Origin: Lacinutrix sp. WUR7 | GTDB lineage: Bacteria; Bacteroidota; Bacteroidia; Flavobacteriales; Flavobacteriaceae | Length of the DNA stretch: 64,000 bases | Direction of reading: 5' to 3' | NCBI RefSeq assembly: GCF_016864015.1 | Contig: NZ_CP045067.1 | Coordinates: 2,614,001-2,678,000, forward strand | In this document: piece after piece, positions 1-64,000 of the stretch | How positions within the stretch are numbered: the first letter of the stretch is position 1 | How the letters are laid out: each line of letters opens with the position of its first letter | Notes under the pieces: generated by a model | What the model was told of the DNA's origin: nothing | What the model saw: only the letters and a program-made list of their open reading frames with translations | Databases searched by the model: none | Position numbers and translations under genes: made by a program

Positions 1-323
1 TTTTCTAAGATTTTGTATTCCGTTTCTTCATTAAATTTATATAGTTTACAACTAAAATTTCCTTCTATTTCAAACAAACCATCTTCTACTTCTAAGATAG
101 ATGCAATAGTAAAAGAGGCATCTGTATTGTTTCCAAATCGTGAAGAATAATCGATTTCTTGATTTTCATATTCCGCAGGAAAAAAGTCTAAAGCAACATT
201 ATTAATTATAGTATTCCCAGGAAAGGTTTCATAGTTAAAAGTGTTTAGCCCTAAAAAGCTTCTCATACTTGTCAATTCATTTTCTAAAGAAGAATCTCCT
301 AAAGGAATTTTGGAGAAGTACAT
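1..323 (-). CDS. Partial conserved hypothetical protein (C-terminus beyond window)
   Basis: The minus strand is open from an ATG at 321-323 to the window edge, giving about 107 residues without a stop. The next in-frame codon upstream that stops translation is at 351-353 and no other ATG lies between, so the start is well constrained. The protein begins MYFSKIPLGDSSLENEL, has no signal peptide, and is rich in acidic and aromatic residues (for example FFPAEYENQEIDYSSRF). I do not recognise a family. It sits 31 bp downstream of a GIN-domain gene on the same strand and may be the last member of that cluster. Confidence 0.7.
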   Translation of the reverse strand, partial: MYFSKIPLGDSSLENELTSMRSFLGLNTFNYETFPGNTIINNVALDFFPAEYENQEIDYSSRFGNNTDASFTIASILEVEDGLFEIEGNFSCKLYKFNEETEYKILE

Positions 324-354
324 TTTTGCATGCGCCTTATTATTTAAGTTTTAT

Positions 355-1203
355 TTACAATTCCTTTTTGTGCAATGTAGTAGTACCTTTAAATTTGTTG
401 ATAGTTATTTTTGGATCTCCATAAAGATTCACATCGCTAGTTCCAGAAGCTTCGAGAGTTAACTCATTTGCAACATGAATTGTAGCATCACTAGAATCTT
501 CAATAATTAAATTACACGTGTTTATGGTTAAGTTTTTTGCTGAAAAATCGGAAGAATTAATCGTGTTAAGTATTGCGTGTTCCACGTCTCCTTCCAATTT
601 AGCATAAGCACCTTGGTACATTTCTACTTTTAAACTATCGGTTTCAATTAAAGCTTCCGTTTTACTGTTTTCATTTAGTTCTATAATAACCTTATCGCTT
701 TCTATATTTAGCTTAGATTTTGAACTGATACCAAAAGTCGATCTGTTATTGTTTGTAAGGGTGAATTTTTTGTTTTTAATGTTTAGAAAAGCTTTGGCAT
801 AGTCGTTAATTTTTAATTCTAACGAATCATTTTTAAGCGTATTAGCAGCACTAACTTCTGCATCATCATTTACTTCTATATAACGAAGACTTTTTGTAAT
901 GTTTACAACGATATTTAATCTTTTACTAGATTGTATTTTTGCCGAAGTACTAAAACTTAGCACACTATCTTTTACCGAAAATTGAATGATATCATGTAAG
1001 TTTTCATCGGTTTCAATTTCAACGGAAGTTGCATCACTTTGTATTAATTCTATTTCAAATTTATCACCAAAAGTAATCGCGTTAAAATCGTCTATTATAG
1101 TTTCTATGGTAGTGACATTTTTATTTCCTTTTACTTTTTCTTGAGCAAATCCTTTTACAGCAAGCATTGCAATACATAGCGTCAAGAGTCCTTTTTTAAA
1201 CAT
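355..1203 (-). CDS. GIN domain (DUF2807) exported protein
   Basis: 282 residues. The N-terminus is a Sec signal peptide (hydrophobic residues 5-16, likely cleavage near AQ at 20-21). Residues about 35-265 form a repetitive beta-rich region with many short strands separated by Asp/Asn/Ser turns, as in the putative auto-transporter adhesin head GIN domain (DUF2807). Typical pieces are FNAITFGDKFEIELIQ and VEIETDENLHDIIQ. No transmembrane segment follows, so it is probably periplasmic or surface exposed. A TATATTTG -7 element 27 bp upstream suggests its own promoter. Function is unknown; the family often accompanies PspC proteins, as here. Confidence 0.85.
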   Translation of the reverse strand: MFKKGLLTLCIAMLAVKGFAQEKVKGNKNVTTIETIIDDFNAITFGDKFEIELIQSDATSVEIETDENLHDIIQFSVKDSVLSFSTSAKIQSSKRLNIVVNITKSLRYIEVNDDAEVSAANTLKNDSLELKINDYAKAFLNIKNKKFTLTNNNRSTFGISSKSKLNIESDKVIIELNENSKTEALIETDSLKVEMYQGAYAKLEGDVEHAILNTINSSDFSAKNLTINTCNLIIEDSSDATIHVANELTLEASGTSDVNLYGDPKITINKFKGTTTLHKKEL

Positions 1204-1230
1204 TTATTTTGTAATTAATTGTTATAGATA

Positions 1231-1238
1231 CAAATATA
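1231..1238 (-). promoter_or_regulatory. -7 promoter element of the GIN gene
   Basis: The minus strand reads TATATTTG, matching the Bacteroidota consensus TAnnTTTG, 27 bp upstream of the ATG at 1203. No convincing -33 TTG is placed about 20 bp further upstream, so this rests on the -7 element and position alone. Confidence 0.45.
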
Positions 1239-1317
1239 TGCAAAAACCATCCCAAACTTGATTTTAAGTTTAGAATGGTTTTTTATGCTAAATAAATTCA
1301 GCAAAAATTGGTTGGTT

Positions 1318-2046
1318 TTATTGTTTACGGATACTGCCAGAGACACCATCACTTTTTTCTATAAATACAGGATCGCCATAATAAGAAATGTCTCCACCAC
1401 TAGTAGCTTTGGCGTATAATTCCTTTTTTGTGTTTACTGTAATTCCTGCACCACTTGTAGCTTTTACCTTGGACGAGTTGGTTATTAAGTTTTGTGCTTC
1501 AATATCGCTTCCGCTAGTTGCATGCGCAGTTAGTGAGTTTGCAGTTCCTCTTAATACTAAATCGCTTCCGCTTGTAGATTTACAATCTAAAGTTTCTACA
1601 TTAATATCTAAATCCATATCACTTCCGCTTGTGGTACTCAATTCTAAATGATTTGTAGTAATAGTATTTACCGAAAACACATCACTTCCGCTGGTAGATT
1701 TAATACTTGAAATATCTTTAAAGCTTAGTCTGATTTTTTTAGAATCTGCATTACCTATATTTTTATCGGCATAAATTTTTAAAGTACCGTTTTCTACTTC
1801 TGTCTTAATAAGTTCATGAAGATTTTGATCTGCTTCTACAGTTAATGAAATAGCTTCGCCTTGGGTTAAATAAAGGTCTAATCCGTGACTGACTTTTATT
1901 GACGTAAAAGTACCTTCAATGTTTCTATTTTCTGTAGAAACGTTTCCTGTTCCGTTAATTCCGTTGTTAAAATTAACATCAAAATTACAAGATGTAAATA
2001 ACAAGCTGATAAGCAGTGTTATAATGATTTTGGCTAGTGTGGTCAT
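1318..2046 (-). CDS. GIN domain (DUF2807) lipoprotein with TSGSD repeats
   Basis: 242 residues. Residues 1-20 are a lipoprotein signal with lipobox LFTSC (Cys20). The GIN/DUF2807 domain follows: residues 45-100 hold IKVSHGLDLYLTQGE and EADQNLHELIKTEV. From about residue 110 come six regularly spaced copies of the turn motif (S/T)TSGSD, ATSGAG or ATSGGD, roughly one per 20 residues, expected to stack as a right-handed beta-helix. It ends GSIRKQ. It is probably an outer-membrane or periplasmic lipoprotein. It lies 100 bp downstream of the PspC gene and is probably co-regulated with it. Its ligand is unknown. Confidence 0.88.
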   Translation of the reverse strand: MTTLAKIIITLLISLLFTSCNFDVNFNNGINGTGNVSTENRNIEGTFTSIKVSHGLDLYLTQGEAISLTVEADQNLHELIKTEVENGTLKIYADKNIGNADSKKIRLSFKDISSIKSTSGSDVFSVNTITTNHLELSTTSGSDMDLDINVETLDCKSTSGSDLVLRGTANSLTAHATSGSDIEAQNLITNSSKVKATSGAGITVNTKKELYAKATSGGDISYYGDPVFIEKSDGVSGSIRKQ

Positions 2047-2146
2047 AATTGTTCGTTTTTTGATTGATTAATAGTTCAAATATTATATTTTTTGTTAGTG
2101 ATTAATAACTTAAATATCTGAATTGTTGTTTTTTAATGATGAATTG

Positions 2147-3952
2147 TTAATCGTCGTCTGAATGTATTTGAATACCATCTTCATCTATATGTACTTTTAC
2201 GTCGTTAGCATTTCCTCTAACGCCATTTTCGTCAATTTTTAGATTAGAATCTTTCGTTTTAATTTCTACACCATCGTTATGGATATTAATACTTCCTTTT
2301 TCATCATTAACATTTATTTTAATTTTATAGTCGTCTTCCTCTTCGTCATCTTTCGGACAATCTAAACAAGTTGCTTCGTCATTAAGTATTTTAAAATAAT
2401 GTCCAGCATCTTTATAGGTCACCAAGTTGTTGTTGGACGTATAATAATTTAAAAAAGACCTTGTATTCTTGTTTAATTTTAGAACCGTTCCTTCTGGGAT
2501 ATATAAGATTAATTCAATCTCTTGATCGCTAAATTTATTTTCAGCATCGGTTGTTAAATACTTATCTAGTTGTATCGTATTGTTAACTAGTGCATACTTA
2601 TAAATTATGTTTTCTGCACGTTCTTTAGCGGTTTGATAACTGTTACCATCTGCATTTTTTTCTACATGTAGAGTAGCGATGGAATCTTCGGTAGATCTAA
2701 TGGTTAGTCTAATGTCTGAAGAATAGATAATTTTTTCATCATTATCCCCATAGGCTAAGTAAAAAGAGTTTCCGCCTCTATGCATACTTTTATTGTAGGC
2801 ATTATTGTCCATCATTTTAATATTTAAGGTGTCCTTTGCAGTGATGTTGTACTCTTCTTTTTCATTCACCGTAGCATCAAAAGCATGTTCTGTAGCTTGC
2901 GTAACACCAATGACAACTAATCCAATGATAGCCATTAACCATAAACCTAGTAACGAGAATTTTGCAATGTTACCAATCGATCTAAGGTTGTTAATTAGAA
3001 TTTTTAAGCCTAAATAAAAGATAAAGAAAAACGGAATACCAATTGCGAATAAAGATAAAAGCGAAACAAGCCAAACTGGAGTTCCTGCTGCATTTGCAGT
3101 ATCTACAATATCAAATCCAGGAACATTTATAGCATCAGAAATACCAACGGTAAACATACCTATTATTAATCCTATTAATGCCGAAGCACCAATGATGATA
3201 AGAATAATTCCTATAAATTTTGCTGCTACTTTTAAGAAAAACATAAAGATGTCTCCAATAGTGTCAAAGAACGATGTGGATGTTGATTTTAAGGAGTTAC
3301 TTTTTTTTTTAAAGTCTATATTTTTTGCAGCATCACTAACCGAGTCGGAAACGTTTTTTGCAACGTCGGAAACCGTAGAAATACCATCCTTAATTTTCTT
3401 TTCAATATTACTAATGTTAACAGGCTCGCCTTTCATCATTAGTTTATCACTGGTGGTTTTTGCTTCCGGAACTAAAATCCATAATAATATGTATAATAAA
3501 ACTCCTGTTCCTGCACCAAAGATTAATAGAATCCATATTAAACGAATCCAAATAGCGTCGATACCAAAATAATGTGATAATCCAGCCGAAACACCACCAA
3601 CATATGAGTTGTCTGTATCTCTAAAAAGCTTTCTAGAAGCAGTTCTGTTACTAGAGTGTTGCTTAGGTTCGTCTTCAAATATTTCATCGTCTACAATGTA
3701 ATCCTCTGGTTGTCCCATAATGGTAATTACATCGTCTACTTCTTTTACACCAATAACTTGCTTGTCGTGTTTAACACGCTCGTTAAAAAGTTCTGCAATT
3801 CTTGCTTCAATGTCCGAAATGATTTCCGAACGACCTTGAGAGTCTGTAAACGAACGTTTAATAGCCTCCAGATAGCGCTGTAATTTTGTATATGCATCTT
3901 CATCTATATGAAAAAATATACCTGCTAAATTTATGTTGACTGTTTTATTCAT
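2147..3952 (-). CDS. PspC domain-containing membrane protein
   Basis: 601 residues from the ATG at 3952. A longer in-frame reading exists, but this start gives the family N-terminus MNKTVNINLAGIFFHIDEDA and forms an ATGA overlap with the PadR gene, implying translational coupling. After a cytoplasmic N-terminal domain (about 1-85), the PspC domain spans about 105-165 (KLFRDTDNSYVGGVSAGLSHYFG, then hydrophobic segments). Several further membrane segments follow between about 220 and 350. The C-terminal third is extracytoplasmic and beta-rich, ending in an Asp-rich repeat (KVHIDEDGIQIHSDDD), resembling the GIN proteins next door. Role is probably envelope stress sensing, inferred from the family. 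Confidence 0.88.
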   Translation of the reverse strand: MNKTVNINLAGIFFHIDEDAYTKLQRYLEAIKRSFTDSQGRSEIISDIEARIAELFNERVKHDKQVIGVKEVDDVITIMGQPEDYIVDDEIFEDEPKQHSSNRTASRKLFRDTDNSYVGGVSAGLSHYFGIDAIWIRLIWILLIFGAGTGVLLYILLWILVPEAKTTSDKLMMKGEPVNISNIEKKIKDGISTVSDVAKNVSDSVSDAAKNIDFKKKSNSLKSTSTSFFDTIGDIFMFFLKVAAKFIGIILIIIGASALIGLIIGMFTVGISDAINVPGFDIVDTANAAGTPVWLVSLLSLFAIGIPFFFIFYLGLKILINNLRSIGNIAKFSLLGLWLMAIIGLVVIGVTQATEHAFDATVNEKEEYNITAKDTLNIKMMDNNAYNKSMHRGGNSFYLAYGDNDEKIIYSSDIRLTIRSTEDSIATLHVEKNADGNSYQTAKERAENIIYKYALVNNTIQLDKYLTTDAENKFSDQEIELILYIPEGTVLKLNKNTRSFLNYYTSNNNLVTYKDAGHYFKILNDEATCLDCPKDDEEEDDYKIKINVNDEKGSINIHNDGVEIKTKDSNLKIDENGVRGNANDVKVHIDEDGIQIHSDDD

Positions 3953-4290
3953 TTTTCGTTGGTTTTTTGTCTTGTTACTATATTCACTGCGTTTTGTAAT
4001 TCGTTCCAAGTAGTGGTTAATTCTTTAAGAAAAAGTTTTCCTGTTTCTGTTAAACCATAATATTTTCTTGGAGGTCCTGAGGTGGATTCTTCCCATCTGT
4101 AATTAAGAAGTCCAGCGTTTTTTAATCTAGTAAGTAAAGGGTAAATAGTTCCTTCTACTACTAGCAATTTAGCGTCTTTTAATGTTCCAAGAATTTCTGC
4201 AACATAGGCATCATTGTCTTTTAAGACAGATAATATGCAGTATTCTAAAACACCTTTTCGCATTTGTGCTTTTGTGTTTTCTATCTTCAT
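3949..4290 (-). CDS. PadR family transcriptional regulator
   Basis: 113 residues with the PadR winged-helix fold: MRKGVLEYCILSVLKDNDAYVAEIL is the first helices, VVEGTIYPLLTRLKNAGLL the recognition helix, and PPRKYYGLTETG the wing. The gene is short, with little C-terminal dimerisation region, as in the Bacteroidota PadR proteins that pair with PspC. Its stop overlaps the start of the PspC gene by 4 bp. It probably autoregulates this cluster; the effector is unknown. Confidence 0.93.
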   Translation of the reverse strand: MKIENTKAQMRKGVLEYCILSVLKDNDAYVAEILGTLKDAKLLVVEGTIYPLLTRLKNAGLLNYRWEESTSGPPRKYYGLTETGKLFLKELTTTWNELQNAVNIVTRQKTNEK

Positions 4291-4378
4291 AGTTTTCTTT
4301 TGATTTTGTTATAACTGTTCATTTTTTGATGGATGAGATTGATGATTAGTAATAGGACGAGTGATTAGTTCGTGTAAT

Positions 4379-4825
4379 TTATTTTAAAAAATTGATGGTT
4401 AATGGGTAATTAAACAATTGGCCATCTCTTGCTGTTAAACTTGCTTTGATTATAAAAACAAGTTCTAATAAGAAAGCTATAATTGCTAATCCTGCAAAAG
4501 CGCCTCCTATATATAATAAGGGAGAAGGCTTGTCTAGGTTGATGCTAATATTTTCAAAAACATTAATATCTATAAAGTCGATTTGTTTAAAAATATTAAA
4601 GATGAAAAACGGAACCGTTAGCAATCCTATTACAATACTATATAGTAAAATGCTAATCTGAAAATTAATTGCTTGCTTACCATGTGCATCTATAAATTCG
4701 GATTTATCCTTATTTGCAACCCAAAGTATTATCGGACCAATAAAATTTCCTAAGGGAATAATAAACCTAGAAAAGGTAGATAAATGAATAAAAGTTGCAA
4801 TGTTTTTTTGATGGTTATTTTCCAT
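4379..4825 (-). CDS. DUF4870 small membrane protein
   Basis: 148 residues with three or four hydrophobic segments (about 20-38, 58-80, 106-125). The DUF4870 signature is clear: NFIGPIILWVANKDKSEFIDAHGKQAINFQ. This family (Tic20-like fold) is of unknown function and commonly sits with PadR/PspC genes in this phylum. It lies 88 bp upstream of the PadR gene on the same strand and is likely the first gene of the transcript, with a -7 element 30 bp before its ATG. Confidence 0.9.
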   Translation of the reverse strand: MENNHQKNIATFIHLSTFSRFIIPLGNFIGPIILWVANKDKSEFIDAHGKQAINFQISILLYSIVIGLLTVPFFIFNIFKQIDFIDINVFENISINLDKPSPLLYIGGAFAGLAIIAFLLELVFIIKASLTARDGQLFNYPLTINFLK

Positions 4826-4854
4826 GATTAAAAAGTATATAATAGTTTCTTATA

Positions 4855-4862
4855 CAAATATA
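4855..4862 (-). promoter_or_regulatory. -7 promoter element of the DUF4870-PadR-PspC cluster
   Basis: The minus strand reads TATATTTG (TAnnTTTG consensus), ending 30 bp upstream of the ATG at 4825. The divergent DUF4442 gene starts at 4970, so this gap holds both promoters. No good -33 element was seen. Confidence 0.45.
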
Positions 4863-4969
4863 TGTCTTTAAAAAGGTATTATGTTACGCATAGTACTAAA
4901 AATTAACAAAAAATTAACAAATTGATTTGTCAATTTTTTTCGATATTTTTGAAGAAATTAAGATACAAA

Positions 4970-5431
4970 ATGAAGCTAACACCAGGAAAGATAAATACTT
5001 TCAATCTACTTAAACTACCTTCTGTTTTTTTTACAGGAATTCGCGTAAAAGCTATTGATGATACTTCTTGTACCGTATCTGTTAAGCATAGATGGATAAA
5101 CCAAAACCCTTTTAAATCTATGTTTTGGGCGGTACAAGGGATGGCTGCCGAATTAACCACAGGAGCTTTAATGCTAATGAAAATTAAAGAAAGTGGAAAA
5201 AATATTTCGATGCTTGTCGCTAATAACAATGCTACTTTTACTAAAAAGGCAACCGGAAGGATAACCTTTATATGTACCGACGGGAATAAAATAGATGCTG
5301 CCATGAAAAAAGCTATAGAAACAGGAGAAGGACAAACTATCTGGATGCAATCAATAGGTACTAATGCCGATGGCGTTGAAGTTTCTGTATTTAATTTTGA
5401 GTGGTCTATTAAAGTGAAGAGTAAAAAATAA
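4970..5431 (+). CDS. DUF4442 hotdog-fold thioesterase-like protein
   Basis: 153 residues from the ATG at 4970. A TTG-free upstream extension is possible but would begin inside low-complexity T-rich DNA. DUF4442 features are visible: FNLLKLPSVFFTGIRVKAIDDTSCTVSVKHRWINQNPFKSMFWAVQGMAAELTTG covers the first strand, the hot-dog helix and the dimer region. The family belongs to the acyl-CoA thioesterase/PaaI superfamily. Substrate unknown. The AIM24-type gene follows after 61 bp. Confidence 0.85.
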   Translation: MKLTPGKINTFNLLKLPSVFFTGIRVKAIDDTSCTVSVKHRWINQNPFKSMFWAVQGMAAELTTGALMLMKIKESGKNISMLVANNNATFTKKATGRITFICTDGNKIDAAMKKAIETGEGQTIWMQSIGTNADGVEVSVFNFEWSIKVKSKK

Positions 5432-5492
5432 TCTGTAACAAATCATAAAAGAAACCAACCTATACCCATAGCAATCAAAAAAAAATAATATT

Positions 5493-6293
5493 ATGACAGC
5501 ACATGAAATAGATTATCGTATTTATGGAGAAGAAATGCAATACGTAGAAATTGAGTTAGATCCTCAAGAAGGCGTTGTTGCAGAATCTGGAAGTTTTATG
5601 ATGATGGATGATGGTATTAAAATGGAAACCATTTTTGGTGATGGCTCGAAAAAAGATACCGGATTTCTTGGTAAGATTTTAGGCGCAGGGAAACGTATCC
5701 TTACAGGAGAAAGTATGTTTATGACTGCCTTTTATAATGATTTAACTGGTAAGCGTAATGTGAGTTTTGCATCTCCGTATCCAGGAAAAATTATCCCTAT
5801 CGATTTAACCGAGTTTGGTGGGAAATTTATTTGCCAAAAAGATGCCTTTTTATGTGCAGCTAAAGGTGTAAGTATAGGAGTAGAGTTTTCTAAAAAACTT
5901 GGAAGAGGATTATTTGGTGGCGAAGGTTTTATCATGCAAAAATTAGAAGGTGATGGTATGGCATTTGTTCATGCTGGAGGTACCATGGCTAGAAAAGAAC
6001 TAAAATCGGGAGAAACATTACGTGTTGATACTGGTTGTATTGTTGGTTTTGACCAAACCGTAAATTATGACATTGAGTTTGTTGGTGGTATAAAAAATAC
6101 AGTCTTTGGTGGTGAAGGATTATTCTTTGCAAAGCTAGAAGGACCAGGAACTGTTTTTGTACAATCCTTACCTTTTAGCAGATTAGCAGGTAGAGTATTA
6201 GCTAGTGCACCAAGAACTGGAGGAAATAGTAAAGGAGAAGGTAGTATTCTTGGAGGAATTGGCGATTTACTAGATGGGGATAATAGGTTTTAG
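5493..6293 (+). CDS. TIGR00266/AIM24 family protein
   Basis: 266 residues, close to the usual family length. The sequence begins with a beta-strand EIDYRIYGEEMQYVEIELDPQEGVVAESGSFMMMDDG, typical of the AIM24 trimeric beta-barrel proteins. Gly-rich FGGEGFIMQKLEGDG and FGGEGLFFAKLEGPG are the two internal-repeat signatures near residues 140 and 210. There is no signal peptide. The bacterial role is unknown (mitochondrial AIM24 is linked to membrane organisation). The Gly/Ser-rich tail (GGNSKGEGSILGGIGDLL) is normal for the family. Confidence 0.92.
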   Translation: MTAHEIDYRIYGEEMQYVEIELDPQEGVVAESGSFMMMDDGIKMETIFGDGSKKDTGFLGKILGAGKRILTGESMFMTAFYNDLTGKRNVSFASPYPGKIIPIDLTEFGGKFICQKDAFLCAAKGVSIGVEFSKKLGRGLFGGEGFIMQKLEGDGMAFVHAGGTMARKELKSGETLRVDTGCIVGFDQTVNYDIEFVGGIKNTVFGGEGLFFAKLEGPGTVFVQSLPFSRLAGRVLASAPRTGGNSKGEGSILGGIGDLLDGDNRF

Positions 6294-6429
6294 TTAATAT
6301 CTTTTCTGTGTTAAAGTTTTGTTTAAATGGAATACCAATGCAGTTTTTTTACTATATTTAATCAAAATAACAAACCAACAGCCTATAAAACATTTCTACT
6401 TTTTATTTACAACTAAACTAAATTAAATT

Positions 6430-6627
6430 ATGGCAAGAGCAATGTTCGAGTACACCAAAACTGTACTTAATAAAGTAAGTTTTGATGCTACGTTGTTTTG
6501 CAGAGAAGTGCAAAAAGCTATCAGTAGATTGTTACCTTATGAAATTGAGGAACTAAAAATATTTATAGAGTCACTTGTACAGCAAAATCCCGAGCTAAAT
6601 CAATGTTTAATCTATTTAAAAGAATAA
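6430..6627 (+). CDS. Conserved small hypothetical protein (65 aa)
   Basis: A 65-residue ORF beginning MARAMFEYTKTVLNKVSFD, mostly amphipathic helical, with one Cys near residue 24 and a Leu/Glu-rich second half (LPYEIEELKIFIESLVQQNPEL). A strong intrinsic terminator follows immediately, and coding-like codon use supports a real gene. I recognise no assigned function. It stands alone between the AIM24 gene and the copper cluster. Confidence 0.7.
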   Translation: MARAMFEYTKTVLNKVSFDATLFCREVQKAISRLLPYEIEELKIFIESLVQQNPELNQCLIYLKE

Positions 6628-6630
6628 AAG

Positions 6631-6656
6631 AAAGCGACTATTAGTCGCTTTTTTTT
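6631..6656 (+). terminator. Intrinsic terminator after the 65-aa gene
   Basis: Perfect 8-bp stem (6631-6638 with 6644-6651), 5-nt loop tatta, followed by a T-run. Confidence 0.85.
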
Positions 6657-6704
6657 ATTTTTAATAGCAAGTTTTTTTTATAATTCTAATCTAAAGAAAT
6701 ACAT

Positions 6705-7100
6705 TTGCTAAAATTTTTTAAGCTGAAAAAAGTATTTATATACATATTATTACTAGCATTTGCTTTTAAGCCAATGTATTATGTAAGTCAAGTACTTTAC
6801 TATGAGCTTAATATTGATTATATTGTAGATACCTATTGCGTTAATAAAGATAAACCAGAACTACAATGTAATGGTAAGTGTCATTTGGCAAAACAACTAC
6901 AACCGGTTTCTAATGACAACAATAGTAATGATGCTATTTCTAGTTTAGTAGAGGCTTTTACATTTGTTTATTATAACGAATATCCTTCCATAATATTTCA
7001 TACTGTTTTCTTTTTAGAGAATAGAGAAAAATCTTTTTTCCATAATAAAAACTATGCCTATTCTTTTGCGCATACTCATTTCAAACCTCCAATTGTATAA
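6705..7100 (+). CDS. Small exported protein with CNGKCH motif, upstream of mbnP-like gene
   Basis: 131 residues using a TTG start; there is no in-frame ATG until residue 24, inside the hydrophobic segment. Residues 9-28 form one membrane anchor or signal. The next part reads YCVNKDKPELQCNGKCHLAKQL (about 43-64), with three Cys and one His in a CxxxCH arrangement. It looks like a soft-metal or haem-type site, though CNGKCH is not a canonical CxxCH haem motif. It ends in a His/aromatic-rich tail (FAHTHFKPPIV). Genes of this type often sit before Bacteroidota MbnP genes; a role in copper handling is inferred from context only. Confidence 0.7.
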   Translation: MLKFFKLKKVFIYILLLAFAFKPMYYVSQVLYYELNIDYIVDTYCVNKDKPELQCNGKCHLAKQLQPVSNDNNSNDAISSLVEAFTFVYYNEYPSIIFHTVFFLENREKSFFHNKNYAYSFAHTHFKPPIV

Positions 7101-7273
7101 TTTTATTTTTTAGAATTAGACTTTTATAGTCTTTATCCAATGAACTTTTAAATAGTATTTAAGCGCGTTTCTCTGTATCTGAAACCTTGCTGTAATTTGT
7201 AGTGGTTTACTATGAATACTATTTATGTTCTTTTGGAGCAAATCAACAATTCACAAAATTAAAATAATACAAA

Positions 7274-8077
7274 ATGAAATTATTAAAATATACATTTACG
7301 TTATTAGCATGCGCAGCAATTACTTCTTGTACCTCAGATGATGATAACAACAATTCAGAAGACTTAACAGGACAAACAGGCGAAGTAACTCTAAAGTTTG
7401 ACAATGGGGTAGGAGATCAAGACTTTATCTTCGGAACAACCTATAACAAATCAAACAACGAATCTTTTCAACTAGAAAATGTAAAATACATTATTAGTAA
7501 TGTACAATTTACAGATAGCAATGGAAATACTTTTATGTATCCTACTGAAGATAATGTGTTTATAGTAGATGAAGCCGATGGAAATAATGCAGGTGAAATC
7601 TATGTTACTTTAGACGATGTAGATGCTGCAGATTATGTTTCTGTAACCTTTGGTGTTGGTATAGACCAAGATCGTTTTGCGCTAGGTGCAGACGGACAAG
7701 GAGATTTTTTAGACGAAGCATCCGACGAAGGAATGATGTGGAGCTGGGCTTCCGGTTATAAATTTATTAAATTAGATGGTACATTCTCTACAAGTACACT
7801 TGCAGATGAGCCATTAAACGTACACATGGGAAGTGTAGGTACTGCATTAGATAATTACCGCGAAGTAACTTTAGCTTTTCCAAATACCGTGTTAGTAAGA
7901 GATGATGCTTCACCAGAAGTACATATTAAAGCAGATATCGCTAAAGTATTTGATGGAGCTACATCTGTAAACTTTGCAGATGGTTATGATCAAGTACATA
8001 CCGATGCTAATGAAACGCCTATTATAGCAGATAACATAAATACGATGTTTTCTGTACACCACGTACACAACGATTAA
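7274..8077 (+). CDS. MbnP family copper-binding lipoprotein
   Basis: 267 residues. Lipobox at AITSC (Cys19), then an Asp/Asn-rich linker. The body matches the MbnP family: GEVTLKFDNGVGDQDF near the start, FQLENVKYIISNVQF, and the hallmark GMMWSWASGYKFIKLDG with Trp156 and Trp158. In the methanotroph system MbnP carries a Trp converted to kynurenine by MbnH and binds copper. A His-rich end (SVHHVHND) adds possible metal ligands. Gene order MbnP-MbnH is conserved here. Likely outer-membrane anchored facing the periplasm or surface. Confidence 0.88.
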   Translation: MKLLKYTFTLLACAAITSCTSDDDNNNSEDLTGQTGEVTLKFDNGVGDQDFIFGTTYNKSNNESFQLENVKYIISNVQFTDSNGNTFMYPTEDNVFIVDEADGNNAGEIYVTLDDVDAADYVSVTFGVGIDQDRFALGADGQGDFLDEASDEGMMWSWASGYKFIKLDGTFSTSTLADEPLNVHMGSVGTALDNYREVTLAFPNTVLVRDDASPEVHIKADIAKVFDGATSVNFADGYDQVHTDANETPIIADNINTMFSVHHVHND

Positions 8078-8088
8078 TTAGTAATTAG

Positions 8089-8122
8089 AAATCAAGGGAA
8101 GCAATGTGGTTTTCCTTGATTT
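8089..8122 (+). terminator. Hairpin between mbnP-like and mbnH-like genes
   Basis: 9-bp stem (8089-8097 with 8114-8122) and a 16-nt loop, without a long T-run. It may be an attenuator or an mRNA-stability element lowering downstream expression rather than a full terminator. Confidence 0.4.
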
Positions 8123-8139
8123 TACTAAACACATAAAAC

Positions 8140-9192
8140 ATGAAAAGAGTACCTCTTTTTTTATTCGTGTGCTTTGTTGTTTTGTCGTGTAATAAAGACT
8201 CAGAAACACAAAGTGAAGGATACGTAGCAATTCCGCTACAAGTAGAGCTCCCAGAAAATTTTCCAGAAATGGCTTATAATTTGGATAATAATCCGGTTAC
8301 AGAAGCTGGTTTCGAACTTGGTAAAGATTTGTTTTACGAAGGGAAACTGTCTTCCAACGGTGCAATTGCATGTGCTTTTTGTCATGAACAAGCTTTTGCG
8401 TTTACACATCACGGACATAATTTAAGTCATGGTGTAAATGGAGGAATAGGTTTTAGAAACGCACAACCCATGCAAAATTTAGCATTTCAAACTTCTTTTA
8501 TGTGGAATGGATCTGCCACACATCTAGATTTACAACCTATTATTCCTATTACTAGTGAAATAGAAATGGGCGAAACTTTGAGTAATATTATTGAAAAGTT
8601 AAGCGCAGATAGTGAATATCAAAAAAAGTTTACTAAAGCTTTTGAAGATGGCGAAGTTAGTACCGAAAACATGCTGAAAGCACTATCCCAATTCATGGTA
8701 ATGATGGTTTCTTCCAATTCTAAATACGATAAGTATGTTAGACAAGAAGACAATGTCGTTTTATCAACAATAGAATTGGATGGCTTAAATACTTTTCAAC
8801 AAAAATGTACTTCTTGCCATGCCACAGATTTGTTTACCGATCAAACTTTTAGAAATAATGGCTTGCCTGTAAATCCTTTATTGAATGATACCGGACGCTA
8901 TGAAATACTTGAAGATCCTAACGATTTATACAAATTTAAAGTACCAAGTCTCAGAAACGTTGAGGTTTCCGGACCTTATATGCATGATGGCCGATTTGCA
9001 ACTTTAGAAGTGGTTTTAGATTTTTATGATGCTGGTGCTGTAGATAATAGCAATGTGGATCCATTACTTTTAAGAGAAGATAATACCTATGGAATCACGC
9101 TTAACGATTACGAAAAAGAAAGTTTAATCGCTTTCTTGAAAACATTAACAGATAACGAATTTTTAGAAGATGAACGTTTTGCAGAATATTAA
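8140..9192 (+). CDS. MbnH-like di-haem cytochrome c peroxidase family lipoprotein
   Basis: 350 residues. Lipobox VVLSC (Cys17). Two haem c sites: C78AFC81H82 and C223TSC226H227, the layout of the bacterial di-haem peroxidase/MauG family. The conserved second-half block KVPSLRNVEVSGPYMHDGRFATLEVVLDFY is present. The gene lies 62 bp after the MbnP gene, so the best assignment is the MbnH branch, which oxidises a Trp on MbnP. An ordinary cytochrome c peroxidase remains possible from sequence alone. Its 3' end overlaps the next gene by 23 bp. Confidence 0.87.
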   Translation: MKRVPLFLFVCFVVLSCNKDSETQSEGYVAIPLQVELPENFPEMAYNLDNNPVTEAGFELGKDLFYEGKLSSNGAIACAFCHEQAFAFTHHGHNLSHGVNGGIGFRNAQPMQNLAFQTSFMWNGSATHLDLQPIIPITSEIEMGETLSNIIEKLSADSEYQKKFTKAFEDGEVSTENMLKALSQFMVMMVSSNSKYDKYVRQEDNVVLSTIELDGLNTFQQKCTSCHATDLFTDQTFRNNGLPVNPLLNDTGRYEILEDPNDLYKFKVPSLRNVEVSGPYMHDGRFATLEVVLDFYDAGAVDNSNVDPLLLREDNTYGITLNDYEKESLIAFLKTLTDNEFLEDERFAEY

Positions 9193-10162
9193 AACAGGAA
9201 TAATACTACTTGCACTAGTACTTTTACATACCAATTTGGTACAAGCACATACTATAAAAAAAGTATGCACGCATGACGAACCATTTAAAGTGTATTGTGA
9301 TTTATGTGGATGCGCTACAAGTAGCGGAAGCTTTGGTTTTGGTACCTTAAGCAATGCCAATTTTGTTGGTGTACGATACATATACCAAAATTTTGAGTCT
9401 AGAAATGGTATTTTCGAAAACTCCCCAACCAGTAAAGAAAGCTTTAATACCTACCAATTGTGGGCGCAAATACCAATTAATAAATCCTTTTATGTTAGTG
9501 CTAATTTGCCATATCAAGATTTAACTAGAAACTTTAATAATGTGAAGGAAAACATTAATGGTTTAGGAGATGCAAGCGTTATTGGTTGGTTTAAATTACC
9601 ATTTTATAAAAAACAGAATACCGATAAAGTCGATTTTAATATCGAACGTGAAGCTTCGGGGCATTCTTTACAATTTGGTTTGGGTATAAAATTACCAACC
9701 GGTAAGTTTGAAGAAAGCTTGGCAGATAATATAAATCCAGGTTTTCAAGTCGGTACTGGAAGTGTAGATGGTATTTTCTCTTTAGGTTATAATTATGGTG
9801 GAGACAAATATGGTGTAAACACCCTTTTTAGCTATTACTTAAAAGGCGAAAATAAAAACGATTACCAATTTGGGAACCAGTTTAGTTATGCAACTAATCT
9901 ATATCGCGCATTTGCAACAGAAAAAATGAATATCATGCCATTTGTTGGTGTTTCTGGAGATGTCTATAAAAAGATTACCCAGTATGGCGAAACTTTAGAA
10001 GACACCGACGGAAACATTTTAAATGCTTCTATTGGATCGGAATTAGCCATTGATAAATTTATTTTTGGTGCCAGTTATACATTACCAATTAGCCAAAGTT
10101 TATTTGGTGATAATGTAGAATCTAAACAGCGTTTGTCTGTTTATGTGAATTTTGCTTTGTAG
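9170..10162 (+). CDS. Outer-membrane beta-barrel transporter-like protein with N-terminal Cys cluster
   Basis: 330 residues. Signal peptide about 1-26. The mature N-terminus carries Cys33, Cys43, Cys46 and Cys48 in the pattern CTHDEPFKVYCDLCGC, a compact possible metal site. The remainder alternates short amphipathic strands with Asn/Gly turns (QLWAQIPINKSFYVSANLPYQDL, FQVGTGSVDGIFSLGYNYGG), as in transporter-type barrels, and ends in an aromatic/hydrophobic strand (RLSVYVNFAL). It overlaps the MbnH-like gene by 23 bp, so the two are translationally linked. It is probably the outer-membrane component of the copper module; direction of transport is unknown. Confidence 0.8.
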   Translation: MNVLQNIKTGIILLALVLLHTNLVQAHTIKKVCTHDEPFKVYCDLCGCATSSGSFGFGTLSNANFVGVRYIYQNFESRNGIFENSPTSKESFNTYQLWAQIPINKSFYVSANLPYQDLTRNFNNVKENINGLGDASVIGWFKLPFYKKQNTDKVDFNIEREASGHSLQFGLGIKLPTGKFEESLADNINPGFQVGTGSVDGIFSLGYNYGGDKYGVNTLFSYYLKGENKNDYQFGNQFSYATNLYRAFATEKMNIMPFVGVSGDVYKKITQYGETLEDTDGNILNASIGSELAIDKFIFGASYTLPISQSLFGDNVESKQRLSVYVNFAL

Positions 10163-10183
10163 GGTTTCTACTGAATTTTATAT

Positions 10184-10215
10184 AAAAACAGATTGTGTAT
10201 GCAGTCTGTTTTTTT
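10184..10215 (+). terminator. Intrinsic terminator of the MbnP/MbnH operon
   Basis: 12-bp stem (10184-10195 with 10202-10213, one G-U pair), 6-nt loop and a T-run reaching 10216. Confidence 0.85.
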
Positions 10216-10295
10216 TGTTTAAAATGTTTCTGATTGCAAACTAATTCATTCAGAATATTACCAGACTATTTCCACACATTTATTTTTAAGAACTA

Positions 10296-10303
10296 TATCT
10301 TTG
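10296..10303 (+). promoter_or_regulatory. -7 element abutting the radical SAM start codon
   Basis: TATCTTTG fits TAnnTTTG and ends only 4 bp before the ATG at 10308. If it is the promoter, the transcript would start at or within a few bases of the ATG and be essentially leaderless. No strong -33 was seen. Confidence 0.45.
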
Positions 10304-10307
10304 CAGC

Positions 10308-12164
10308 ATGCAATCTAAAATCCTTTTTATTACACCACCTTTTACGCAGTTAAATACCGCGTATCCTGCAACTGCTTATCTTAAAGGGTTTTTAGAAAAA
10401 CACGAGATTTCGGTTACCCATTGCGATTTAAGTATCGAGCTTTTTACTTCTGTTTTTAGAAGTGATTTTTTGCGTGCTATTTTTCAGGAAGCTACCGATT
10501 TGGAGAATTATCAGTATTCAGAAATGAGCAAACGAAAGGACATGTATATTTCTAGAGTGGATGTGGTGCTTGCATTTCTTCAGAAACAAGATATTAAAAC
10601 GGCTAATAAAATCTTAGAAAAAGGTTTTTTACCATTAGGGCATCGTTTATCTAAAGTCAATACCACCATTACATGGGAAGCTGGGGAAATAGGAGTCATC
10701 GATAAAGCAAAGCATCATGCAACGTTTTTTATTGAAGAGATTGGCGATTTTATTCAAGCCAATGTCGATGAGTTTTTTGCATTTACAAAATATGCCGAGC
10801 AAATTGCAACTTCGGCAAGTAGTTTTGATCAACTAGATACTTTTTTGAGTTATCAACCTACCATCATAGAAGAGGAAATGCTAGATATTCTAGTCGCTCA
10901 AATTGAAGAACATACACCTGTTTTAGTTTGTTTTACCATTCCTTTTCCTGGGAATTTATTCGCAGCACTACGCTGTTCGCAGTTTATCAAACAACTTTTT
11001 CCAGATATACATGTGGCTTTTGGAGGTGGATATTGTAACACCGAATTACGTACGCTGGAAGATCCTAGAATTTTTGAATTTGTAGATTTTATTTCCTTTG
11101 ATGATGGCGAAGGTCCTTTGTTGAAAATAGTCCGATATCTAGAAGGTAAAGTCGATGCTAGTGAACTGGAGCGAACCTTTATTCTAGAAAATGAAGAAGT
11201 GGTGTACAAGAATAAAATTCCGAATACCATTTACCACCATAAAAATTTACCGGCACCAGATTATTCCGGATTGCCTTTTGAGAAATATGTTTCTTTCTTA
11301 GATGTAGTAAATCCGATGCATCGTATGTGGACAGATGCCAGATGGAATAAACTCACTATTTCGCATGGTTGTTACTGGAAACAATGTTCGTTTTGTGATG
11401 TAACCTTGGATTATATAGGGAATTATCAAAACACAACAGCTGAAGATTTAGTCGATAAAATTGAGAAAATAACAAAGGATACCGGCATTACTGGTTTTCA
11501 TTTTGTAGATGAAGCTGCACCGCCTAAAATGCTAAGAGCTTTGTCTAAAGCATTAATCGATAGAAATGTAAAGATCACTTGGTGGACGAACATTCGATTC
11601 GAAAAAACATTCGACTTCGAATTATGTGAGATTATGGCAAAATCTGGTTGTATTGCGGTAACTGGTGGGCTAGAAGTAGCTTCCGATAGGTTATTGGCTA
11701 AGATGAAAAAAGGGGTAGATATCGCACAAGTTACCAGAGTAACCAATAATTTTTCTAAGAATAATATCATGGTGCATGCGTATCTCATGTACGGATTTCC
11801 AACGCAAACCGAACAAGAAACTATCGATTCTTTAGAAGTCGTACGACAATTATTTGAAAGGAATTGTATTCAGTCTGCATTTTGGCATCAATTTACAACG
11901 ACTATTCATAGTCCGATTGGTCAAAACCCAGAAGCATTCGGTATCGAAATAACAGGGCCTGTTTTTGAAGGATTTGCTCAAAACGACTTGTATCATGTAG
12001 ATCCGCAAGGAGCAGACCATCCTAAATATACCAAAGGATTAAACGTAGCACTTCATAACTATTTAAATAATGCAGGCTTTGAAGAGAAGTTACAAAACTG
12101 GTTTGATTTTCCAGTGCGTGCAACCAGTCATTCTAAAGGTTTGATTGCAAGTTTTTTAGCTTAA
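10308..12164 (+). CDS. B12-binding domain radical SAM protein
   Basis: 618 residues. The N-terminal half is a cobalamin-binding-like Rossmann region: FITPPFTQLNTAYPATAYLKGFLE at the start and CFTIPFPGNLFAALRCSQFIKQLFPDIHVAFGGGY near 205-240. The radical SAM core begins at about 345 with cluster Cys355, Cys360 and Cys363 in GCYWKQCSFCD. This is CX4CX2C rather than the classical CX3CX2C. Later come GFHFVDEAAPPK and GGLEVASDRLLAKMKKGV, standard for the family. Methylases and unusual rearrangements are catalysed by relatives; the substrate is not deducible. It stands alone as a single-gene unit. Confidence 0.88.
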   Translation: MQSKILFITPPFTQLNTAYPATAYLKGFLEKHEISVTHCDLSIELFTSVFRSDFLRAIFQEATDLENYQYSEMSKRKDMYISRVDVVLAFLQKQDIKTANKILEKGFLPLGHRLSKVNTTITWEAGEIGVIDKAKHHATFFIEEIGDFIQANVDEFFAFTKYAEQIATSASSFDQLDTFLSYQPTIIEEEMLDILVAQIEEHTPVLVCFTIPFPGNLFAALRCSQFIKQLFPDIHVAFGGGYCNTELRTLEDPRIFEFVDFISFDDGEGPLLKIVRYLEGKVDASELERTFILENEEVVYKNKIPNTIYHHKNLPAPDYSGLPFEKYVSFLDVVNPMHRMWTDARWNKLTISHGCYWKQCSFCDVTLDYIGNYQNTTAEDLVDKIEKITKDTGITGFHFVDEAAPPKMLRALSKALIDRNVKITWWTNIRFEKTFDFELCEIMAKSGCIAVTGGLEVASDRLLAKMKKGVDIAQVTRVTNNFSKNNIMVHAYLMYGFPTQTEQETIDSLEVVRQLFERNCIQSAFWHQFTTTIHSPIGQNPEAFGIEITGPVFEGFAQNDLYHVDPQGADHPKYTKGLNVALHNYLNNAGFEEKLQNWFDFPVRATSHSKGLIASFLA

Positions 12165-12278
12165 AGGATTTCTGTAGATTTAATTTAGAAGAAAAAGCTT
12201 GTCGATAAATCGATGAGCAATTTTTGGTTCAATAAGCTAGTGATTGGCATCAACTAGCGTTTTTAATGTTTATATATT

Positions 12279-12686
12279 TTACTGATTAGATAGTTCTAGA
12301 AGAATAGATTGTATTTGACCTTCTTTAATTGGTTTAATAATGTAATCGGAAACTTCACTTATCTTATTTGCTCTTTCAACATCTGAAGCATCCACAGAAG
12401 AAGAGATCATATAAATGGTTATTTTCTTATCTAATTTAGGTTTGATTTTTATGTATTCCTCCATAAATTGAAACCCATCCATTATAGGCATATTTATATC
12501 AAGCAGAATAACATCTGGTAGTTCTTCGTCATTGTGAAGATTCTCAATCATAAAATTTAAAGCCTCTTCGCCATCAGAAAAAGCCATAATATTTTTTGCT
12601 ATGTTAAGAGAGTTTATGGTTTTTTTTATGGTAAATTGATAAACATCATCGTCATCAACAATACAAAAGCTATAATTTTTACTCAT
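12279..12686 (-). CDS. CheY-like single-domain response regulator
   Basis: 135 residues, receiver domain only. Acidic pocket IVDDDDVYQF at the N-terminus, phospho-acceptor Asp in VILLDINMPIMDG (about 62), a Ser switch in YMISSSVD, and Lys in YIIKPI. No output domain, so it must act by protein interaction. It is 10 bp downstream of the PAS histidine kinase and almost certainly receives phosphate from it. Confidence 0.93.
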   Translation of the reverse strand: MSKNYSFCIVDDDDVYQFTIKKTINSLNIAKNIMAFSDGEEALNFMIENLHNDEELPDVILLDINMPIMDGFQFMEEYIKIKPKLDKKITIYMISSSVDASDVERANKISEVSDYIIKPIKEGQIQSILLELSNQ

Positions 12687-12696
12687 TATTTATTCT

Positions 12697-14553
12697 TTAT
12701 TTATTAAAGTTAATATTAAAAGTAGAGCCAACATTAACTTCACTTTCTACTGTTATTTTTCCTCCCATCGCTTCTATTTGTACTTTGGTCATAAATAAAC
12801 CAACTCCTTTAGCGTCTGGATGTCTATGGAATACCTTGTTTAAACCAAATAATTTATGACCATGCCTTTTTAAATCTATGCCTAAGCCATTATCTTTAAA
12901 TTTTAGTTGGAGTTCCCCATTTTCAAATTCAGAATAAATAAAAATTTCTGGGATTCTATCTTCTGATTTGTATTTTAATCCATTACTTAACAAATTAAGA
13001 AAAATACTCTCTAAATATACTTTATTATAGCTAATATTTTCTTTTTTTGAGAAATCACTAGTTATTTTAGCCTGTGTCTTTATAATTTGACCGGTAAGAA
13101 TCTCTTTGGTCTTGTTTAATATATCATCAAATGAAATAATTTCTAAATTTCCTGAATCTTCATTTTTTGTTTTTAAAGCTTCAATTAATGTGTTTAAAGT
13201 TTCCGTTAAATGATTGATGACAATTTCAAATTTTTCGAATAAAATCACTTTTTCATCTTCCGTTTCTGCTAAATTATAGAAATCTAATAAAGAATTTAAA
13301 TTACTAACAGGTGCACGTAAATTATGTGAGGTTATATGCGCAAAATCTGCTAGTTGGGTGTTTTGCAATGTAAGTTTTCTTGCTAATACCTCTAAGCTTT
13401 CATTGGCTTCTAATATCTTTTTTTCTGCCTTTTTTTGATTGGTTATATCTCTAATTGCTGCAGAAACGAGTAAACCTTCTTCTGTTTTAAGCGGACTTAA
13501 ACTTATTTGTATAGGTATTTCTTTTCCTAATTTATTTACACCGTAAAGCTCTTTTCCTTCTCCCATTTTTCTTGTTTTGGGGATGTTAAAAAATATTTTA
13601 CGATGTGTAACATGTTTATGATTATATCTTTCTGGTATTAATAGTTCTACTGGTTTATTAATTAATTCTTCAGATACGTAACCAAATAATTTTTCTGCTT
13701 GTTTATTAATTAACTGTATTTTGCCTTTTTCATTTACAATTACCATAGCATCTGGAGCAGATTCAAGCAGTCCTTTAAATTTAATTTCTGCCATTCTTTG
13801 TTCTGTAACATCTTGGCAAGTTCCCATCATCTCAATAAGATTTCCATCCTTGTCTAAAATGACTTCTCCTAGAAGTTGAATTGTTTTTATTTTTCCATTT
13901 TTTAATTTAATACGATGTAATAAATCATAAAACTTCTTATCCGTTTTAGATTTTTCAATAGATATGGTAACCAATTCTTTATCGTCTGGATGCACATAAC
14001 TAAAATAGGTATCGTATACTAAATTTTCTTCTGGGTCTATTCCAAAAATATTAGAAAGATTAACAGACCATATAACTTCATTGGTAATAACGTCTAGTTG
14101 CCAATTACCCATCATGGTTATTTTTTCGGCAGCATTTAATACTTGGTTTTTTCGTAAAAGTTCAGATTCTATTTCTTTTTGTTCGGTGATATCTCTGATT
14201 ACTCTTAAAAAACCAATACTTTTTCCGCTTTCATTTTTTATTGGAGTTAGTATGGAATCAGCAATAAAAGAAGTACCATCTTTTTTAATAATAGTCCACT
14301 CACGAGAATCATAACCATCATTTATAGCCAATAATTGATACGGATCAATATCGGAACTTTCACTTTTATATTGTAATACAATATCTTTTTTAAATTGATT
14401 AAGTTCTTCTTCAATAAGAAAAAAAATGACTTTTTTAAATCCAATCATTTCAAAGGCAGAATATCCTAATAAGGCTTCTGCACCTTCGTTAAATTGATAT
14501 ATAATGCCATCATTGTTTGTGGCTATTATGGCTGTGGTTAAATTCGATTTCAT
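12697..14553 (-). CDS. Soluble multi-PAS sensor histidine kinase
   Basis: 618 residues without membrane segments. Three PAS/PAC units: about 1-125 (IYQFNEGAEALLGYSAFEMIG), about 140-255 (IWSVNLSNIFGIDPEEN) and about 260-380 (IQLINKQAEKLFGYVSEELI). A short coiled coil follows. The phospho-His is in FAHITSHNLRAPVSN (about 415). The HATPase has N-box LESIFLNLLSNGLKY, G1 FKDNGLGID and G2 GVGLFMTK. It is probably a cytoplasmic sensor of redox, light or a small ligand; no cofactor residue is evident. Its partner response regulator follows directly. Confidence 0.93.
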   Translation of the reverse strand: MKSNLTTAIIATNNDGIIYQFNEGAEALLGYSAFEMIGFKKVIFFLIEEELNQFKKDIVLQYKSESSDIDPYQLLAINDGYDSREWTIIKKDGTSFIADSILTPIKNESGKSIGFLRVIRDITEQKEIESELLRKNQVLNAAEKITMMGNWQLDVITNEVIWSVNLSNIFGIDPEENLVYDTYFSYVHPDDKELVTISIEKSKTDKKFYDLLHRIKLKNGKIKTIQLLGEVILDKDGNLIEMMGTCQDVTEQRMAEIKFKGLLESAPDAMVIVNEKGKIQLINKQAEKLFGYVSEELINKPVELLIPERYNHKHVTHRKIFFNIPKTRKMGEGKELYGVNKLGKEIPIQISLSPLKTEEGLLVSAAIRDITNQKKAEKKILEANESLEVLARKLTLQNTQLADFAHITSHNLRAPVSNLNSLLDFYNLAETEDEKVILFEKFEIVINHLTETLNTLIEALKTKNEDSGNLEIISFDDILNKTKEILTGQIIKTQAKITSDFSKKENISYNKVYLESIFLNLLSNGLKYKSEDRIPEIFIYSEFENGELQLKFKDNGLGIDLKRHGHKLFGLNKVFHRHPDAKGVGLFMTKVQIEAMGGKITVESEVNVGSTFNINFNK

Positions 14554-14731
14554 TTTAATTGGGGCCTAATTACACTTATTAGCTTTTTATTTAGCTAGAA
14601 GAAACTAGTTTGGTTACTATGCGTGATGTGGTGCTAAGTTACTTTTTTTATCTAACGCATAAAAATAATAATGTAACCTAATGTGTTGTATTCTTTATTA
14701 TTACCTAGTTTTTTATGCAATACTTGGACTT

Positions 14732-15289
14732 TTATTTCTTCCATTTAATATTACAACCAATACTTGGTTTTTGTTGTTTTGTGTTTTCGGTTTTATTTAA
14801 AATACAATCTAATGCATTTTGTAAATCGTTTCCTGTAACAGCAATACCATTTCCTGGTCTCGAATCATCTAATTGTCCGCGATAGACTAGGTTTAAATCG
14901 GAGTTAAAAACATAAAAATCTGGAGTGCAAGCCGCATCATAAGCTTTTGCTACTTCTTGCGTTTCATCATATAAATAAGCAAAAGGATATTGGTTTTTTT
15001 TCGCATGTTCCGTCATTTTTTCTGGTCCGTCTTGCGGATAATTTTCTGCATCATTACTAGAAATTGCTATAAACGAAACCCCTTTCGTTTCATATTGTTT
15101 TGCTATTTGGACTAATGCAGCATTAACATGAATTACAAACGGACAATGGTTGCATATAAACATAACAACAGTTGCTTGTTTTCCTTTTAATTGCTGAAGC
15201 GATACAGGTTTGTTGCTAACCGTATCTAATAATTCAAAATTTGGAGCTTTTGTGCCCAACGGAAGCATATTTGACGGTGTTCTTGCCAT
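14732..15289 (-). CDS. Thioredoxin-fold (AhpC/TSA-like) protein
   Basis: 185 residues. Starts MARTPSNMLPLGTKAPNFELLDT, the peroxiredoxin-like first strand. Redox site CNHC in MFICNHCPFVIHVNAALVQIA (about 47-50), then FIAISSNDAENYPQDGPEKM and a cis-Pro region ACTPDFYVFN. These features mark the thioredoxin-like family with a CxxC motif, not a classical two-Cys peroxiredoxin. There is no signal peptide. Role is probably a cytoplasmic thiol reductase or peroxidase. The adjacent divergent gene is CsaA-like. Confidence 0.87.
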   Translation of the reverse strand: MARTPSNMLPLGTKAPNFELLDTVSNKPVSLQQLKGKQATVVMFICNHCPFVIHVNAALVQIAKQYETKGVSFIAISSNDAENYPQDGPEKMTEHAKKNQYPFAYLYDETQEVAKAYDAACTPDFYVFNSDLNLVYRGQLDDSRPGNGIAVTGNDLQNALDCILNKTENTKQQKPSIGCNIKWKK

Positions 15290-15375
15290 GATTTAATTTT
15301 TTACTAATGTAAAAAAAAGATAAATACAAAAAGCAAAATAGAAATTCCAAAAACAATATTTTGTACATTTAGCGC

Positions 15376-15711
15376 ATGAGTAATACAATAACTTTTGACG
15401 ATTTTACCAAAGTAGATTTACGCGTAGGAACAATAATTGAAGTAAACGATTTTCCGGAAGCGCGAAATCCTGCATACCAACTTACTATAGATTTTGGCGA
15501 TTTAGGCATTAAAAAATGTTCCGCACAAATAACAACGCTCTATCAAAAAGACGATTTACTTAACAGACAAATTGTAGCTGTTGTTAATTTTAAGAAAAAG
15601 CAGATTGGTAAATTTATGAGTGAATGTCTTGTTCTTGGAGCAGTAAATAACAAAGATGTCATCTTGTTAAATCCGGAAAATAAAGTCAAAAACGGATCTA
15701 CTGTTGCATAA
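15376..15711 (+). CDS. tRNA-binding (CsaA-like) protein
   Basis: 111 residues, the normal size of the CsaA/EMAP-II-like tRNA-binding fold. Key pieces: FTKVDLRVGTIIEVNDFPEARNPAYQLTIDFG (OB-fold strands 1-2), KKCSAQITTLYQKDDLLNRQIVAVVNF and GKFMSECLVLGA. CsaA was proposed to act as a secretion-related chaperone in Bacillus. It is followed after 2 bp by the BASS symporter gene and likely shares its transcript. Confidence 0.92.
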   Translation: MSNTITFDDFTKVDLRVGTIIEVNDFPEARNPAYQLTIDFGDLGIKKCSAQITTLYQKDDLLNRQIVAVVNFKKKQIGKFMSECLVLGAVNNKDVILLNPENKVKNGSTVA

Positions 15712-15713
15712 AT

Positions 15714-16622
15714 ATGGTAGAACTGGATAATGTAAAAATTAATTTTGATGCCAACGGACTCTGGGTATTAAATATAGCGCTTGCCGTTGTTATGTTTGGC
15801 GTTGCACTTGGTGTAACAATAAACGATTTTAAACAATTGTTTAAACAACCAAAAGTGGTGTTGATTGGGATACTCTCCCAATTTGTGTTGTTGCCTTTTG
15901 TGACCTATCTTTTTATTCTACTAATAAAACCACAAGCCAGTATTGCTCTTGGTATGATGATGGTTGCTGCTTGTCCTGGTGGAAATATTTCTAACTTTAT
16001 GACGCATCTTGCTAAAGGAAACACAGCGCTTTCTGTAAGTTTAACCGCTTTTGCTACATTTTTAGCTATGATACTAACTCCGATAAATTTTCAGTTTTAT
16101 GGAAATTTATACGAGCCAACCGCACTTCTATTACAAAATGTAGAATTGAATTTCTTTGATTTAGTGAAACTAGTATTGCTCATTTTAGGTGTTCCGTTAG
16201 TATTAGGAATGTCTTTACGTAGCAAAATGCCGAAACTAGCAGAAAAGCTTTCCAAAGTATTAAAACCTTTTTCTATACTCGTTTTTGTAGGTATTGTTAT
16301 TATTGCTTTTTCAAATAATTTAGATATTTTTAATCAGTATATAGATAAGGTGTTACTTATTGGGATTAGTCATAATATTATAGCGCTCGCATTGGGATTT
16401 TTTGTAGCTAAAGCTTTTGGTTTATCTTTTGAAAATCAAAAAACATTGGCCATTGAAACAGGAATACAAAACTCTGGTTTAGGTTTATTACTGATTTTCA
16501 CCTTTTTTAATGGACTTGGCGGAATGGCTCTAATGGCAGCATTCTGGGGGATTTGGCATATTGTTTCTGGACTATGCTTATCGTTTTATTGGTCTTCAAA
16601 ATCTAAAAAAGAAAACATTTGA
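15714..16622 (+). CDS. Bile acid:sodium symporter (BASS) family transporter
   Basis: 302 residues, about ten membrane helices starting with LWVLNIALAVVMFGVALGVTI. BASS signatures: ALGMMMVAACPGGNISNFMTHLAKGNTALSVSLTA (sodium-binding region of the first repeat) and ETGIQNSGLGLLLIF (second crossover). It would import an organic anion with sodium across the inner membrane; the substrate is not deducible. It begins 2 bp after the CsaA-like gene, and its stop overlaps the TTG start of the acyltransferase. Confidence 0.93.
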   Translation: MVELDNVKINFDANGLWVLNIALAVVMFGVALGVTINDFKQLFKQPKVVLIGILSQFVLLPFVTYLFILLIKPQASIALGMMMVAACPGGNISNFMTHLAKGNTALSVSLTAFATFLAMILTPINFQFYGNLYEPTALLLQNVELNFFDLVKLVLLILGVPLVLGMSLRSKMPKLAEKLSKVLKPFSILVFVGIVIIAFSNNLDIFNQYIDKVLLIGISHNIIALALGFFVAKAFGLSFENQKTLAIETGIQNSGLGLLLIFTFFNGLGGMALMAAFWGIWHIVSGLCLSFYWSSKSKKENI

Positions 16623-17650
16623 AATTACTTTGGTTACATTTTGTAAGAACCTATATTAGGCTAGGACTTTTTTGTTATTATAAAAGTTTTAAGGTGTATC
16701 ATGTAGAAGATATACCTAAAAATAAACCGATTCTATTTTTAAGTAACCACCAAAATGCACTTATTGATCCGTTGTTAATAGCTACTAAATCAGGACGTTT
16801 TTGTTATTTTTTAACTCGAGCTTCCGTTTTTAATAAACCTATTGTCGATAAACTTTTACGAAGTCTACAAATGCTTCCTGTGTACAGAATTAGAGATGGT
16901 TGGAGTAGTATTAGTAATAACAACTCTATCTTTTCTGCATGTACCGATATTTTAAAACAAAATAAGGCGGTTACCATATTTCCCGAAGGAAATCATCATT
17001 TAAACCGAACCGTTAGACCTTTAAGTAAAGGATTTACTAGAATTGTTTTCGAAACTTTAGAGAAATATCCAGAATTAGATTTACAAATTATCCCTGTTGG
17101 TGTTAATTATATAAAAGCAGATCATTTTGTAGATAGTACCGCGGTTTTCTTCGGAAAGCCAATAGTTGCAAAAAACTATCTCTTAAAAGATAAAAGCCAA
17201 GCGGTTATTGCGCTTAAAGAAGATGTGCATCAGGAAATCTGTAAATTAACAACACATATTCCTCTTGAAAATTATGAAGAAAACCTAGCGAAACTTCTAG
17301 AGAACAATGTAGATTTTTTAAATCCGGAAGCCGTAAACCATTGTATTGCTTCCAATTTTGAAACCTGCCAGAAACAAATAAAACCCAAAGCTAGTTTTTT
17401 AAAAATAGTTATAAAGTATATCCTTCTAGCAAATTTTATACTTCCTTTTGTAGTTTGGAAAAGTTATTTAAAACCCAAAATTAAAGAAATAGAGTTTGTA
17501 GCAACGTTTAGGTTTGCTATTTATATTACACTGTTTCCTCTTTGGTTCTTTATAGTTGTTTTAGCCTTATCTATACTTTTAGGTTGGCAAATTGCTATAA
17601 TTTATGCTTTTGTGGTTTCTGTGTTGGCTTTGTTTTATGTGAAGTATTAA
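16619..17650 (+). CDS. PlsC-type 1-acyl-glycerol-3-phosphate acyltransferase family
   Basis: 343 residues from a TTG codon overlapping the upstream stop (TTGA). The family N-terminus MKLLWLHFVRTYIRLGLFCYYK supports this start. The acyltransferase block is ILFLSNHQNALIDPLLIA (motif I, spaced H-x5-D here), then VFNKPIVDKLLRSLQMLPVYRIRDG and IFPEGNHH (motif III). Two hydrophobic segments at about 262-280 and 298-335 anchor the C-terminus, longer than a minimal PlsC. It acylates a lysophospholipid-type substrate at the inner membrane, with the exact acceptor unknown. Confidence 0.88.
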   Translation: MKLLWLHFVRTYIRLGLFCYYKSFKVYHVEDIPKNKPILFLSNHQNALIDPLLIATKSGRFCYFLTRASVFNKPIVDKLLRSLQMLPVYRIRDGWSSISNNNSIFSACTDILKQNKAVTIFPEGNHHLNRTVRPLSKGFTRIVFETLEKYPELDLQIIPVGVNYIKADHFVDSTAVFFGKPIVAKNYLLKDKSQAVIALKEDVHQEICKLTTHIPLENYEENLAKLLENNVDFLNPEAVNHCIASNFETCQKQIKPKASFLKIVIKYILLANFILPFVVWKSYLKPKIKEIEFVATFRFAIYITLFPLWFFIVVLALSILLGWQIAIIYAFVVSVLALFYVKY

Positions 17651-17717
17651 GTCATTGCGAGGTACGAAGTAATCTGTTAAAGGAATTCTGTTTTATTAAA
17701 GAGGAGTTATGTGCAAG

Positions 17718-17985
17718 TAAAAATAGCTTCGCATTTTAGGTCAAACTCTCCGAATTTTATTTCATAAAATCCACCTCTCTTTAGCTAAAGAGAGGAGCCG
17801 GTATTTACTTTAATTATTATTAGATAGCAGCTCTCCTCTTTAGTTAAAGAGGAGAATGAATTTTAATTTCTACTGGAAATGAAAAGAAAGAGGAGTTTGT
17901 GTTAATAAAAATAGCTTCGCATTTTAGGTCAAAGGCTCCGATTCCGTAAAAACGGAAGCCCCTCTCTTTAACTATAGAGAAGAGC
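17718..17985. repeat. Dispersed double-hairpin repeat, one full and one truncated copy
   Basis: Copy A spans 17718-17900. It opens with taaaaatagcttcgcatttt, holds a perfect 22-bp palindrome at 17774-17795, a second near-perfect 22-bp palindrome at 17833-17854, and closes with aaagaggagtttgtg. Copy B restarts at 17906 with the same opening and is truncated near 17985, with a degraded first palindrome. A tail-like remnant precedes copy A at about 17696-17717. A further copy lies at 23664-23848. No coding frame is evident. The whole 17651-18064 gap holds only this and a terminator. Confidence 0.85.
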
Positions 17986-18011
17986 AGGTATTAGTTCTAA
18001 TCTTATAGCAT

Positions 18012-18042
18012 AAAAAAAACCGTTACTAAAAGCAACGGTTTT
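18012..18042 (-). terminator. Intrinsic terminator of the DUF3276 gene
   Basis: 9-bp stem (18016-18024 with 18034-18042) whose T-run lies on the minus strand (plus-strand A-run 18012-18019), 22 bp past the stop codon at 18065. Confidence 0.85.
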
Positions 18043-18064
18043 AAAATTCTAATTGTATTAGATA

Positions 18065-18463
18065 TTAAATATCATCAAAATCTACATCTGTAAATCTGCT
18101 TTCTGCAGGTTCTGATGTTTCTGTAGTTGTTGTACTTTCTACCACAGCTTCCGTATTATATTCTTTTTTAAAGTCTTTTTGGTGACGCTCGCTAATTACT
18201 TCATCTCCTTTTTCGGCTATAATATAATCTGTCATTTCAGCTAAAATACTATTGAATTCAGAAAAATCTTCTTTGTATATATAGATTTTATGTTTCTTGT
18301 AGTGGAAGGAACCATCGTCATTAGTAAACTTTTTACTTTCTGTAACTGTTAAATAATAATCTCCAGCTTTAGTTGCTCTAACATCAAAAAAATAAGTGCG
18401 TCGTCCTGCTCTTAATACTTTAGAATAAATTTCCTCTTTCTCCATCATGCCATTGGTTTCCAT
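18065..18463 (-). CDS. DUF3276 (PUR-like nucleic-acid-binding) protein
   Basis: 132 residues. The core EEIYSKVLRAGRRTYFFDVRATKAGDYYLTVTESKK (about 8-45) and HKIYIYKEDFSEFNSILAEMTDYIIAEKG fit the DUF3276 family, which has a PUR-alpha-type fold and binds DNA or RNA. The C-terminal third is low complexity and Thr/Glu-rich (VVESTTTTETSEPAES), probably disordered. Start: the upstream Met is used, though Met5 is a possible alternative. Single-gene unit with its own terminator. Confidence 0.92.
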   Translation of the reverse strand: METNGMMEKEEIYSKVLRAGRRTYFFDVRATKAGDYYLTVTESKKFTNDDGSFHYKKHKIYIYKEDFSEFNSILAEMTDYIIAEKGDEVISERHQKDFKKEYNTEAVVESTTTTETSEPAESRFTDVDFDDI

Positions 18464-18604
18464 AGTCTTGTTTTTATATTAAGGTTTCATTAATAGAAGT
18501 TCAAAAATCAAAAAAAAATACATAACAACCAACTAAATATTACAAATCTTTTTAAAGCTAAGATTTGAATAGGATTGAAGAGGAACAATTTGTTATAAAC
18601 GTAG

Positions 18605-20359
18605 CTACGCTTTTTCAGATAGTTGCTTTAAATATAGGTCTTTATAATACCCGTCTTTTTCTATAAGTGTATCATGCGAACCTTCCTGCATAATTTTTCC
18701 GTCATCTAGAACAATAATCTTGTCTGCATTTTTAGCCGAAGAAATTCTATGACTGACAATAATCGTTGTTTTTCCTTTAGAGAGTTTGTTTAAGCTTTTA
18801 AGTATTTTTTCTTCGGTTTCGGTATCTACCGCAGAAAGGCAATCATCAAATAATAATATTTGTGGATCTTTAAGTATTGCTCTTGCAATAGAAACACGTT
18901 GTTTTTGTCCGCCAGAAAGTGTGATTCCGCGTTCACCTAAAACGGTTTCATAACCTTTAGTGAAACCCATAATATTTTTATGTACTTGTGCATATTTTGC
19001 TGCTTGTATTACTTCTTCATCGGTTGCATCTTCTTTACCAAATTTTATGTTGTTATTAATGGTATCACTAAATAAAAAGGCATCTTGAGGTACATAACCA
19101 ATACTATCGCGTAAATTTTTAAGATTCACTTGGTCTATTGGTGTATCGTCTATTAATAATTGTCCGCTTTTTATATCATAAAGTCTTCCTATTAAATCTA
19201 GAATCGTAGATTTTCCAGAACCTGTTTTTCCTATTATAGCTAAAGTTTCTCCTGGTTTTACAGTAAAACTGATATCTTTTAATGCTTCAATATTCGTGTC
19301 GTCATAAACAAAAGAAACGTGTTTAAAGGATATATTTCCTTTTATAATAGAAGTTTCACTAACCTTATTTTGAATTTCTGGTTCTATTTTTAAAAAGTGA
19401 TTGATACGTTTTTGAGATGCTTCCGCTTGTTGTATTATAGAAGTTACCCAACCCACCGTTGCAACTGGCCATGTTAACATGTTTACGTAAATAATAAATT
19501 CGGCAATGGTTCCTAAGCTTTCAATTTCACCATTGATATATTGCTGTCCGCCAATGTAAATTACAATAAGGTTACTTAAACCAATAAGTAATACCATGGT
19601 AGGAAAAAATAAGGCTTGTACTTTGACTAAACTTAATTGCTTTTCTTTATTAGCGATCGAAAGCGCATTAAAATTTTTAAACGTTTGTGGTTCCATACTA
19701 TACGCTTTTATAATAGAAATTCCGCTAAAAGATTCTTGGGTAAAAGTGGAAAGTTTAGATAAATACTCTTGTACTATGGTGCTTCGTTTATGTATTTCTT
19801 TACTTACCTTAAATACAATAATAGATAGAATAGGTAAAGGTATTAGCGTGTATAAAGTTAATTTTGGCGATTGGCTATACATAGAACTAATAACAATAAC
19901 AAAAAGTGTGATTGTATTTATACTGTACATAATTGCAGGTCCTACATACATACGTACTTTAATGACGTCTTCACTAATTCTATTCATTAAATCTCCTGTT
20001 CTATTTTTTTTATAGAAATTTAGAGACAGTTTTTGGTATTGTTGGTAGACTTCGTTTTTTAAATCAAACTCAATATATCGAGATACATTAATTATGGTTT
20101 GGCGCATAAAAAAGGTAAGTACTCCTGTAATTAATGCTGCACCAATTATATAAAGAATGTTCTCTAATAATTCTGCTTTAACTAATTGAATATCTGTAAT
20201 ACTACCTTTTCTATATTCATCTACTACATTAATAGATTTTCTAATGAGTCTAGGGGTATAAAGTAAAAAAATCTTGGATACTATGGTTATTAAAATACCA
20301 AGGATTAGACTAAATTTATATTTTAAAAAGTACTTATTTAAGTGCTGTAATTCTTTCAT
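18605..20359 (-). CDS. ABC exporter, fused permease and ATPase
   Basis: 584 residues. The type IV exporter membrane domain spans about 1-310 with six helices, starting LNKYFLKYKFSLILGILITI. ATPase: Walker A GKTGSGKST (about 375), Q-loop YVPQDAFLF, signature LSGGQKQRVSIA, Walker B ILLFDDCLSAVD and H-loop VSHRIS. The residue after the Walker B Asp is Asp, not the catalytic Glu, as in degenerate sites of heterodimeric exporters; no partner gene is adjacent. Substrate unknown (lipid or drug efflux are family roles). Divergent from the dehydrogenase gene. Confidence 0.92.
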   Translation of the reverse strand: MKELQHLNKYFLKYKFSLILGILITIVSKIFLLYTPRLIRKSINVVDEYRKGSITDIQLVKAELLENILYIIGAALITGVLTFFMRQTIINVSRYIEFDLKNEVYQQYQKLSLNFYKKNRTGDLMNRISEDVIKVRMYVGPAIMYSINTITLFVIVISSMYSQSPKLTLYTLIPLPILSIIVFKVSKEIHKRSTIVQEYLSKLSTFTQESFSGISIIKAYSMEPQTFKNFNALSIANKEKQLSLVKVQALFFPTMVLLIGLSNLIVIYIGGQQYINGEIESLGTIAEFIIYVNMLTWPVATVGWVTSIIQQAEASQKRINHFLKIEPEIQNKVSETSIIKGNISFKHVSFVYDDTNIEALKDISFTVKPGETLAIIGKTGSGKSTILDLIGRLYDIKSGQLLIDDTPIDQVNLKNLRDSIGYVPQDAFLFSDTINNNIKFGKEDATDEEVIQAAKYAQVHKNIMGFTKGYETVLGERGITLSGGQKQRVSIARAILKDPQILLFDDCLSAVDTETEEKILKSLNKLSKGKTTIIVSHRISSAKNADKIIVLDDGKIMQEGSHDTLIEKDGYYKDLYLKQLSEKA

Positions 20360-20417
20360 TTACAGGAGTAGTGTTTTTTTATGTTTTTAACAATTTCATA
20401 ATTTAACAGCAATTATG

Positions 20418-20448
20418 TTGCGTTTATATGAATATTGGTTTAATTTTG
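20418..20448 (+). promoter_or_regulatory. Promoter of the amino-acid dehydrogenase gene
   Basis: TTG at 20418-20420, a 20-bp spacer, then TAATTTTG at 20441-20448 (Bacteroidota -33/-7 pattern), 57 bp upstream of the ATG. Confidence 0.6.
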
Positions 20449-20505
20449 CTCGTTGTTTTTTGTAAATCATCAAAAGAACAACCCTAACTTTAAATTAAAA
20501 ATTAA

Positions 20506-21609
20506 ATGGTTTCAGACGTTATTAATGCAAGTGATCTAAAAAAAATAGATCCAGTTTTTGGACAAATTTCTTTCGATGATCATGAGCAAATTGTTTTTTG
20601 CAACGACAAAGATACAGGTTTAAAAGCAATTATTGGAATACATAATACAGTATTAGGTCCTGCACTTGGAGGAACTAGAATGTGGCAATATAACAATGAA
20701 TGGGAAGCGCTAAATGATGTATTACGTCTTTCACGTGGTATGACTTTTAAAGCAGCAATTACAGGTTTAAACCTTGGAGGAGGAAAAGCAGTAATTATTG
20801 GAGATGCCAAAACACAAAAAACACCAGAACTTATGAGAAAGTTTGGTGAATTTGTACATTCTTTAAGCGGAAAGTATATTACAGCAGAAGATGTTGGTAT
20901 GGAAACTGCGGATATGGACTTAGTTCGTGAAGTGACTCCTTATGTTACTGGTATTTCTGAAAGTAAAGGAGGAGCAGGGAATCCTTCACCTATAACCGCT
21001 TATGGTGTGTTTATGGGGATGAAAGCTGCTGCTAAATATAAATTTGGATCGGATATATTAGAAGACAAAAAAGTAATTGTTCAAGGTATTGGGCATGTTG
21101 GAGAATCTCTTGTTGAGCACCTAACAAATGAAGGCGCTAAGGTTATTATTTCCGATATTAACCAAGAACGTTTAGAAGAAGTAAGTAAAAAATACGGAGC
21201 AACTATATATACTGGAAACGATATTTATAGCGAAGCTGTCGATATTTATGCACCTTGTGCTTTAGGAGCAACTATTAATGACGATACTATTAATAGAATT
21301 CAAGCAAAAATAATTGCAGGAGCTGCTAATAATCAATTAGCAGAAGAAGCGAAACACGGAGCAATTCTTCAAGAAAAAGGAATTGTTTATGCACCAGACT
21401 TTTTAATTAATGCCGGAGGAATTATTAATGTATATGCAGAGTTAGAAGGTTACGATAAAAAAGAAATTATGCGTAAAACTCAAAATATCTATAATACTAC
21501 GTTAGAAATTTTATCTAATGCTGATACCAATGGGATAACAACCAATCAAGCAGCACTTAATATTGCAAAAAGTAGAATAGAAGCAAGAAAGAATGAAAAT
21601 TCTAAATAA
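20506..21609 (+). CDS. Glu/Leu/Phe/Val dehydrogenase (leucine dehydrogenase-like)
   Basis: 367 residues, the size of branched-chain leucine dehydrogenases. Substrate side: GPALGGTRMWQY, catalytic-Lys region GLNLGGGKAVIIGD, and TAEDVGMETADMD. NAD-binding Rossmann: VIVQGIGHVGESLVEHL with acidic residue in IISDINQERL. It oxidatively deaminates a branched-chain amino acid to the 2-oxo acid, feeding branched fatty acid synthesis and HMG-CoA-type catabolism. A strong terminator follows. Leucine versus valine preference cannot be fixed from sequence. Confidence 0.92.
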   Translation: MVSDVINASDLKKIDPVFGQISFDDHEQIVFCNDKDTGLKAIIGIHNTVLGPALGGTRMWQYNNEWEALNDVLRLSRGMTFKAAITGLNLGGGKAVIIGDAKTQKTPELMRKFGEFVHSLSGKYITAEDVGMETADMDLVREVTPYVTGISESKGGAGNPSPITAYGVFMGMKAAAKYKFGSDILEDKKVIVQGIGHVGESLVEHLTNEGAKVIISDINQERLEEVSKKYGATIYTGNDIYSEAVDIYAPCALGATINDDTINRIQAKIIAGAANNQLAEEAKHGAILQEKGIVYAPDFLINAGGIINVYAELEGYDKKEIMRKTQNIYNTTLEILSNADTNGITTNQAALNIAKSRIEARKNENSK

Positions 21610-21633
21610 TTCTTATTAAAATACTATTATATC

Positions 21634-21665
21634 AAGGCGAAAGTAACTACTTTCGCCTTTTTTAA
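21634..21665 (+). terminator. Intrinsic terminator of the dehydrogenase gene
   Basis: 12-bp perfect stem (21634-21645 with 21648-21659), two-base loop as written (larger in practice), then a T-run. Confidence 0.9.
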
Positions 21666-21682
21666 ACTAAGTTCTTTTTTAT

Positions 21683-22627
21683 ATGCTTAATAGAAGACAC
21701 ATTCGTATTAAAGTTATGCAAATCCTTTACGCTTTTAAAGGAGGCGAAAGTGACAATTTCAGTAAAGACCAAAGGTTTTTATTACACAGTATTGACGGTA
21801 TGTACAATCTGTATTTGCTTTTAATGTCCTTATTAATTGAGGTACATAAAAAAGCAGAAATAAACATTGAAAAAACACAAAAAAAGCTTCTAGCTACTTC
21901 AGAAGACAAAAATCCAAACAAGAAATTAATATTTAACGAAGTCTTTTTGTTATTAAAAAACGATCAAGAACTTCTTGCAGATATTGAAGCACATAAAATC
22001 ACTAACTGGGAGTTAGATGATGAATATGTAGATATTCTTTTTAGAGAAATACTAGCAAGCGATTTGTATGCAGAATATATGCAAACAAAAACGTCTACTT
22101 TTAAAGAAGATAGAGACTTTGTTGTTGATGTATTTAAGGAAATTATTGCTCCTAACGAAAAACTTTACGAATATATTGAAGACAAGAATTTAACTTGGTT
22201 AGATGATTTACCTATAATAAATACAGCCATTTTAAAATTATTAAAAAAGGTAAAGGAAAATGTAAAACCAACATATTTTGTCCCTAGTCTATATAAAGAC
22301 GAAGACGATAAAAAGTTTGCAATAGATTTGTTGAAGAAAACAATTCTAAATCAAAGTACACTGGCTGCCGAAATTGAAGGAAAAACAAAAAATTGGGATA
22401 CAGATCGTATTGCAAGTATAGACTACATATTACTGCAAATGGGAATTTGCGAAATGTTAAACTTTTCTTCCATTCCAGTAAAAGTTACAATTAATGAATA
22501 TTTAGAAATAGCAAAAGAGTATTCAACACCTAAAAGCAGTACGTTTATCAATGGTGTTTTAGATAAGTTAGTAAAAGAATACCAAGAAGGAAAAAAGTTA
22601 AATAAAATAGGTAGAGGATTGCTGTAA
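21683..22627 (+). CDS. nusB: Transcription antitermination factor NusB, long Bacteroidota form
   Basis: 314 residues, about twice the E. coli length. The usual NusB part is C-terminal (about 165-300): LPIINTAILKLLKKVKENV, ILNQSTLAAEIEGKTKNWDTDRIASIDYILLQMGICEML and PVKVTINEYLEIAKEYSTPKSSTFINGVLDKL. The N-terminus MLNRRHIRIKVMQILYAF is the RNA-binding first helix, and an inserted helical region lies between. It joins NusE for antitermination of rRNA operons. It heads the nusB-DUF1573-yajC run that is conserved in this group. Confidence 0.95.
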   Translation: MLNRRHIRIKVMQILYAFKGGESDNFSKDQRFLLHSIDGMYNLYLLLMSLLIEVHKKAEINIEKTQKKLLATSEDKNPNKKLIFNEVFLLLKNDQELLADIEAHKITNWELDDEYVDILFREILASDLYAEYMQTKTSTFKEDRDFVVDVFKEIIAPNEKLYEYIEDKNLTWLDDLPIINTAILKLLKKVKENVKPTYFVPSLYKDEDDKKFAIDLLKKTILNQSTLAAEIEGKTKNWDTDRIASIDYILLQMGICEMLNFSSIPVKVTINEYLEIAKEYSTPKSSTFINGVLDKLVKEYQEGKKLNKIGRGLL

Positions 22628-22688
22628 TTGTAAAATTTATTACATTTACACCTCCAAATAATTTTGAACCATTAAAAAAAATAGAATT

Positions 22689-23267
22689 ATGAAAAAAGTA
22701 TTATTAGGTTTAAGCGCATTTTGCTTAATCGCTTTTACTTCATGTAAAGAAGATGCATCAAAAAAAATTGATGACAAAAACGTTGCAGAAGCAGCAGTAA
22801 GAGATGCTAACACTGGAGATTTTCCAGTATTAACTTTCGATAAAAAAGAGCACGATTTTGGTGAAATTGAAGCTAAAACTCCTGTAGAAACAGTATTTAC
22901 TTATAAAAATACAGGAAAAACTCCTTTAGTTATTACAAATATTAAAAGTACATGTGGATGTACAGTACCTCAAGATTGGTCTAAAGAGCCTTTAGCTCCA
23001 GGAGATTCAGGGAAATTTACTGTAAAATATAATGCTTCTGGTAAAAATGCAGTATCTAAAACCATTACAGTAACTGCTAATACAGAAACAGGAAAAGAAA
23101 CAGTTAAGATTAAAGCTTTTGTAAAAGCAGATCCTAATGCTCCTGTAAAAGCACCTGTAGCAAATAAGCAACAAATACAACAAGCTATTCCAGCAGGATC
23201 TAATGCAGCTGCAACAGCAGTAAAGTCTAGTACTCAACCAGGTCACGAAGGTCATAACCACGATTAA
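22689..23267 (+). CDS. DUF1573 lipoprotein
   Basis: 192 residues. Lipobox AFTSC (Cys19). One DUF1573 immunoglobulin-like domain at about 45-130: FDKKEHDFGEIEAKTPVETVFTYKNTGKTPLVITNIKSTCGCTVPQ, including the conserved CGC, and VKYNASGK. The tail is Ala/Gln-rich and ends GHEGHNHD, a small His cluster. Function unknown. It lies 61 bp after nusB and 5 bp before yajC. Confidence 0.93.
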   Translation: MKKVLLGLSAFCLIAFTSCKEDASKKIDDKNVAEAAVRDANTGDFPVLTFDKKEHDFGEIEAKTPVETVFTYKNTGKTPLVITNIKSTCGCTVPQDWSKEPLAPGDSGKFTVKYNASGKNAVSKTITVTANTETGKETVKIKAFVKADPNAPVKAPVANKQQIQQAIPAGSNAAATAVKSSTQPGHEGHNHD

Positions 23268-23272
23268 TTAGA

Positions 23273-23569
23273 ATGGGAGAAATAGGACAATTTTTACCGT
23301 TTATTGCTATGTTTGCTGTAGTGTATTTCTTTATGATTGCACCACAAATGAAACGTGCCAAACAAGAAAAAAAGTTTGCTAGCGAATTAAAACGAGGAGA
23401 CAAAGTAATTACAAAAAGTGGTTTGCATGGAAAAATAGCAGACCTTAACGATAAAGATAACAGTTGTGTTATTGAAACGATGGCTGGAAAGTTAAAGTTT
23501 GATCGTTCTGCAATTTCTTTGGAAATGAGTAAGAACTTAAATGTATCTCCAACCGAAATTAAGAAGTAA
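23273..23569 (+). CDS. yajC: Preprotein translocase subunit YajC
   Basis: 98 residues with one N-terminal membrane helix (FLPFIAMFAVVYFFMIAPQMKRAKQEKKF) and the YajC core LKRGDKVITKSGLHGKIADL. It is an accessory of the SecDF-YajC complex in the inner membrane. Immediately after the DUF1573 gene, with a terminator 22 bp downstream. Confidence 0.95.
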   Translation: MGEIGQFLPFIAMFAVVYFFMIAPQMKRAKQEKKFASELKRGDKVITKSGLHGKIADLNDKDNSCVIETMAGKLKFDRSAISLEMSKNLNVSPTEIKK

Positions 23570-23591
23570 GTTTTAAAACTTCAAATCATAT

Positions 23592-23628
23592 AAAAGCTTC
23601 AAAAGGAATTTTCTTTTTGAAGCTTTTT
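23592..23628 (+). terminator. Intrinsic terminator of nusB-DUF1573-yajC
   Basis: 13-bp stem (23592-23604 with 23615-23627) and following T-rich tract. Confidence 0.88.
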
Positions 23629-23663
23629 GCTTTTTTATACTTTCTGCTTTTCTTTATACTATA

Positions 23664-23848
23664 TAAAAATAGCTTCGCATTTTATGTCAAACGCTCCAGA
23701 TTTATTTTTCATAAATCCACCTCTCTTTAGCTAAAGAGAGGAGCAAGTACCTAATTGTGATTTTTCTAAAGTAGTGGCTCTCCTCTTACGTTTAAGAGGA
23801 GAATGAATTTCAATTTCCACAGGAAATTGGAAGAAAGAGGAGTTTGTT
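23664..23848. repeat. Third copy of the double-hairpin repeat
   Basis: Same architecture as at 17718-17900: opening taaaaatagcttcgcatttt at 23664, perfect 22-bp palindrome in the cctctctttag region near 23719-23740, a second inverted repeat near 23779-23802, and the closing agaaagaggagtttgt. Sequence between the hairpins has drifted while the palindromes are kept. No ORF. Confidence 0.85.
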
Positions 23849-23857
23849 TTTTATTTT

Positions 23858-24034
23858 CAGCTAACAGCTAACAGCTAACAGCTAACAGCTAACAGCTAAC
23901 AGCTAACAGCTAACAGCTAACAGCTAACAGCTAACAGCTAACAGCTAACAGCTAACAGCTAACAGCTAACAGCTAACAGCTAACAGCTAACAGCTAACAG
24001 CTAACAGCTAACAGCTAACAACTAACAGCTAACA
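23858..24034. repeat. 7-bp tandem repeat array (cagctaa)x25
   Basis: Twenty-three perfect consecutive copies of cagctaa from 23858 to 24018, one variant copy (caactaa, 24019-24025), one more perfect copy and two extra bases. The array runs into the convergent YdeI-like gene: the last units supply its TAG stop (24029-24031) and final Cys codon. It probably expands and contracts by slippage. Confidence 0.95.
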
Positions 24035-24628
24035 ATTCTTATACTTATCGTGTAAACCAACCCCTTTCATAATCATAGGTGTTATTTTTTCAAGCCTAGA
24101 CTGTTTTGTAGCTTCTCTTTTAGCGGTTCCTATATATTCGCAGTATTCTCGTTGTTTGGAGAGGGAAAGTGTTTTAAAAGCGTCCTGTAGTGATGTATTT
24201 GAATCTAATATCTCTTTTAGTTCTGGAGGAATAACAATATCCTTTTTTGTGGTTTTTACGACTTTAATTTCTCTTCCTAATTTCTGATTTTCTATAGCTT
24301 CTTTTACATAGGCTAATACTACATGTTTGTCTATTTCATCTATAGATGTAAATCGCATTTGTCGCAAACCTTTTGTTTTTTCTTGTGCATTAACTAATAG
24401 CTTCGCTTCATCTTTTAAAAACACAGCATTAAAAAACCAAATACAGAAATGCTTTTTAAAAGCACCAAGGCCTAATATGTTTTTTCCTTTTAAATCATAG
24501 GTTGGTGCAGACCATTTTATGGCTTCGTTTAATTCTGTTTTAGTAATAATATTGCGAAGTATGGTTAGTGCTTCAGCAAAATGTGGATTGCTTTCTATGT
24601 ATTCTTCAACGGAGTAGACTTTTTTCAT
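24029..24628 (-). CDS. YdeI/OmpD-associated family protein (DUF1801-type domain)
   Basis: 199 residues. N-terminal DUF1801-like domain about 1-115: EAIKWSAPTYDLKGKNILGLGAFKKHFCIWFF and GLRQMRFTSIDEID. C-terminal bacteriocin-protection (YdeI/OmpD-associated) helices about 128-190: IPPELKEILDSNTSLQDAFKTLSLSKQREYCEYIGTAKREATKQSRLEK. Cytoplasmic; function poorly known. The last codon and stop fall in the 7-bp tandem array, so its C-terminus could shift if repeats change. A small palindrome lies just upstream of its ATG. Confidence 0.9.
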   Translation of the reverse strand: MKKVYSVEEYIESNPHFAEALTILRNIITKTELNEAIKWSAPTYDLKGKNILGLGAFKKHFCIWFFNAVFLKDEAKLLVNAQEKTKGLRQMRFTSIDEIDKHVVLAYVKEAIENQKLGREIKVVKTTKKDIVIPPELKEILDSNTSLQDAFKTLSLSKQREYCEYIGTAKREATKQSRLEKITPMIMKGVGLHDKYKNC

Positions 24629-24632
24629 ATTT

Positions 24633-24657
24633 ATTTCCCACGAAAGTGGGAATCTTT
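24633..24657. repeat. Small palindromic repeat in the 5' leader of the YdeI-like gene
   Basis: ttcccac, a GAAA loop and gtgggaa (24635-24652) followed by tctt. A similarly built unit sits at the same distance from the next minus-strand barrel gene (25951-25975), and a related one after guaB (36808-36827). Confidence 0.55.
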
Positions 24658-24733
24658 TAATTGCTTCGTTAAACTAAAATACAAAATGATTTTTAAAATT
24701 ATAAAGCAATTTTATGATGTTGTATGTAGTTTT

Positions 24734-25201
24734 TTATTCCGTTCTCATTGTTGCAATTTTTGTACAATCATCATTATCATTTTCGATGTCATTAATACAA
24801 ATCCAATTTCCAGCATTAAGTCCAAGATTTAACTTTTTACTATTACAATTTTTACAACTAACAACTATTTCACTTAGTTTCAGGCCATTTTTAAATTTTA
24901 TTAATTTTGTGGCTGTTTTAACGGAGTTACTATTGGTATTTCCTAATAATACTAGAGAGCTTTTATTTGTTTCCTTGTCGACAATAGTAATAATTTTCAG
25001 GTTTTTTATTTGAGCATTGATTTTCTCAGCTTGATTAATTCTTTTATTCCATTCTTTAGTTATGTTTTCAATAGAAATAGCTTTTTCATTGAATTCATAA
25101 AACGAAATAGAATTAAGTTCAGCTTTAGTGTAGTCAACTTTTGTAGTTTCACAAGAGCTTAGCGTTATTGATATTAATAAAAACAAAATTAAATTTTTCA
25201 T
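24734..25201 (-). CDS. Hypothetical lipoprotein
   Basis: 155 residues from ATG at 25201; a longer frame would put 18 charged residues before the signal. Lipobox ITLSSC (Cys17). The mature part is Lys/Asn-rich with a helical stretch (ITKEWNKRINQAEKINAQIKNL) and a CKNC motif followed by another Cys pair (WICIN...DDC) near the C-terminus. I recognise no family. It lies between the YdeI-like gene and a barrel gene, without evident operon partners. Confidence 0.72.
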   Translation of the reverse strand: MKNLILFLLISITLSSCETTKVDYTKAELNSISFYEFNEKAISIENITKEWNKRINQAEKINAQIKNLKIITIVDKETNKSSLVLLGNTNSNSVKTATKLIKFKNGLKLSEIVVSCKNCNSKKLNLGLNAGNWICINDIENDNDDCTKIATMRTE

Positions 25202-25383
25202 AGTATGCTGTTTTTTGAGTCGCTTAAAGTGTTTTGGGTGTCGTGCCGTTTCCATAAGCTATATGGTATGTTAAACCAAGTTAGCTTAAAAAAACCAAAA
25301 ACCCAAATATTTCCAAAAGCAAAAAACCATAACAAATACGTTATGGCTTTCTATATAAAAGATTGGAGTACGTCTGTGATGTA

Positions 25384-25947
25384 TTAGAATTTATACCCAA
25401 TTCTTGCATGTACATTTACAGCAACATCTTCTTCGTTAATAAGTCTAACATTATCCTTTTTAAAATAATGAATATAACCAATACCAAAACCAGCTTCATA
25501 ATTAAAATGTATACCAATGTTTCTTCTAATTCCCCAAGTTGGTACAATAGAGATATCACTAACTAAATCTACATTGTCATCATTAGTAGCTAATTCTAAA
25601 TCGGTTTGATAGCTGATTTTTAATGAAATAAAGTTTCCGCTATTTCCATCTATTCTTTTCGATTTGCCTTCTCTTTTTTTTAAATTATAATACCATCTAG
25701 GTTCTAATGAAATACTAGGCGCAACCACAAAGTATGTACCGTTATAATTGCTTCCGCCAGAAAATCCAGCTTCTATACCTATTTCGCTTCTTAAAGCAAT
25801 GCTATTGGTTAATTTAGTTTCATTATAACCCCAAATTCCTATCGGTCCAGTTTGAATTCCGTAAACAGATTTTTCAACACTTGCATCTTGTGCTTTTGCA
25901 AATAATGTAAATAAACAAAGGCAAGAAGTTAATATTATTTTCTTCAT
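25384..25947 (-). CDS. Outer-membrane beta-barrel (porin-like) protein
   Basis: 187 residues, signal peptide 1-19 (LTSCLCLFTLFAKAQ). About eight beta-strands with Asn/Gly loops (IALRSEIGIEAGFSGGSNYNGTYFVVAPSISLEPRWYYNL), ending ARIGYKF, an aromatic C-terminal residue typical of barrel proteins. Likely an OmpW/opacity-like small barrel. Function unknown. A short palindrome lies just before its ATG. Confidence 0.78.
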   Translation of the reverse strand: MKKIILTSCLCLFTLFAKAQDASVEKSVYGIQTGPIGIWGYNETKLTNSIALRSEIGIEAGFSGGSNYNGTYFVVAPSISLEPRWYYNLKKREGKSKRIDGNSGNFISLKISYQTDLELATNDDNVDLVSDISIVPTWGIRRNIGIHFNYEAGFGIGYIHYFKKDNVRLINEEDVAVNVHARIGYKF

Positions 25948-25950
25948 ATT

Positions 25951-25975
25951 TATTTCTCTTTAAAAAGGGAATCTT
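25951..25975. repeat. Small palindromic repeat in the 5' leader of the barrel gene
   Basis: ttctcttt with aaagggaa (one G-U pair) followed by tctt, in the same context as 24633-24657: both start codons are preceded by the same atttattt flank. Shorter and more degenerate than the other copies. Confidence 0.4.
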
Positions 25976-25988
25976 ATTTAATGATTAC

Positions 25989-27227
25989 TTATTTTTTCTC
26001 TGCTGTAAGTTCCGCAATCTTACAAATTACTTCGGTTGCTTTAATCATACTTTCTACAGGAACATACTCATAACGACCATGAAAATTATGTCCTCCGGCA
26101 AAAATATTCGGACAAGGTAATCCCATGTAACTAAGTTGTGAACCATCTGTACCACCACGAATGGCTTTAATAAGCGGTTTTATGTTTAATTGTTTCATTG
26201 CTTCTTCTGCAATATCTACAATATGCATTACAGGTTCTACCTTTTCTTTCATATTGAAATATTGATCTTTAATTTCAATAGTAACTACTTCACGCTCATA
26301 TTGCGCATTTAGCTCATCAGTAAGCTTTTGCATCATTTCTTTTCTAGCTTCAAAATGGCCTTTGTCGTGATCGCGAATAATGTATTGTAAAACCGTTTCT
26401 TCTACTTCTCCTTTTATAGAATATAGATGAAAGAAACCTTCGTAACCTTCGGTATGTTCTGGAGTTTCCATTCTTGGTAACGAGTTAATAAACTCTTGTG
26501 CTATGTACATCGAGTTTATCATTTTTCCTTTTGCATATCCAGGATGTACTATTTTTCCTTTTACTTTTACAACAGCTCCGGCTGCATTAAAGTTTTCGTA
26601 TTCTAGTTCACCAATCTGGCTTCCATCCATGGTGTATGCCCAATCTGCTCCAAATTTTTCTACATCAAAATGGTGTGCGCCACGACCAATTTCTTCATCT
26701 GGTGTAAAACCAACTCTAATGGTACCATGTTTTATTTCTGGATTAGCAATTAAATATTCCATTGCCGAAATAATTTCAGTAATACCAGCTTTATCATCTG
26801 CACCAAGAAGCGTTGTTCCGTCGGTAGTGATTAATGTTTGTCCTTTATATAAAAGTAAATCTTCAAAATAATCTGGAGAAAGTACAATGTCTTCCGCAGC
26901 ATTTAGAATAATATCTTTTCCGTCATAACTTTCAATAATCTGAGGTTTTACATCTTTTCCTGTAAAATCTGGAGTAGTATCAAAATGCGAAATAAAACCA
27001 ATAGTTGGTGCGTCATGATCTACGTTACTTGGTAACGTTGCCATAATGTATGCTTTGTCATCAATAGTGACATCTTGCATACCAATAGTTTTTAACTCTT
27101 CGACTAGCACATTTGCTAAATCCCATTGTTTTGCTGTACTTGGTGTGGTATCACTTTCTGGATCCGATTCGGTATCTACAGTTACGTAACCTACAAATCG
27201 TTTTATAATGTCTTGTTTTGAAATCAT
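25989..27227 (-). CDS. pepT: Peptidase T (tripeptide aminopeptidase)
   Basis: 412 residues from ATG at 27227; an upstream in-frame ATG would start near the promoter and add unlikely residues. M20B metalloprotease marks: [13 protein letters not shown] (first zinc His), [10 protein letters not shown] (bridging Asp), [16 protein letters not shown] (catalytic Glu) and [28 protein letters not shown]. Releases the N-terminal residue from tripeptides in the cytoplasm. A TAACTTTG -7 element sits 57 bp upstream. Divergent from pyrD. Confidence 0.96.
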
Positions 27228-27284
27228 ATTATTGAAAAATATTTTTAAGGTTTGAGTGAAATAAAAAAAATGACACTTTGTGTC

Positions 27285-27292
27285 CAAAGTTA
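27285..27292 (-). promoter_or_regulatory. -7 promoter element of pepT
   Basis: Minus strand TAACTTTG (TAnnTTTG), 57 bp before the pepT ATG. It also argues against translation starting at 27287. Confidence 0.5.
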
Positions 27293-27314
27293 CAATTATT
27301 CAGCTTTATATATA

Positions 27315-27345
27315 TTGTAAATCCTATTTTTTCGAAGTACTTTTG
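27315..27345 (+). promoter_or_regulatory. Promoter of pyrD
   Basis: TTG at 27315-27317, 20-bp spacer, TACTTTTG at 27338-27345, 15 bp before the ATG at 27361. Spacing equals that of the dehydrogenase promoter at 20418. Confidence 0.6.
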
Positions 27346-27360
27346 CACAAACATTATCTG

Positions 27361-28386
27361 ATGTACAAATTACTGCTTAGACCACTATTTTTTCTTTTCG
27401 ATCCAGAGAAAATTCACCATTTTACTTTTTCATTAATTCGTTTTACTTGTAAAATCCCGGGGGTTTCCAGAGTATTTAAAAGCATGTATGTAATCGAAGA
27501 TGTGAAACTAGAGCGAAAACTATTCGGTTTAACCTTTAAAAATCCAGTAGGATTAGCAGCAGGTTTCGATAAAAATGCGGTTTTATATAATGAATTGTCC
27601 AACTTTGGATTCGGATTTATAGAAATAGGAACCGTTACTCCTAAAGGACAAGCAGGAAATCCGAAACAAAGACTATTTCGTTTAAAAGATGATCAAGGAA
27701 TTATTAACCGAATGGGTTTTAATAATGAAGGTCTAGAAACGGCAATTACACAACTAAAGAAAAATAAAGGAAAAGTGATTATTGGTGGAAACATTGGTAA
27801 AAACACGCAAACAAAACCAGAAGATTATACCAAGGATTATCTAGAGTGTTTTAACGGTTTGCATCCTTATGTAGATTATTTTGTGTTGAATGTGAGTTGT
27901 CCAAATGTTGGTAGTCACGCTAAATTAAATGATAAAGACTATTTATTAGAATTGATTGGAACTGTGCAAAAAGCGAATCATACGTTTGAAACACAGAAAC
28001 CAATTCTTCTTAAAATTGCTCCAGATTTAAACGAAGGACAATTAGATGAAATTATAGATCTTTTAGCAGAAACCAATTTAGATGGTGTAATTGCTAGTAA
28101 TACATCTACAGATAGAAGTGGATTAAAAGCAAGCGACGCTAGATTAACAGAAATTGGAAATGGTGGTTTAAGCGGAAAACCAGTAAGAGAAAAATCTACA
28201 CAAGTCATTAAATACTTAGCCGATAAAAGCAATAAAGCATTCCCGATAATTGGAGTAGGGGGAATTCATTCTGCAAACGATGCTTTAGAAAAAATAGCAG
28301 CAGGAGCCGACTTAGTACAGATTTATACAGGTTTTATTTATGAAGGACCTTCGCTTGTTAAAAAAATAAATAAAGCCTTACTCTAA
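27361..28386 (+). CDS. pyrD: Quinone-dependent dihydroorotate dehydrogenase (class 2)
   Basis: 341 residues. Start at 27361 follows a fitting promoter and gives the class 2 N-terminus [21 protein letters not shown], whose helices bind the membrane and quinone. FMN barrel: [37 protein letters not shown] (catalytic Ser region), [13 protein letters not shown] and [27 protein letters not shown]. Oxidises dihydroorotate to orotate in pyrimidine synthesis. Its 3' end overlaps the convergent spondin-domain gene by 9 bp. Confidence 0.97.
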
Positions 28387-29292
28387 AATTAGTTTTTGTG
28401 TTTTAGTATTTCCCGAAGCATCAGATAAGCGCACTACATACATTCCTTTTTGTAAAGCATGTAGATTTAAATCTATTTTAGAAGTGTTTTCGAAGTTTTT
28501 ATTTTTCACTAAGCTACCAAGTATATTATAAATTTCTACAGTTTTAATAGATTGTGCATTGCTAATGGTGGTGTTTCCGGTACTTGGATTCGGGTATATT
28601 TTTGGACTTTCCAACGGATTTACTTCATCTATACTTAATAAATTGGTTAGGGTTACCGTTAACGAACCAATAGAACTTCCATTAAAAGGAGCTATTGGAT
28701 TAGAACCATCAAAAATAGAAACAGTTGTATTTTCGTCGGCATTACTTGACGTATAATTCTCGCCAGCATCTGTTCCAGCATCATAAACATACAATACAGG
28801 AATGTTGATAGACGTTTTCCAGTTACCTGATGTATCCATTAATTCTAAATCATCAATAGCCACTAGCCAATCTGGACTAGGAGCGACCATAGTAAATAAG
28901 GAAAGTAAAGGGAAATCTTCAGTAAATTCTAAATCACTTATAGTAATAGTTCCACTGGCAGTACTTAAAGAAGGACCGTAAATATATTGCTCGGCATTTC
29001 CAGCGTTAATAGCATTTTGAACATCTACATCTTCAAATATACTGTTGATTCCGCTTTCTGCAATGAATTCCATGCCTTGGCTAGCCATTTCTCCAATTTC
29101 CATAAAGGACACATTTGCATTGTGGTTAGCTCCAACCAATCTAGACCAATGGTCATTTGGAGGAATAGAAGTATGATCTGTGGCATTCCAAGTACTTGTA
29201 AAAACAATGTCATAGGTCGCTATAGATTGCGCTTCTATATCATTAAAGATGCTTAATACTATTAAAGAGAGTAAAAGAGTAATTCTTTTCAT
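28378..29292 (-). CDS. Spondin-domain secreted protein with T9SS type A sorting signal
   Basis: 304 residues. Signal peptide 1-21. Spondin_N-like region about 22-200: [56 protein letters not shown] Thr/Ser-rich stretch follows, then a type A C-terminal sorting domain: [55 protein letters not shown]. It should cross the outer membrane by T9SS and be displayed or released. Its adhesive or other role is unknown. The stop lies 9 bp inside pyrD. Confidence 0.93.
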
Positions 29293-29390
29293 GAGGATTG
29301 TTTTAAAAGTAGTCGAGATTTATTTTAAAGACTTACTTGATACATTATATATTTAAAATCTTATTTTTATAAAAAATAAATCTCAAAAAC

Positions 29391-30008
29391 TTGAATTACG
29401 ATTTACTTCTTTCTTTTGTTTTAGCGACATCTGCTTTAGCGTGTTCTCCTGGACCAGATAATATTTTTGTGCTGATGCAAAGTATTACTAATGGAAAACA
29501 ATATGGATTAGCAACGGTATTTGGTTTAATTTCAGGATGTATCGTGCATACCACATTAGTTGCTTTTGGTGTATCTGCAATCATTAAAGCGAATGACAAT
29601 TTGTTTTTTGCCATAAAATTATTAGGTGCTTTATATTTACTTTATCTAGCATATAAAGTGTTTCGTGGCGATTCTAGAATTGAATTTAGTAATACTAGTG
29701 CACCTAAAAAGAGCTTAATGCAATTGTTTAAACAAGGGTTTATCATGAACGTTTTAAACCCGAAAGTGTCTATTTTCTTTTTGGCATTTTTTCCGGGATT
29801 CTTGTTTAGTGATACCCTGAGTACCGTAACACAGTTCTATATTTTAGGGTTTCTGTTTATGGGAGTTTCCTTAATTATTTTTTCTATTATAGCTATTTTA
29901 GCAGGATCTATTTCCGATTATTTAAAACAGAATAAAAATGTTGGCGTAGTTTTAAAATGGCTACAAATTATTGTTTTTATAGGAATTGCAATTTTAATAT
30001 TACTTTAG
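29391..30008 (+). CDS. LysE family amino-acid exporter
   Basis: 205 residues starting at TTG; no in-frame ATG precedes residue 29 and the N-terminus MNYDLLLSFVLATSALACSPGPDNIFVL fits the family (SPGPD hallmark). About six membrane helices, with GFIMNVLNPKVSIFFLAFFPGF at about 108-130. Exports small amino acids or homoserine lactone-like compounds. HMG-CoA lyase follows after 49 bp but has its own promoter element. Confidence 0.92.
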   Translation: MNYDLLLSFVLATSALACSPGPDNIFVLMQSITNGKQYGLATVFGLISGCIVHTTLVAFGVSAIIKANDNLFFAIKLLGALYLLYLAYKVFRGDSRIEFSNTSAPKKSLMQLFKQGFIMNVLNPKVSIFFLAFFPGFLFSDTLSTVTQFYILGFLFMGVSLIIFSIIAILAGSISDYLKQNKNVGVVLKWLQIIVFIGIAILILL

Positions 30009-30042
30009 ATTCGAAATCGTTTTCGTTAACACGAATCTTTTA

Positions 30043-30050
30043 TATCTTTG
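30043..30050 (+). promoter_or_regulatory. -7 element of the HMG-CoA lyase gene
   Basis: TATCTTTG ends 7 bp before the ATG at 30058, implying a very short leader. A hairpin (agattcg 30007-30013 with cgaatct 30032-30038) just upstream may end the LysE transcript. Confidence 0.45.
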
Positions 30051-30057
30051 AACTTAT

Positions 30058-30924
30058 ATGAAAGACAAGTACGTAAAAATTATTGAATGTCCTCGTGATG
30101 CTATGCAAGGTATAAAACAGTTTATACCAACAGCTAAGAAGGTACAATATATACAATCGCTTTTACGCGTAGGTTTTGATACTATTGACTTCGGAAGCTT
30201 TGTTTCTCCAAAAGCCATTCCGCAAATGGTAGATACTGCAGAAGTTTTAGCACAATTAGATTTAAGCAAAACGACAAGTAAATTATTATCTATTGTAGCA
30301 AATTTACGTGGTGTGGAAGCTGCTTGTCAGCATCCTGAAATTGATTATTTAGGCTATCCTTTTTCTATTTCCGAAAACTTTCAGATGCGTAATACACATA
30401 AAACCATTGCGCAATCGGTTTTAATTTTACAAGATATTTTAGACCTAGCACATAAACACAATAAAGAAGTTGTAGTGTACATTTCTATGGGCTTTGGTAA
30501 TCCGTATGGCGATCCATGGAATGTAGATATAGTAGGAGAGTGGACGGAACGTTTAAGTAAAATGGGCGTTAAAATTCTTTCGTTAAGTGATACGGTAGGA
30601 ACTTCTAATCCGGAAAACATAAATTATTTATTTTCTAATTTAATTCCTAAATATCCAGAAATCGAATTCGGAGCACATTTACATACCACACCAACTACAT
30701 GGTTCGAAAAAGTAGATGCAGCATACAAAGCTGGTTGTAGACGTTTTGATGGCGCCATTCAAGGTTTTGGCGGTTGTCCGATGGCAAAAGATGAACTTAC
30801 GGGTAATATGCCAACCGAAAAAGTACTCTCGTATTTAACGACCAAAAAAGCACACGATTTAAATGCAATGTGTTTTGAAAGTGCATATAATGAAGCTACT
30901 AAGATCTTTACTAAATACCATTAA
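30058..30924 (+). CDS. Hydroxymethylglutaryl-CoA lyase
   Basis: 288 residues. HMGL-like TIM barrel: IIECPRDAMQGIKQFIPTAKKVQYIQSLLRVGFDTIDFGSFVSPKAIPQM at the start (the family's usual PRDGLQ appears as PRDAMQG), YISMGFGNPYGDPW, ILSLSDTVGTSNPENI, HLHTTP (metal His pair) and FDGAIQGFGGCPMAKDELTGNMPTE, the catalytic-Cys loop. Splits HMG-CoA to acetoacetate and acetyl-CoA at the end of leucine breakdown, which fits the leucine dehydrogenase-like gene at 20.5 kb. A homologous synthase-type enzyme is a less likely alternative. Confidence 0.92.
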   Translation: MKDKYVKIIECPRDAMQGIKQFIPTAKKVQYIQSLLRVGFDTIDFGSFVSPKAIPQMVDTAEVLAQLDLSKTTSKLLSIVANLRGVEAACQHPEIDYLGYPFSISENFQMRNTHKTIAQSVLILQDILDLAHKHNKEVVVYISMGFGNPYGDPWNVDIVGEWTERLSKMGVKILSLSDTVGTSNPENINYLFSNLIPKYPEIEFGAHLHTTPTTWFEKVDAAYKAGCRRFDGAIQGFGGCPMAKDELTGNMPTEKVLSYLTTKKAHDLNAMCFESAYNEATKIFTKYH

Positions 30925-31022
30925 ATTTAACGATTTTATAGGGATTTGCTTTTGGTGCTTCGTGCTAAATGGAATACTTTTATACAGATAAACGAACACA
31001 CACACTTTTTAAAATTACACCT

Positions 31023-31526
31023 ATGAATACTATTGTCGAAAAACTACTTAATGACCAAGTGAAATTTGAAGCACAAGCTTCTATGCAATATTTAGCAATG
31101 GCTTCTTGGGCAGATGCGAATGGATTTAATGGGGTAGCAGATTTTTTTTATAGTCAGTCCGAAGAAGAACGCGTGCACATGCTTAAGCTTGTAAAGTTTA
31201 TTAATGAAAGAAGTGGAAATGTAGCTATTCCAGCTTTAGAAAAACCAAAAGAAGCGTATAGCGGAATTATAGAACTTTTTGAGAAATTTCTTCAAAGTGA
31301 AATATTTGTAACCGAACAAATCAATCACGTGATTTTTGAAAGTCTACAGAATAAAGAATATAGCATACATAATTTTATGCAATGGTATGTAAGCGAACAA
31401 CTAGAAGAAGAAGCACTAGCAAGAACATTATTAGATAAGCTAAACATAATAGGAAATGATAAATCTGGTCATTACCTTTTTGATCGTGATGTTAATGCTA
31501 TTGCTGCAGCGAATGCCAAAGAGTAG
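31023..31526 (+). CDS. Ferritin
   Basis: 167 residues from ATG at 31023 (an upstream ATG would add 18 atypical residues). Four-helix bundle with ferroxidase ligands: LNDQVKFEAQASMQYLAMASWADANGF, SQSEEERVHMLKLVKFINERSG (ExxH), and EQLEEEALARTLLDKLNIIG (ExxE). H-type (non-haem, bacterial FtnA-like). Stores iron in the cytoplasm. It precedes the Cys-rich mini-gene and porin cluster, where operator repeats suggest metal control; no such repeat is seen before ferritin itself. Confidence 0.96.
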   Translation: MNTIVEKLLNDQVKFEAQASMQYLAMASWADANGFNGVADFFYSQSEEERVHMLKLVKFINERSGNVAIPALEKPKEAYSGIIELFEKFLQSEIFVTEQINHVIFESLQNKEYSIHNFMQWYVSEQLEEEALARTLLDKLNIIGNDKSGHYLFDRDVNAIAAANAKE

Positions 31527-31550
31527 CTAAAAAGCACATAATTAAATGTT

Positions 31551-31580
31551 AAAAGATTCCTTTACTGGAATCTTTTTTTT
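31551..31580 (+). terminator. Intrinsic terminator of ferritin gene
   Basis: 10-bp perfect stem (31551-31560 with 31567-31576), 6-nt loop and T-run to 31580. Confidence 0.9.
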
Positions 31581-31581
31581 G

Positions 31582-31589
31582 TAGTTTTG
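31582..31589 (+). promoter_or_regulatory. -7 promoter element of the Cys-rich mini-gene
   Basis: TAGTTTTG (TAnnTTTG), 25 bp before the ATG at 31615. Predicted start of transcription falls at the first operator repeat. Confidence 0.5.
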
Positions 31590-31592
31590 TTC

Positions 31593-31615
31593 TTATTTAG
31601 AATAAATAAAAATAA
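31593..31615 (+). promoter_or_regulatory. Operator-like inverted repeat 1
   Basis: TTATTTA-N9-AAAATAA, one mismatch from the other two copies. Lies between the -7 element and the ATG of the mini-gene, where a repressor would block transcription. Palindromic AT-rich boxes of this kind suggest a Fur or DtxR/MntR-type metal regulator, by inference. Confidence 0.5.
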
Positions 31616-31758
31616 TGCAAACACAAATATCTTCAGAAATTACACCCGTTTTATTAACGCCAAGCTTTATTTGTTGCAGTGATAATAAGAAATCCAAATG
31701 CTGTAAAAAGTATAAGAAGAAGGGGAAATCAAATTGTAAACGCTGTCCGAAACTATAA
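31615..31758 (+). CDS. Cys-rich 47-residue protein
   Basis: ATG at 31615 to TAA at 31756-31758. The protein has six Cys in 28 residues: FICCSDNKKSKCCKKYKKK, then GKSNCKRCPKL. Arrangement CC-x6-CC and CxxC among many Lys gives net strong positive charge. There is no signal peptide. A promoter element and an operator-like repeat sit just before it, and a terminator of the ferritin gene isolates it on the left. It could be a small metal-binding (metallothionein-like) or nucleic-acid-binding protein; I do not recognise a named family. Confidence 0.7.
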   Translation: MQTQISSEITPVLLTPSFICCSDNKKSKCCKKYKKKGKSNCKRCPKL

Positions 31759-31767
31759 AATTCTATT

Positions 31768-31790
31768 TTATTTAAAATAAATCTAAATAA
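31768..31790 (+). promoter_or_regulatory. Operator-like inverted repeat 2
   Basis: TTATTTA-N9-TAAATAA, perfect 7-bp arms. It lies 25 bp upstream of the porin -7 element, centred about 48 bp before the predicted start of transcription. Confidence 0.55.
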
Positions 31791-31815
31791 AGTAGGTCTA
31801 AGTCAATTTCATTTC

Positions 31816-31823
31816 TATTTTTG
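31816..31823 (+). promoter_or_regulatory. -7 promoter element of the porin gene
   Basis: TATTTTTG (TAnnTTTG), lying between operator-like repeats 2 and 3 and 51 bp upstream of the ATG at 31875. It excludes a translation start at 31821. Confidence 0.55.
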
Positions 31824-31841
31824 CACTCGAAAAATTATAAT

Positions 31842-31864
31842 TTATTTATAATAAGTCTAAATAA
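31842..31864 (+). promoter_or_regulatory. Operator-like inverted repeat 3
   Basis: TTATTTA-N9-TAAATAA with perfect arms, in the leader just downstream of the predicted porin transcription start and 10 bp before the ATG. Confidence 0.6.
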
Positions 31865-31874
31865 TATTAAAGAA

Positions 31875-33038
31875 ATGAAAAGAATTTTACTTTCAATTGC
31901 AATGTTAACAGCAACAATAGGGTTTTCTCAAACCGTTGTTCAGGATACAACTGCAACAAAAAATCAACAACTTAACGCAGCGCAAAACATTTTAAATGGT
32001 ACGGGATCCAAAGGAATAACTATTGGTGGTTATGCACAAGTAGATTATAACCAACCAGAAGGAGATAATGGTACTTTAGATGTGCACCGTTTAGTGATGC
32101 TTTTAGGGTATAAGTTTAGTGATAAAGTACAGTTTGTTACAGAGATTGAATACGAACACGTAAAAGAAGTATATATCGAACAAGCATTCTTAAACTATAG
32201 CTTAAACGATAAAGTAAACATTCGTGGTGGTTTAATGTTAGTACCAATGGGAATTGTAAATGAGTACCATGAGCCAACCGTTTTTAATGGTGTGGAAAGA
32301 CCAAGTATGGACAAAAGCATTGTACCTACTACGTGGAGAGAAATTGGTGTTGGTGTAACTGGTAAATTTGATGATGCCTCTTTACGTTACCAAGCATATA
32401 TCTTTAATGGTTTCACTTCTTTAAATGGAGATAAAACTTTAGGAGGAAGTAATGGATTACGTAATGGTCGTCAAAAAGGAGCAGAGTCTACGGTGAATAC
32501 GCCTAATCTTTCTGCAAAAGTAGATTATTATGGTATTCCTGGTTTACGTTTAGGTGCTTCCGGTTACTTTGGTAGAACGCAAGCAGCAGATGATATACAA
32601 GAAATTGATGGAGCAGATGTTGGTATTAATATGTTCGGATTAGATGCACGTTATATTAAAAAACGTTTTTCTGCTAGAGGACAATATATCCACGCATTAA
32701 TTAGTGATGCAGATGATTATAATACCTTAAACGAAGCGAACCTTGGTAGTGAATTAAAAGGATGGTATGTAGAAAGTGCTTATAACCTTTTGCCTTTGTC
32801 TAAAGAGCAAAAATTAGATGCCTTTATTCGTTATGAGCAATATGATACGCATGCAGCAACTAAAGATGCAGCAATTACTAGAAATTTAGCGTTTAACAGA
32901 CAAGAATGGACCGCTGGTTTAAGTTACCACATTGCTAATGGAGCAGTAGTAAAAGCAGATTACCAAATTTTGGATAATGCGGCAGAAGGTAATGAAGCAA
33001 CAGGACAGCTTAATGTTGGTTTCGGAGTTTGGTTTTAA
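31875..33038 (+). CDS. OprO/P-like (phosphate-selective porin family) outer-membrane porin
   Basis: 387 residues. Start at 31875 gives signal peptide MKRILLSIAMLTATIGFSQ. The barrel begins GGYAQVDYNQPEGDNGTLDVHRLVMLLGYKFSDKVQFVTEIEYEHVKEVYIEQAFLNY, with MVPMG-type segment LMLVPMGIVNEYHEPTVFNGVERP, both typical of the porin O/P family, and ends LNVGFGVWF (C-terminal Phe). Forms an anion-type channel by family; the actual solute is unknown. Flanked by two operator-like repeats, and followed by an intergenic repeat and the FMN-binding gene. Confidence 0.9.
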   Translation: MKRILLSIAMLTATIGFSQTVVQDTTATKNQQLNAAQNILNGTGSKGITIGGYAQVDYNQPEGDNGTLDVHRLVMLLGYKFSDKVQFVTEIEYEHVKEVYIEQAFLNYSLNDKVNIRGGLMLVPMGIVNEYHEPTVFNGVERPSMDKSIVPTTWREIGVGVTGKFDDASLRYQAYIFNGFTSLNGDKTLGGSNGLRNGRQKGAESTVNTPNLSAKVDYYGIPGLRLGASGYFGRTQAADDIQEIDGADVGINMFGLDARYIKKRFSARGQYIHALISDADDYNTLNEANLGSELKGWYVESAYNLLPLSKEQKLDAFIRYEQYDTHAATKDAAITRNLAFNRQEWTAGLSYHIANGAVVKADYQILDNAAEGNEATGQLNVGFGVWF

Positions 33039-33045
33039 ATTAATT

Positions 33046-33172
33046 TGGGCATTACCCTACTTCGCAAAAAGCTTCGTAGGGTCGCGCTTTCCACTTAAAT
33101 CTTTTTTTGTTTTCATTCCTTTTTAGAAAAGAATGAAAACAAAAAAAGGATAACGTTACAATCGCTAATGCG
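33046..33172. repeat. 127-bp dispersed intergenic element, copy 1
   Basis: Begins tgggcattaccct, then gggtcgcgctttccactt, a long hairpin (tttgttttcattc with gaatgaaaacaaa) and ends ggataacgttacaatcgcta. A second element of exactly 127 bp with the same ends is at 45231-45357. It lies just after the porin gene. The rest of the gap to 33326 shows only a loose inverted repeat and nothing else I can name. Confidence 0.85.
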
Positions 33173-33326
33173 TAACCACCTCTTCACATCATGACACTGC
33201 TACTAGTTATGAAAGAGAATTAATTAAAACTCCTTCCTTTTTTTTAAGGGAAGCTGGCTTTAAGCTCCAGAAGAGTTTAAAGACGGAAGGGTTAAATAAT
33301 AAGCTATAATTATATACTTTTACAAA

Positions 33327-33854
33327 ATGAAAATGAAATCAGTTTTTATACTATGTATCACGTTCGCTTTACTGTCTTTTAACTTGCCTAAACATTTGCA
33401 AAAAAAGGTAGATAAGGAAATTAAAGATACTTTTAGTGTAGAAACTTTTGCTTTTAATGGCATTATGATTTCTTCGGAAGTAGTTCCAGATCTTCCAGCT
33501 ACTTTTGGAAGTGATAATCTATTCGAAATAAAAAAAGAAGATTCCCTTTTAGGATATGCCTACGTTGCAAAAGCGCCAAGTAAAACGGATGCATTTGATT
33601 ATTTGGTTTTATTAGATCCAGAACTTATTGTTTTAAAAACGAAAGTACTTATCTATAGAGAAGATTATGGCGGAGAAATTGGTAGCAAACGTTGGCTAAA
33701 ACAATTTATAGGGAAAACACAGGAAGATACCTTACGTTATAATGATAATATTATGGCAATTTCTGGTGCTACTATTTCTGTGCGATCTATGACCAATGCT
33801 ATGAATAACTTATTAGCATCTTTAAAAATCCTTCACGAAAAAAACATCTTGTAA
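33327..33854 (+). CDS. FMN-binding domain exported protein
   Basis: 175 residues. Signal-like segment 5-18 (FILCITFALLSFNL). FMN-binding (RnfG/NqrC-type) domain about 75-165: LLGYAYVAKAPSKTDAFDYLVLLDPELIVLKTKVLIYREDYGGEIGSKRWLKQFIGK and the flavinylation loop NIMAISGATISVRSMTNA, whose SGAT Thr would carry covalent FMN added by ApbE. The membrane-protein gene starts at the base after its stop, so the two form a unit. Probably an extracytoplasmic one-electron carrier. Confidence 0.9.
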   Translation: MKMKSVFILCITFALLSFNLPKHLQKKVDKEIKDTFSVETFAFNGIMISSEVVPDLPATFGSDNLFEIKKEDSLLGYAYVAKAPSKTDAFDYLVLLDPELIVLKTKVLIYREDYGGEIGSKRWLKQFIGKTQEDTLRYNDNIMAISGATISVRSMTNAMNNLLASLKILHEKNIL

Positions 33855-34358
33855 ATGCAACTTAACGGACTAATACATACGTTACCAAAAGAGCTAAAAC
33901 TATTGATAGCCACTTTTGTTGTGATATTAAGTGTTGGCTTTTTTACCGGTTTGTTGTTTGTTTCGGAAACATCTTCTGCGAATCCTAACGGAATAGAAGA
34001 ACAGTATTTAGGAAACGAAACAGATGAAGATGCAACCGTAATGAAATTTAAAAAGAGCGAAAAAGAAATGCTTACTTTAGTACATGGGCATATTTTATCT
34101 ATGTCTATCATTTTCTTTTTATTAGGTCTTATTTTAAGTACTACAAAACTGAATAAAAAATGGAAGCTATTTTTAATGATAGAACCTTTTATATCGGTAG
34201 TTCTAACTTTTGGAGGTCTTTATTTACTTTGGAAAGGTATGCTTTGGACTAAATACATCGTCATGTTTTCTGGTACTTTAATGACACTAACATTTTCCTT
34301 TTCGGTACTTATAATTTTAAAACAAATATTTTCTAGTACGAAAGCGCTTTCCAAATAA
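33855..34358 (+). CDS. Four-helix membrane protein paired with FMN-binding protein
   Basis: 167 residues with four predicted helices at about 17-39, 77-97, 107-130 and 134-158. His79 and His81 lie at the start of helix 2 (TLVHGHILSMSII), possible haem or quinone-site ligands. The loop between helices 1 and 2 is long and acidic. No gap separates it from the FMN-binding gene. I recognise no named family; electron transfer partner of the flavoprotein is inferred from position. Confidence 0.78.
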   Translation: MQLNGLIHTLPKELKLLIATFVVILSVGFFTGLLFVSETSSANPNGIEEQYLGNETDEDATVMKFKKSEKEMLTLVHGHILSMSIIFFLLGLILSTTKLNKKWKLFLMIEPFISVVLTFGGLYLLWKGMLWTKYIVMFSGTLMTLTFSFSVLIILKQIFSSTKALSK

Positions 34359-34460
34359 TCTTGTATTTTTAGCCTTTACTAGGATGTAATTCAGCATCAT
34401 TTGTCTAATTAAATAGATTTTCGTTACTTCCTTTCGGCAGTCAGGTTCACGGAAAGTAAC

Positions 34461-35165
34461 ATGAAGCAATTTCTTTTTCTTTTTATATGTAGTATCTCTA
34501 TTTCCGCTTTTTCCAAAGAATGGAAAAGTCTTCAGCAATATAAAGAAGAAACCAAGCAAAATATTTTATCTGAAAAAGATTGGTTGCATTCCGATAGAAA
34601 ACAAAACAGCCTAATTTGGCAACAAGTCAATAGCTATAATCTTCAAAATAACTTTCCGGAAGAATACCAAACCATCAAACAACGTCGTGATTTTTATCTA
34701 TGGTATTATACCGAAATAGGCCAAAAAGGACACGAAGTAGTTTGGCCAAAAATGGCACATTTTATTTCTAATAAATTAAGGTTAGTTACCGTGTTTCCGT
34801 ATACTTTATTTATTACAAAAAATGTAAAAAAGTATTCCTATCAAGGCAGTGAAACGGTTTTTAATAATGCTTTTTTAGATATGAAAGCATTATATCTTTC
34901 CGAAGAAATTCTAAAAGGAAATAAAGCTGTAGAATGGGACGAAGCTATTTTGCATAAAGAACAATACGATTGGATTGAAGGCATTTATAAAAATATGGAT
35001 GCAAAAAGTTTGAAAACCATAGAACGAATGGCAAAAGGGAAAGGTTTTTATAGTATTAAGCTCGCTAAAGAGATTCGTTTACAAGGAGATATTTCTAAAG
35101 CAAACGAACGTTATGATTATGCAGTACATGCTTTAAGAGCGTATTGTAAAAAAGGTTATGAATAA
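34461..35165 (+). CDS. Exported protein of unknown function
   Basis: 234 residues with a signal peptide (MKQFLFLFICSISISAFSKEW, cleavage near 18). The mature protein is helical, with several Trp and Tyr (RRDFYLWYYTEIGQKGHEVVWPKMAHF) and a basic C-terminal part (KGKGFYSIKLAKEIRLQGDISKANERYDYAVHALRAYCKKGYE). No known domain recognised. It follows the FMN-binding/membrane pair by 102 bp on the same strand, so may belong to that group. Confidence 0.75.
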   Translation: MKQFLFLFICSISISAFSKEWKSLQQYKEETKQNILSEKDWLHSDRKQNSLIWQQVNSYNLQNNFPEEYQTIKQRRDFYLWYYTEIGQKGHEVVWPKMAHFISNKLRLVTVFPYTLFITKNVKKYSYQGSETVFNNAFLDMKALYLSEEILKGNKAVEWDEAILHKEQYDWIEGIYKNMDAKSLKTIERMAKGKGFYSIKLAKEIRLQGDISKANERYDYAVHALRAYCKKGYE

Positions 35166-35297
35166 TTAATGGTATCGTAAAAGACATATCTTAATTATTG
35201 TCGTACATCTTTTCGGAAGGTTTTTATTTAAATAATAAGGACCTCAAGAATCTACTATATAATTTTTTCTTTTAAAGCTTTAAATGAAAAAAAAGCG

Positions 35298-35305
35298 TAG
35301 ATTTG
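35298..35305 (+). promoter_or_regulatory. -7 promoter element of guaB
   Basis: TAGATTTG (TAnnTTTG), 25 bp before the ATG at 35331. It rules out the ATG at 35307 as the normal start. Confidence 0.5.
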
Positions 35306-35330
35306 TATGCAATTATATCTTAATTGCAAC

Positions 35331-36803
35331 ATGACAGCACACAACAACAAAATTGTAGGAGAAGGTTTAACCTACGACGACGTACTTTTAGTTCCAGCGT
35401 ATTCAGAAATACTACCACGCGAAGTCAATATTCAAACAAAATTTTCACGTAATATCACTATAAACATTCCTATTGTATCTGCAGCGATGGATACTGTAAC
35501 CGAAAGCGCTATGGCAATTGCTATTGCTCGTGAAGGTGGAATTGGTGTGTTGCATAAAAATATGACGATTGCACAACAAGCAAATGAAGTTAGAAAAGTA
35601 AAACGTGCCGAAAGTGGTATGATTACAGATCCGGTTACTTTGACCTTAGAAGCAAAAGTTTTAGATGCGAAGCAAAATATGGCGGAGCATGGTATTGGTG
35701 GAATTCCAATAATAGACGAAAACGGAACCTTAAAAGGAATTGTTACCAATAGAGATTTACGTTTTGAAAAAGACAATACAAGACCAATTATAGAAGTAAT
35801 GACTAGCGAAAATCTAGTTACTGCTCCTGTTGGAACTTCATTACAAGATGCCGAAGGTATTTTAAACCAACATAAAATTGAAAAGCTACTTATTGTTGAC
35901 GAAAATTATAAACTAGCAGGTTTAATAACCTTTAGAGATATTACTAAGGTGACGCAAAAACCAATAGCGAATAAAGATAGCTTTGGTAGACTTCGCGTTG
36001 CAGCAGCACTTGGTGTAACTGCAGATGCCGTAGAACGTACAGAAGCTTTGGTGAAATGTGGTGTGGATGCTGTAATTATTGATACTGCTCACGGACATAC
36101 AAAAGGTGTAGTAACCGTTTTAAAAGAAGTAAAAAAGAGATTCCCAGATTTAGATGTTATTGTTGGTAATATCGCAACAGGAGCAGCAGCTAAATATTTA
36201 GTAGAAGCGGGAGCAGATGCCGTAAAAGTTGGTATTGGTCCGGGTTCTATTTGTACCACTCGTGTAGTGGCAGGAGTAGGATTTCCACAGTTTTCTGCAG
36301 TGTTAGAAGTTGCCGCAGCTATAAAAGGTTCTGGTGTACCAGTAATTGCAGATGGAGGAATACGTTACACAGGAGATATACCTAAAGCAATCGCAGCAGG
36401 AGCAGACACCGTAATGTTAGGTTCACTACTTGCAGGAACGAAAGAATCTCCAGGGGAAACGATTATTTACGAAGGAAGAAAATTCAAATCGTATCGCGGA
36501 ATGGGTTCTGTAGAAGCTATGAAACAAGGTAGTAAAGACAGATACTTTCAAGATGTCGAAGACGATATTAAAAAATTAGTACCAGAAGGAATTGTTGGTC
36601 GTGTACCATATAAAGGAGAGCTTTATGAAAGTATTCACCAGTTTGTTGGTGGTTTACGTGCAGGAATGGGATACTGTGGTTCTAAAGACATAGAGACTTT
36701 AAAAGAAATCGGACAGTTTGTGAAAATTACAGCTTCCGGAATTAATGAAAGTCATCCACATGATGTAACCATTACTAAAGAATCTCCAAATTATTCTAGA
36801 TAA
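35331..36803 (+). CDS. guaB: Inosine-5'-monophosphate dehydrogenase
   Basis: 490 residues, normal size. Start: [22 protein letters not shown]. Two CBS domains at about 95-210 ([31 protein letters not shown] and [15 protein letters not shown]). Catalytic-Cys loop [15 protein letters not shown] near 303, active-site flap [10 protein letters not shown], and [12 protein letters not shown]. Oxidises IMP to XMP, first step to GTP. A bidirectional terminator separates it from the convergent monooxygenase gene. Confidence 0.98.
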
Positions 36804-36807
36804 CTAC

Positions 36808-36827
36808 ATTCCTGCGCAGGCAGGAAT
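36808..36827. repeat. Small palindromic repeat after guaB
   Basis: attcctgc, loop gcag, gcaggaat: an 8-bp perfect stem followed by ctc. It resembles the two leader palindromes at 24633 and 25951 in sharing the ggaatct edge. Confidence 0.5.
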
Positions 36828-36838
36828 CTCATTTATAT

Positions 36839-36869
36839 AAAAAACTGTATCCATTGGATGCAGTTTTTT
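36839..36869. terminator. Bidirectional terminator between guaB and monooxygenase gene
   Basis: About 14-bp stem (36839-36852 with 36856-36869, with a G-U) bordered by A-run and T-run, so it can serve both convergent genes. Confidence 0.8.
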
Positions 36870-36887
36870 ATGTCTATGTTTTTATAT

Positions 36888-38351
36888 CTATGTTTTTTCT
36901 GTAATAGATTGATATTTTAATGCCCTATCTGAAATAGATCCAAATCTAGTAGTTAGCATATCCATCACATAATTTTGATAGACACGCCAAGGTCTTTTCT
37001 TTCCTTGTTTTGGGAGTATATTTTTAGCTCTTTGTATATAACCAGAACTTAGATTTAAAAATGCTTCTTCCGATCCAGAATTTTGATTTTCTGCTATAAC
37101 CACATCGTATTTTTTTCTATCCATATAATTAATAAGCTTACATAAATAGTTTGCGGTTAAATCAACTTTAAGCGTCCAAGAGTTGTTGGTATAACCAAAA
37201 GCATAAATTAAATTTGGTATCCCGCTAAATAGCATTCCTTTATAAACCATGGTTTGGCTCGTTTCCGCAGGTTTATTATTAATACTCATTTGGGAACCAC
37301 CAAGTAATTGCATTTTTAATCCAGTAGCAAGAACAATAATATCTGCTTCTAGAGTTTTACCAGAATCTAGGGCAATACCATTTTCTGTAAAATGAGAAAT
37401 GCTAGCTGTTTCTACAGATGCTTTTCCCGCTTTTATAGATTTAAATAAATCGCCATCCGGAATGACACAAAGGCGTTGTTCCCAAGGATTATATTTAGGA
37501 TTAAAGTGTTTTTCTACAGGATATCCTTTCGGAAGTTGTTTTGCTGCTCCTTCTATTATTTTTCCTTTCATCCATTTAGGAAACAATTTGGAAACGCCAA
37601 AAAGGAACATAGACAAAAGAATATTTTTCCATCTCGTTAGTTTGTATGCCCATTTAAAAGGAAGGTATTTCTGTAAACGAAGAAACATTTCATTATAATT
37701 GGGTAAATTCATGACATAGGTAGGAGAGCGTTGCAGCATGGTAACTTGTGCTGCTCCATGATTTGCTAACGCTGGTAATAAGGTTACGGCAGTTGCTCCG
37801 CTTCCTATAACAACTATTTTTTTTTCTTTATAATCTAAATCTTTTGGCCAAAATTGCGGTTGTACTATTTTTCCTTTAAAGATTTCTTCGCCTTTAAAAG
37901 TAGGTTTATACGCTTCTTTATAATCATAATATCCTGTACAAATACTTAAAAAATTACATGCTATTTCTTGGTTTCCTTTAGGAGTTTCTACCTGAAGTGT
38001 CCACGTTTTTGTCTGGTCAGACCAATTGGAACTTGTCATTTTATGATTATAGATAATGTATTTTTCTAAATCATTTTCCTGAATCGTTTCCTTTAAATAT
38101 TTTAAAATACCTTCGCCACTGGATAAGGATTGCGGATTGGTCCAAGGTTTAAATTTATAGCCAAAAGTAAACATGTCAGAATCAGAACGAACTCCAGGAT
38201 ATTGAAATAAAGACCAAGTACCACCAATAGAATCTCGAGCTTCTAAAATAGCAATTTTTTTGGTCGGACATTTTTTCTGTAACCAATATGCCATACCAAT
38301 TCCTGAAATTCCTGCACCAACAATAACAATGTCGAATTTTTTATTAGTCAT
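36888..38351 (-). CDS. Flavin-containing monooxygenase (Baeyer-Villiger-like)
   Basis: 487 residues. FAD Rossmann at the N-terminus (IVIVGAGISGIGMAYWLQ), GGTWSLFQYPGVRSDSDMFTF active-site segment, NADPH Rossmann VVIGSGATAVTLLPALA about 180. The Baeyer-Villiger fingerprint region reads FKGKIVQPQFWP, where the usual His of FxGxxxHxxxWP is Gln. The final part (NLIYAFGYTNNSWTLKVDLTANYLCKLINYM) fits EtaA-like members. It oxygenates ketones or sulfur/nitrogen compounds; substrate unknown. Monocistronic. Confidence 0.88.
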   Translation of the reverse strand: MTNKKFDIVIVGAGISGIGMAYWLQKKCPTKKIAILEARDSIGGTWSLFQYPGVRSDSDMFTFGYKFKPWTNPQSLSSGEGILKYLKETIQENDLEKYIIYNHKMTSSNWSDQTKTWTLQVETPKGNQEIACNFLSICTGYYDYKEAYKPTFKGEEIFKGKIVQPQFWPKDLDYKEKKIVVIGSGATAVTLLPALANHGAAQVTMLQRSPTYVMNLPNYNEMFLRLQKYLPFKWAYKLTRWKNILLSMFLFGVSKLFPKWMKGKIIEGAAKQLPKGYPVEKHFNPKYNPWEQRLCVIPDGDLFKSIKAGKASVETASISHFTENGIALDSGKTLEADIIVLATGLKMQLLGGSQMSINNKPAETSQTMVYKGMLFSGIPNLIYAFGYTNNSWTLKVDLTANYLCKLINYMDRKKYDVVIAENQNSGSEEAFLNLSSGYIQRAKNILPKQGKKRPWRVYQNYVMDMLTTRFGSISDRALKYQSITEKT

Positions 38352-38577
38352 AGCTACTTTTATCTTAAAGGTTTGCGAATTATAAGTATCTAAATATAGT
38401 GTAGAAATAATTAGGCAACAATAAAGTACATCATATTACGGATTTCAGTGTATTTATGTAAAATCACTATTTGATTTTAGTTGTTTGTAAGTCAGTTTTT
38501 TAAGTCCTGAAAACTGATATTTATCATAGTATTTCATTAAAAAGAGTAGTACTTTAATTACTATAAATTTTAAGGTC

Positions 38578-39312
38578 ATGAAACCAAAGAAAAACCCAAA
38601 AATAGATGTCGGAAGAAATAGCGGTATTTATTTTCTTCTCGGAATTAATTTGATGCTCTTATTAACTTGGCAAGCTTTGGAGCAAAAAACCTATGATAGA
38701 GAAGCGATAAAAAAAGACTATGTAGAAATTGCTCAGGAGATAGAAGAAGATATACCTATTACCAATGTAAACACGCCACCGCCACCACCTCCTCCAGTGG
38801 AGCTTGCAACACCAGAAATAATTACGGTTGTAGAAGATAAGATTGATGTAGAAGAAACCGTTATGGAGAGTAGCGAAACAAGTCAAGAAGAGTATATTGA
38901 AAAACAGGAAATTGTGGAAATTGAAGATGTTATTGCGGTAGAAGAAGTAGAAGAAGAGATAGAGGTAGCATTTGCCGTTGTTGAAAATGTTCCTGTTTTT
39001 CCAGGTTGTACAGGAAATAATACGGAACTAAAAAAATGCTTTAATGCTAAAGTATTAGCGCATGTAAAAAAAACATTTAAATACCCAATACAAGCGCAAG
39101 AGTTAGGTATACAAGGCAAAGTATATGTGATGTTTATTGTAGATAGAAGCGGAAATATTAGTAATATTAGAACTCGAGGTCCAGATAAGTATTTAGAAAC
39201 CGAGGCTAGTAGAATAATTGATGCTTTGCCAAAAATGACTCCTGGAATGCAACGGAATAAACCGGTAAATGTTCCGTATTCTATTCCTATAACTTTTAAA
39301 ATAGATGAATAA
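38578..39312 (+). CDS. Energy transducer TonB
   Basis: 244 residues. One N-terminal membrane helix (NSGIYFLLGINLMLLLTWQALEQ), a periplasmic Pro run (NTPPPPPPPVELATPEI, about 63-80), a long Glu/Val-rich extension (about 80-140), then the TonB_C domain: VPVFPGCTG, FKYPIQAQELGIQGKVYVMFIVDRSGNISNIRTRG and PSIPITFKI-type end (VPYSIPITFKIDE). Transmits proton-motive force to TonB-dependent receptors; a receptor lies 1 kb downstream. Confidence 0.93.
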   Translation: MKPKKNPKIDVGRNSGIYFLLGINLMLLLTWQALEQKTYDREAIKKDYVEIAQEIEEDIPITNVNTPPPPPPPVELATPEIITVVEDKIDVEETVMESSETSQEEYIEKQEIVEIEDVIAVEEVEEEIEVAFAVVENVPVFPGCTGNNTELKKCFNAKVLAHVKKTFKYPIQAQELGIQGKVYVMFIVDRSGNISNIRTRGPDKYLETEASRIIDALPKMTPGMQRNKPVNVPYSIPITFKIDE

Positions 39313-39437
39313 TTTCACTTACTAAACCATAAATCAGGACTTAAGAATGCTTCGTTTTTTCTTTGTTTTTTAATAGGAGGAAAACCGAGTCTTGTTAATT
39401 GGATAATCGTTTTAAAACGATTCAAATAATAGGTGAC

Positions 39438-40166
39438 TTATTGCTGTTCTTCTTTTTTATGTTTATCGGAAAAAATCAGTTCGCCTTTTGTAATCCAAGA
39501 AATACCAAAAGCCCAAAGTGCAATACTCTCTAACCAAAACACAGGGTTCAGGTATTGTAGCTCTGGAAACTTTTCTTGTAAGTAGAAAAAGTATAAAGCA
39601 ATGAAAGCCACACATGCAATCATAACATATCCACAAGTTTTAAAAATGATATTTCGTTTTCTTTTATGCGGTTCTAATTCCGCTTTAGGGGTTTTAGATT
39701 CTGTAAATAGAAATAAGGAAAAATAGATAAGTACCCCAAAAAACAATCCTGCAAAAGTAAAATGCACGGCTTTTATCCAAGGTTCATAAACAATACATTG
39801 TTCGGCGCATTCCGAAAGGGTATCTACTCCAGTAGGAAAAAAGGCAACACCAAGCGAGAAAACACAAGCTAGGTTTCCGGCGATGCTATCTCTAATATCA
39901 TAGCCTTTATAAGTAAACATAAAAAAGGCAACGGCACACAAAACACCGACTAATATGTTGCGCATTTTGGTATGGTAATAATCACTTATAGAACTTTGTA
40001 CGATCTCACAATTGCCATAATAAAAAGCACCAACTATTAATAGAACAGGAAGTATAATACCTAAAAGACCAATAAGTTGTCGCAAAAGATTGTACGATAT
40101 TAATTGCGGATTTTCGTGTCCTTGTTCCTGTGACATACCTTTTATTGTTTTTTTAAAATTAGACAT
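39438..40166 (-). CDS. Multi-pass membrane protein of unknown function
   Basis: 242 residues with about six hydrophobic segments (about 30-50, 70-90, 98-112, 130-152, 173-193, 205-222). Recognisable stretches: SSISDYYHTKMRNILVGVLCAVAFFMFTYKGYD and AFFPTGVDTLSECAEQC. It resembles DUF998-type membrane proteins, without certainty. Met11 is an alternative start. No operon partner on the same strand. Confidence 0.7.
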   Translation of the reverse strand: MSNFKKTIKGMSQEQGHENPQLISYNLLRQLIGLLGIILPVLLIVGAFYYGNCEIVQSSISDYYHTKMRNILVGVLCAVAFFMFTYKGYDIRDSIAGNLACVFSLGVAFFPTGVDTLSECAEQCIVYEPWIKAVHFTFAGLFFGVLIYFSLFLFTESKTPKAELEPHKRKRNIIFKTCGYVMIACVAFIALYFFYLQEKFPELQYLNPVFWLESIALWAFGISWITKGELIFSDKHKKEEQQ

Positions 40167-40313
40167 TTTATCTAGTAAAAAAAATACGTAGTTGTACTTA
40201 TTTTTATTGTGCTACATCTCAGAAGGGTTATTCTACAATTCGGTAGGTTTTAATTTCTAGGAATTGCTTTCTGTTTCATATTTGCAGTATCCAACCAGCA
40301 ACCAATACGAATT

Positions 40314-42464
40314 ATGAAAAATACAATCTTGATTTTTAGCTTTTTATGTGGTCTTTCGCTTTCTGCGCAAACCATTAGCGGAATAGTTACAGATGCTAAA
40401 AATAATCCGATAGTACAAGCCAATGTATATTTAGAAGGTACATACGACGGCGGAACAACCAATGCGAAAGGTGTATTTTCCTTTAAAACGGAAGAAACTG
40501 GAACACAAAATTTACTGGTGTCTTTTGTCGGTTTTGAAACCTACACCATGCTTGGCGATGTTTCGTATATGAAAGATTTAAAAATCCAACTTCGGGAAGA
40601 TGTGAATTCTCTAGATACTGTGGTTCTTTCTGCTGGAACGTTTTCCGCAGGAGATAACTCGAAAGTAAATGCTTTAAAACCTTTAGACGTAGTAACCACA
40701 GCAAGTGCTTTGGGTGATTTTGTTGGAGCCTTGCAAACCTTACCAGGAACTACAACGGTTGCCGAAGATGGAAGACTTTTTGTTCGTGGTGGTGAAGCCG
40801 AAGAAACACAGATCTTTATTGATGGTATCAAAGTCTTTACACCGTATAGTCCAACGACCAATAATACACCAACTCGCGGACGCTATTCGCCGTTTTTGTT
40901 TGATGGTATTACTTTTTCTACTGGAGGATATTCGGCAGAATACGGCCAAGCATTATCTAGTGTTTTGCTTTTAAATACTACAGGAGAACCAGATCAAGAA
41001 AAAACAGATATCGGTATTATGACACTTGGAGCATCTCTTGGTAATACGCAAAAATGGAAAAACAATTCCTTAAGTGTAAATGCTTCCTATATTAATTTGG
41101 CGCCTTATAATGCTGTTTTTAAAAGTAGAAACGATTGGAAGAAACCTGCCGAAGTTGCTTCTGGTGAGGCTGTTTTTCGTCAGAAAACAAATAACGGTAT
41201 GCTAAAATTATATACTGCTTTTGAAGCTACTAATTTTGAATTGACGCAGGAAGATATCAATGCTTCGGAAGGTGTTCATTTTAAACTAAAAAATAACAAC
41301 TTGTACTTTAATGGTTCCTATAAAGGAATGTTAAGTGATTCTTGGACTTTAGAAACCGGAATGAGTTATACACTTGCCAACGACAAAATAAACATTGATG
41401 ATGCCGGTATTAAAGATACCGAAAACTCTTTTCATGGTAAAGTGAAACTGAAACATAGATTTAATAATCGTTTCAAATTAAACTTTGGTGCAGAATATTT
41501 AGAAACAGATTTTAATGAAAATTATCAAGATACTTTTACGCCTAAAGTAGCTTACGGATTCAACAATAATATTAGTGCAGCATTTACAGAAGCAGATATT
41601 TTCTTTTCTAGAAAACTAGCCTTAAAAGCTGGATTGCGATTAGAACATAGCGCATTATTTGATGAAGTAACACTTTCACCAAGAGTTTCTATGGCGTATA
41701 AAACTTCCGATAAAAGTCAGGTTTCTTTGGCTTATGGCGATTTTTATCAGAACCCAAATAGTAGCATCTTAAAGTTTGAACATGATTTACAAGCACAGCA
41801 GACTTCACATTATATTTTAAACTATCAATATAATGGTAAAAGACAATTATTTCGCGCAGAAGCTTATTATAAAGATTATACGAGTTTAGTGAAATACGAT
41901 AGCGATTTTGCCAGCTTTGATAGTAATTACAACAACAAAGGCTATGGTTTTGCAAAAGGAATCGATTTGTTTTGGCGCGATAGCAATAGTATTAAAAAAG
42001 TAGATTATTGGGTGAGTTATTCGTTTTTAGATAGTAAGAGAAACTATCAGAACTATTCAAAATCTGCACAGCCAAATTTTGCAAATACACATAACCTTTC
42101 CGTCGTTGGTAAATATTGGATTGACAAATGGAAAAGCCAAGTAGGAATGAGTTATTCTTTAGCTTCTGGTAGAACGTATACCAATCCGAATACAACAGGT
42201 TTTTTAGATCAGAAAACCAAAGCGTACAATAGTTTAAGTCTTAATTGGGCATATTTAATATCGCCACAAAAAATTCTATATCTATCGGTAAACAATGCAC
42301 TAGGTTTTAAAAATGTAAACGGGTATCAATTTGCAAACACACCAGACAGTAATGGCAATTTTGCAAGTAGAAGTTTACGTCCTGCAACCGATCAATTCTT
42401 TTTTGTTGGATTCTTTTGGACCATCAGTGAAAAAGGAACGGATAATCAATTGGATAATTTGTAA
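40314..42464 (+). CDS. TonB-dependent receptor with CarboxypepD-like N-terminal domain
   Basis: 716 residues. Signal peptide 1-17 (ILIFSFLCGLSLSAQ), then a carboxypeptidase-regulatory-like domain (ISGIVTDAKNNPIVQANVYLEGTYDGGTTNAKGVFSFKTEE, about 20-105). Plug domain about 115-215: ALGDFVGALQTLPGTTTVAEDGRLFVRGGEAEETQIFIDGIKV. The barrel follows and ends with FFFVGFFWTISEKGTDNQL. Active uptake across the outer membrane driven by TonB; substrate unknown. A 207-aa exported protein and a LytS/LytTR regulatory system follow on the same strand. Confidence 0.93.
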   Translation: MKNTILIFSFLCGLSLSAQTISGIVTDAKNNPIVQANVYLEGTYDGGTTNAKGVFSFKTEETGTQNLLVSFVGFETYTMLGDVSYMKDLKIQLREDVNSLDTVVLSAGTFSAGDNSKVNALKPLDVVTTASALGDFVGALQTLPGTTTVAEDGRLFVRGGEAEETQIFIDGIKVFTPYSPTTNNTPTRGRYSPFLFDGITFSTGGYSAEYGQALSSVLLLNTTGEPDQEKTDIGIMTLGASLGNTQKWKNNSLSVNASYINLAPYNAVFKSRNDWKKPAEVASGEAVFRQKTNNGMLKLYTAFEATNFELTQEDINASEGVHFKLKNNNLYFNGSYKGMLSDSWTLETGMSYTLANDKINIDDAGIKDTENSFHGKVKLKHRFNNRFKLNFGAEYLETDFNENYQDTFTPKVAYGFNNNISAAFTEADIFFSRKLALKAGLRLEHSALFDEVTLSPRVSMAYKTSDKSQVSLAYGDFYQNPNSSILKFEHDLQAQQTSHYILNYQYNGKRQLFRAEAYYKDYTSLVKYDSDFASFDSNYNNKGYGFAKGIDLFWRDSNSIKKVDYWVSYSFLDSKRNYQNYSKSAQPNFANTHNLSVVGKYWIDKWKSQVGMSYSLASGRTYTNPNTTGFLDQKTKAYNSLSLNWAYLISPQKILYLSVNNALGFKNVNGYQFANTPDSNGNFASRSLRPATDQFFFVGFFWTISEKGTDNQLDNL

Positions 42465-42564
42465 ACCGACGGTCTATCCTAAAATAATAACAGTTCGGTA
42501 GAACGCTTTTTTAAAACAAGTAGATTCCATAGATATTTGTGTAACAATAAAAACCATAATAAAA

Positions 42565-43188
42565 ATGAAACATCTAATCCTCATCGTAACTTTATTAATC
42601 ATAAGTATCGTTGCTACAGCACAAACCAAATACGAACAAGGCATGCATAAAGCATTAGACCTTTGGAAAACGAATCCTATAGAAGCTTCGCAACTTTTTG
42701 AACGCATCGCAAAAGCAGAACCAGATAATTGGTTGCCTCCTTATTATGCAGCGGAAACTTTAATTTTAGATGGCTTTAGTAAAATGCAAGATGCAGATGC
42801 TTTAAAAGCACAACTGGACCAAGCGCAAAATTTTTTAAATGATGCCACAGCAATCTCTAAAGACAATCCAGAAATTATGGTAATGCAAGCCATATTGTAC
42901 ACGGTTTATGTAGCAAGTGATGGCGCAACTTATGGTATGACACTTTCGGGTAAAGTAATGGCGCTATATGCACAAGCAGAAAAAATAGCACCAAATAACC
43001 CAAGAGTCGTTTTAAACAAAGCAGATTGGAACATTGGCGGAGCACGTTATTTTGGTACCGACATCAAACCATTTTGTCAAGAAGTAGAAAGAGCTTTAGA
43101 ACTTTTTGCTACCTTTAAACCAGAAACAGAATTTCATCCAAATTGGGGAAGAGAACGCGCCCAAGAAATTATAGCAAACTGTAAATAA
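42565..43188 (+). CDS. Exported TPR-like protein
   Basis: 207 residues, signal peptide 1-20 (LILIVTLLIISIVATAQ). Helical repeats with TPR character: YEQGMHKALDLWKTNPIEASQLFERIAKAEPDNWLPPYYAAE, LKAQLDQAQNFLNDATAISKDNPEIMVMQAIL and ALYAQAEKIAPNNPRVVLNKA. Probably periplasmic, a scaffold for protein interaction. It lies between the receptor and histidine kinase genes, 26 bp before the kinase. Confidence 0.8.
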   Translation: MKHLILIVTLLIISIVATAQTKYEQGMHKALDLWKTNPIEASQLFERIAKAEPDNWLPPYYAAETLILDGFSKMQDADALKAQLDQAQNFLNDATAISKDNPEIMVMQAILYTVYVASDGATYGMTLSGKVMALYAQAEKIAPNNPRVVLNKADWNIGGARYFGTDIKPFCQEVERALELFATFKPETEFHPNWGRERAQEIIANCK

Positions 43189-43214
43189 TAGTTTAAGAAT
43201 AGATACCAATCCTT

Positions 43215-44552
43215 ATGAATGCATACATAAAAAATATACTAATCACCTTTGCTATTGGTTGCCTGGTATTTGTAATAGGAAATGCCTTTTATAACGGATT
43301 TGCCTTTAAAAGTACCAATGCATTATTAATCAATTTTAGCTTTTATCAGCTATATACATTTGTGTTAGGCTATTCTAATATGCATTATTTTAACTACTTA
43401 GAGAAAAAGACTTGGGAAACCAAAAATGGCGTAAGTATTAAACGCGTTATCATAGGAATTGTAGGTTCTATCATAATAACCATTATTGGTTTATTTATCC
43501 TAAGAGCACTTACCGCTGTGATTTATGAAGGGACAACTTTTGAAACCTTTATAGCTAAAGAAAGTTGGAGGAATTACTCCTTTGGTATTTGGATTACATT
43601 GTCCATTGTTATTACATTTCATGCCTTTTATTTTTTCGCCAAATTACAGCAACAAAAAGTAAAAGAACAAAAAGTAATTGCAGGAACAGCAAGTGCAAAG
43701 TTTGATGCTTTAAAAAATCAGTTAGATCCACATTTCCTATTTAATAGTTTGAATGTACTAACGAGTCTAATTGAAGAAAATCCAGACAACGCACAAAAGT
43801 TTACCACATCGCTATCTAAAGTATATCGTTATGTGTTAGAACAGAAAAATAAAGATTTAGTTACCGTTGACGAAGAATTAGCCTTTGCTAAAACCTATAT
43901 GTCGCTTTTAAAAATGCGATTCGAAGATAGCATTGTTTTTGAAATCCCGGAGCAGGCTACCAACCCGGAAAGTAAAGTAGTACCATTATCCTTACAATTG
44001 TTATTAGAAAACGCAGTAAAGCATAATATAGTGACATCTAGTAAACCATTACATATAAAAATATATGAAGAAAATGGAAATCTAATCGTAGAGAATAATT
44101 TGCAAATCAAGCAAATAGTAAAAAAGAGTAGTGGAGTAGGTTTAAATAATATTACCCAACGTTACCAATTATTAACTACCAAAAAAGTAAACATCAATCA
44201 GGATGCAAACCGTTTTGCAGTTGCAATACCAATGCTGACTAAACAAATCACAAGTATGGAACGTATAAATACAAATACTAAAGAAGACGCTTATTATAGA
44301 GCAAAAAAACGCGTAGAAGAAATCAAAGGCTTTTATGGCAACTTAACATCTTATTGTCTGGTTATTCCATTTCTAATATTTATAAACTATTCTACTTCAT
44401 CGAATTTTCAATGGTTTTGGTTTCCAATGTTTGGTTGGGGAATGGGTGTCGTTATTCATGCATTTACCGTATTTGGTTATGGTAAAACATGGGAAGAGCG
44501 TAAAATAAATGAGATTTTAGAAAAAGAAGAACAACAAAATAAATGGAGATAA
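43215..44552 (+). CDS. LytS-type histidine kinase with C-terminal 2TM domain
   Basis: 445 residues. Four N-terminal membrane helices (about 8-155), coiled linker, then a His_kinase domain with phospho-His in LKNQLDPHFLFNSLNVLTSLIEENPDNA (about 178), HATPase N-box SLQLLLENAVKHNI and GVGLNNITQRY. From about 355 a second unit YRAKKRVEEIKGFYGNLTSYCLVIPFLIFINY, then GWGMGVVIHAFTVFGYGKTWEERKINEILEKEE, is a complete 2TM domain (PF13239-like). Two stand-alone 2TM genes follow. It should sense a membrane signal and phosphorylate the LytTR regulator at 45.4 kb. Confidence 0.93.
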   Translation: MNAYIKNILITFAIGCLVFVIGNAFYNGFAFKSTNALLINFSFYQLYTFVLGYSNMHYFNYLEKKTWETKNGVSIKRVIIGIVGSIIITIIGLFILRALTAVIYEGTTFETFIAKESWRNYSFGIWITLSIVITFHAFYFFAKLQQQKVKEQKVIAGTASAKFDALKNQLDPHFLFNSLNVLTSLIEENPDNAQKFTTSLSKVYRYVLEQKNKDLVTVDEELAFAKTYMSLLKMRFEDSIVFEIPEQATNPESKVVPLSLQLLLENAVKHNIVTSSKPLHIKIYEENGNLIVENNLQIKQIVKKSSGVGLNNITQRYQLLTTKKVNINQDANRFAVAIPMLTKQITSMERINTNTKEDAYYRAKKRVEEIKGFYGNLTSYCLVIPFLIFINYSTSSNFQWFWFPMFGWGMGVVIHAFTVFGYGKTWEERKINEILEKEEQQNKWR

Positions 44553-44554
44553 TT

Positions 44555-44872
44555 ATGGATACAAAACCTTTTAATAACGAACGTATAGAACGCGCAAGAA
44601 AGCAAGTCAAAAGAATTAAAAGCTTTTATACGCACTTATTGATTTATGTTGTAGTAAATCTGATATTTGTATTTATTAATATTCAAAATTTAGATCCTGG
44701 CGAAAGTTATTTTCAATGGCGTAATTTTATAACCTTTGGTACTTGGGGAATTGTAATAATTATTCATGCGCTTTCTGTTTTTTTGCCACACTTTGTATTT
44801 GGTAGTGAATGGGAAGAACGTAAGATTAAGAAGTTTATGGAGAAGGAAGAAAAACACCAACAATGGGATTAA
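44555..44872 (+). CDS. 2TM domain membrane protein 1
   Basis: 105 residues from ATG at 44555, which has a GGAG six bases upstream; an ATG at 44543 overlaps the kinase stop region. ERIERARKQVKRIKSFYTHLLIYVVVNLIFVFI (helix 1) and FITFGTWGIVIIIHALSVFLPHFVFGSEWEERKIKKFMEKEE (helix 2 and C-terminal motif) are the 2TM family marks. Paralogue of the kinase C-terminus. Unknown role, perhaps a modulator of the kinase. Confidence 0.88.
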   Translation: MDTKPFNNERIERARKQVKRIKSFYTHLLIYVVVNLIFVFINIQNLDPGESYFQWRNFITFGTWGIVIIIHALSVFLPHFVFGSEWEERKIKKFMEKEEKHQQWD

Positions 44873-44883
44873 AAAATACAAGC

Positions 44884-45225
44884 ATGAATAATAACCACAA
44901 CATAGAATCTAGCAACGAAAATGCATATAGTGGGCAAGAAGCTTATGATAATGCCAAAAAGCGTGTTGGTCAATTAAAAGGTTTTTATTGGCATTTACTT
45001 TCCTATATCGTAATTAATATGGTGATTCTAATTATGATTTCCAGAACGGTAGATAGTGCCCATTTTTGGACATTTAATGTGTTTTCTACCGTATTTTATT
45101 GGGGAATTGGTATCTTTTTTCACTTTATGGGTGTTTTTGGTAAAAACGTTTTTTTAGGGAAAAACTGGGAAGACAAAAAGGTGCAAGAATATTTAGAGAA
45201 AGAAGAAAAACAAAATTGGGAATAA
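44884..45225 (+). CDS. 2TM domain membrane protein 2
   Basis: 113 residues from ATG at 44884; an ATG at 44863 overlapping the previous stop is an alternative. SGQEAYDNAKKRVGQLKGFYWHLLSYIVINMVILIMI then VFYWGIGIFFHFMGVFGKNVFLGKNWEDKKVQEYLEKEE. Third 2TM copy in a row. Followed by a 127-bp intergenic element, then the LytTR regulator. Confidence 0.87.
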   Translation: MNNNHNIESSNENAYSGQEAYDNAKKRVGQLKGFYWHLLSYIVINMVILIMISRTVDSAHFWTFNVFSTVFYWGIGIFFHFMGVFGKNVFLGKNWEDKKVQEYLEKEEKQNWE

Positions 45226-45230
45226 TTTTT

Positions 45231-45357
45231 TGGGCGTTACCCTCTTCTGCTAAAAAGCTGCAAAGGGTCGCGCTTTCCACTTAAATCTTTTTCTATTGTC
45301 TTTCCTGTTTAAACAGGAAGGATAACATAAAAAGGATAACGTTTCAATCGCTAACGC
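45231..45357. repeat. 127-bp dispersed intergenic element, copy 2
   Basis: Same ends and length as 33046-33172: tgggcgttaccct at the start, gggtcgcgctttccactt inside, ggataacgtttcaatcgcta at the end. Its central hairpin is different (tttcctgtttaaacaggaa), so the middle varies while the flanks are kept. It separates the second 2TM gene from the response regulator. Confidence 0.85.
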
Positions 45358-45367
45358 AAATACATGT

Positions 45368-46123
45368 ATGACAACCATAATTATAGAAGACGAGAAACCA
45401 TCTGCAAGACGCCTACAACGTATGCTAGATACTTTAGGAGTAAAGGCAGAAACTATGTTGCATTCTGTAGAAGAATCGATTGCTTGGTTTCAAAATAATG
45501 CGCATCCAGATCTTATTTTTTTAGATATTCAGTTAAGTGACGGATTATCCTTCGAAATTTTTGAAAGCATCGATATTCAATCTGCCGTTATCTTCACTAC
45601 AGCTTATGATGAATACGCTTTGCAAGCCTTCAAATTAAATAGTATCGATTATTTATTAAAACCTATTGATGATGAGGATTTAGCCAAAGCAGTTGCCAAG
45701 TACAAAACGCGAATCCCAAAACAACAAAAGGTTACTTTAGATTTTGATGATATTAAAAAATTATTAGTGAATCCGATAGAACGAGAATACAAAAAAAGAT
45801 TTTCAGTAAAAGTCGGGCAGCATTTAAAACTTATTAATATTGAGGATATTGAATGTTTCTATAGTGAAAATAAAGGCACGTATTTATATACTACAGAAGG
45901 AAGAAACTATTTGCTAGACACTACCTTAGAGCAATTAGAAAACGAATTAGAACCACAGCATTTTTTCCGAATAAACAGAAAATTCTTTGTAAACATTCAT
46001 GCCATAAAAGATATGGTAAGTTATACCAATTCGCGTTTACAGATCAAATTAAATTCCTTTAACGAACAAGAAGTAATTGTTGCAAGAGAGCGTGTTAAGG
46101 ATTTTAAAAATTGGTTGGAGTAG
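45368..46123 (+). CDS. LytTR family response regulator
   Basis: 251 residues. Receiver domain: IIIEDEKPSARRLQRML, phospho-Asp in DLIFLDIQLSDGLSFEIF (about 54), TTAYDEYALQAF and Lys in YLLKPIDDE. LytTR DNA-binding domain about 145-250: RFSVKVGQHLKLINIEDIECFYSENKGTYLYTTEGRNYLLDTTLEQLENEL and FFRINRKFFVNIHAIKDM. Partner of the upstream LytS-type kinase. Its targets are not visible here. Confidence 0.95.
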   Translation: MTTIIIEDEKPSARRLQRMLDTLGVKAETMLHSVEESIAWFQNNAHPDLIFLDIQLSDGLSFEIFESIDIQSAVIFTTAYDEYALQAFKLNSIDYLLKPIDDEDLAKAVAKYKTRIPKQQKVTLDFDDIKKLLVNPIEREYKKRFSVKVGQHLKLINIEDIECFYSENKGTYLYTTEGRNYLLDTTLEQLENELEPQHFFRINRKFFVNIHAIKDMVSYTNSRLQIKLNSFNEQEVIVARERVKDFKNWLE

Positions 46124-46166
46124 TCTAAATATCGGCAAAATACTTTTTAACCTCTATCCGATTTTG

Positions 46167-46174
46167 TATATTTG
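46167..46174 (+). promoter_or_regulatory. -7 promoter element overlapping the annotated 5' end of the Fic gene
   Basis: TATATTTG (TAnnTTTG) covers the only TTG codon (46172) that could extend the Fic reading frame, so the GTG at 46178 is a better start and the mRNA would be nearly leaderless. Confidence 0.5.
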
Positions 46175-46177
46175 TGT

Positions 46178-47131
46178 GTGGTAGCATTTCAATTAACATA
46201 TAGAGAAGAATTAAATACTACATTTTTAAGGTTGCAAGACAAACTAAATCTTTTAAATGCGGCTAGGCCTTTACCTAATGCTTCCTTAAATAGTATTAGA
46301 GAATCTTTACTAATAGAATGGACCTACAACTCTAATAGTATAGAAGGAAATACTTTAAATTTACGCGAAACACAAATGGTTTTACAAGAAGGTATTACTG
46401 TAAAAGGTAAATCTTTGCGTGAGCATTTTGAAGCAAAAAATCATGAACATGCTATAAAGTACTTGTATGGTTTGGTAAAACCTGCTTACAAAATGACTAG
46501 TAAAGACATATTATCTTTACACGCTTTGATATTAAGAGTAATAGAAGATGATTTTGCTGGTAGATTACGCAATGCTTCTGTTCGTATTTCTGGCGCAAAT
46601 TTTATTCCGCCTAATGCACGTAAAGTTCCAGATTTACTGGATAATCTTGTTGATTTTGTGAATAAAAATCCTTTACAGCTAAACGCTATTGAGTTGGCAA
46701 CTGTTTTTCATCATCAGTTTGTACATATGCATCCTTTCTTTGATGGTAATGGTAGAACGGTTCGTCTTGCTATGAATTTACTTTTAATGAAAGTTGGTTT
46801 TCCTCCTGCAATTATCTTAACAACAGATAGAAAAAAATACTACGAAGCTTTAAACCAAGCGAATAAAGGTAAATATCTTAAACTTATGTTACTCATGTGC
46901 CAAGCTGTGGAGCGTAGTTTAAATATTTATTTAAGTGCTGTTCCTAATAATGATCAAGACTACGAAGCAATTTCAACTATTATTAAAGAACCAGATGTGC
47001 CTTATGGTCAAGAGTATGTTAGTTTATTAGCTAGACAAGGTAAAATAGATGCACATAAAGAAGGAAGAGTTTGGTATACAACTAAAGATGCTATTTTAAA
47101 TTATATTATAAATAGAGAACGTAAACGTTAA
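46178..47131 (+). CDS. Fic family adenylyltransferase-like protein
   Basis: About 317 residues. Start chosen at GTG 46178 because a TTG at 46172 lies inside the -7 element; no ATG is available nearby. The inhibitory helix motif TYNSNSIEGNTLN ([S/T]xxxE[G/N]) is near residue 50, so the protein is the self-inhibited class II type. Fic core: VFHHQFVHMHPFFDGNGRTVRLAMNLLL with catalytic His and the HPFxDGNGR loop intact. The C-terminal part is a small winged-helix-like segment (YVSLLARQGKIDAHKEGRVWYTTKDAIL). It probably AMPylates a protein target; target unknown. Its stop overlaps the convergent gene by 4 bp. Confidence 0.9.
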   Translation: MVAFQLTYREELNTTFLRLQDKLNLLNAARPLPNASLNSIRESLLIEWTYNSNSIEGNTLNLRETQMVLQEGITVKGKSLREHFEAKNHEHAIKYLYGLVKPAYKMTSKDILSLHALILRVIEDDFAGRLRNASVRISGANFIPPNARKVPDLLDNLVDFVNKNPLQLNAIELATVFHHQFVHMHPFFDGNGRTVRLAMNLLLMKVGFPPAIILTTDRKKYYEALNQANKGKYLKLMLLMCQAVERSLNIYLSAVPNNDQDYEAISTIIKEPDVPYGQEYVSLLARQGKIDAHKEGRVWYTTKDAILNYIINRERKR

Positions 47132-48303
47132 TCCTTTTCAATTCTGTTCTCATCAAAAGAGCTTGGTAATAATTTAGGAATAAATTTAATTACTAATGGC
47201 AATAGTAGTGCACCGCCAGGAAGCATAAATATAGCCAAACTAGGTATCGATTTAAAAATATCTAATAGTTGTTCTTGAACCTTTTTTTGCTCTTCTTCAT
47301 TTAAATCTCTAACCGTAGATTTAGAAATTAATAGCATGAGCTCTTTACTTTCACTTAATTCTTTTTGCAAACGTTTGCTATTTCTAGATATTAGCTTGCT
47401 TACCATTTTACTGGAGTTATCGTAAAAGGTTTTTACAATATTTTTAGATTCAAATAATACGATTTGATCTTTATAGGTATGGAAAAAATTAGTGATAGAC
47501 GCTTTAGCTTCGTTAATCGTTTGCTGGTCTAATTGTAAATCTGCACCTAATTGGTTTAAAAATCCGTGTTCTTTTTCATCAATAGAGGCATCTGTCCAAG
47601 TTGCCATACAAGCCATGTCAATGATGTATTGCGCTTCAAATTCACTATTAATAAAAGATATTGCTTGATTATAAGTACTGTTATACTTTTTTTGATAACG
47701 TAAAGATTGTTCAAATAGCTTAATTAAACTAGTGTCATATTCGCTCTTGGTTTGTTTTGCATTCAAAACACATAGAACAATAGTTTCAAGTGCAGATTCT
47801 AAGTTCTTTATATAGTTTACGGTTATTGTTTTATTCTTTAAATAATGCTTGTAGGCAAGTACATCTATATAAAGTAGTGCATTTGTAATAAAATAATTAA
47901 AGCTTTTAGAGATGAGGTTATCTTCTATTAAAACACGTTTGTGAATTATTTTCTCTAACAGTCCTGCAGATTTTTTTTCTCCTAAAAGTTCTTTAAAGTA
48001 GGAGGTTTTATATTCTTCAATTTCCGTATAGAATTCTATAATACTATCGATGAAGTTTCCCGAATTATCTAGTTTTTTATGTGAAAAATATAAAGCTAAA
48101 AAGAGGTTTGTTTTACAAATTTCTTCATTTGAAAAATCGCTTTTGTCAAATAAATTTTCAATTATAATAACATTATTCCCATAAATAAAACCACTTTCTC
48201 TTAGCGATAAATAAAACGCATTACTAGATGCGTTTTCTATAGTCTTATTGGCTTCTAACGTTTTTAGTAGCTTATTTATCCAGCCATTTGCCGATGGATT
48301 CAT
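47128..48303 (-). CDS. LETM1-related (biofilm-associated type) protein
   Basis: 391 residues, mainly helical. A TerB-like stretch lies in the middle (YIIDMACMATWTDASIDEKEHGFLNQLGADLQLDQQTINEA). At the C-terminus, VRDLNEEEQKKVQEQLLDIFKSIPSLAIFMLPGGALLLPLVIKFIPKLLPSSF has the LETM1-like membrane helix with its Pro-rich turn. Anchored in the inner membrane by that single helix. Bacterial members are described as biofilm-associated; the exact role is unknown. Convergent with the Fic gene. Confidence 0.82.
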   Translation of the reverse strand: MNPSANGWINKLLKTLEANKTIENASSNAFYLSLRESGFIYGNNVIIIENLFDKSDFSNEEICKTNLFLALYFSHKKLDNSGNFIDSIIEFYTEIEEYKTSYFKELLGEKKSAGLLEKIIHKRVLIEDNLISKSFNYFITNALLYIDVLAYKHYLKNKTITVNYIKNLESALETIVLCVLNAKQTKSEYDTSLIKLFEQSLRYQKKYNSTYNQAISFINSEFEAQYIIDMACMATWTDASIDEKEHGFLNQLGADLQLDQQTINEAKASITNFFHTYKDQIVLFESKNIVKTFYDNSSKMVSKLISRNSKRLQKELSESKELMLLISKSTVRDLNEEEQKKVQEQLLDIFKSIPSLAIFMLPGGALLLPLVIKFIPKLLPSSFDENRIEKD

Positions 48304-48442
48304 GGTCTTCCTATTAAGTTAGTGTAAAGATAAATTTTTCTGACAAACTAAAACGATTTAAATTTTTTTAAAACGGACTTTATCTTTTTTTTATAGGTAT
48401 GGTTGAGAGTTAAAAATTTAATTAAATAAAAACCTCATTATT

Positions 48443-48636
48443 ATGAAAAACACTAAAAGTTTTCACGAACAATTTTAATAAGGTTAGTAAACAAATAAAA
48501 AATATTGTTGAAATTGGCGCTTTAGCAATAGCTGGTTTCTTATAGTCCCAAAGATTACATGGATGCTTCTTTAGAAGTAAGAGGTACAGCAGATATTACA
48601 TATTTCAACACATTTCAAGTGAAAGAATAGATAATG
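48443..48636 (+). pseudogene. Frameshifted remnant of a small gene
   Basis: An ATG reads MKNTKSFHEQF then stops. In the next frame TNNFNKVSKQIKNIVEIGALAIAGFL continues the same protein, and a further frame gives PKDYMDASLEVRGTADITYFNTFQVKE up to a stop near 48630. The join points suggest single-base losses. The region 48304-48961 has no intact gene, and this remnant is its only coding-like content apart from a hairpin at 48841-48876. Confidence 0.4.
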
Positions 48637-48840
48637 TGCAAGAGATGGTAATATGTGTTTCTTTGTACCAACTGTAGGATTGCATAGCAATGTTGAAACA
48701 ATGGGAACACAATAATTTATTTAGGAAAATCTATTTATGACAAAACACAATGGAATGGATGACCATTTTGTTTTAGGTAGTTTTTATACCCAAAAGAAAG
48801 TCTTTGTCTATATAAATTATTTCGGTATATTAATGCATAA

Positions 48841-48876
48841 AATTCGTTCTCCCGAAAGCAATCAAGAGAACGAATT
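48841..48876. terminator. Hairpin downstream of the DUF6175 operon
   Basis: 11-bp perfect stem (48841-48851 with 48866-48876) and 14-nt loop, about 85 bp past the last stop of the minus-strand operon. No long T-run, so it may be a 3' stability hairpin. Confidence 0.45.
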
Positions 48877-48961
48877 ATATTACTTCAAATAATTACGTAA
48901 TCCTATTTGGTTATGAATCCGTATTTATTTTCAAAACCCTGACAATGATATTTAAAACCTA

Positions 48962-49924
48962 TTACCACCAGCTTCTTATGTTGTAAGTAACTTTTGGTTG
49001 ATTTTTAGCATTGGCAACTCCAATATCTCTAGCTGCTTTAATTATGCTATTCTCTTTCTCTACTTCGTCTTCATATTTTTTCATTTTGAAATCCCATTCT
49101 CTTTGATCCAACTCTTTAATTCTTTTTCCAATGAGTTTAGATAAATTCACTCCTTCTTCATAACAATTAGAATCCGGATCAATTAATGATAAATGAGTAG
49201 AAGCTATATTTGCAGAATTAGTATCTAGTCCAGTATTCCAAGCATTTTTGGCATTAGTTAAATGCAGCTGACACTCGTAATCCATTTTTTCTTTATATAC
49301 AATAGCAACTTCATTCATTGCAGTTTCATAACATTCTTTAGTTACTTGTGGAATTTCCATAAGTTTATAAATAGCGCCATCGTAATCCTTTTTGCTTTTT
49401 GAAACTTCGGCATCTTTTAAGATAAAGTCACATTGAGAATTGTAAAATTCTATAATTTCGGTTTTCCCTTGATTAACAAAATCTTTAAAAATTGGATTTC
49501 TTGCTTTAATTTGTTTAATAGCTGAAATATAGGCTTTAGTATCACTTGTTCCAACTCCTTTTACTTTTATAGTTTCTGAAGAGAATACCGTTCCTTTAAT
49601 TCCGTCTCCAATATAAAAATAGACATCTAGAGTGATTACCACTTTTCTTGGTGGTCCAGGAAGCACTTCTTTGAATAATAGAGAGACATTAGGAGTTATT
49701 ATAAACCTAGAGTTTCGCGTTCCTCCCAAACCATTTATTGAAGTTATTTGGCTTAGCTTGTTTTCTAATAAATTTTTAGCTGAAGCGGGTAAACCATCTA
49801 TTTGATCTGACACATAAGTAGAGAGCTTTACTCTGCCTATATCATCTGTTTTTCCTAAAGAATTCTGACTAAAGGAATAGGAGAATAGTAGAAAAAAGAT
49901 TAATGTATTTAAATAATATTTCAT
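48962..49924 (-). CDS. Exported protein, last gene of four-gene envelope operon
   Basis: 320 residues from ATG at 49924, giving signal peptide MKYYLNTLIFFLLFSYSFSQ. The first half is a beta-rich domain (RFIITPNVSLLFKEVLPGPPRKVVITLDVYFYIGDGIKGTVFSSETIKVKGVGTSDTKAYISAIKQIKARNP). The second half is helical and TPR-like (YDGAIYKLMEIPQVTKECYETAMNEVAIVYKEK), ending with a coiled coil and NIRSWW. I do not recognise a named family. Start follows the DUF6175 stop by 13 bp. Confidence 0.85.
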   Translation of the reverse strand: MKYYLNTLIFFLLFSYSFSQNSLGKTDDIGRVKLSTYVSDQIDGLPASAKNLLENKLSQITSINGLGGTRNSRFIITPNVSLLFKEVLPGPPRKVVITLDVYFYIGDGIKGTVFSSETIKVKGVGTSDTKAYISAIKQIKARNPIFKDFVNQGKTEIIEFYNSQCDFILKDAEVSKSKKDYDGAIYKLMEIPQVTKECYETAMNEVAIVYKEKMDYECQLHLTNAKNAWNTGLDTNSANIASTHLSLIDPDSNCYEEGVNLSKLIGKRIKELDQREWDFKMKKYEDEVEKENSIIKAARDIGVANAKNQPKVTYNIRSWW

Positions 49925-49937
49925 AGTTAATGTTTGA

Positions 49938-50900
49938 TTATTTAGAGCCCAAATAAAGCGTTGCTTCACCTAATCCACTAATAGTTAATTTATTTATAAT
50001 CCCCATATCTTTAAGATAAGCGCTTAAGCCTTTAGCCCAAGTTCTGGCATCCATTCCTCTAATTTTTCCATTTCTCTCATAAGTCATAGGGATTCTAACT
50101 TGTTCAAAATTCATCATTGTAGCCTCGGCATCCATTGTTGTATATGATCCATTTACACAGTTGTCATTTAACCAATTTTCGATTAAAAAGCCTAATTCAT
50201 CATCTCCAAAATCTTCAGATTCTAAATCGTATTCCCAATCATCCCAAACACGAATTCCCAAATTAACTTCTCTACCTTTATCAAACCATCCATCAAAGGT
50301 AGTTTGTAAGCTTGCTAAAAACTTGTCAATTCTAGAACTCACAGCTTCTTCTAATAATAGAGGTAATGGACTAGAAAAGTCTGGAGCTCCTGTACCAGAA
50401 GTTTCTGCTATTTGTTTTCCTGTATAAGCATCTAGACCTCTTAAAATAAAAGTAACTTGTTTTTCAAGTCCATTATCATTAATTGCCCAACTCATTTCAA
50501 GAATGATATCCGCTTTAGCTGTTTTTTTAAGAGCATCAACAGGTGTTTCAGAAACTTCTGCTCCAGTGTTTTTTGAAGCTCTTAATTCTTGTTCAGCGGC
50601 TTTAGCTTCTACTTTTTTTAGTTCTGCAGATAAGTCTTTCGCGCTAAATCCTCTTTCACTTAATAAACCATTAATTTGAGTAATCACTAAGGCCAAATCA
50701 CTATTACGTTGAAGTGCCATTTGATACAATGGAATATCTTTAATTACACCTTGATTGTTAATCGTTTGTGTGTATCCGTTTTCAAAGCACCAAGTGTCTG
50801 CTGGCACTACCATAAGAGTTGGTTTTTTAGCTTGAGAAAACGATACGTTTACCGCTAATAGAGTGATGATTATTACTAATGTTTGTTTTTTTAATTTCAT
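49938..50900 (-). CDS. DUF6175-like exported protein
   Basis: 320 residues. Signal peptide 1-22 (LVIIITLLAVNVSFSQ). Mature part: KKPTLMVVPADTWCFENGYTQTINNQGVIKDIPLYQMALQRNSDLALVITQINGLLSERGFSAKDLSAELK, then DALKKTAKADIILEMSWAINDNGLEKQVTFILRGLDAYTGKQIAETSGTG, and ALSAYLKDMGIINKLTISGLGEATLYLGSK at the C-terminus. This resembles DUF6175 proteins and more loosely CsgG/LpoB-type nucleotide-fold envelope proteins. Middle member of the operon; neighbours are 12-13 bp away. Confidence 0.82.
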   Translation of the reverse strand: MKLKKQTLVIIITLLAVNVSFSQAKKPTLMVVPADTWCFENGYTQTINNQGVIKDIPLYQMALQRNSDLALVITQINGLLSERGFSAKDLSAELKKVEAKAAEQELRASKNTGAEVSETPVDALKKTAKADIILEMSWAINDNGLEKQVTFILRGLDAYTGKQIAETSGTGAPDFSSPLPLLLEEAVSSRIDKFLASLQTTFDGWFDKGREVNLGIRVWDDWEYDLESEDFGDDELGFLIENWLNDNCVNGSYTTMDAEATMMNFEQVRIPMTYERNGKIRGMDARTWAKGLSAYLKDMGIINKLTISGLGEATLYLGSK

Positions 50901-50912
50901 TTTATATTAGTT

Positions 50913-51440
50913 TTAAAAACCACTATCCAGTGATTTTATAATGTTTTCATTTTCTAGTGTTTTTCTTAAAAGAGCAACGTTTACAGTAACTAATGTGCCA
51001 ATTCTGTATTCTTTTTTACTTACTTTTATTCTGTCTGTTACACCATCTATTACGTTAACATATTTACTAAAATTATTAAGGTCTTTTTTGCCTTTACTTT
51101 CAAAAAAAACATTAAAAAATTCTTCAAATTCCGTTTCTAAGTTTGGAGACCTTGCTAATGCTGGTTTTTGGGTACACTTGGTACCTTGTGCATTAATTCC
51201 TTGAAATATAACAGCATGAACAGCGTTTTTAGAAGCTTGTACTCTGGCAATACTTTCATCTCTTAATATTGAAAAGACTTTAAGCGTGTATACTCCTGCT
51301 TTCGCTTCTCCAATACATTCAATATCATAATTCCATTTAGCAGTTTCTGTATCTGCTTTTTTCTTATTTCTTCTAGACTGGGCATTTGTTGTTCCAACTG
51401 TAAAAAATAAGATCGCAATAAAAAGTAATGTCTTTTTCAT
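50913..51440 (-). CDS. Small exported LPP20/FlgT-like protein
   Basis: 175 residues. Signal peptide 1-20 (LLFIAILFFTVGTTNAQ). Mature part WNYDIECIGEAKAGVYTLKVFSILRDESIARVQASKNAVHAVIFQGI resembles the LPP20/FlgT-like fold of envelope proteins in which a conserved helix (AxxNAxxAVIF) packs on a sheet. The C-terminus reads YRIGTLVTVNVALLRKTLENENIIKSLDSGF. It lies 2 bp after the upstream gene, so the two are co-translated or nearly so. Confidence 0.8.
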   Translation of the reverse strand: MKKTLLFIAILFFTVGTTNAQSRRNKKKADTETAKWNYDIECIGEAKAGVYTLKVFSILRDESIARVQASKNAVHAVIFQGINAQGTKCTQKPALARSPNLETEFEEFFNVFFESKGKKDLNNFSKYVNVIDGVTDRIKVSKKEYRIGTLVTVNVALLRKTLENENIIKSLDSGF

Positions 51441-51442
51441 GA

Positions 51443-52753
51443 TTATTGAATTTGTCTGATTAACATTCCTGAAGCTAAATTCTTTACTTTTCCTTTAAAA
51501 AGGGTTTTACCTAATTCTTTTTCGTCACTAGCTCCATAACGGTTATCCCATATTTGCTTTTTGTCCACTTTAATAGTTGCAATTTTCTTGTATGTTACAT
51601 CATTAGTTTCATTGTTCCATATCTCCTCAAGGACCTCAAAGCTTTCGCCTCCTTCTAATCCTTCTTTCATGCCTATTTTAGAATAAATTTCACCATCTTC
51701 AATTAATATTGGAGACTTGGTTTTAAACACATCATATTTTTTTTGAAGTTTGGTATATACCATATCTATGTTTCGAATGGTAGACAATTCAATAATCTGT
51801 TCTTCTGTTCTTTTTTCTTTTAATGAAAACGTAACTAGACTTCTAGCATTTTCTTTTCCAATAAATTCAAAATTCACATCCAAAGAAGCAAAGTTTACAT
51901 CTTCACCATTTCTTTTAGTCTTAATTAGGTTTGCTAAATCGGCCCAAGACTCATCTGTCCAATCTAAACGATATAACCATGCTGTAGTCCAAACTGAGTA
52001 TCCTTCTTTTGTTTTGTCATATGCTTTTTCAGAAGCTTTTAGAGCTAAAGTTTTAGCCATTCCTGGTAATTCATTTGCAGCGACATCGGCAGTTTGTTTA
52101 ATAGCTAAAGCTATTGGTTCATTTGAAACAAAATTCATTTTTGTAAAAACTACAAAAGTGTTTTTTATTAAATATTTTCCAGAGTTTTTAAGTTCATTGG
52201 TTCCTCTACTAGTGGTGTTTGCTTCAGATATTTCTTGTGCACTAGCACTGTAAATCCCTCTATCTTGAATAAGTTTCATTGGGTTATAGTTCTCTTCACC
52301 AAAATGATCGAGATTAAACCATTTAGAAACTAATTCAAAAGGAAGTTTTTTTGATTTAACAAATTTGTCAATTTCATACTGTACTTCTGAGTTATCTGTA
52401 ACAGCACCAGAAGTAGCACTAGAGGCAGCATCAGATAAAGCGCTACCAATCATTTGATTCGTTTTACTTTTGCTGATACCAAGTTCTTCTCTTTCTTCAT
52501 CTGTTAGAGAATATTCAGATCTGTTAAAAGAATTTAATTCGACTCTTTGATCATTATATTTATCAGGGAATGGCCAAGCTTCATAATACTTAGCAACTAC
52601 ATCTGACTTTTCAAAGCTTTCGCCTATCACTAAAACGTTGTGCAGGGAACTTCTTTGGTATTTTTTTTCTTGTATTTTAGTTTTTTGAGCCGATATTCCT
52701 TGGATGGCGCATACTAATAGGGATAGAATAATAATGTTTTTTTTGTTTTTCAT
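51443..52753 (-). CDS. Exported protein heading the four-gene envelope operon
   Basis: 436 residues. Signal peptide 1-22. The N-terminal half is helical (KVAKYYEAWPFPDKYNDQRVEL, SKTNQMIGSALSDAASSATSG). The central block VVFTKMNFVSNEPIALAIKQTADVAANELPGMAKTLALKASEKAYDKTKEGYSVWTTAWLYRLDW is strongly conserved-looking. The C-terminal SPILIEDGEIYSKIGMKEGLEGGESFEVLEE resembles the FlgT C-terminal barrel type. No family name recognised. First gene of the minus-strand run 52753 to 48962. All four encode Sec-exported proteins, so a shared envelope function is likely. Confidence 0.85.
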   Translation of the reverse strand: MKNKKNIIILSLLVCAIQGISAQKTKIQEKKYQRSSLHNVLVIGESFEKSDVVAKYYEAWPFPDKYNDQRVELNSFNRSEYSLTDEEREELGISKSKTNQMIGSALSDAASSATSGAVTDNSEVQYEIDKFVKSKKLPFELVSKWFNLDHFGEENYNPMKLIQDRGIYSASAQEISEANTTSRGTNELKNSGKYLIKNTFVVFTKMNFVSNEPIALAIKQTADVAANELPGMAKTLALKASEKAYDKTKEGYSVWTTAWLYRLDWTDESWADLANLIKTKRNGEDVNFASLDVNFEFIGKENARSLVTFSLKEKRTEEQIIELSTIRNIDMVYTKLQKKYDVFKTKSPILIEDGEIYSKIGMKEGLEGGESFEVLEEIWNNETNDVTYKKIATIKVDKKQIWDNRYGASDEKELGKTLFKGKVKNLASGMLIRQIQ

Positions 52754-53616
52754 CTTGGTTGTTTAATTGATTATAACGTATTTGAATAAGGTTAGTGAGA
52801 GGCTGTTATACATAGATTTTGCGAAGAACCTATGCAAAGTGAGGTAGAGCAAAATAGCATGGAACAAACGAACAGTTATTTTTGATTTAAGATTAAATTG
52901 AAAGTGATTCTATAGGTGATAAATCGCTTATTTTTATTGTATTTAAAATATATCATTTGGTGTTTTGGCTTTATTTTGCTGCATAGCAAATTAAAGAGAG
53001 TTCATAGGAAATCCCTTACGGTTTCCCGTATTGTAACCATTTTTAATCAAATGTTTATTGTAGTTTATTGAAAGTCAGGGAGTTCTTTTTTTTAAGGAAC
53101 GAGTTTTTTTATGTATCCGTTATAAATATAGTAGCAGATACTTTAGGTTATAGATGGATTATGCTCGTTTTTATACAAATAAATATTGCGATATTTTTAG
53201 ATAATCCATTATCGGTAAATTGGTTTGTAAAGATGAAATTAGAGAAAAATATAATAGATGTTGAAGGTATTTGTGAGCATGAATTACTTAATAATTGTCT
53301 TTATAGAATTTGAGGTATATCTAAGGTGATATCTTGAAATCCCTAAAAATAAAACAGAAAAAAGAGCACTATAATTATCTCAAACAGTATTGCAATAATC
53401 AATCTTTTTAATTTAGGCACTAGTAAGTACTGTTTCTAGGGGAACAACTTGAACAGCATTTGATTAAAATGTGATAATAGAGTTATGCATACGGTAACTA
53501 TACATATTGTGTGATTTCTCAAAGGTTTATTCATTCCTATCTTGAAATTTAGAAACCAATAGGTTTAATTGTATTTAGTATTATTTAATGTAAATCTTAG
53601 TAAATATTTTAAATAA
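52754..53616. other. Long gene-poor gap upstream of the envelope operon
   Basis: Nearly 900 bp between the operon start and the SOD terminator. I see only AT-rich sequence and a short TTG-start frame (53068-53313) without family resemblance. It may hold promoter or leader regions, or a decayed gene. Confidence 0.5.
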
Positions 53617-53644
53617 AAAAAAGCACAAAATTGTGCTTTTTTTT
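53617..53644 (-). terminator. Intrinsic terminator of the Cu/Zn SOD gene
   Basis: 12-bp perfect stem (53617-53628 with 53631-53642), A-run on the plus strand giving the minus-strand T-run. It lies about 20 bp past the SOD stop. Confidence 0.88.
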
Positions 53645-53665
53645 TATTTAAAATTGTGGTTATTC

Positions 53666-54220
53666 TTATTCTATAATTCCTCCACAACTTATGCGTCCAC
53701 CAGCGTTTCCTGTTGGCTGACCATAGTCATCTGCTCCTGCATGAACAATAATTGCTTTTCCTAAAATATCTTTGTTTGGGTCTCCGCAACCTAAACACCA
53801 CTCCTTAGTAGAGAACTCTAAATATGCTCTACCATTTTCTTCCGCAGTTATATTACCAATATCTCCTTTGTGGTATCCTGCGGCATCTCCCCATTTTCCG
53901 TGAGGTTGTGCAGTTGGGTTCCAATGTCCTCCAGAAGAAGTGCCATCTGCAGCAGAGCAATCTGCTTTTTCATGAATATGCATGGCGTGTGTTGTTCCTG
54001 GATCCATTCCTTCAACAATAGCTACCATTCTAATTTTACCGTCTTCTTCCGTAAAAGCAATATTTCCTTTTACTTTACTACCGCTTTTTGGCTCTAGTTT
54101 CATCTTCACCTTTTTAGCAGTCATTGCCTTGGTGGTTCCAGTTTCTTGTTTCACTCCCTTTTTACAACCAATTGCAAAAATGACACTTAAGGCTAAAATA
54201 AAAATGGTACTTCTTTTCAT
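53666..54220 (-). CDS. sodC: Cu/Zn superoxide dismutase lipoprotein
   Basis: 184 residues. Lipobox VIFAIGC (Cys19). Metal ligands are in HAMHIHEKADC (Cu His pair and bridging His region), SSGGHWNPTAQPHGKWG, AAGYHKGDIGNI and the Asp/His of IIVHAGADDYGQPTGNAGGRISCGGIIE. An inserted CLGCG motif near residue 140 is an extra Cys pair. Converts superoxide to peroxide outside the cytoplasm. It lies 82 bp from the YceI gene on the same strand. Confidence 0.95.
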   Translation of the reverse strand: MKRSTIFILALSVIFAIGCKKGVKQETGTTKAMTAKKVKMKLEPKSGSKVKGNIAFTEEDGKIRMVAIVEGMDPGTTHAMHIHEKADCSAADGTSSGGHWNPTAQPHGKWGDAAGYHKGDIGNITAEENGRAYLEFSTKEWCLGCGDPNKDILGKAIIVHAGADDYGQPTGNAGGRISCGGIIE

Positions 54221-54302
54221 TATTAAAGGGGTTTTATATGAAATACTAAAGTTAGTATATATTTCAGTAATAACAAATTACAATTGGGATGGTTTTACTA
54301 TT

Positions 54303-54932
54303 TTATTTATCTCTTAAATAAGTGCTGATTTCTATATCCACATCTTCCCATGTTTTGCTAACACCATCAGCTCCTTTATGAAGGTCAAGACACACTTTGT
54401 TTAAGGTTTCTAAAGCATTTAAAGCATTCCATTTTTTAAGATCCATTTTTGCTTTCATGGTAACTCGTCTTTCTTCAGCAATGCTTACATCTAAAGGTAA
54501 ATCTTCCGTAACGCCATTCATGGTTATAGTAGCACTATAATTTCCATTATTGTATTTTATAATACCTTTTATTAAATCGGTATTTAGCATAGCTCCAAAG
54601 AAAGAAGCTTTCAATTTAGCATCTCTAGTGTCATCTTTAGTAAATAAACTGCTTACTGGAATAGAAAACTCTAAATTATTTAAAGCTTCTTCCGGTGTTG
54701 CACCAGATTTTTTTTCAAAATTTAAAGTCGCAAATTCGCCACCAACAGGTACTTTTTTTGTAGTTTTAAATGCAGTCCATTTTACAGAAGTTCCTTCTGG
54801 CTTTATAATAAAAGAACTAGTTGCTTCCGTAGGCACTATTACTTGTGTCTCTGTTTCTTTTTTTTCTTCTTTACAAGAAGTAGCTAGTAATGAAGTTACT
54901 GCTAATATTGTTAGAAATTTTGTAATTTTCAT
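54303..54932 (-). CDS. YceI family lipoprotein
   Basis: 209 residues, lipobox LLATSC (Cys20). YceI lipocalin-like barrel: FIIKPEGTSVKWTAFKTTKKVPVGGEFATLNF, IPVSSLFTKDDTRDAKLKASFFGAM, ATITMNGVTEDLPLDVSI and MDLKKWNALNALETLNKVCLDLHKGADGVSKTWEDVDIEIST. Binds an isoprenoid or other lipid in relatives. Placed upstream of sodC and divergent from hemN. Confidence 0.93.
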   Translation of the reverse strand: MKITKFLTILAVTSLLATSCKEEKKETETQVIVPTEATSSFIIKPEGTSVKWTAFKTTKKVPVGGEFATLNFEKKSGATPEEALNNLEFSIPVSSLFTKDDTRDAKLKASFFGAMLNTDLIKGIIKYNNGNYSATITMNGVTEDLPLDVSIAEERRVTMKAKMDLKKWNALNALETLNKVCLDLHKGADGVSKTWEDVDIEISTYLRDK

Positions 54933-55024
54933 AATTAAATTTTAAATGTTTCAGTAAAGTTAAGTAGATAAATGGGTTTCTGCAAGTACTTACTAAATTC
55001 TTAATTATAGCAATTATTATTAAC

Positions 55025-55071
55025 ATGATATATGTCATATTTTAAGATACATAACCTCTGTAATTTTGGAG
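55025..55071 (+). promoter_or_regulatory. Crp/Fnr-type activator box and -7 element of hemN
   Basis: Palindrome ATGATATATGTCAT at 55025-55038, then a 22-bp spacer and TAATTTTGGAG at 55061-55071. The -7 element TAATTTTG fits TAnnTTTG and no -33 TTG is present. The box centre is about 41 bp before the predicted start, the standard class II activation position. Confidence 0.7.
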
Positions 55072-55085
55072 AAGAATTTTTAGGT

Positions 55086-56450
55086 ATGGCAAATTCACTA
55101 GTTAATAAATATAATATTCCAGGACCTCGTTATACGAGTTATCCTACGGTTCCTTATTGGAATAATGATACTTTTTCATTAAAATTGTGGAAAGCTTCAT
55201 TAATACAATCTTTTAAAGAAAGTAATGATACGGAAGGTATTAGTTTATATATTCATTTACCATTTTGCGAAAGCTTATGTACCTTTTGTGGTTGCAATAA
55301 GCGCATTACTAAAAGACACGAAGTAGAATCACCATATATTACAGCTGTTTTAAAAGAATGGGATTTGTATTGTGCGCTTTTAAAAACAAAACCAAATATT
55401 AAAGAATTACATTTAGGAGGAGGAACACCAACGTTTTTTACTCCACAAAATTTAGAGCGATTAATAAAAGGTATTGTAAGAAAAGCTACGCTTGCTGAAA
55501 ATTATGAATTTAGTTTTGAAGGACATCCTAACAATACAACCAGAGCGCATTTACAAACGCTTTTTGATTTAGGATTTAAACGTGTAAGCTTTGGTGTACA
55601 AGATTATAATGAAACCGTTCAGAAAGCAATACATAGAATACAACCTTTTGAAAACGTAAAACGAGTTACAGAAACGGCGCGAGAAATTGGCTATACCTCC
55701 ATAAGTCATGATATTATTTTCGGATTACCATTTCAAACCGAAGCATATGTAGAAGAAACCATTAATAAAACCAAATTATTAAAGCCAGACAGAATTGCTT
55801 TTTATAGTTATGCACATGTACCTTGGATTAAAGGAAACGGGCAACGTGGTTATAAAGATAGTGATTTACCAACTCCAGAAAGTAAAAGAAACCAATACGA
55901 GTTAGGTAAAAAAATGCTATTTGAAGCTGATTATGTAGAAATAGGGATGGATCATTTTGCATTGCAAACAGATACTTTATACCAAGCAACAACCAATAAA
56001 GAATTGCATAGAAACTTTATGGGGTATTCATCCTCTAAAACACAAGCTATGATAGGTCTTGGAGTTTCTTCCATCAGTGATAGTTGGTATGGTTTTGCAC
56101 AAAACGTAAAAGGTTTAGAAGAATATTACCATTTAATAGACGAAAATATTATTCCTGTGTATCGCGGACATATATTAAATGAGGAAGATTTAATTATTAG
56201 AAAACACATTTTAAATTTAATGTGTCAATTGGAAACTTCTTGGTCACCAACCGAAAATTATTTTTCAGAGTTACCGGATACACTAATAAAATTAAAAGAA
56301 ATGGAACAAGATGCACTAGTTGAAATCTTTTCCAATAAAATAATAATAACAGAAAAAGGAAAACCCTTTGTAAGAAATATTTGTATGGCTTTCGATTTGC
56401 TTTTGCAACGTAACAAGCCAGAATCGCAACTATTTTCAATGACCATTTAA
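55086..56450 (+). CDS. hemN: Oxygen-independent coproporphyrinogen III oxidase
   Basis: 454 residues from ATG at 55086; a more upstream ATG at 55032 overlaps the activator box. N-terminus MANSLVNKYNIPGPRYTSYPT is family-standard. Radical SAM cluster in HLPFCESLCTFCGCN (CX3CX2CxC), GGGTPTF, FEGHPNN, FGVQDYN and HDIIFGLPFQT. The C-terminal HemN domain holds MGYSSSKTQAMIGLGVSSIS. It makes protoporphyrinogen IX without oxygen, for haem in the anaerobic respiratory proteins below. Followed after 12 bp by a universal stress gene. Confidence 0.97.
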   Translation: MANSLVNKYNIPGPRYTSYPTVPYWNNDTFSLKLWKASLIQSFKESNDTEGISLYIHLPFCESLCTFCGCNKRITKRHEVESPYITAVLKEWDLYCALLKTKPNIKELHLGGGTPTFFTPQNLERLIKGIVRKATLAENYEFSFEGHPNNTTRAHLQTLFDLGFKRVSFGVQDYNETVQKAIHRIQPFENVKRVTETAREIGYTSISHDIIFGLPFQTEAYVEETINKTKLLKPDRIAFYSYAHVPWIKGNGQRGYKDSDLPTPESKRNQYELGKKMLFEADYVEIGMDHFALQTDTLYQATTNKELHRNFMGYSSSKTQAMIGLGVSSISDSWYGFAQNVKGLEEYYHLIDENIIPVYRGHILNEEDLIIRKHILNLMCQLETSWSPTENYFSELPDTLIKLKEMEQDALVEIFSNKIIITEKGKPFVRNICMAFDLLLQRNKPESQLFSMTI

Positions 56451-56462
56451 AACCAAAAAATC

Positions 56463-57296
56463 ATGAAAAAAATTATTGTACCAATAGATTTTTCTGAACA
56501 TTCAGAATATGCCTTAGAAACCGCTGCTGTTTTAGCTAAAAAATATGATGCAGAAATTTTAGCATTACACATGCTAGAACTTTCTAATGCGCTTATTTCT
56601 AATGCGGAAAATATGCAACAAGAAGAAACTGTTTTCTATTTAAAACTTGCTGAAAAAAGGTTTCAAGAGTTTTTAGATAAAGATTATTTAAAGGATGCTA
56701 AAGTAACTCCGTTGGTAAAGCATTTTAAAGTTTTTAGTGAGGTTAGTGAAGTAGCTAAAGAACACGATGCAGATTTAATTGTAATGGGTTCTCAAGGAGC
56801 GAGTGGATTGAAAGAAGTACTTATTGGTTCTAATACAGAAAAAGTGGTAAGACATTCTGATATTCCTGTTTTAGTAATTAAAGAAAATCCTATTTTAACA
56901 GATTTTGAAAACGTAATTTTTGCTTCCGATTTTTCTAAAGATGCAATAAAACCATATTTAAATGCTAGTAAAATGATGGAAACATTAGATGCTAAAATGC
57001 ATTTGGTATATGTAAATCTTCCAGATAATCAATTTAGAAGTTCTACGGAAATAGAAAAACGTGTGGCAACCTTTTTAAAAGAAGCCGAAGGTAATCTGGA
57101 TAAAATGAAACAGGTCGCTTACGTAAATGATTACTCTATTGAAAAAGGGGTTTTAAATTATTCTAATATTATAGGTGCAGATTTAATAGCAGTTGCAACG
57201 CATGGTAGAACTGGATTAGCACATTTTTTTGAAGGTAGTATTTCTGAAGATATTGCAAATCATTCTACTTTACCAGTGATGACATTTAAAATTTAA
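56463..57296 (+). CDS. Tandem universal stress protein (UspA family)
   Basis: 277 residues with two Usp domains: about 1-145 (KKIIVPIDFSEHSEYALETAAVLAKKYDAEILALHML, then DADLIVMGSQGASGLKEVLIGSNTEKVVRHSDIPVLVIK with the ATP motif GSxxxxxxRH) and about 150-277 (VIFASDFSKDAIKPYLNASKMM, DLIAVATHGRTGLAHFFEGSISEDIANHSTLPVMTFKI). Co-transcribed with hemN (12-bp gap). Assists survival under oxygen limitation, by family and context. Confidence 0.94.
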   Translation: MKKIIVPIDFSEHSEYALETAAVLAKKYDAEILALHMLELSNALISNAENMQQEETVFYLKLAEKRFQEFLDKDYLKDAKVTPLVKHFKVFSEVSEVAKEHDADLIVMGSQGASGLKEVLIGSNTEKVVRHSDIPVLVIKENPILTDFENVIFASDFSKDAIKPYLNASKMMETLDAKMHLVYVNLPDNQFRSSTEIEKRVATFLKEAEGNLDKMKQVAYVNDYSIEKGVLNYSNIIGADLIAVATHGRTGLAHFFEGSISEDIANHSTLPVMTFKI

Positions 57297-57402
57297 CAGA
57301 AATTAATTTCTAGTATTTTTTCTAGAAAATGGAATTAAAAAATATAAAACTTTCACTTTAAAGAGGTCTTATAGTTAGTTAATTAAATTTTTTAAAGTGA
57401 GT

Positions 57403-57432
57403 AAATAGCCAAACCTAGTTTGGCTATTTTTA
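57403..57432 (+). terminator. Intrinsic terminator of hemN-usp
   Basis: 12-bp perfect stem (57403-57414 with 57418-57429), 3-nt loop, short T-run. Confidence 0.85.
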
Positions 57433-57467
57433 TGTTTAATTTTAATTAAGACAATTTCATCTTAAAT

Positions 57468-57514
57468 ATGATAAATGTCATATTTTAAAAGAAGCTTTCT
57501 TGGTAATTTTGGAG
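57468..57514 (+). promoter_or_regulatory. Crp/Fnr-type activator box and -7 element of the nos cluster
   Basis: ATGATAAATGTCAT at 57468-57481, 22-bp spacer, TAATTTTGGAG at 57504-57514: the same arrangement as at hemN. No -33 element. Transcription would start near 57518, about 25 bp before the cytochrome gene. Confidence 0.72.
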
Positions 57515-57542
57515 TATTAAAATAATCAATGAACAAAAACAG

Positions 57543-58046
57543 ATGAAAACAACACTAAAATTATTGATGGTATTATTTGTAACACTTCTAGTAAGTTGTG
57601 GAGGCAAAGAAGAAAAGAAAAAAGAAGGATTCTCTTATCAAAAAAAGGCAACAACAGAAAAAACTACAACGCCTAAAGCAGAAAAAGTTCCAGCATCTAA
57701 AAAAATAGATTTATCTAATAAAGGTGTCGGTCCAATTAAATCTGTAACACTTGGAGCAGAGGTAGATCAAGCAATGGCTACACATGGTGCAGATGTTTAC
57801 AAAAAAATGTGTACAGCTTGTCATAGAGCAGACAAAAAATTTATTGGTCCAGCACCAACAGGTATTTTAGAAAGACGTACTCCAGAATGGGTAATGAATA
57901 TGATTTTAAATCCAGAGCAAATGGTAAAAGAAGATCCATTAGCAAAAGAGTTATTAATGGAGTTTAATGGTGCACCTATGGCAAACCAACATCTTACAGA
58001 AAAAGAAGCAAGAGCTGTTTTAGAATATTTTAGAACCCTTAAATAA
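57543..58046 (+). CDS. Mono-haem c-type cytochrome lipoprotein
   Basis: 167 residues. Lipobox LLVSC (Cys19), Lys/Thr/Glu-rich linker about 22-60, then one cytochrome c domain with C90TAC93H94 and a Met ligand in GAPMANQHLTEKEARAVLEYF. It probably delivers electrons to nitrous oxide reductase. First gene of the nos cluster, 6 bp before the fasciclin gene. Confidence 0.92.
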   Translation: MKTTLKLLMVLFVTLLVSCGGKEEKKKEGFSYQKKATTEKTTTPKAEKVPASKKIDLSNKGVGPIKSVTLGAEVDQAMATHGADVYKKMCTACHRADKKFIGPAPTGILERRTPEWVMNMILNPEQMVKEDPLAKELLMEFNGAPMANQHLTEKEARAVLEYFRTLK

Positions 58047-58052
58047 ATCATT

Positions 58053-58622
58053 ATGAAACCAATCCAAAACTTCTTACTTGTTTTTGCAACTTTAGCTTTA
58101 GTAAGTTCTTGTAAAGACAATAATCAAAGTACTTCTGCCACAGATACCGAAGTGAAAACGGAAGTAACATCACAAAAAACAGGGCAAGCCTTTATTGAAG
58201 GAGACGTTGGTACAACCGTTTTAAGTGTCGCTATGGGTTCTAAAGACCATACAACGTTAGTAGCTGCTGTACAAGCTGCACAATTAGAAAATGCTTTAGT
58301 AAATGCAGGACCATTAATGGTGTTTGCGCCAACTAACGAAGCGTTTGCAGCTTTACCAGAAGGTACGGTTGAAAATTTATTAAAACCAGAAAACAAAGAT
58401 GCTTTGGCTAATATCTTAAAGTATCATGTAACTCCTGGTAACTATTCTAAAGACTTTTTAAAGAAATTTAAAAAACTAGGACAAGCTAATAATGACTATG
58501 TAAAAGTGGAAGTTGTAGATGGAGAACCAATGATTGGAGGAGCAAAAATATTAGGAAGTGTAAAAGCTGGAAACGGAATTGTACACATCATTGATAAAGT
58601 TTTATTACCTCCAACTGATTAA
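58053..58622 (+). CDS. Fasciclin domain lipoprotein
   Basis: 189 residues. Lipobox LALVSSC (Cys19). Fasciclin (FAS1) domain about 60-185: HTTLVAAVQAAQLENALVNAGPLMVFAPTNEAFAALPEGTVENLLKPENKDALANILKYHVTPG and GAKILGSVKAGNGIVHIIDKVLLPP. FAS1 proteins mediate adhesion or protein interaction. Its place between a cytochrome and nosZ suggests a helper for the respiratory lipoproteins; no cofactor motif is visible. Confidence 0.92.
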   Translation: MKPIQNFLLVFATLALVSSCKDNNQSTSATDTEVKTEVTSQKTGQAFIEGDVGTTVLSVAMGSKDHTTLVAAVQAAQLENALVNAGPLMVFAPTNEAFAALPEGTVENLLKPENKDALANILKYHVTPGNYSKDFLKKFKKLGQANNDYVKVEVVDGEPMIGGAKILGSVKAGNGIVHIIDKVLLPPTD

Positions 58623-58651
58623 TTAAAACACTAACTAAAAATTTAAAAACA

Positions 58652-60622
58652 ATGAAAAATTTACTAACATCAAGCATTGCAATGTTTGTTATCCTTTTAG
58701 GATTTACAAGTTGTAATAATGGGAATAAATCAGGGTCAAAGTCTGGTGCATTAGCAAGTAATATTGCAGAAAAAGTTTATGTTGCTCCAGGAGAGTACGA
58801 TTCGCATTATGCCTTTTTATCTGGAGGTTATAGTGGTAATGTAACAGTTTACGGTTTACCTTCTGGTAGAATGTTTAAAGAAATCCCTGTATTTTCTCAA
58901 TTTCCAACCTCAGGTTATGGGTATTCAGAAGAAACGAAACCAATGTTAAACACTTCTTATGGATTTATCCCTTGGGGAGATGCGCATCATCCAGATATTT
59001 CGCAATCTAAAGGAGAGTTAGATGGTCGTTGGCTATTTATAAATGAAAACAATACACCACGTATTGCAAGACTTAGTCTTACCACATTTGAAACCGAAGA
59101 AATTATAGAGGTACCAAATAGTGCAGGTAATCACAGTTCTTCTTTTGTTACTGAAAATACAGAATATGTAGTGGCAGGAACACGTTTTTCTGTTCCAATT
59201 CCGCAACGTGATATGCCAATTAAAGATTATAAAGGAAACTTTCAAGGTGCCTTATCTTTTATTAGTGTAGCACCAGAAACAGGAAACATGGATATTAAAT
59301 TCCAAGTTTTAATGCCAGGATTTAACTACGATTTATCACATCCAGGACGTGGGAAATCTCATGGTTGGTTCTTCTTTACAACATATAATACAGAAGAGGC
59401 TAACACGCTTTTAGAGGTGAATGCTTCACAAAATGATAAAGATTTTATTGCAGCTATTAATTGGAAAAAAATTGAAGAATATGTAAATAATGGAGGTGGA
59501 ACTATGATGCCTGCTAATTATGCACATAATGTATATGATGAGCATACACATACAGCGACATCTACTATGAAGAAAGAAGTTCGTGTTGTAAATCCAATAG
59601 AAGTTCCTGGAGCTGTTTATTTTATTCCAACACCAAAATCACCTCACGGTTGTGATGTAGATCCTTCTGGAGAATATATTGTAGGTAATGGTAAGCTATC
59701 GGCTAATTTAACGGTGCATTCGTTTACAAAAATGTTAGATGCTATTGAAAATAAAAAGTTTGCTGGTGAAGCGTACGGAATTCCAATTTTAAATTTCGAA
59801 GATGTTTTAGCTGGAGTAGTAGAACAACCAGGATTAGGACCATTACATACAGAGTTTGATGGAAAAGGAAATGCATATACTACATTCTTTATTTCTTCAG
59901 AAGTTGTAAAATGGAAATTAGGTACTTGGGAAGTTGTGGATAGAAAACCTACATATTATTCTGTTGGTCACTTAACAATTCCTGGAGGAAATTCAGGAAA
60001 ACCACAAGGTAAATACATGTTTGCAATGAATAAAATAACAAAAGATCGTTATTTACCAACAGGTCCAGAAATGGAGCACTCTGCACAATTGTATGATATT
60101 TCTGGAGATAAAATGGAATTACTTTTAGATTTTCCAACACATGGAGAGCCACATTATGCTGCTGCAATGGAAGCAGGTATTATTAAAGCACAATCTCAAA
60201 AAATCTATAAGTTAGCAGATAACAAGCATCCTTATGCAGCTAAATCAGATGCAGACACTAAAGTGGTTAGAGATGGTAAAAATGTACATATCTACTTAAC
60301 AACTATTAGAAGTCACTTTTCACCAGATAATATTGAAGGTATAAAAGTAGGAGACAAGGTATACTTCCACGTTACTAATTTAGAACAAGATTTTGATGTA
60401 CCTCATGGATTTGCGGTAATAGGTCAAAACAATTCAGAATTACTAGTTATGCCAGGACAAACAAAAACATCTGTTTGGGAACCTAAACAAGTTGGTGTAT
60501 GGCCATTTTATTGTACCGATTTCTGCTCTGCATTACACCAAGAAATGCAAGGTTATGTTAGAGTATCTGCTGCAAATTCAGACACACCAATTAAGTGGTC
60601 TCTTGGAGAAGACATTGAATAA
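58652..60622 (+). CDS. nosZ: Nitrous oxide reductase (Sec-exported, clade II type)
   Basis: 656 residues. Signal with lipobox GFTSC (Cys21), not a Tat RR signal, as in clade II. Beta-propeller with CuZ His ligands beginning WGDAHHPD (His112, His113), later LSHPGRGKSHGWFF, HNVYDEHTH, KSPHGCDVDP, PLHTEFDGKGNAYTT and EMEHSAQLYD. C-terminal cupredoxin domain with CuA ligands in YC621TDFC625SALH629QEM632. Reduces N2O to N2 in the periplasm or surface face of the membrane. Tandem hairpins follow. Confidence 0.98.
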   Translation: MKNLLTSSIAMFVILLGFTSCNNGNKSGSKSGALASNIAEKVYVAPGEYDSHYAFLSGGYSGNVTVYGLPSGRMFKEIPVFSQFPTSGYGYSEETKPMLNTSYGFIPWGDAHHPDISQSKGELDGRWLFINENNTPRIARLSLTTFETEEIIEVPNSAGNHSSSFVTENTEYVVAGTRFSVPIPQRDMPIKDYKGNFQGALSFISVAPETGNMDIKFQVLMPGFNYDLSHPGRGKSHGWFFFTTYNTEEANTLLEVNASQNDKDFIAAINWKKIEEYVNNGGGTMMPANYAHNVYDEHTHTATSTMKKEVRVVNPIEVPGAVYFIPTPKSPHGCDVDPSGEYIVGNGKLSANLTVHSFTKMLDAIENKKFAGEAYGIPILNFEDVLAGVVEQPGLGPLHTEFDGKGNAYTTFFISSEVVKWKLGTWEVVDRKPTYYSVGHLTIPGGNSGKPQGKYMFAMNKITKDRYLPTGPEMEHSAQLYDISGDKMELLLDFPTHGEPHYAAAMEAGIIKAQSQKIYKLADNKHPYAAKSDADTKVVRDGKNVHIYLTTIRSHFSPDNIEGIKVGDKVYFHVTNLEQDFDVPHGFAVIGQNNSELLVMPGQTKTSVWEPKQVGVWPFYCTDFCSALHQEMQGYVRVSAANSDTPIKWSLGEDIE

Positions 60623-60635
60623 TTAATAGTAAAAG

Positions 60636-60711
60636 AATTAGAGAAGTTTTGTTTTAGTGTTTATTTCTCTAATTAAGGCGAGAGTTGAATTTTCGCTCTC
60701 GCCTTTCTTTT
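60636..60711 (+). terminator. Tandem hairpins and intrinsic terminator after nosZ
   Basis: First hairpin: 10-bp stem 60636-60645 with 60665-60674. Second, directly adjacent: 10-bp stem 60675-60684 with 60696-60705 followed by a T-rich tract. The second fits a true terminator and would partly end the transcript before the assembly genes. Confidence 0.8.
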
Positions 60712-60775
60712 TTAAAACACTTTATTCTGTTATACAGAAACCTCACTGATTACTCTACATTAAATACAAAACATC

Positions 60776-61393
60776 ATGAAAAAGGCTAGCATTATAATGA
60801 TTATAGGTTCATTACTGTTATTAGGGCTTTTTAAATTTCCGTTATGGAATATTATGCTTGGAGCACCACAATATCCTGATCCTTTAGGAATGAATATTTA
60901 TATTGATGGTATTAAAGGCGTGTCCGAATTTGATTTACAAAATATTGACGGATTAAATCACTATATTGGTATGAAAACCATACCAAAAGCAGACGAAATG
61001 TGGGAATTCTCCATGTTTCCAAAGGTTATATTTGGCATGGCTATGTTAGGTGTTATTATTGGTCTGTTGGGCTATTTTGGAAAAGTTAGTTATAAGTATT
61101 TCTTAGGCTGGTTTCTATTTATGTCCGTACTTGGTATTTTAGGTATGTACGACTTTAACAATTGGTTAGTAGATTATGGTGGAAATTTAGATCCACACGC
61201 AATCATAAAAGTAACCAATCCAGATGGTACACCAATGTCGTATAAACCACCACTAATTGGTTTTAAGAAACTATTAAACTTTGATGTAACTTCATTACCA
61301 CACACGGGAGGATATCTAATGTTTGTAGGAATGTCTTTAACACTTGTTGCTTTTTGGTTAGGACGAAAAACAAGTTTAAATAAAAAAACATAG
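60776..61393 (+). CDS. NosB-like membrane protein of the nos cluster
   Basis: 205 residues. Four membrane segments (about 5-24, 82-102, 107-124, 178-196). An extracytoplasmic loop after helix 1 contains DGLNHYIGMKTIPKADEMWEFS, and another before helix 4 contains HTGGYLMFVG. Its place between nosZ and nosL and its size match the NosB-type membrane protein of clade II nos clusters. Function not established; electron transfer or NosZ maturation are proposed options. Confidence 0.75.
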   Translation: MKKASIIMIIGSLLLLGLFKFPLWNIMLGAPQYPDPLGMNIYIDGIKGVSEFDLQNIDGLNHYIGMKTIPKADEMWEFSMFPKVIFGMAMLGVIIGLLGYFGKVSYKYFLGWFLFMSVLGILGMYDFNNWLVDYGGNLDPHAIIKVTNPDGTPMSYKPPLIGFKKLLNFDVTSLPHTGGYLMFVGMSLTLVAFWLGRKTSLNKKT

Positions 61394-61422
61394 TAATTTT
61401 ATATTTTCAAAACACTAAAAAA

Positions 61423-61860
61423 ATGAAAACACTAAAACACTATTCTACTTTCATATTATTTTTAAGTTTTATAAGTTGTAATGTATCTCCTAAACCCATA
61501 GAATATGGAAGCGATGGTTGTCATTTTTGTAAAATGACCATCGTAGATAAAGTGCATGCAGCAGAGTTTGTTACCAAAAAAGGTAAAGCTTACAAATTTG
61601 ATGCAACAGAATGTATGGTTAATTATTTGGACGAGTTTGATACTTCTGAAATAGAATTATACCTAACAAATTATTTTTCAAAACCAGAAACTTTTACAGA
61701 TGCTACAAAAGCAACGTATTTAATAAGTAAAAAGATTCCTAGTCCAATGGGAGCATTTTTAACCGCTTTTAAAGATCGTTCACAAGCAGAAAAAATACAA
61801 ACAGAAAAGGGTGGAGAATTATACTCTTGGACAGAGCTACTAGATCATTTAAAAAACTAG
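61423..61860 (+). CDS. nosL: NosL copper chaperone lipoprotein
   Basis: 145 residues. Lipobox SFISC (Cys19). Cu(I) site region GSDGCHFCKMTIVD (Cys33, Cys36, Met38) and second conserved part KFDATECMVNYLDEF. Delivers copper for NosZ maturation. Followed after 4 bp by nosD. Confidence 0.96.
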   Translation: MKTLKHYSTFILFLSFISCNVSPKPIEYGSDGCHFCKMTIVDKVHAAEFVTKKGKAYKFDATECMVNYLDEFDTSEIELYLTNYFSKPETFTDATKATYLISKKIPSPMGAFLTAFKDRSQAEKIQTEKGGELYSWTELLDHLKN

Positions 61861-61864
61861 TCTC

Positions 61865-63100
61865 ATGAAAAACCGAATCCTTTTTTTTATAGCCATTTTT
61901 ATGGCTTGGTCAAGTATTGCTCAAACTATAACTGTTTGCAAAACGTGTACTGTTTCTTCAATTCAAAGTGCTATAACGCAAGCCAAAGATTTTGATACCA
62001 TAATAATTAAAAAAGGAACCTACAAAGAACATGCGATTATAGTGGATAAACCACTTACTATAATTGGTGAAAAATATCCAGTCATTGATGGGGAATTAAA
62101 AGGAGAGATAATTACCATAATTTCAGATGATGTAACCGTTGACGGATTATTCATTATAAATGTAGGTACCAGTTATACCGAAGACTATGCTGCTATTCGC
62201 GTAAAAAACAGCAAAAATTTTGTGATTCAGAACTTAGTTTTAGAAAAGCTTTTCTTCGGAATTTATATCGAAAAATCAAGAGATGGTAAAGTCTATCATA
62301 ATAAGATTATTGGGGATGCCGTGGAAGAATACAATTCCGGAAATGGAATTCAACTTTGGTATAGTAAAAACGTAGAAATTGAACACAATTTTGTGCAACA
62401 TGTTCGAGACGGAATTTATTTAGAATTCTCTGATGATTGTCTTATTAAGAATAATGTTAGTACTTTAAATGTACGTTACGGATTGCATTTTATGTTCTCT
62501 AATGACGATATCTACCAAGACAATACTTTTGAAAACAATGGTGCAGGAGTAGCGGTTATGTTTTCCAAACGTATAAAAATGTACAATAACCTTTTTAAAG
62601 AAAATTGGGGAACCGCATCGTATGGTATGTTACTTAAAGAAATTAATGATGCCGAAATTATTGGTAATACCTTTGAAGATAACACCATTGGCATCAACAT
62701 AGAAGGTTCTAATCGAATTATCTATAAACACAATAATTTTTCAAATAATGGTTGGGCAATTAAAGTAAAAGGAGCCTGTTACACCAATACGTTTACCGAA
62801 AATAATTTTTTATACAACTCTTTTGATATTGCGTACAATAGTAATGTAAATGATAATATTTTTGATAAGAATTTTTGGTCTAATTACACCGGTTACGATC
62901 TCGATAAAAATGGCGTAGGAGATATTCCTTTTAGACCTGTAAAACTGTTCTCATATATTGTAAACCGCACACCAGAAACTATTATTTTATTGCGTAGTAT
63001 GTTTATAGATATTATTGATTTTTCTGAAAAAGTATCCCCAGTATTTACACCAGATGATTTATTAGACAACAATCCACTAATTAAAAAATTAACATGGTAA
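61865..63100 (+). CDS. nosD: NosD periplasmic beta-helix maturation protein
   Basis: 411 residues. Signal peptide 1-19. Right-handed parallel beta-helix repeats (VIQNLVLEKLFFGIYIEKSRDGKVYHNKI, NVEIEHNFVQHVRDGIYLEFSDDCLIKNN, GLHFMFSNDDIYQDNTFENNGAGVAVMFS). The C-terminal WSNYTGYDLDKNGVGDIPFRP is typical of NosD/CASH proteins. It builds the CuZ site with the NosFY transporter. Overlaps nosF by 7 bp. Confidence 0.96.
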   Translation: MKNRILFFIAIFMAWSSIAQTITVCKTCTVSSIQSAITQAKDFDTIIIKKGTYKEHAIIVDKPLTIIGEKYPVIDGELKGEIITIISDDVTVDGLFIINVGTSYTEDYAAIRVKNSKNFVIQNLVLEKLFFGIYIEKSRDGKVYHNKIIGDAVEEYNSGNGIQLWYSKNVEIEHNFVQHVRDGIYLEFSDDCLIKNNVSTLNVRYGLHFMFSNDDIYQDNTFENNGAGVAVMFSKRIKMYNNLFKENWGTASYGMLLKEINDAEIIGNTFEDNTIGINIEGSNRIIYKHNNFSNNGWAIKVKGACYTNTFTENNFLYNSFDIAYNSNVNDNIFDKNFWSNYTGYDLDKNGVGDIPFRPVKLFSYIVNRTPETIILLRSMFIDIIDFSEKVSPVFTPDDLLDNNPLIKKLTW

Positions 63101-63801
63101 CCATTCATAATTTACATAAAAAATTCGGCAAAAACCAGGTCTTAAGTGGTGTGGATTTAAATATCCATGAAGGTGGTATTTTTGCTATTCTAGGACCAAA
63201 TGGCTCAGGTAAAACCACATTAATTAAATCGGTTTTAGGTATGGTTATTCCTAATAAAGGAGATATAACAGTACTTGGAGAAAACATTAAGAAAAACTCG
63301 GATTACAGACATAAAATTGATTATTTACCGCAAATAGCCAACTTTCCTAGTAATTTAAAAGTGAAGGAATTAATTAAAATGATTAAAGATTTACGTAAAC
63401 CTACAGACGAAGATCAACGTTTAATAGAATTGTTTCGATTAGAACCTTTTTTAGATAAAAAATTAGGAAACCTTTCTGGAGGAACAAAACAAAAAGTGAA
63501 CCTCGTTTTAACGTTCATGTTTAATAGTCCGTTAATTATTTTAGATGAGCCAACAACCGGTTTAGATCCAATTTCTCTAATCCGTTTAAAAGATTTAATT
63601 AAAGCCGAAAAAGCCAAAGGAAAAACAATACTTATTACTTCTCATATCATGAGTTTTGTGGAAGAAATATCCGATGAAATAGTATTTATTCTGGAAGGGA
63701 AAATTTACTTTAAAGGACCAATATCCGAATTAAAAACCAAGACCAATCAACCCGATTTCGAACATGCAATTGCGTCTATATTAACAGATAATCATGCTTA
63801 A
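63094..63801 (+). CDS. nosF: NosF ABC transporter ATPase
   Basis: 235 residues. Walker A GPNGSGKTTLIK (about 34-45), Q-loop YLPQIANFP, signature LSGGTKQKVNLVL, Walker B LIILDEPTTGLDP with catalytic Glu, and His switch TSHIM. Energises NosY/NosD in copper-centre assembly. Overlaps nosD at its start and nosY at its end by 8 bp, so these genes are translationally coupled. Confidence 0.97.
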   Translation: MVTIHNLHKKFGKNQVLSGVDLNIHEGGIFAILGPNGSGKTTLIKSVLGMVIPNKGDITVLGENIKKNSDYRHKIDYLPQIANFPSNLKVKELIKMIKDLRKPTDEDQRLIELFRLEPFLDKKLGNLSGGTKQKVNLVLTFMFNSPLIILDEPTTGLDPISLIRLKDLIKAEKAKGKTILITSHIMSFVEEISDEIVFILEGKIYFKGPISELKTKTNQPDFEHAIASILTDNHA

Positions 63802-64000
63802 AATATTAAAATATAGTTTTTTCGATTTAATGCGTAGTCGTTGGAGTTACGTCTACTTTGCATTCTATTTATTGCTTGGTGTTGTTCTACTATTTTTAAA
63901 CAACGACTTATCTAAAGCAGTAATTACTTTAATGAATGTTATTATTGTCTTAGTACCTTTAATAGGAACCATTTTTGGTGTCATGTATTATTATAATTCC
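63794..64000 (+). CDS. nosY: NosY ABC permease (partial, cut by window end)
   Basis: ATG at 63794 within the nosF stop region; 69 codons to the window edge. MLKILKYSFFDLMRSRWSYVYFAFYLLLGVVLLFL (helix 1) and VITLMNVIIVLVPLIGTIFGVMYYYNS (helix 2) match the start of NosY/ABC-2 type permeases. Completes the NosDFY complex. Confidence 0.93.
   Translation, partial: MLKILKYSFFDLMRSRWSYVYFAFYLLLGVVLLFLNNDLSKAVITLMNVIIVLVPLIGTIFGVMYYYNS

Follow-up and report, generated by a model that had tools for sequence, protein, structure and literature searches.

The promoters of hemN and of the nos cluster in Lacinutrix sp. WUR7 are very probably class II promoters that are activated by a Crp/Fnr-family protein and serve at low oxygen. 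Both lie in the window, the stretch of 64,000 nucleotides analysed here (2614001-2678000 of a genome that forms one contig of 3,987,475 bases). With high confidence, we read them as Crp/Fnr promoters of the class II type with a TAnnTTTG core, induced by low oxygen and read by an Fnr-like protein, by two receiver-Crp fusion proteins, or by both.

In the hemN promoter, the Crp/Fnr-type box ATGATATATGTCAT occupies window positions 55025..55038 (+ strand) and the -7 element TAATTTTG, a TAnnTTTG match, positions 55061..55068 (+); in the nos promoter, the box ATGATAAATGTCAT lies at 57468..57481 (+) and TAATTTTG recurs at 57504..57511 (+). Both boxes contain the palindromic Crp/Fnr half-sites TGAY-N4-RTCA, and a direct check gave a spacer of 22 bp in either case; the sequence-only reading, which had described near-identical boxes 22 bp before a common element, proved correct to the base. 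It was also right that neither promoter has a TTG at -33, the triplet there being ATT in both, i.e., the -33/-35 element is weak or missing. The two promoters further have in common the seven bases 3' of TAATTTTG (ATTTTAA), and 43/65 bases are identical in their alignment, which diverges in the middle of the spacer. For CRP and FNR, a site centred at -41.5 is the established class II position. In the available text of a study of F. psychrophilum 5' ends, TAnnTTTG occupies -12 to -5 (PMC9723704), and applying this placement to the 22-bp gap centres both boxes at -41.5 and predicts +1 at 55073 for hemN, whose start codon we took as 55086, and at 57516 for nos. The class II geometry proposed earlier is thus upheld by the fixed distance in combination with that placement, while the start sites, given before as 55072 and 57518, need a slight correction. 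Binding of an activator to the boxes, and activation by it, are what we infer.

The genes behind the two promoters belong to haem synthesis and N2O respiration. hemN (55086..56450, +) encodes an oxygen-independent coproporphyrinogen III oxidase of 454 aa (TIGR00538, 441 bits; cut-off 325) and is followed by a gene for a universal stress protein with two Usp stretches (56463..57296, +; PF00582), which is perhaps co-transcribed with it. The nos cluster begins with a gene for a cytochrome c domain protein (57543..58046, +; PF00034); a fasciclin-domain protein (58053..58622, +; PF02469) is encoded between this gene and nosZ, the Sec-dependent nitrous-oxide reductase (58652..60622, +; TIGR04246, 927 bits; cut-off 625), and NosL (61423..61860, +; PF05573), NosD (61865..63100, +; PF05048) and an ABC transporter ATPase that by position would be NosF (63094..63801, +; PF00005) come after it. 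NosZ is 100 per cent identical over the best segment to that of a Lacinutrix himadriensis record. Near the nos cluster, 2 kb past the window, lies a gene for a copper nitrite reductase whose C-terminal part is a cytochrome c domain (L051:2073-3566).

Chance does not account for the layout, in which a 22-bp spacer separates the box from TAnnTTTG. The bare box ATGAYNNNNRTCAT showed no enrichment genome-wide (38 places vs 50 for the reversed pattern), and box matches at ≤3 mismatches in the window numbered 23, fewer than in shuffles (mean 29.8). A genome-wide scan for box-N22-TAnnTTTG, as the sequence-only reading had proposed, found the composite TGAYNNNNRTCA-N23-TANNTTTG, in which N23 equals a gap of 22 when counted from the 14-mer, at 18 exact places vs 1 for the reversed pattern. 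The window itself holds 2 exact composites, whereas 300 sequences from a first-order Markov model averaged 0.003. At the looseness of 3 mismatches, no genome-wide excess of the composite was seen (223 forward and 234 reverse vs 266 and 250 for the reversed pattern); the match list of this loose search skipped some sites, exact ones in the window included, and counts taken from it deserve little trust. A gap-22 count of 24/26 came from stretches picked partly for having such sites and is not independent evidence.

Elsewhere in the genome, a gap-22 site precedes ccoNO at 2696123, with ccoP and fixG coming after ccoNO, and sites with this gap stand before the usp genes adjoining the first fusion gene (2071932, and 2072884 with one mismatch) and before an OmpW gene at 3937941. 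Further exact composites fall at 824 kb and at 2.79, 3.644 and 3.650 Mb, and a site that precedes fixI, adjoining the fnr-like gene, has a poor -7 element (GACTTTTG). Of the 18 exact places, 10 fall in an island that surrounds the second fusion gene (3.84-3.94 Mb). Inspection of this island (G000:C1:3840413-3937954; L057-L062) revealed at least 14 gap-22 boxes, 11 with ≤1 mismatch plus 3, which precede genes for a PPDK-like enzyme, erythromycin-esterase/PCMT, MCRA-family, citrate-type transporter and YtxH proteins as well as unknown genes; it is possible that this is a low-oxygen or stress island. The box at 3937941 (L062:15941-15954) has a gap of 22 on both sides, the OmpW side being exact and the side of a DeoC-type aldolase reading TCTTTTTG, and the box at 3909257 (L061:5257-5270) has gaps of 22 (one mismatch) and 23 on its two sides; in both places, a single box may serve two divergent promoters. 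Within the window, 38514-38557 comprises CTGATATTTATCAT, 22 bp and TACTTTAA, with two mismatches; it stands 20 bp ahead of an ORF (38578-39312) that encodes a TonB C-terminal domain, and is possibly a weak additional member of the set.

Conservation of the layout was observed separately for the two promoters. A search gave at least 559 NosZ loci, of which the 80 best were kept; these come from the closest relatives (79-100 per cent identity) and do not form a random sample. Of the gaps between 5 and 44, exact composites favoured 22 (126 cases), followed by 23 (15), with ≤8 for any one of the rest. A gap-22 site with ≤1 mismatch lay no more than 400 bp ahead of the nos cytochrome c gene in 79/80 loci, 74 of them exact, vs 6 matches in total for the other gaps from 16 to 28. 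In the one locus with a misplaced cytochrome c start (L148), an exact site lies ~1.2 kb before nosZ, and with this locus included a gap-22 site with ≤1 mismatch precedes nosZ in 80/80. The same NosZ loci contain the promoters of 17 hemN genes, all 17 with an exact gap-22 site; two more hemN matches, directly behind fixI (L096, L106), were outside this promoter scan. The earlier claim of one site type common to hemN and nos is thereby borne out. Among these relatives, the letters of the box vary and the gap stays constant.

The composite is likewise widespread. A survey of 120 Flavobacteriaceae genomes, one per genus, gave 1002 gap-22 composites in 111/120 genomes, vs 24 sites in 22/120 genomes for a gap-18 control and 19 sites in the 120 genomes for the reversed gap-22 pattern (a hand count of the table). 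A class-wide sample of 149 genomes, four of them of the own family, was scanned at gap 22; the composite was present in 122, vs a hand count of 13 for the reversed pattern.

Which proteins could read such a box? The HTH_Crp_2 profile matches five genes in the genome, and three of the five Crp-type proteins resemble one another in their recognition helices (GTATESAIR, GTATETAIR and GIATETLIR); those of the other two differ. The search for a Crp/Fnr-family gene, which the sequence-only reading had placed outside the window, therefore yielded three candidates, all of them indeed beyond it. One is a protein of 225 aa with PF00027 and PF13545 domains (G000:C1:2698643-2699320; L052:643-1320), whose gene neighbours those of the cbb3 oxidase, 20 kb past the end of the window, and is divergent from fixI and ccoNO. 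Six of its cysteines (C4, C7, C29, C53, C59 and C106) are invariant in 30/30 sequences, our own included. Three of these, C4, C7 and C106, align with cysteines of an FNR chain, and Asn13 takes the place of the third FNR cysteine, so that the four-cysteine pattern of FNR, whose aligned cysteines we take to be the cluster ligands, is incomplete. Its best NCBIfam match is likewise NF008365 Fnr at 101 bits, under the cut-off of 228. We call the protein Fnr-like because only three of the four FNR cysteine positions hold Cys. Exact gap-22 sites occurred in only 7 of 30 loci of such genes (~3.7 kb each, own included). In the available text of a reactor study, a Flavobacteriales CRP/FNR homologue was placed near MalR and predicted to sense carbon (PMC8510549), a reading that we did not adopt here.

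The other two candidates are receiver-cNMP-HTH_Crp fusions, the first of 350 aa (2070867-2071919; L054:4867-5919) and the second of 360 aa (3855781-3856863; L058:5781-6863), each encoded directly behind a PAS histidine kinase gene. For the first PAS domain of both kinases, FixL and DosP chains top a PDB search, and both own kinases have a His in line with the His that serves as haem ligand. A gene for such a PAS kinase is found upstream of the 350-aa-type fusion in 30/30 loci (one per genome, own included; five were examined over longer stretches), and the His is kept in 29/30 kinases beside fusion genes, our first kinase included. A nearby PAS Arg is kept in 24/30 and is Leu in our second kinase. 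The kinase L253 (genome G116) has Leu at the haem-ligand position, although a fusion gene comes next. An exact gap-22 site follows directly after the fusion gene in 26/30 loci (L054:4867-6839 and L196-L225, own included); the gene after our first fusion encodes a Usp, and its counterpart in L146 looks like a Usp by eye. Taken together, the cysteines of the Fnr-like protein and the FixL-like PAS domains favour the low-oxygen half of the earlier claim, which had allowed for oxygen or NO, and low oxygen is the likely signal.

Sites and regulators co-occur. For either regulator, a match at E ≤1e-30 counted as presence in the 120 genera, except in five genomes whose Fnr matches reached just 32-37 per cent and in two whose fusion matches covered one domain. 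The median number of sites was 15.5 in the 34 genomes with both regulator types, 6 in 44 Fnr-only genomes, 8 in 27 fusion-only genomes and 0 (maximum 2) in 15 genomes with neither, counts that are not independent draws given the kinship among the genera. Small genome size is not the full cause of the low counts, since 6 of the 15 genomes with neither regulator have 3.0 Mb or more (9 are under 3.0 Mb). Among 30 genomes chosen for their regulator class, 25 had hemN, and the promoter site was present in 4/4 Fnr-only, 17/19 fusion-only and 0/2 neither genomes, which leaves two fusion-only genomes without it. As for nos, Fnr is present in 44/49 nos genomes; the nos site is kept in five loci without Fnr (L116, L128, L138, L146 and L154), and the Crp-type matches of these five genomes are all weaker ones, which in every genome include one or more of fusion size (frame of 349-385 aa). 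A fusion matching the Fnr query more weakly than 1e-15 would escape this survey, and an "Fnr only" assignment rests mainly on the separate fusion search (E ≤1e-30). L146 (Ulvibacter antarcticus) has a fusion gene immediately ahead of its nos cluster. Since genomes with only Fnr and genomes with only the fusion keep the hemN or nos sites, either regulator type seems enough to maintain them. The sequence-only reading had expected one activator, and this part is not borne out in the form proposed: three proteins have similar recognition helices, and relatives with only one regulator type keep the box.

This leaves the division of labour among the three candidates. The Fnr-like protein alone might drive hemN and nos, with the fusions serving their own surroundings, that is, the usp cluster at 2.07 Mb and the island at 3.84-3.94 Mb. 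Such an arrangement would agree with the position of its gene beside the cbb3 genes, where the ccoNO box and its 3' flank (NTTTTAA) are like those of hemN and nos, with the retention of both sites in Fnr-only relatives, with the sites directly after so many fusion genes, and with the 4/11 island boxes that start CTGA or GTGA instead of ATGA. Yet fusion-only relatives retain both sites as well, and the two site sets are barely separable: with 62 sites from 8 Fnr-only genomes and 107 from 14/19 fusion-only genomes (a set that left out the sites of G006, G028, G039 and G050 and those of fusion-only genomes listed in the 120-genus table), the leave-one-out AUC was 0.70, too weak to sort the sites into Fnr and fusion types. 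The box at hemN and that at nos scored slightly to the fusion side (-0.65 and -1.09 bits), and in a genome with all three proteins the letters of a site do not reveal the one that acts. We give it somewhat less than an even chance. All three proteins might instead read both promoters, with Fe-S and haem oxygen sensors converging on one class II box, as suggested by their similar recognition helices and the higher site counts in genomes with both regulator types; such counts might equally mean two separate regulons, and we consider this version, too, a tentative one that falls short of even.

A regulator of another kind would be an NO sensor. The nos genes are targets of DNR/NnrR-type regulators in other bacteria, and with the copper nitrite reductase just past the cluster, NO can be made. 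That such a protein drives hemN and nos is nonetheless improbable: in a PDB sequence search with the Fnr-like protein, a DNR chain was a much poorer match (8e-08) than FNR chains (~1e-20), the cbb3 genes carry the same site type, and the invariant cysteines and FixL-like kinases indicate oxygen. More remote still, to the point of being negligible, is the idea that the hemN/nos resemblance arose by chance or by recent copying of a promoter. The presence of just two exact sites in the window and their 43/65 identical bases would suit this idea, but each promoter is separately conserved in relatives, where box letters and spacers differ, and the 22-bp gap is constant across the family.

Returning to low-oxygen class II activation, we envisage that a Crp/Fnr-type dimer on the 14-bp palindrome at -41.5 would compensate for the absent -33 TTG and bring RNA polymerase to the core element TAnnTTTG of Bacteroidota 22 bp downstream, such that falling oxygen would lead to oxygen-independent haem synthesis and N2O respiration being made together. 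The readers of the box would be the cysteine-rich Fnr-like protein and/or the two response regulators with their FixL/DosP-like PAS partner kinases. We lean, by a little, toward a wider picture as well: a low-oxygen regulon of the Bacteroidia built on one rigid layout (TGAY-N4-RTCA, 22 bp, TAnnTTTG) and read interchangeably by an Fnr-like protein with rearranged cysteines and by a collapsed FixL-FixJ-FixK relay, either of which would carry hemN and nos if the other were lost. As described in the available portions of two reports, F. psychrophilum makes more of its cbb3 oxidase and of its enzymes for haem synthesis when oxygen is limiting (PMC9723704), and N2O respiration of aerobically grown Cloacibacterium CB-01 begins only below 1-2 uM O2, or below 4-6 uM O2 after an earlier exposure to anoxia (PMC11168931).

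Several parts of this picture have counterparts elsewhere. Class II promoters of E. coli FNR carry TTGAT-N4-ATCAA at -41.5. The promoters described here are alike in their inverted TGAT/ATCA half-sites, the N4 between them and the centre at -41.5, and differ in having the core TAnnTTTG and not TATAAT, an outer base A and not T, and half-sites of the form TGAY. The Fnr-like protein itself resembles E. coli FNR in the three aligned cysteines; unlike in FNR, one cluster-cysteine position is not Cys and other invariant cysteines are present. In rhizobia, the targets of FixL-FixJ-FixK2 include cbb3, hemN and denitrification genes. The available text of one source names the FixLJ-FixK2-NnrR cascade and nos together (PMC6710368). 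With this system, ours has in common a kinase with a FixL-like PAS domain, a receiver and a Crp-type activator; in contrast, receiver and Crp module form one polypeptide in both fusions, in place of a separate FixJ, so that the FixJ-to-fixK transcription step would be skipped. The combination of FixL-like kinase and receiver-Crp fusion departs from the systems that we know or found in the literature. Among the titles listed from the open-access literature, which mostly lacks subscription papers, none dealt with a receiver-Crp fusion or, for Bacteroidetes, with this box; as evidence of novelty this is weak. Finally, the Pseudomonas Anr core regulon, according to the available part of its description (PMC6588701), likewise places hemN under a low-oxygen Crp/Fnr activator, in a different phylum and with a different promoter core and regulator set.

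For the organisms concerned, flavobacteria with such a nosZ are candidate N2O sinks, and the timing with which N2O reduction switches on is a practical question. A site that is fixed family-wide provides a testable rule for the genes that would be switched together, namely hemN, nos, cbb3 and usp. The receiver-Crp fusion beside a FixL-like kinase, if our reading is true, would be a one-step form of the classic three-step oxygen cascade.
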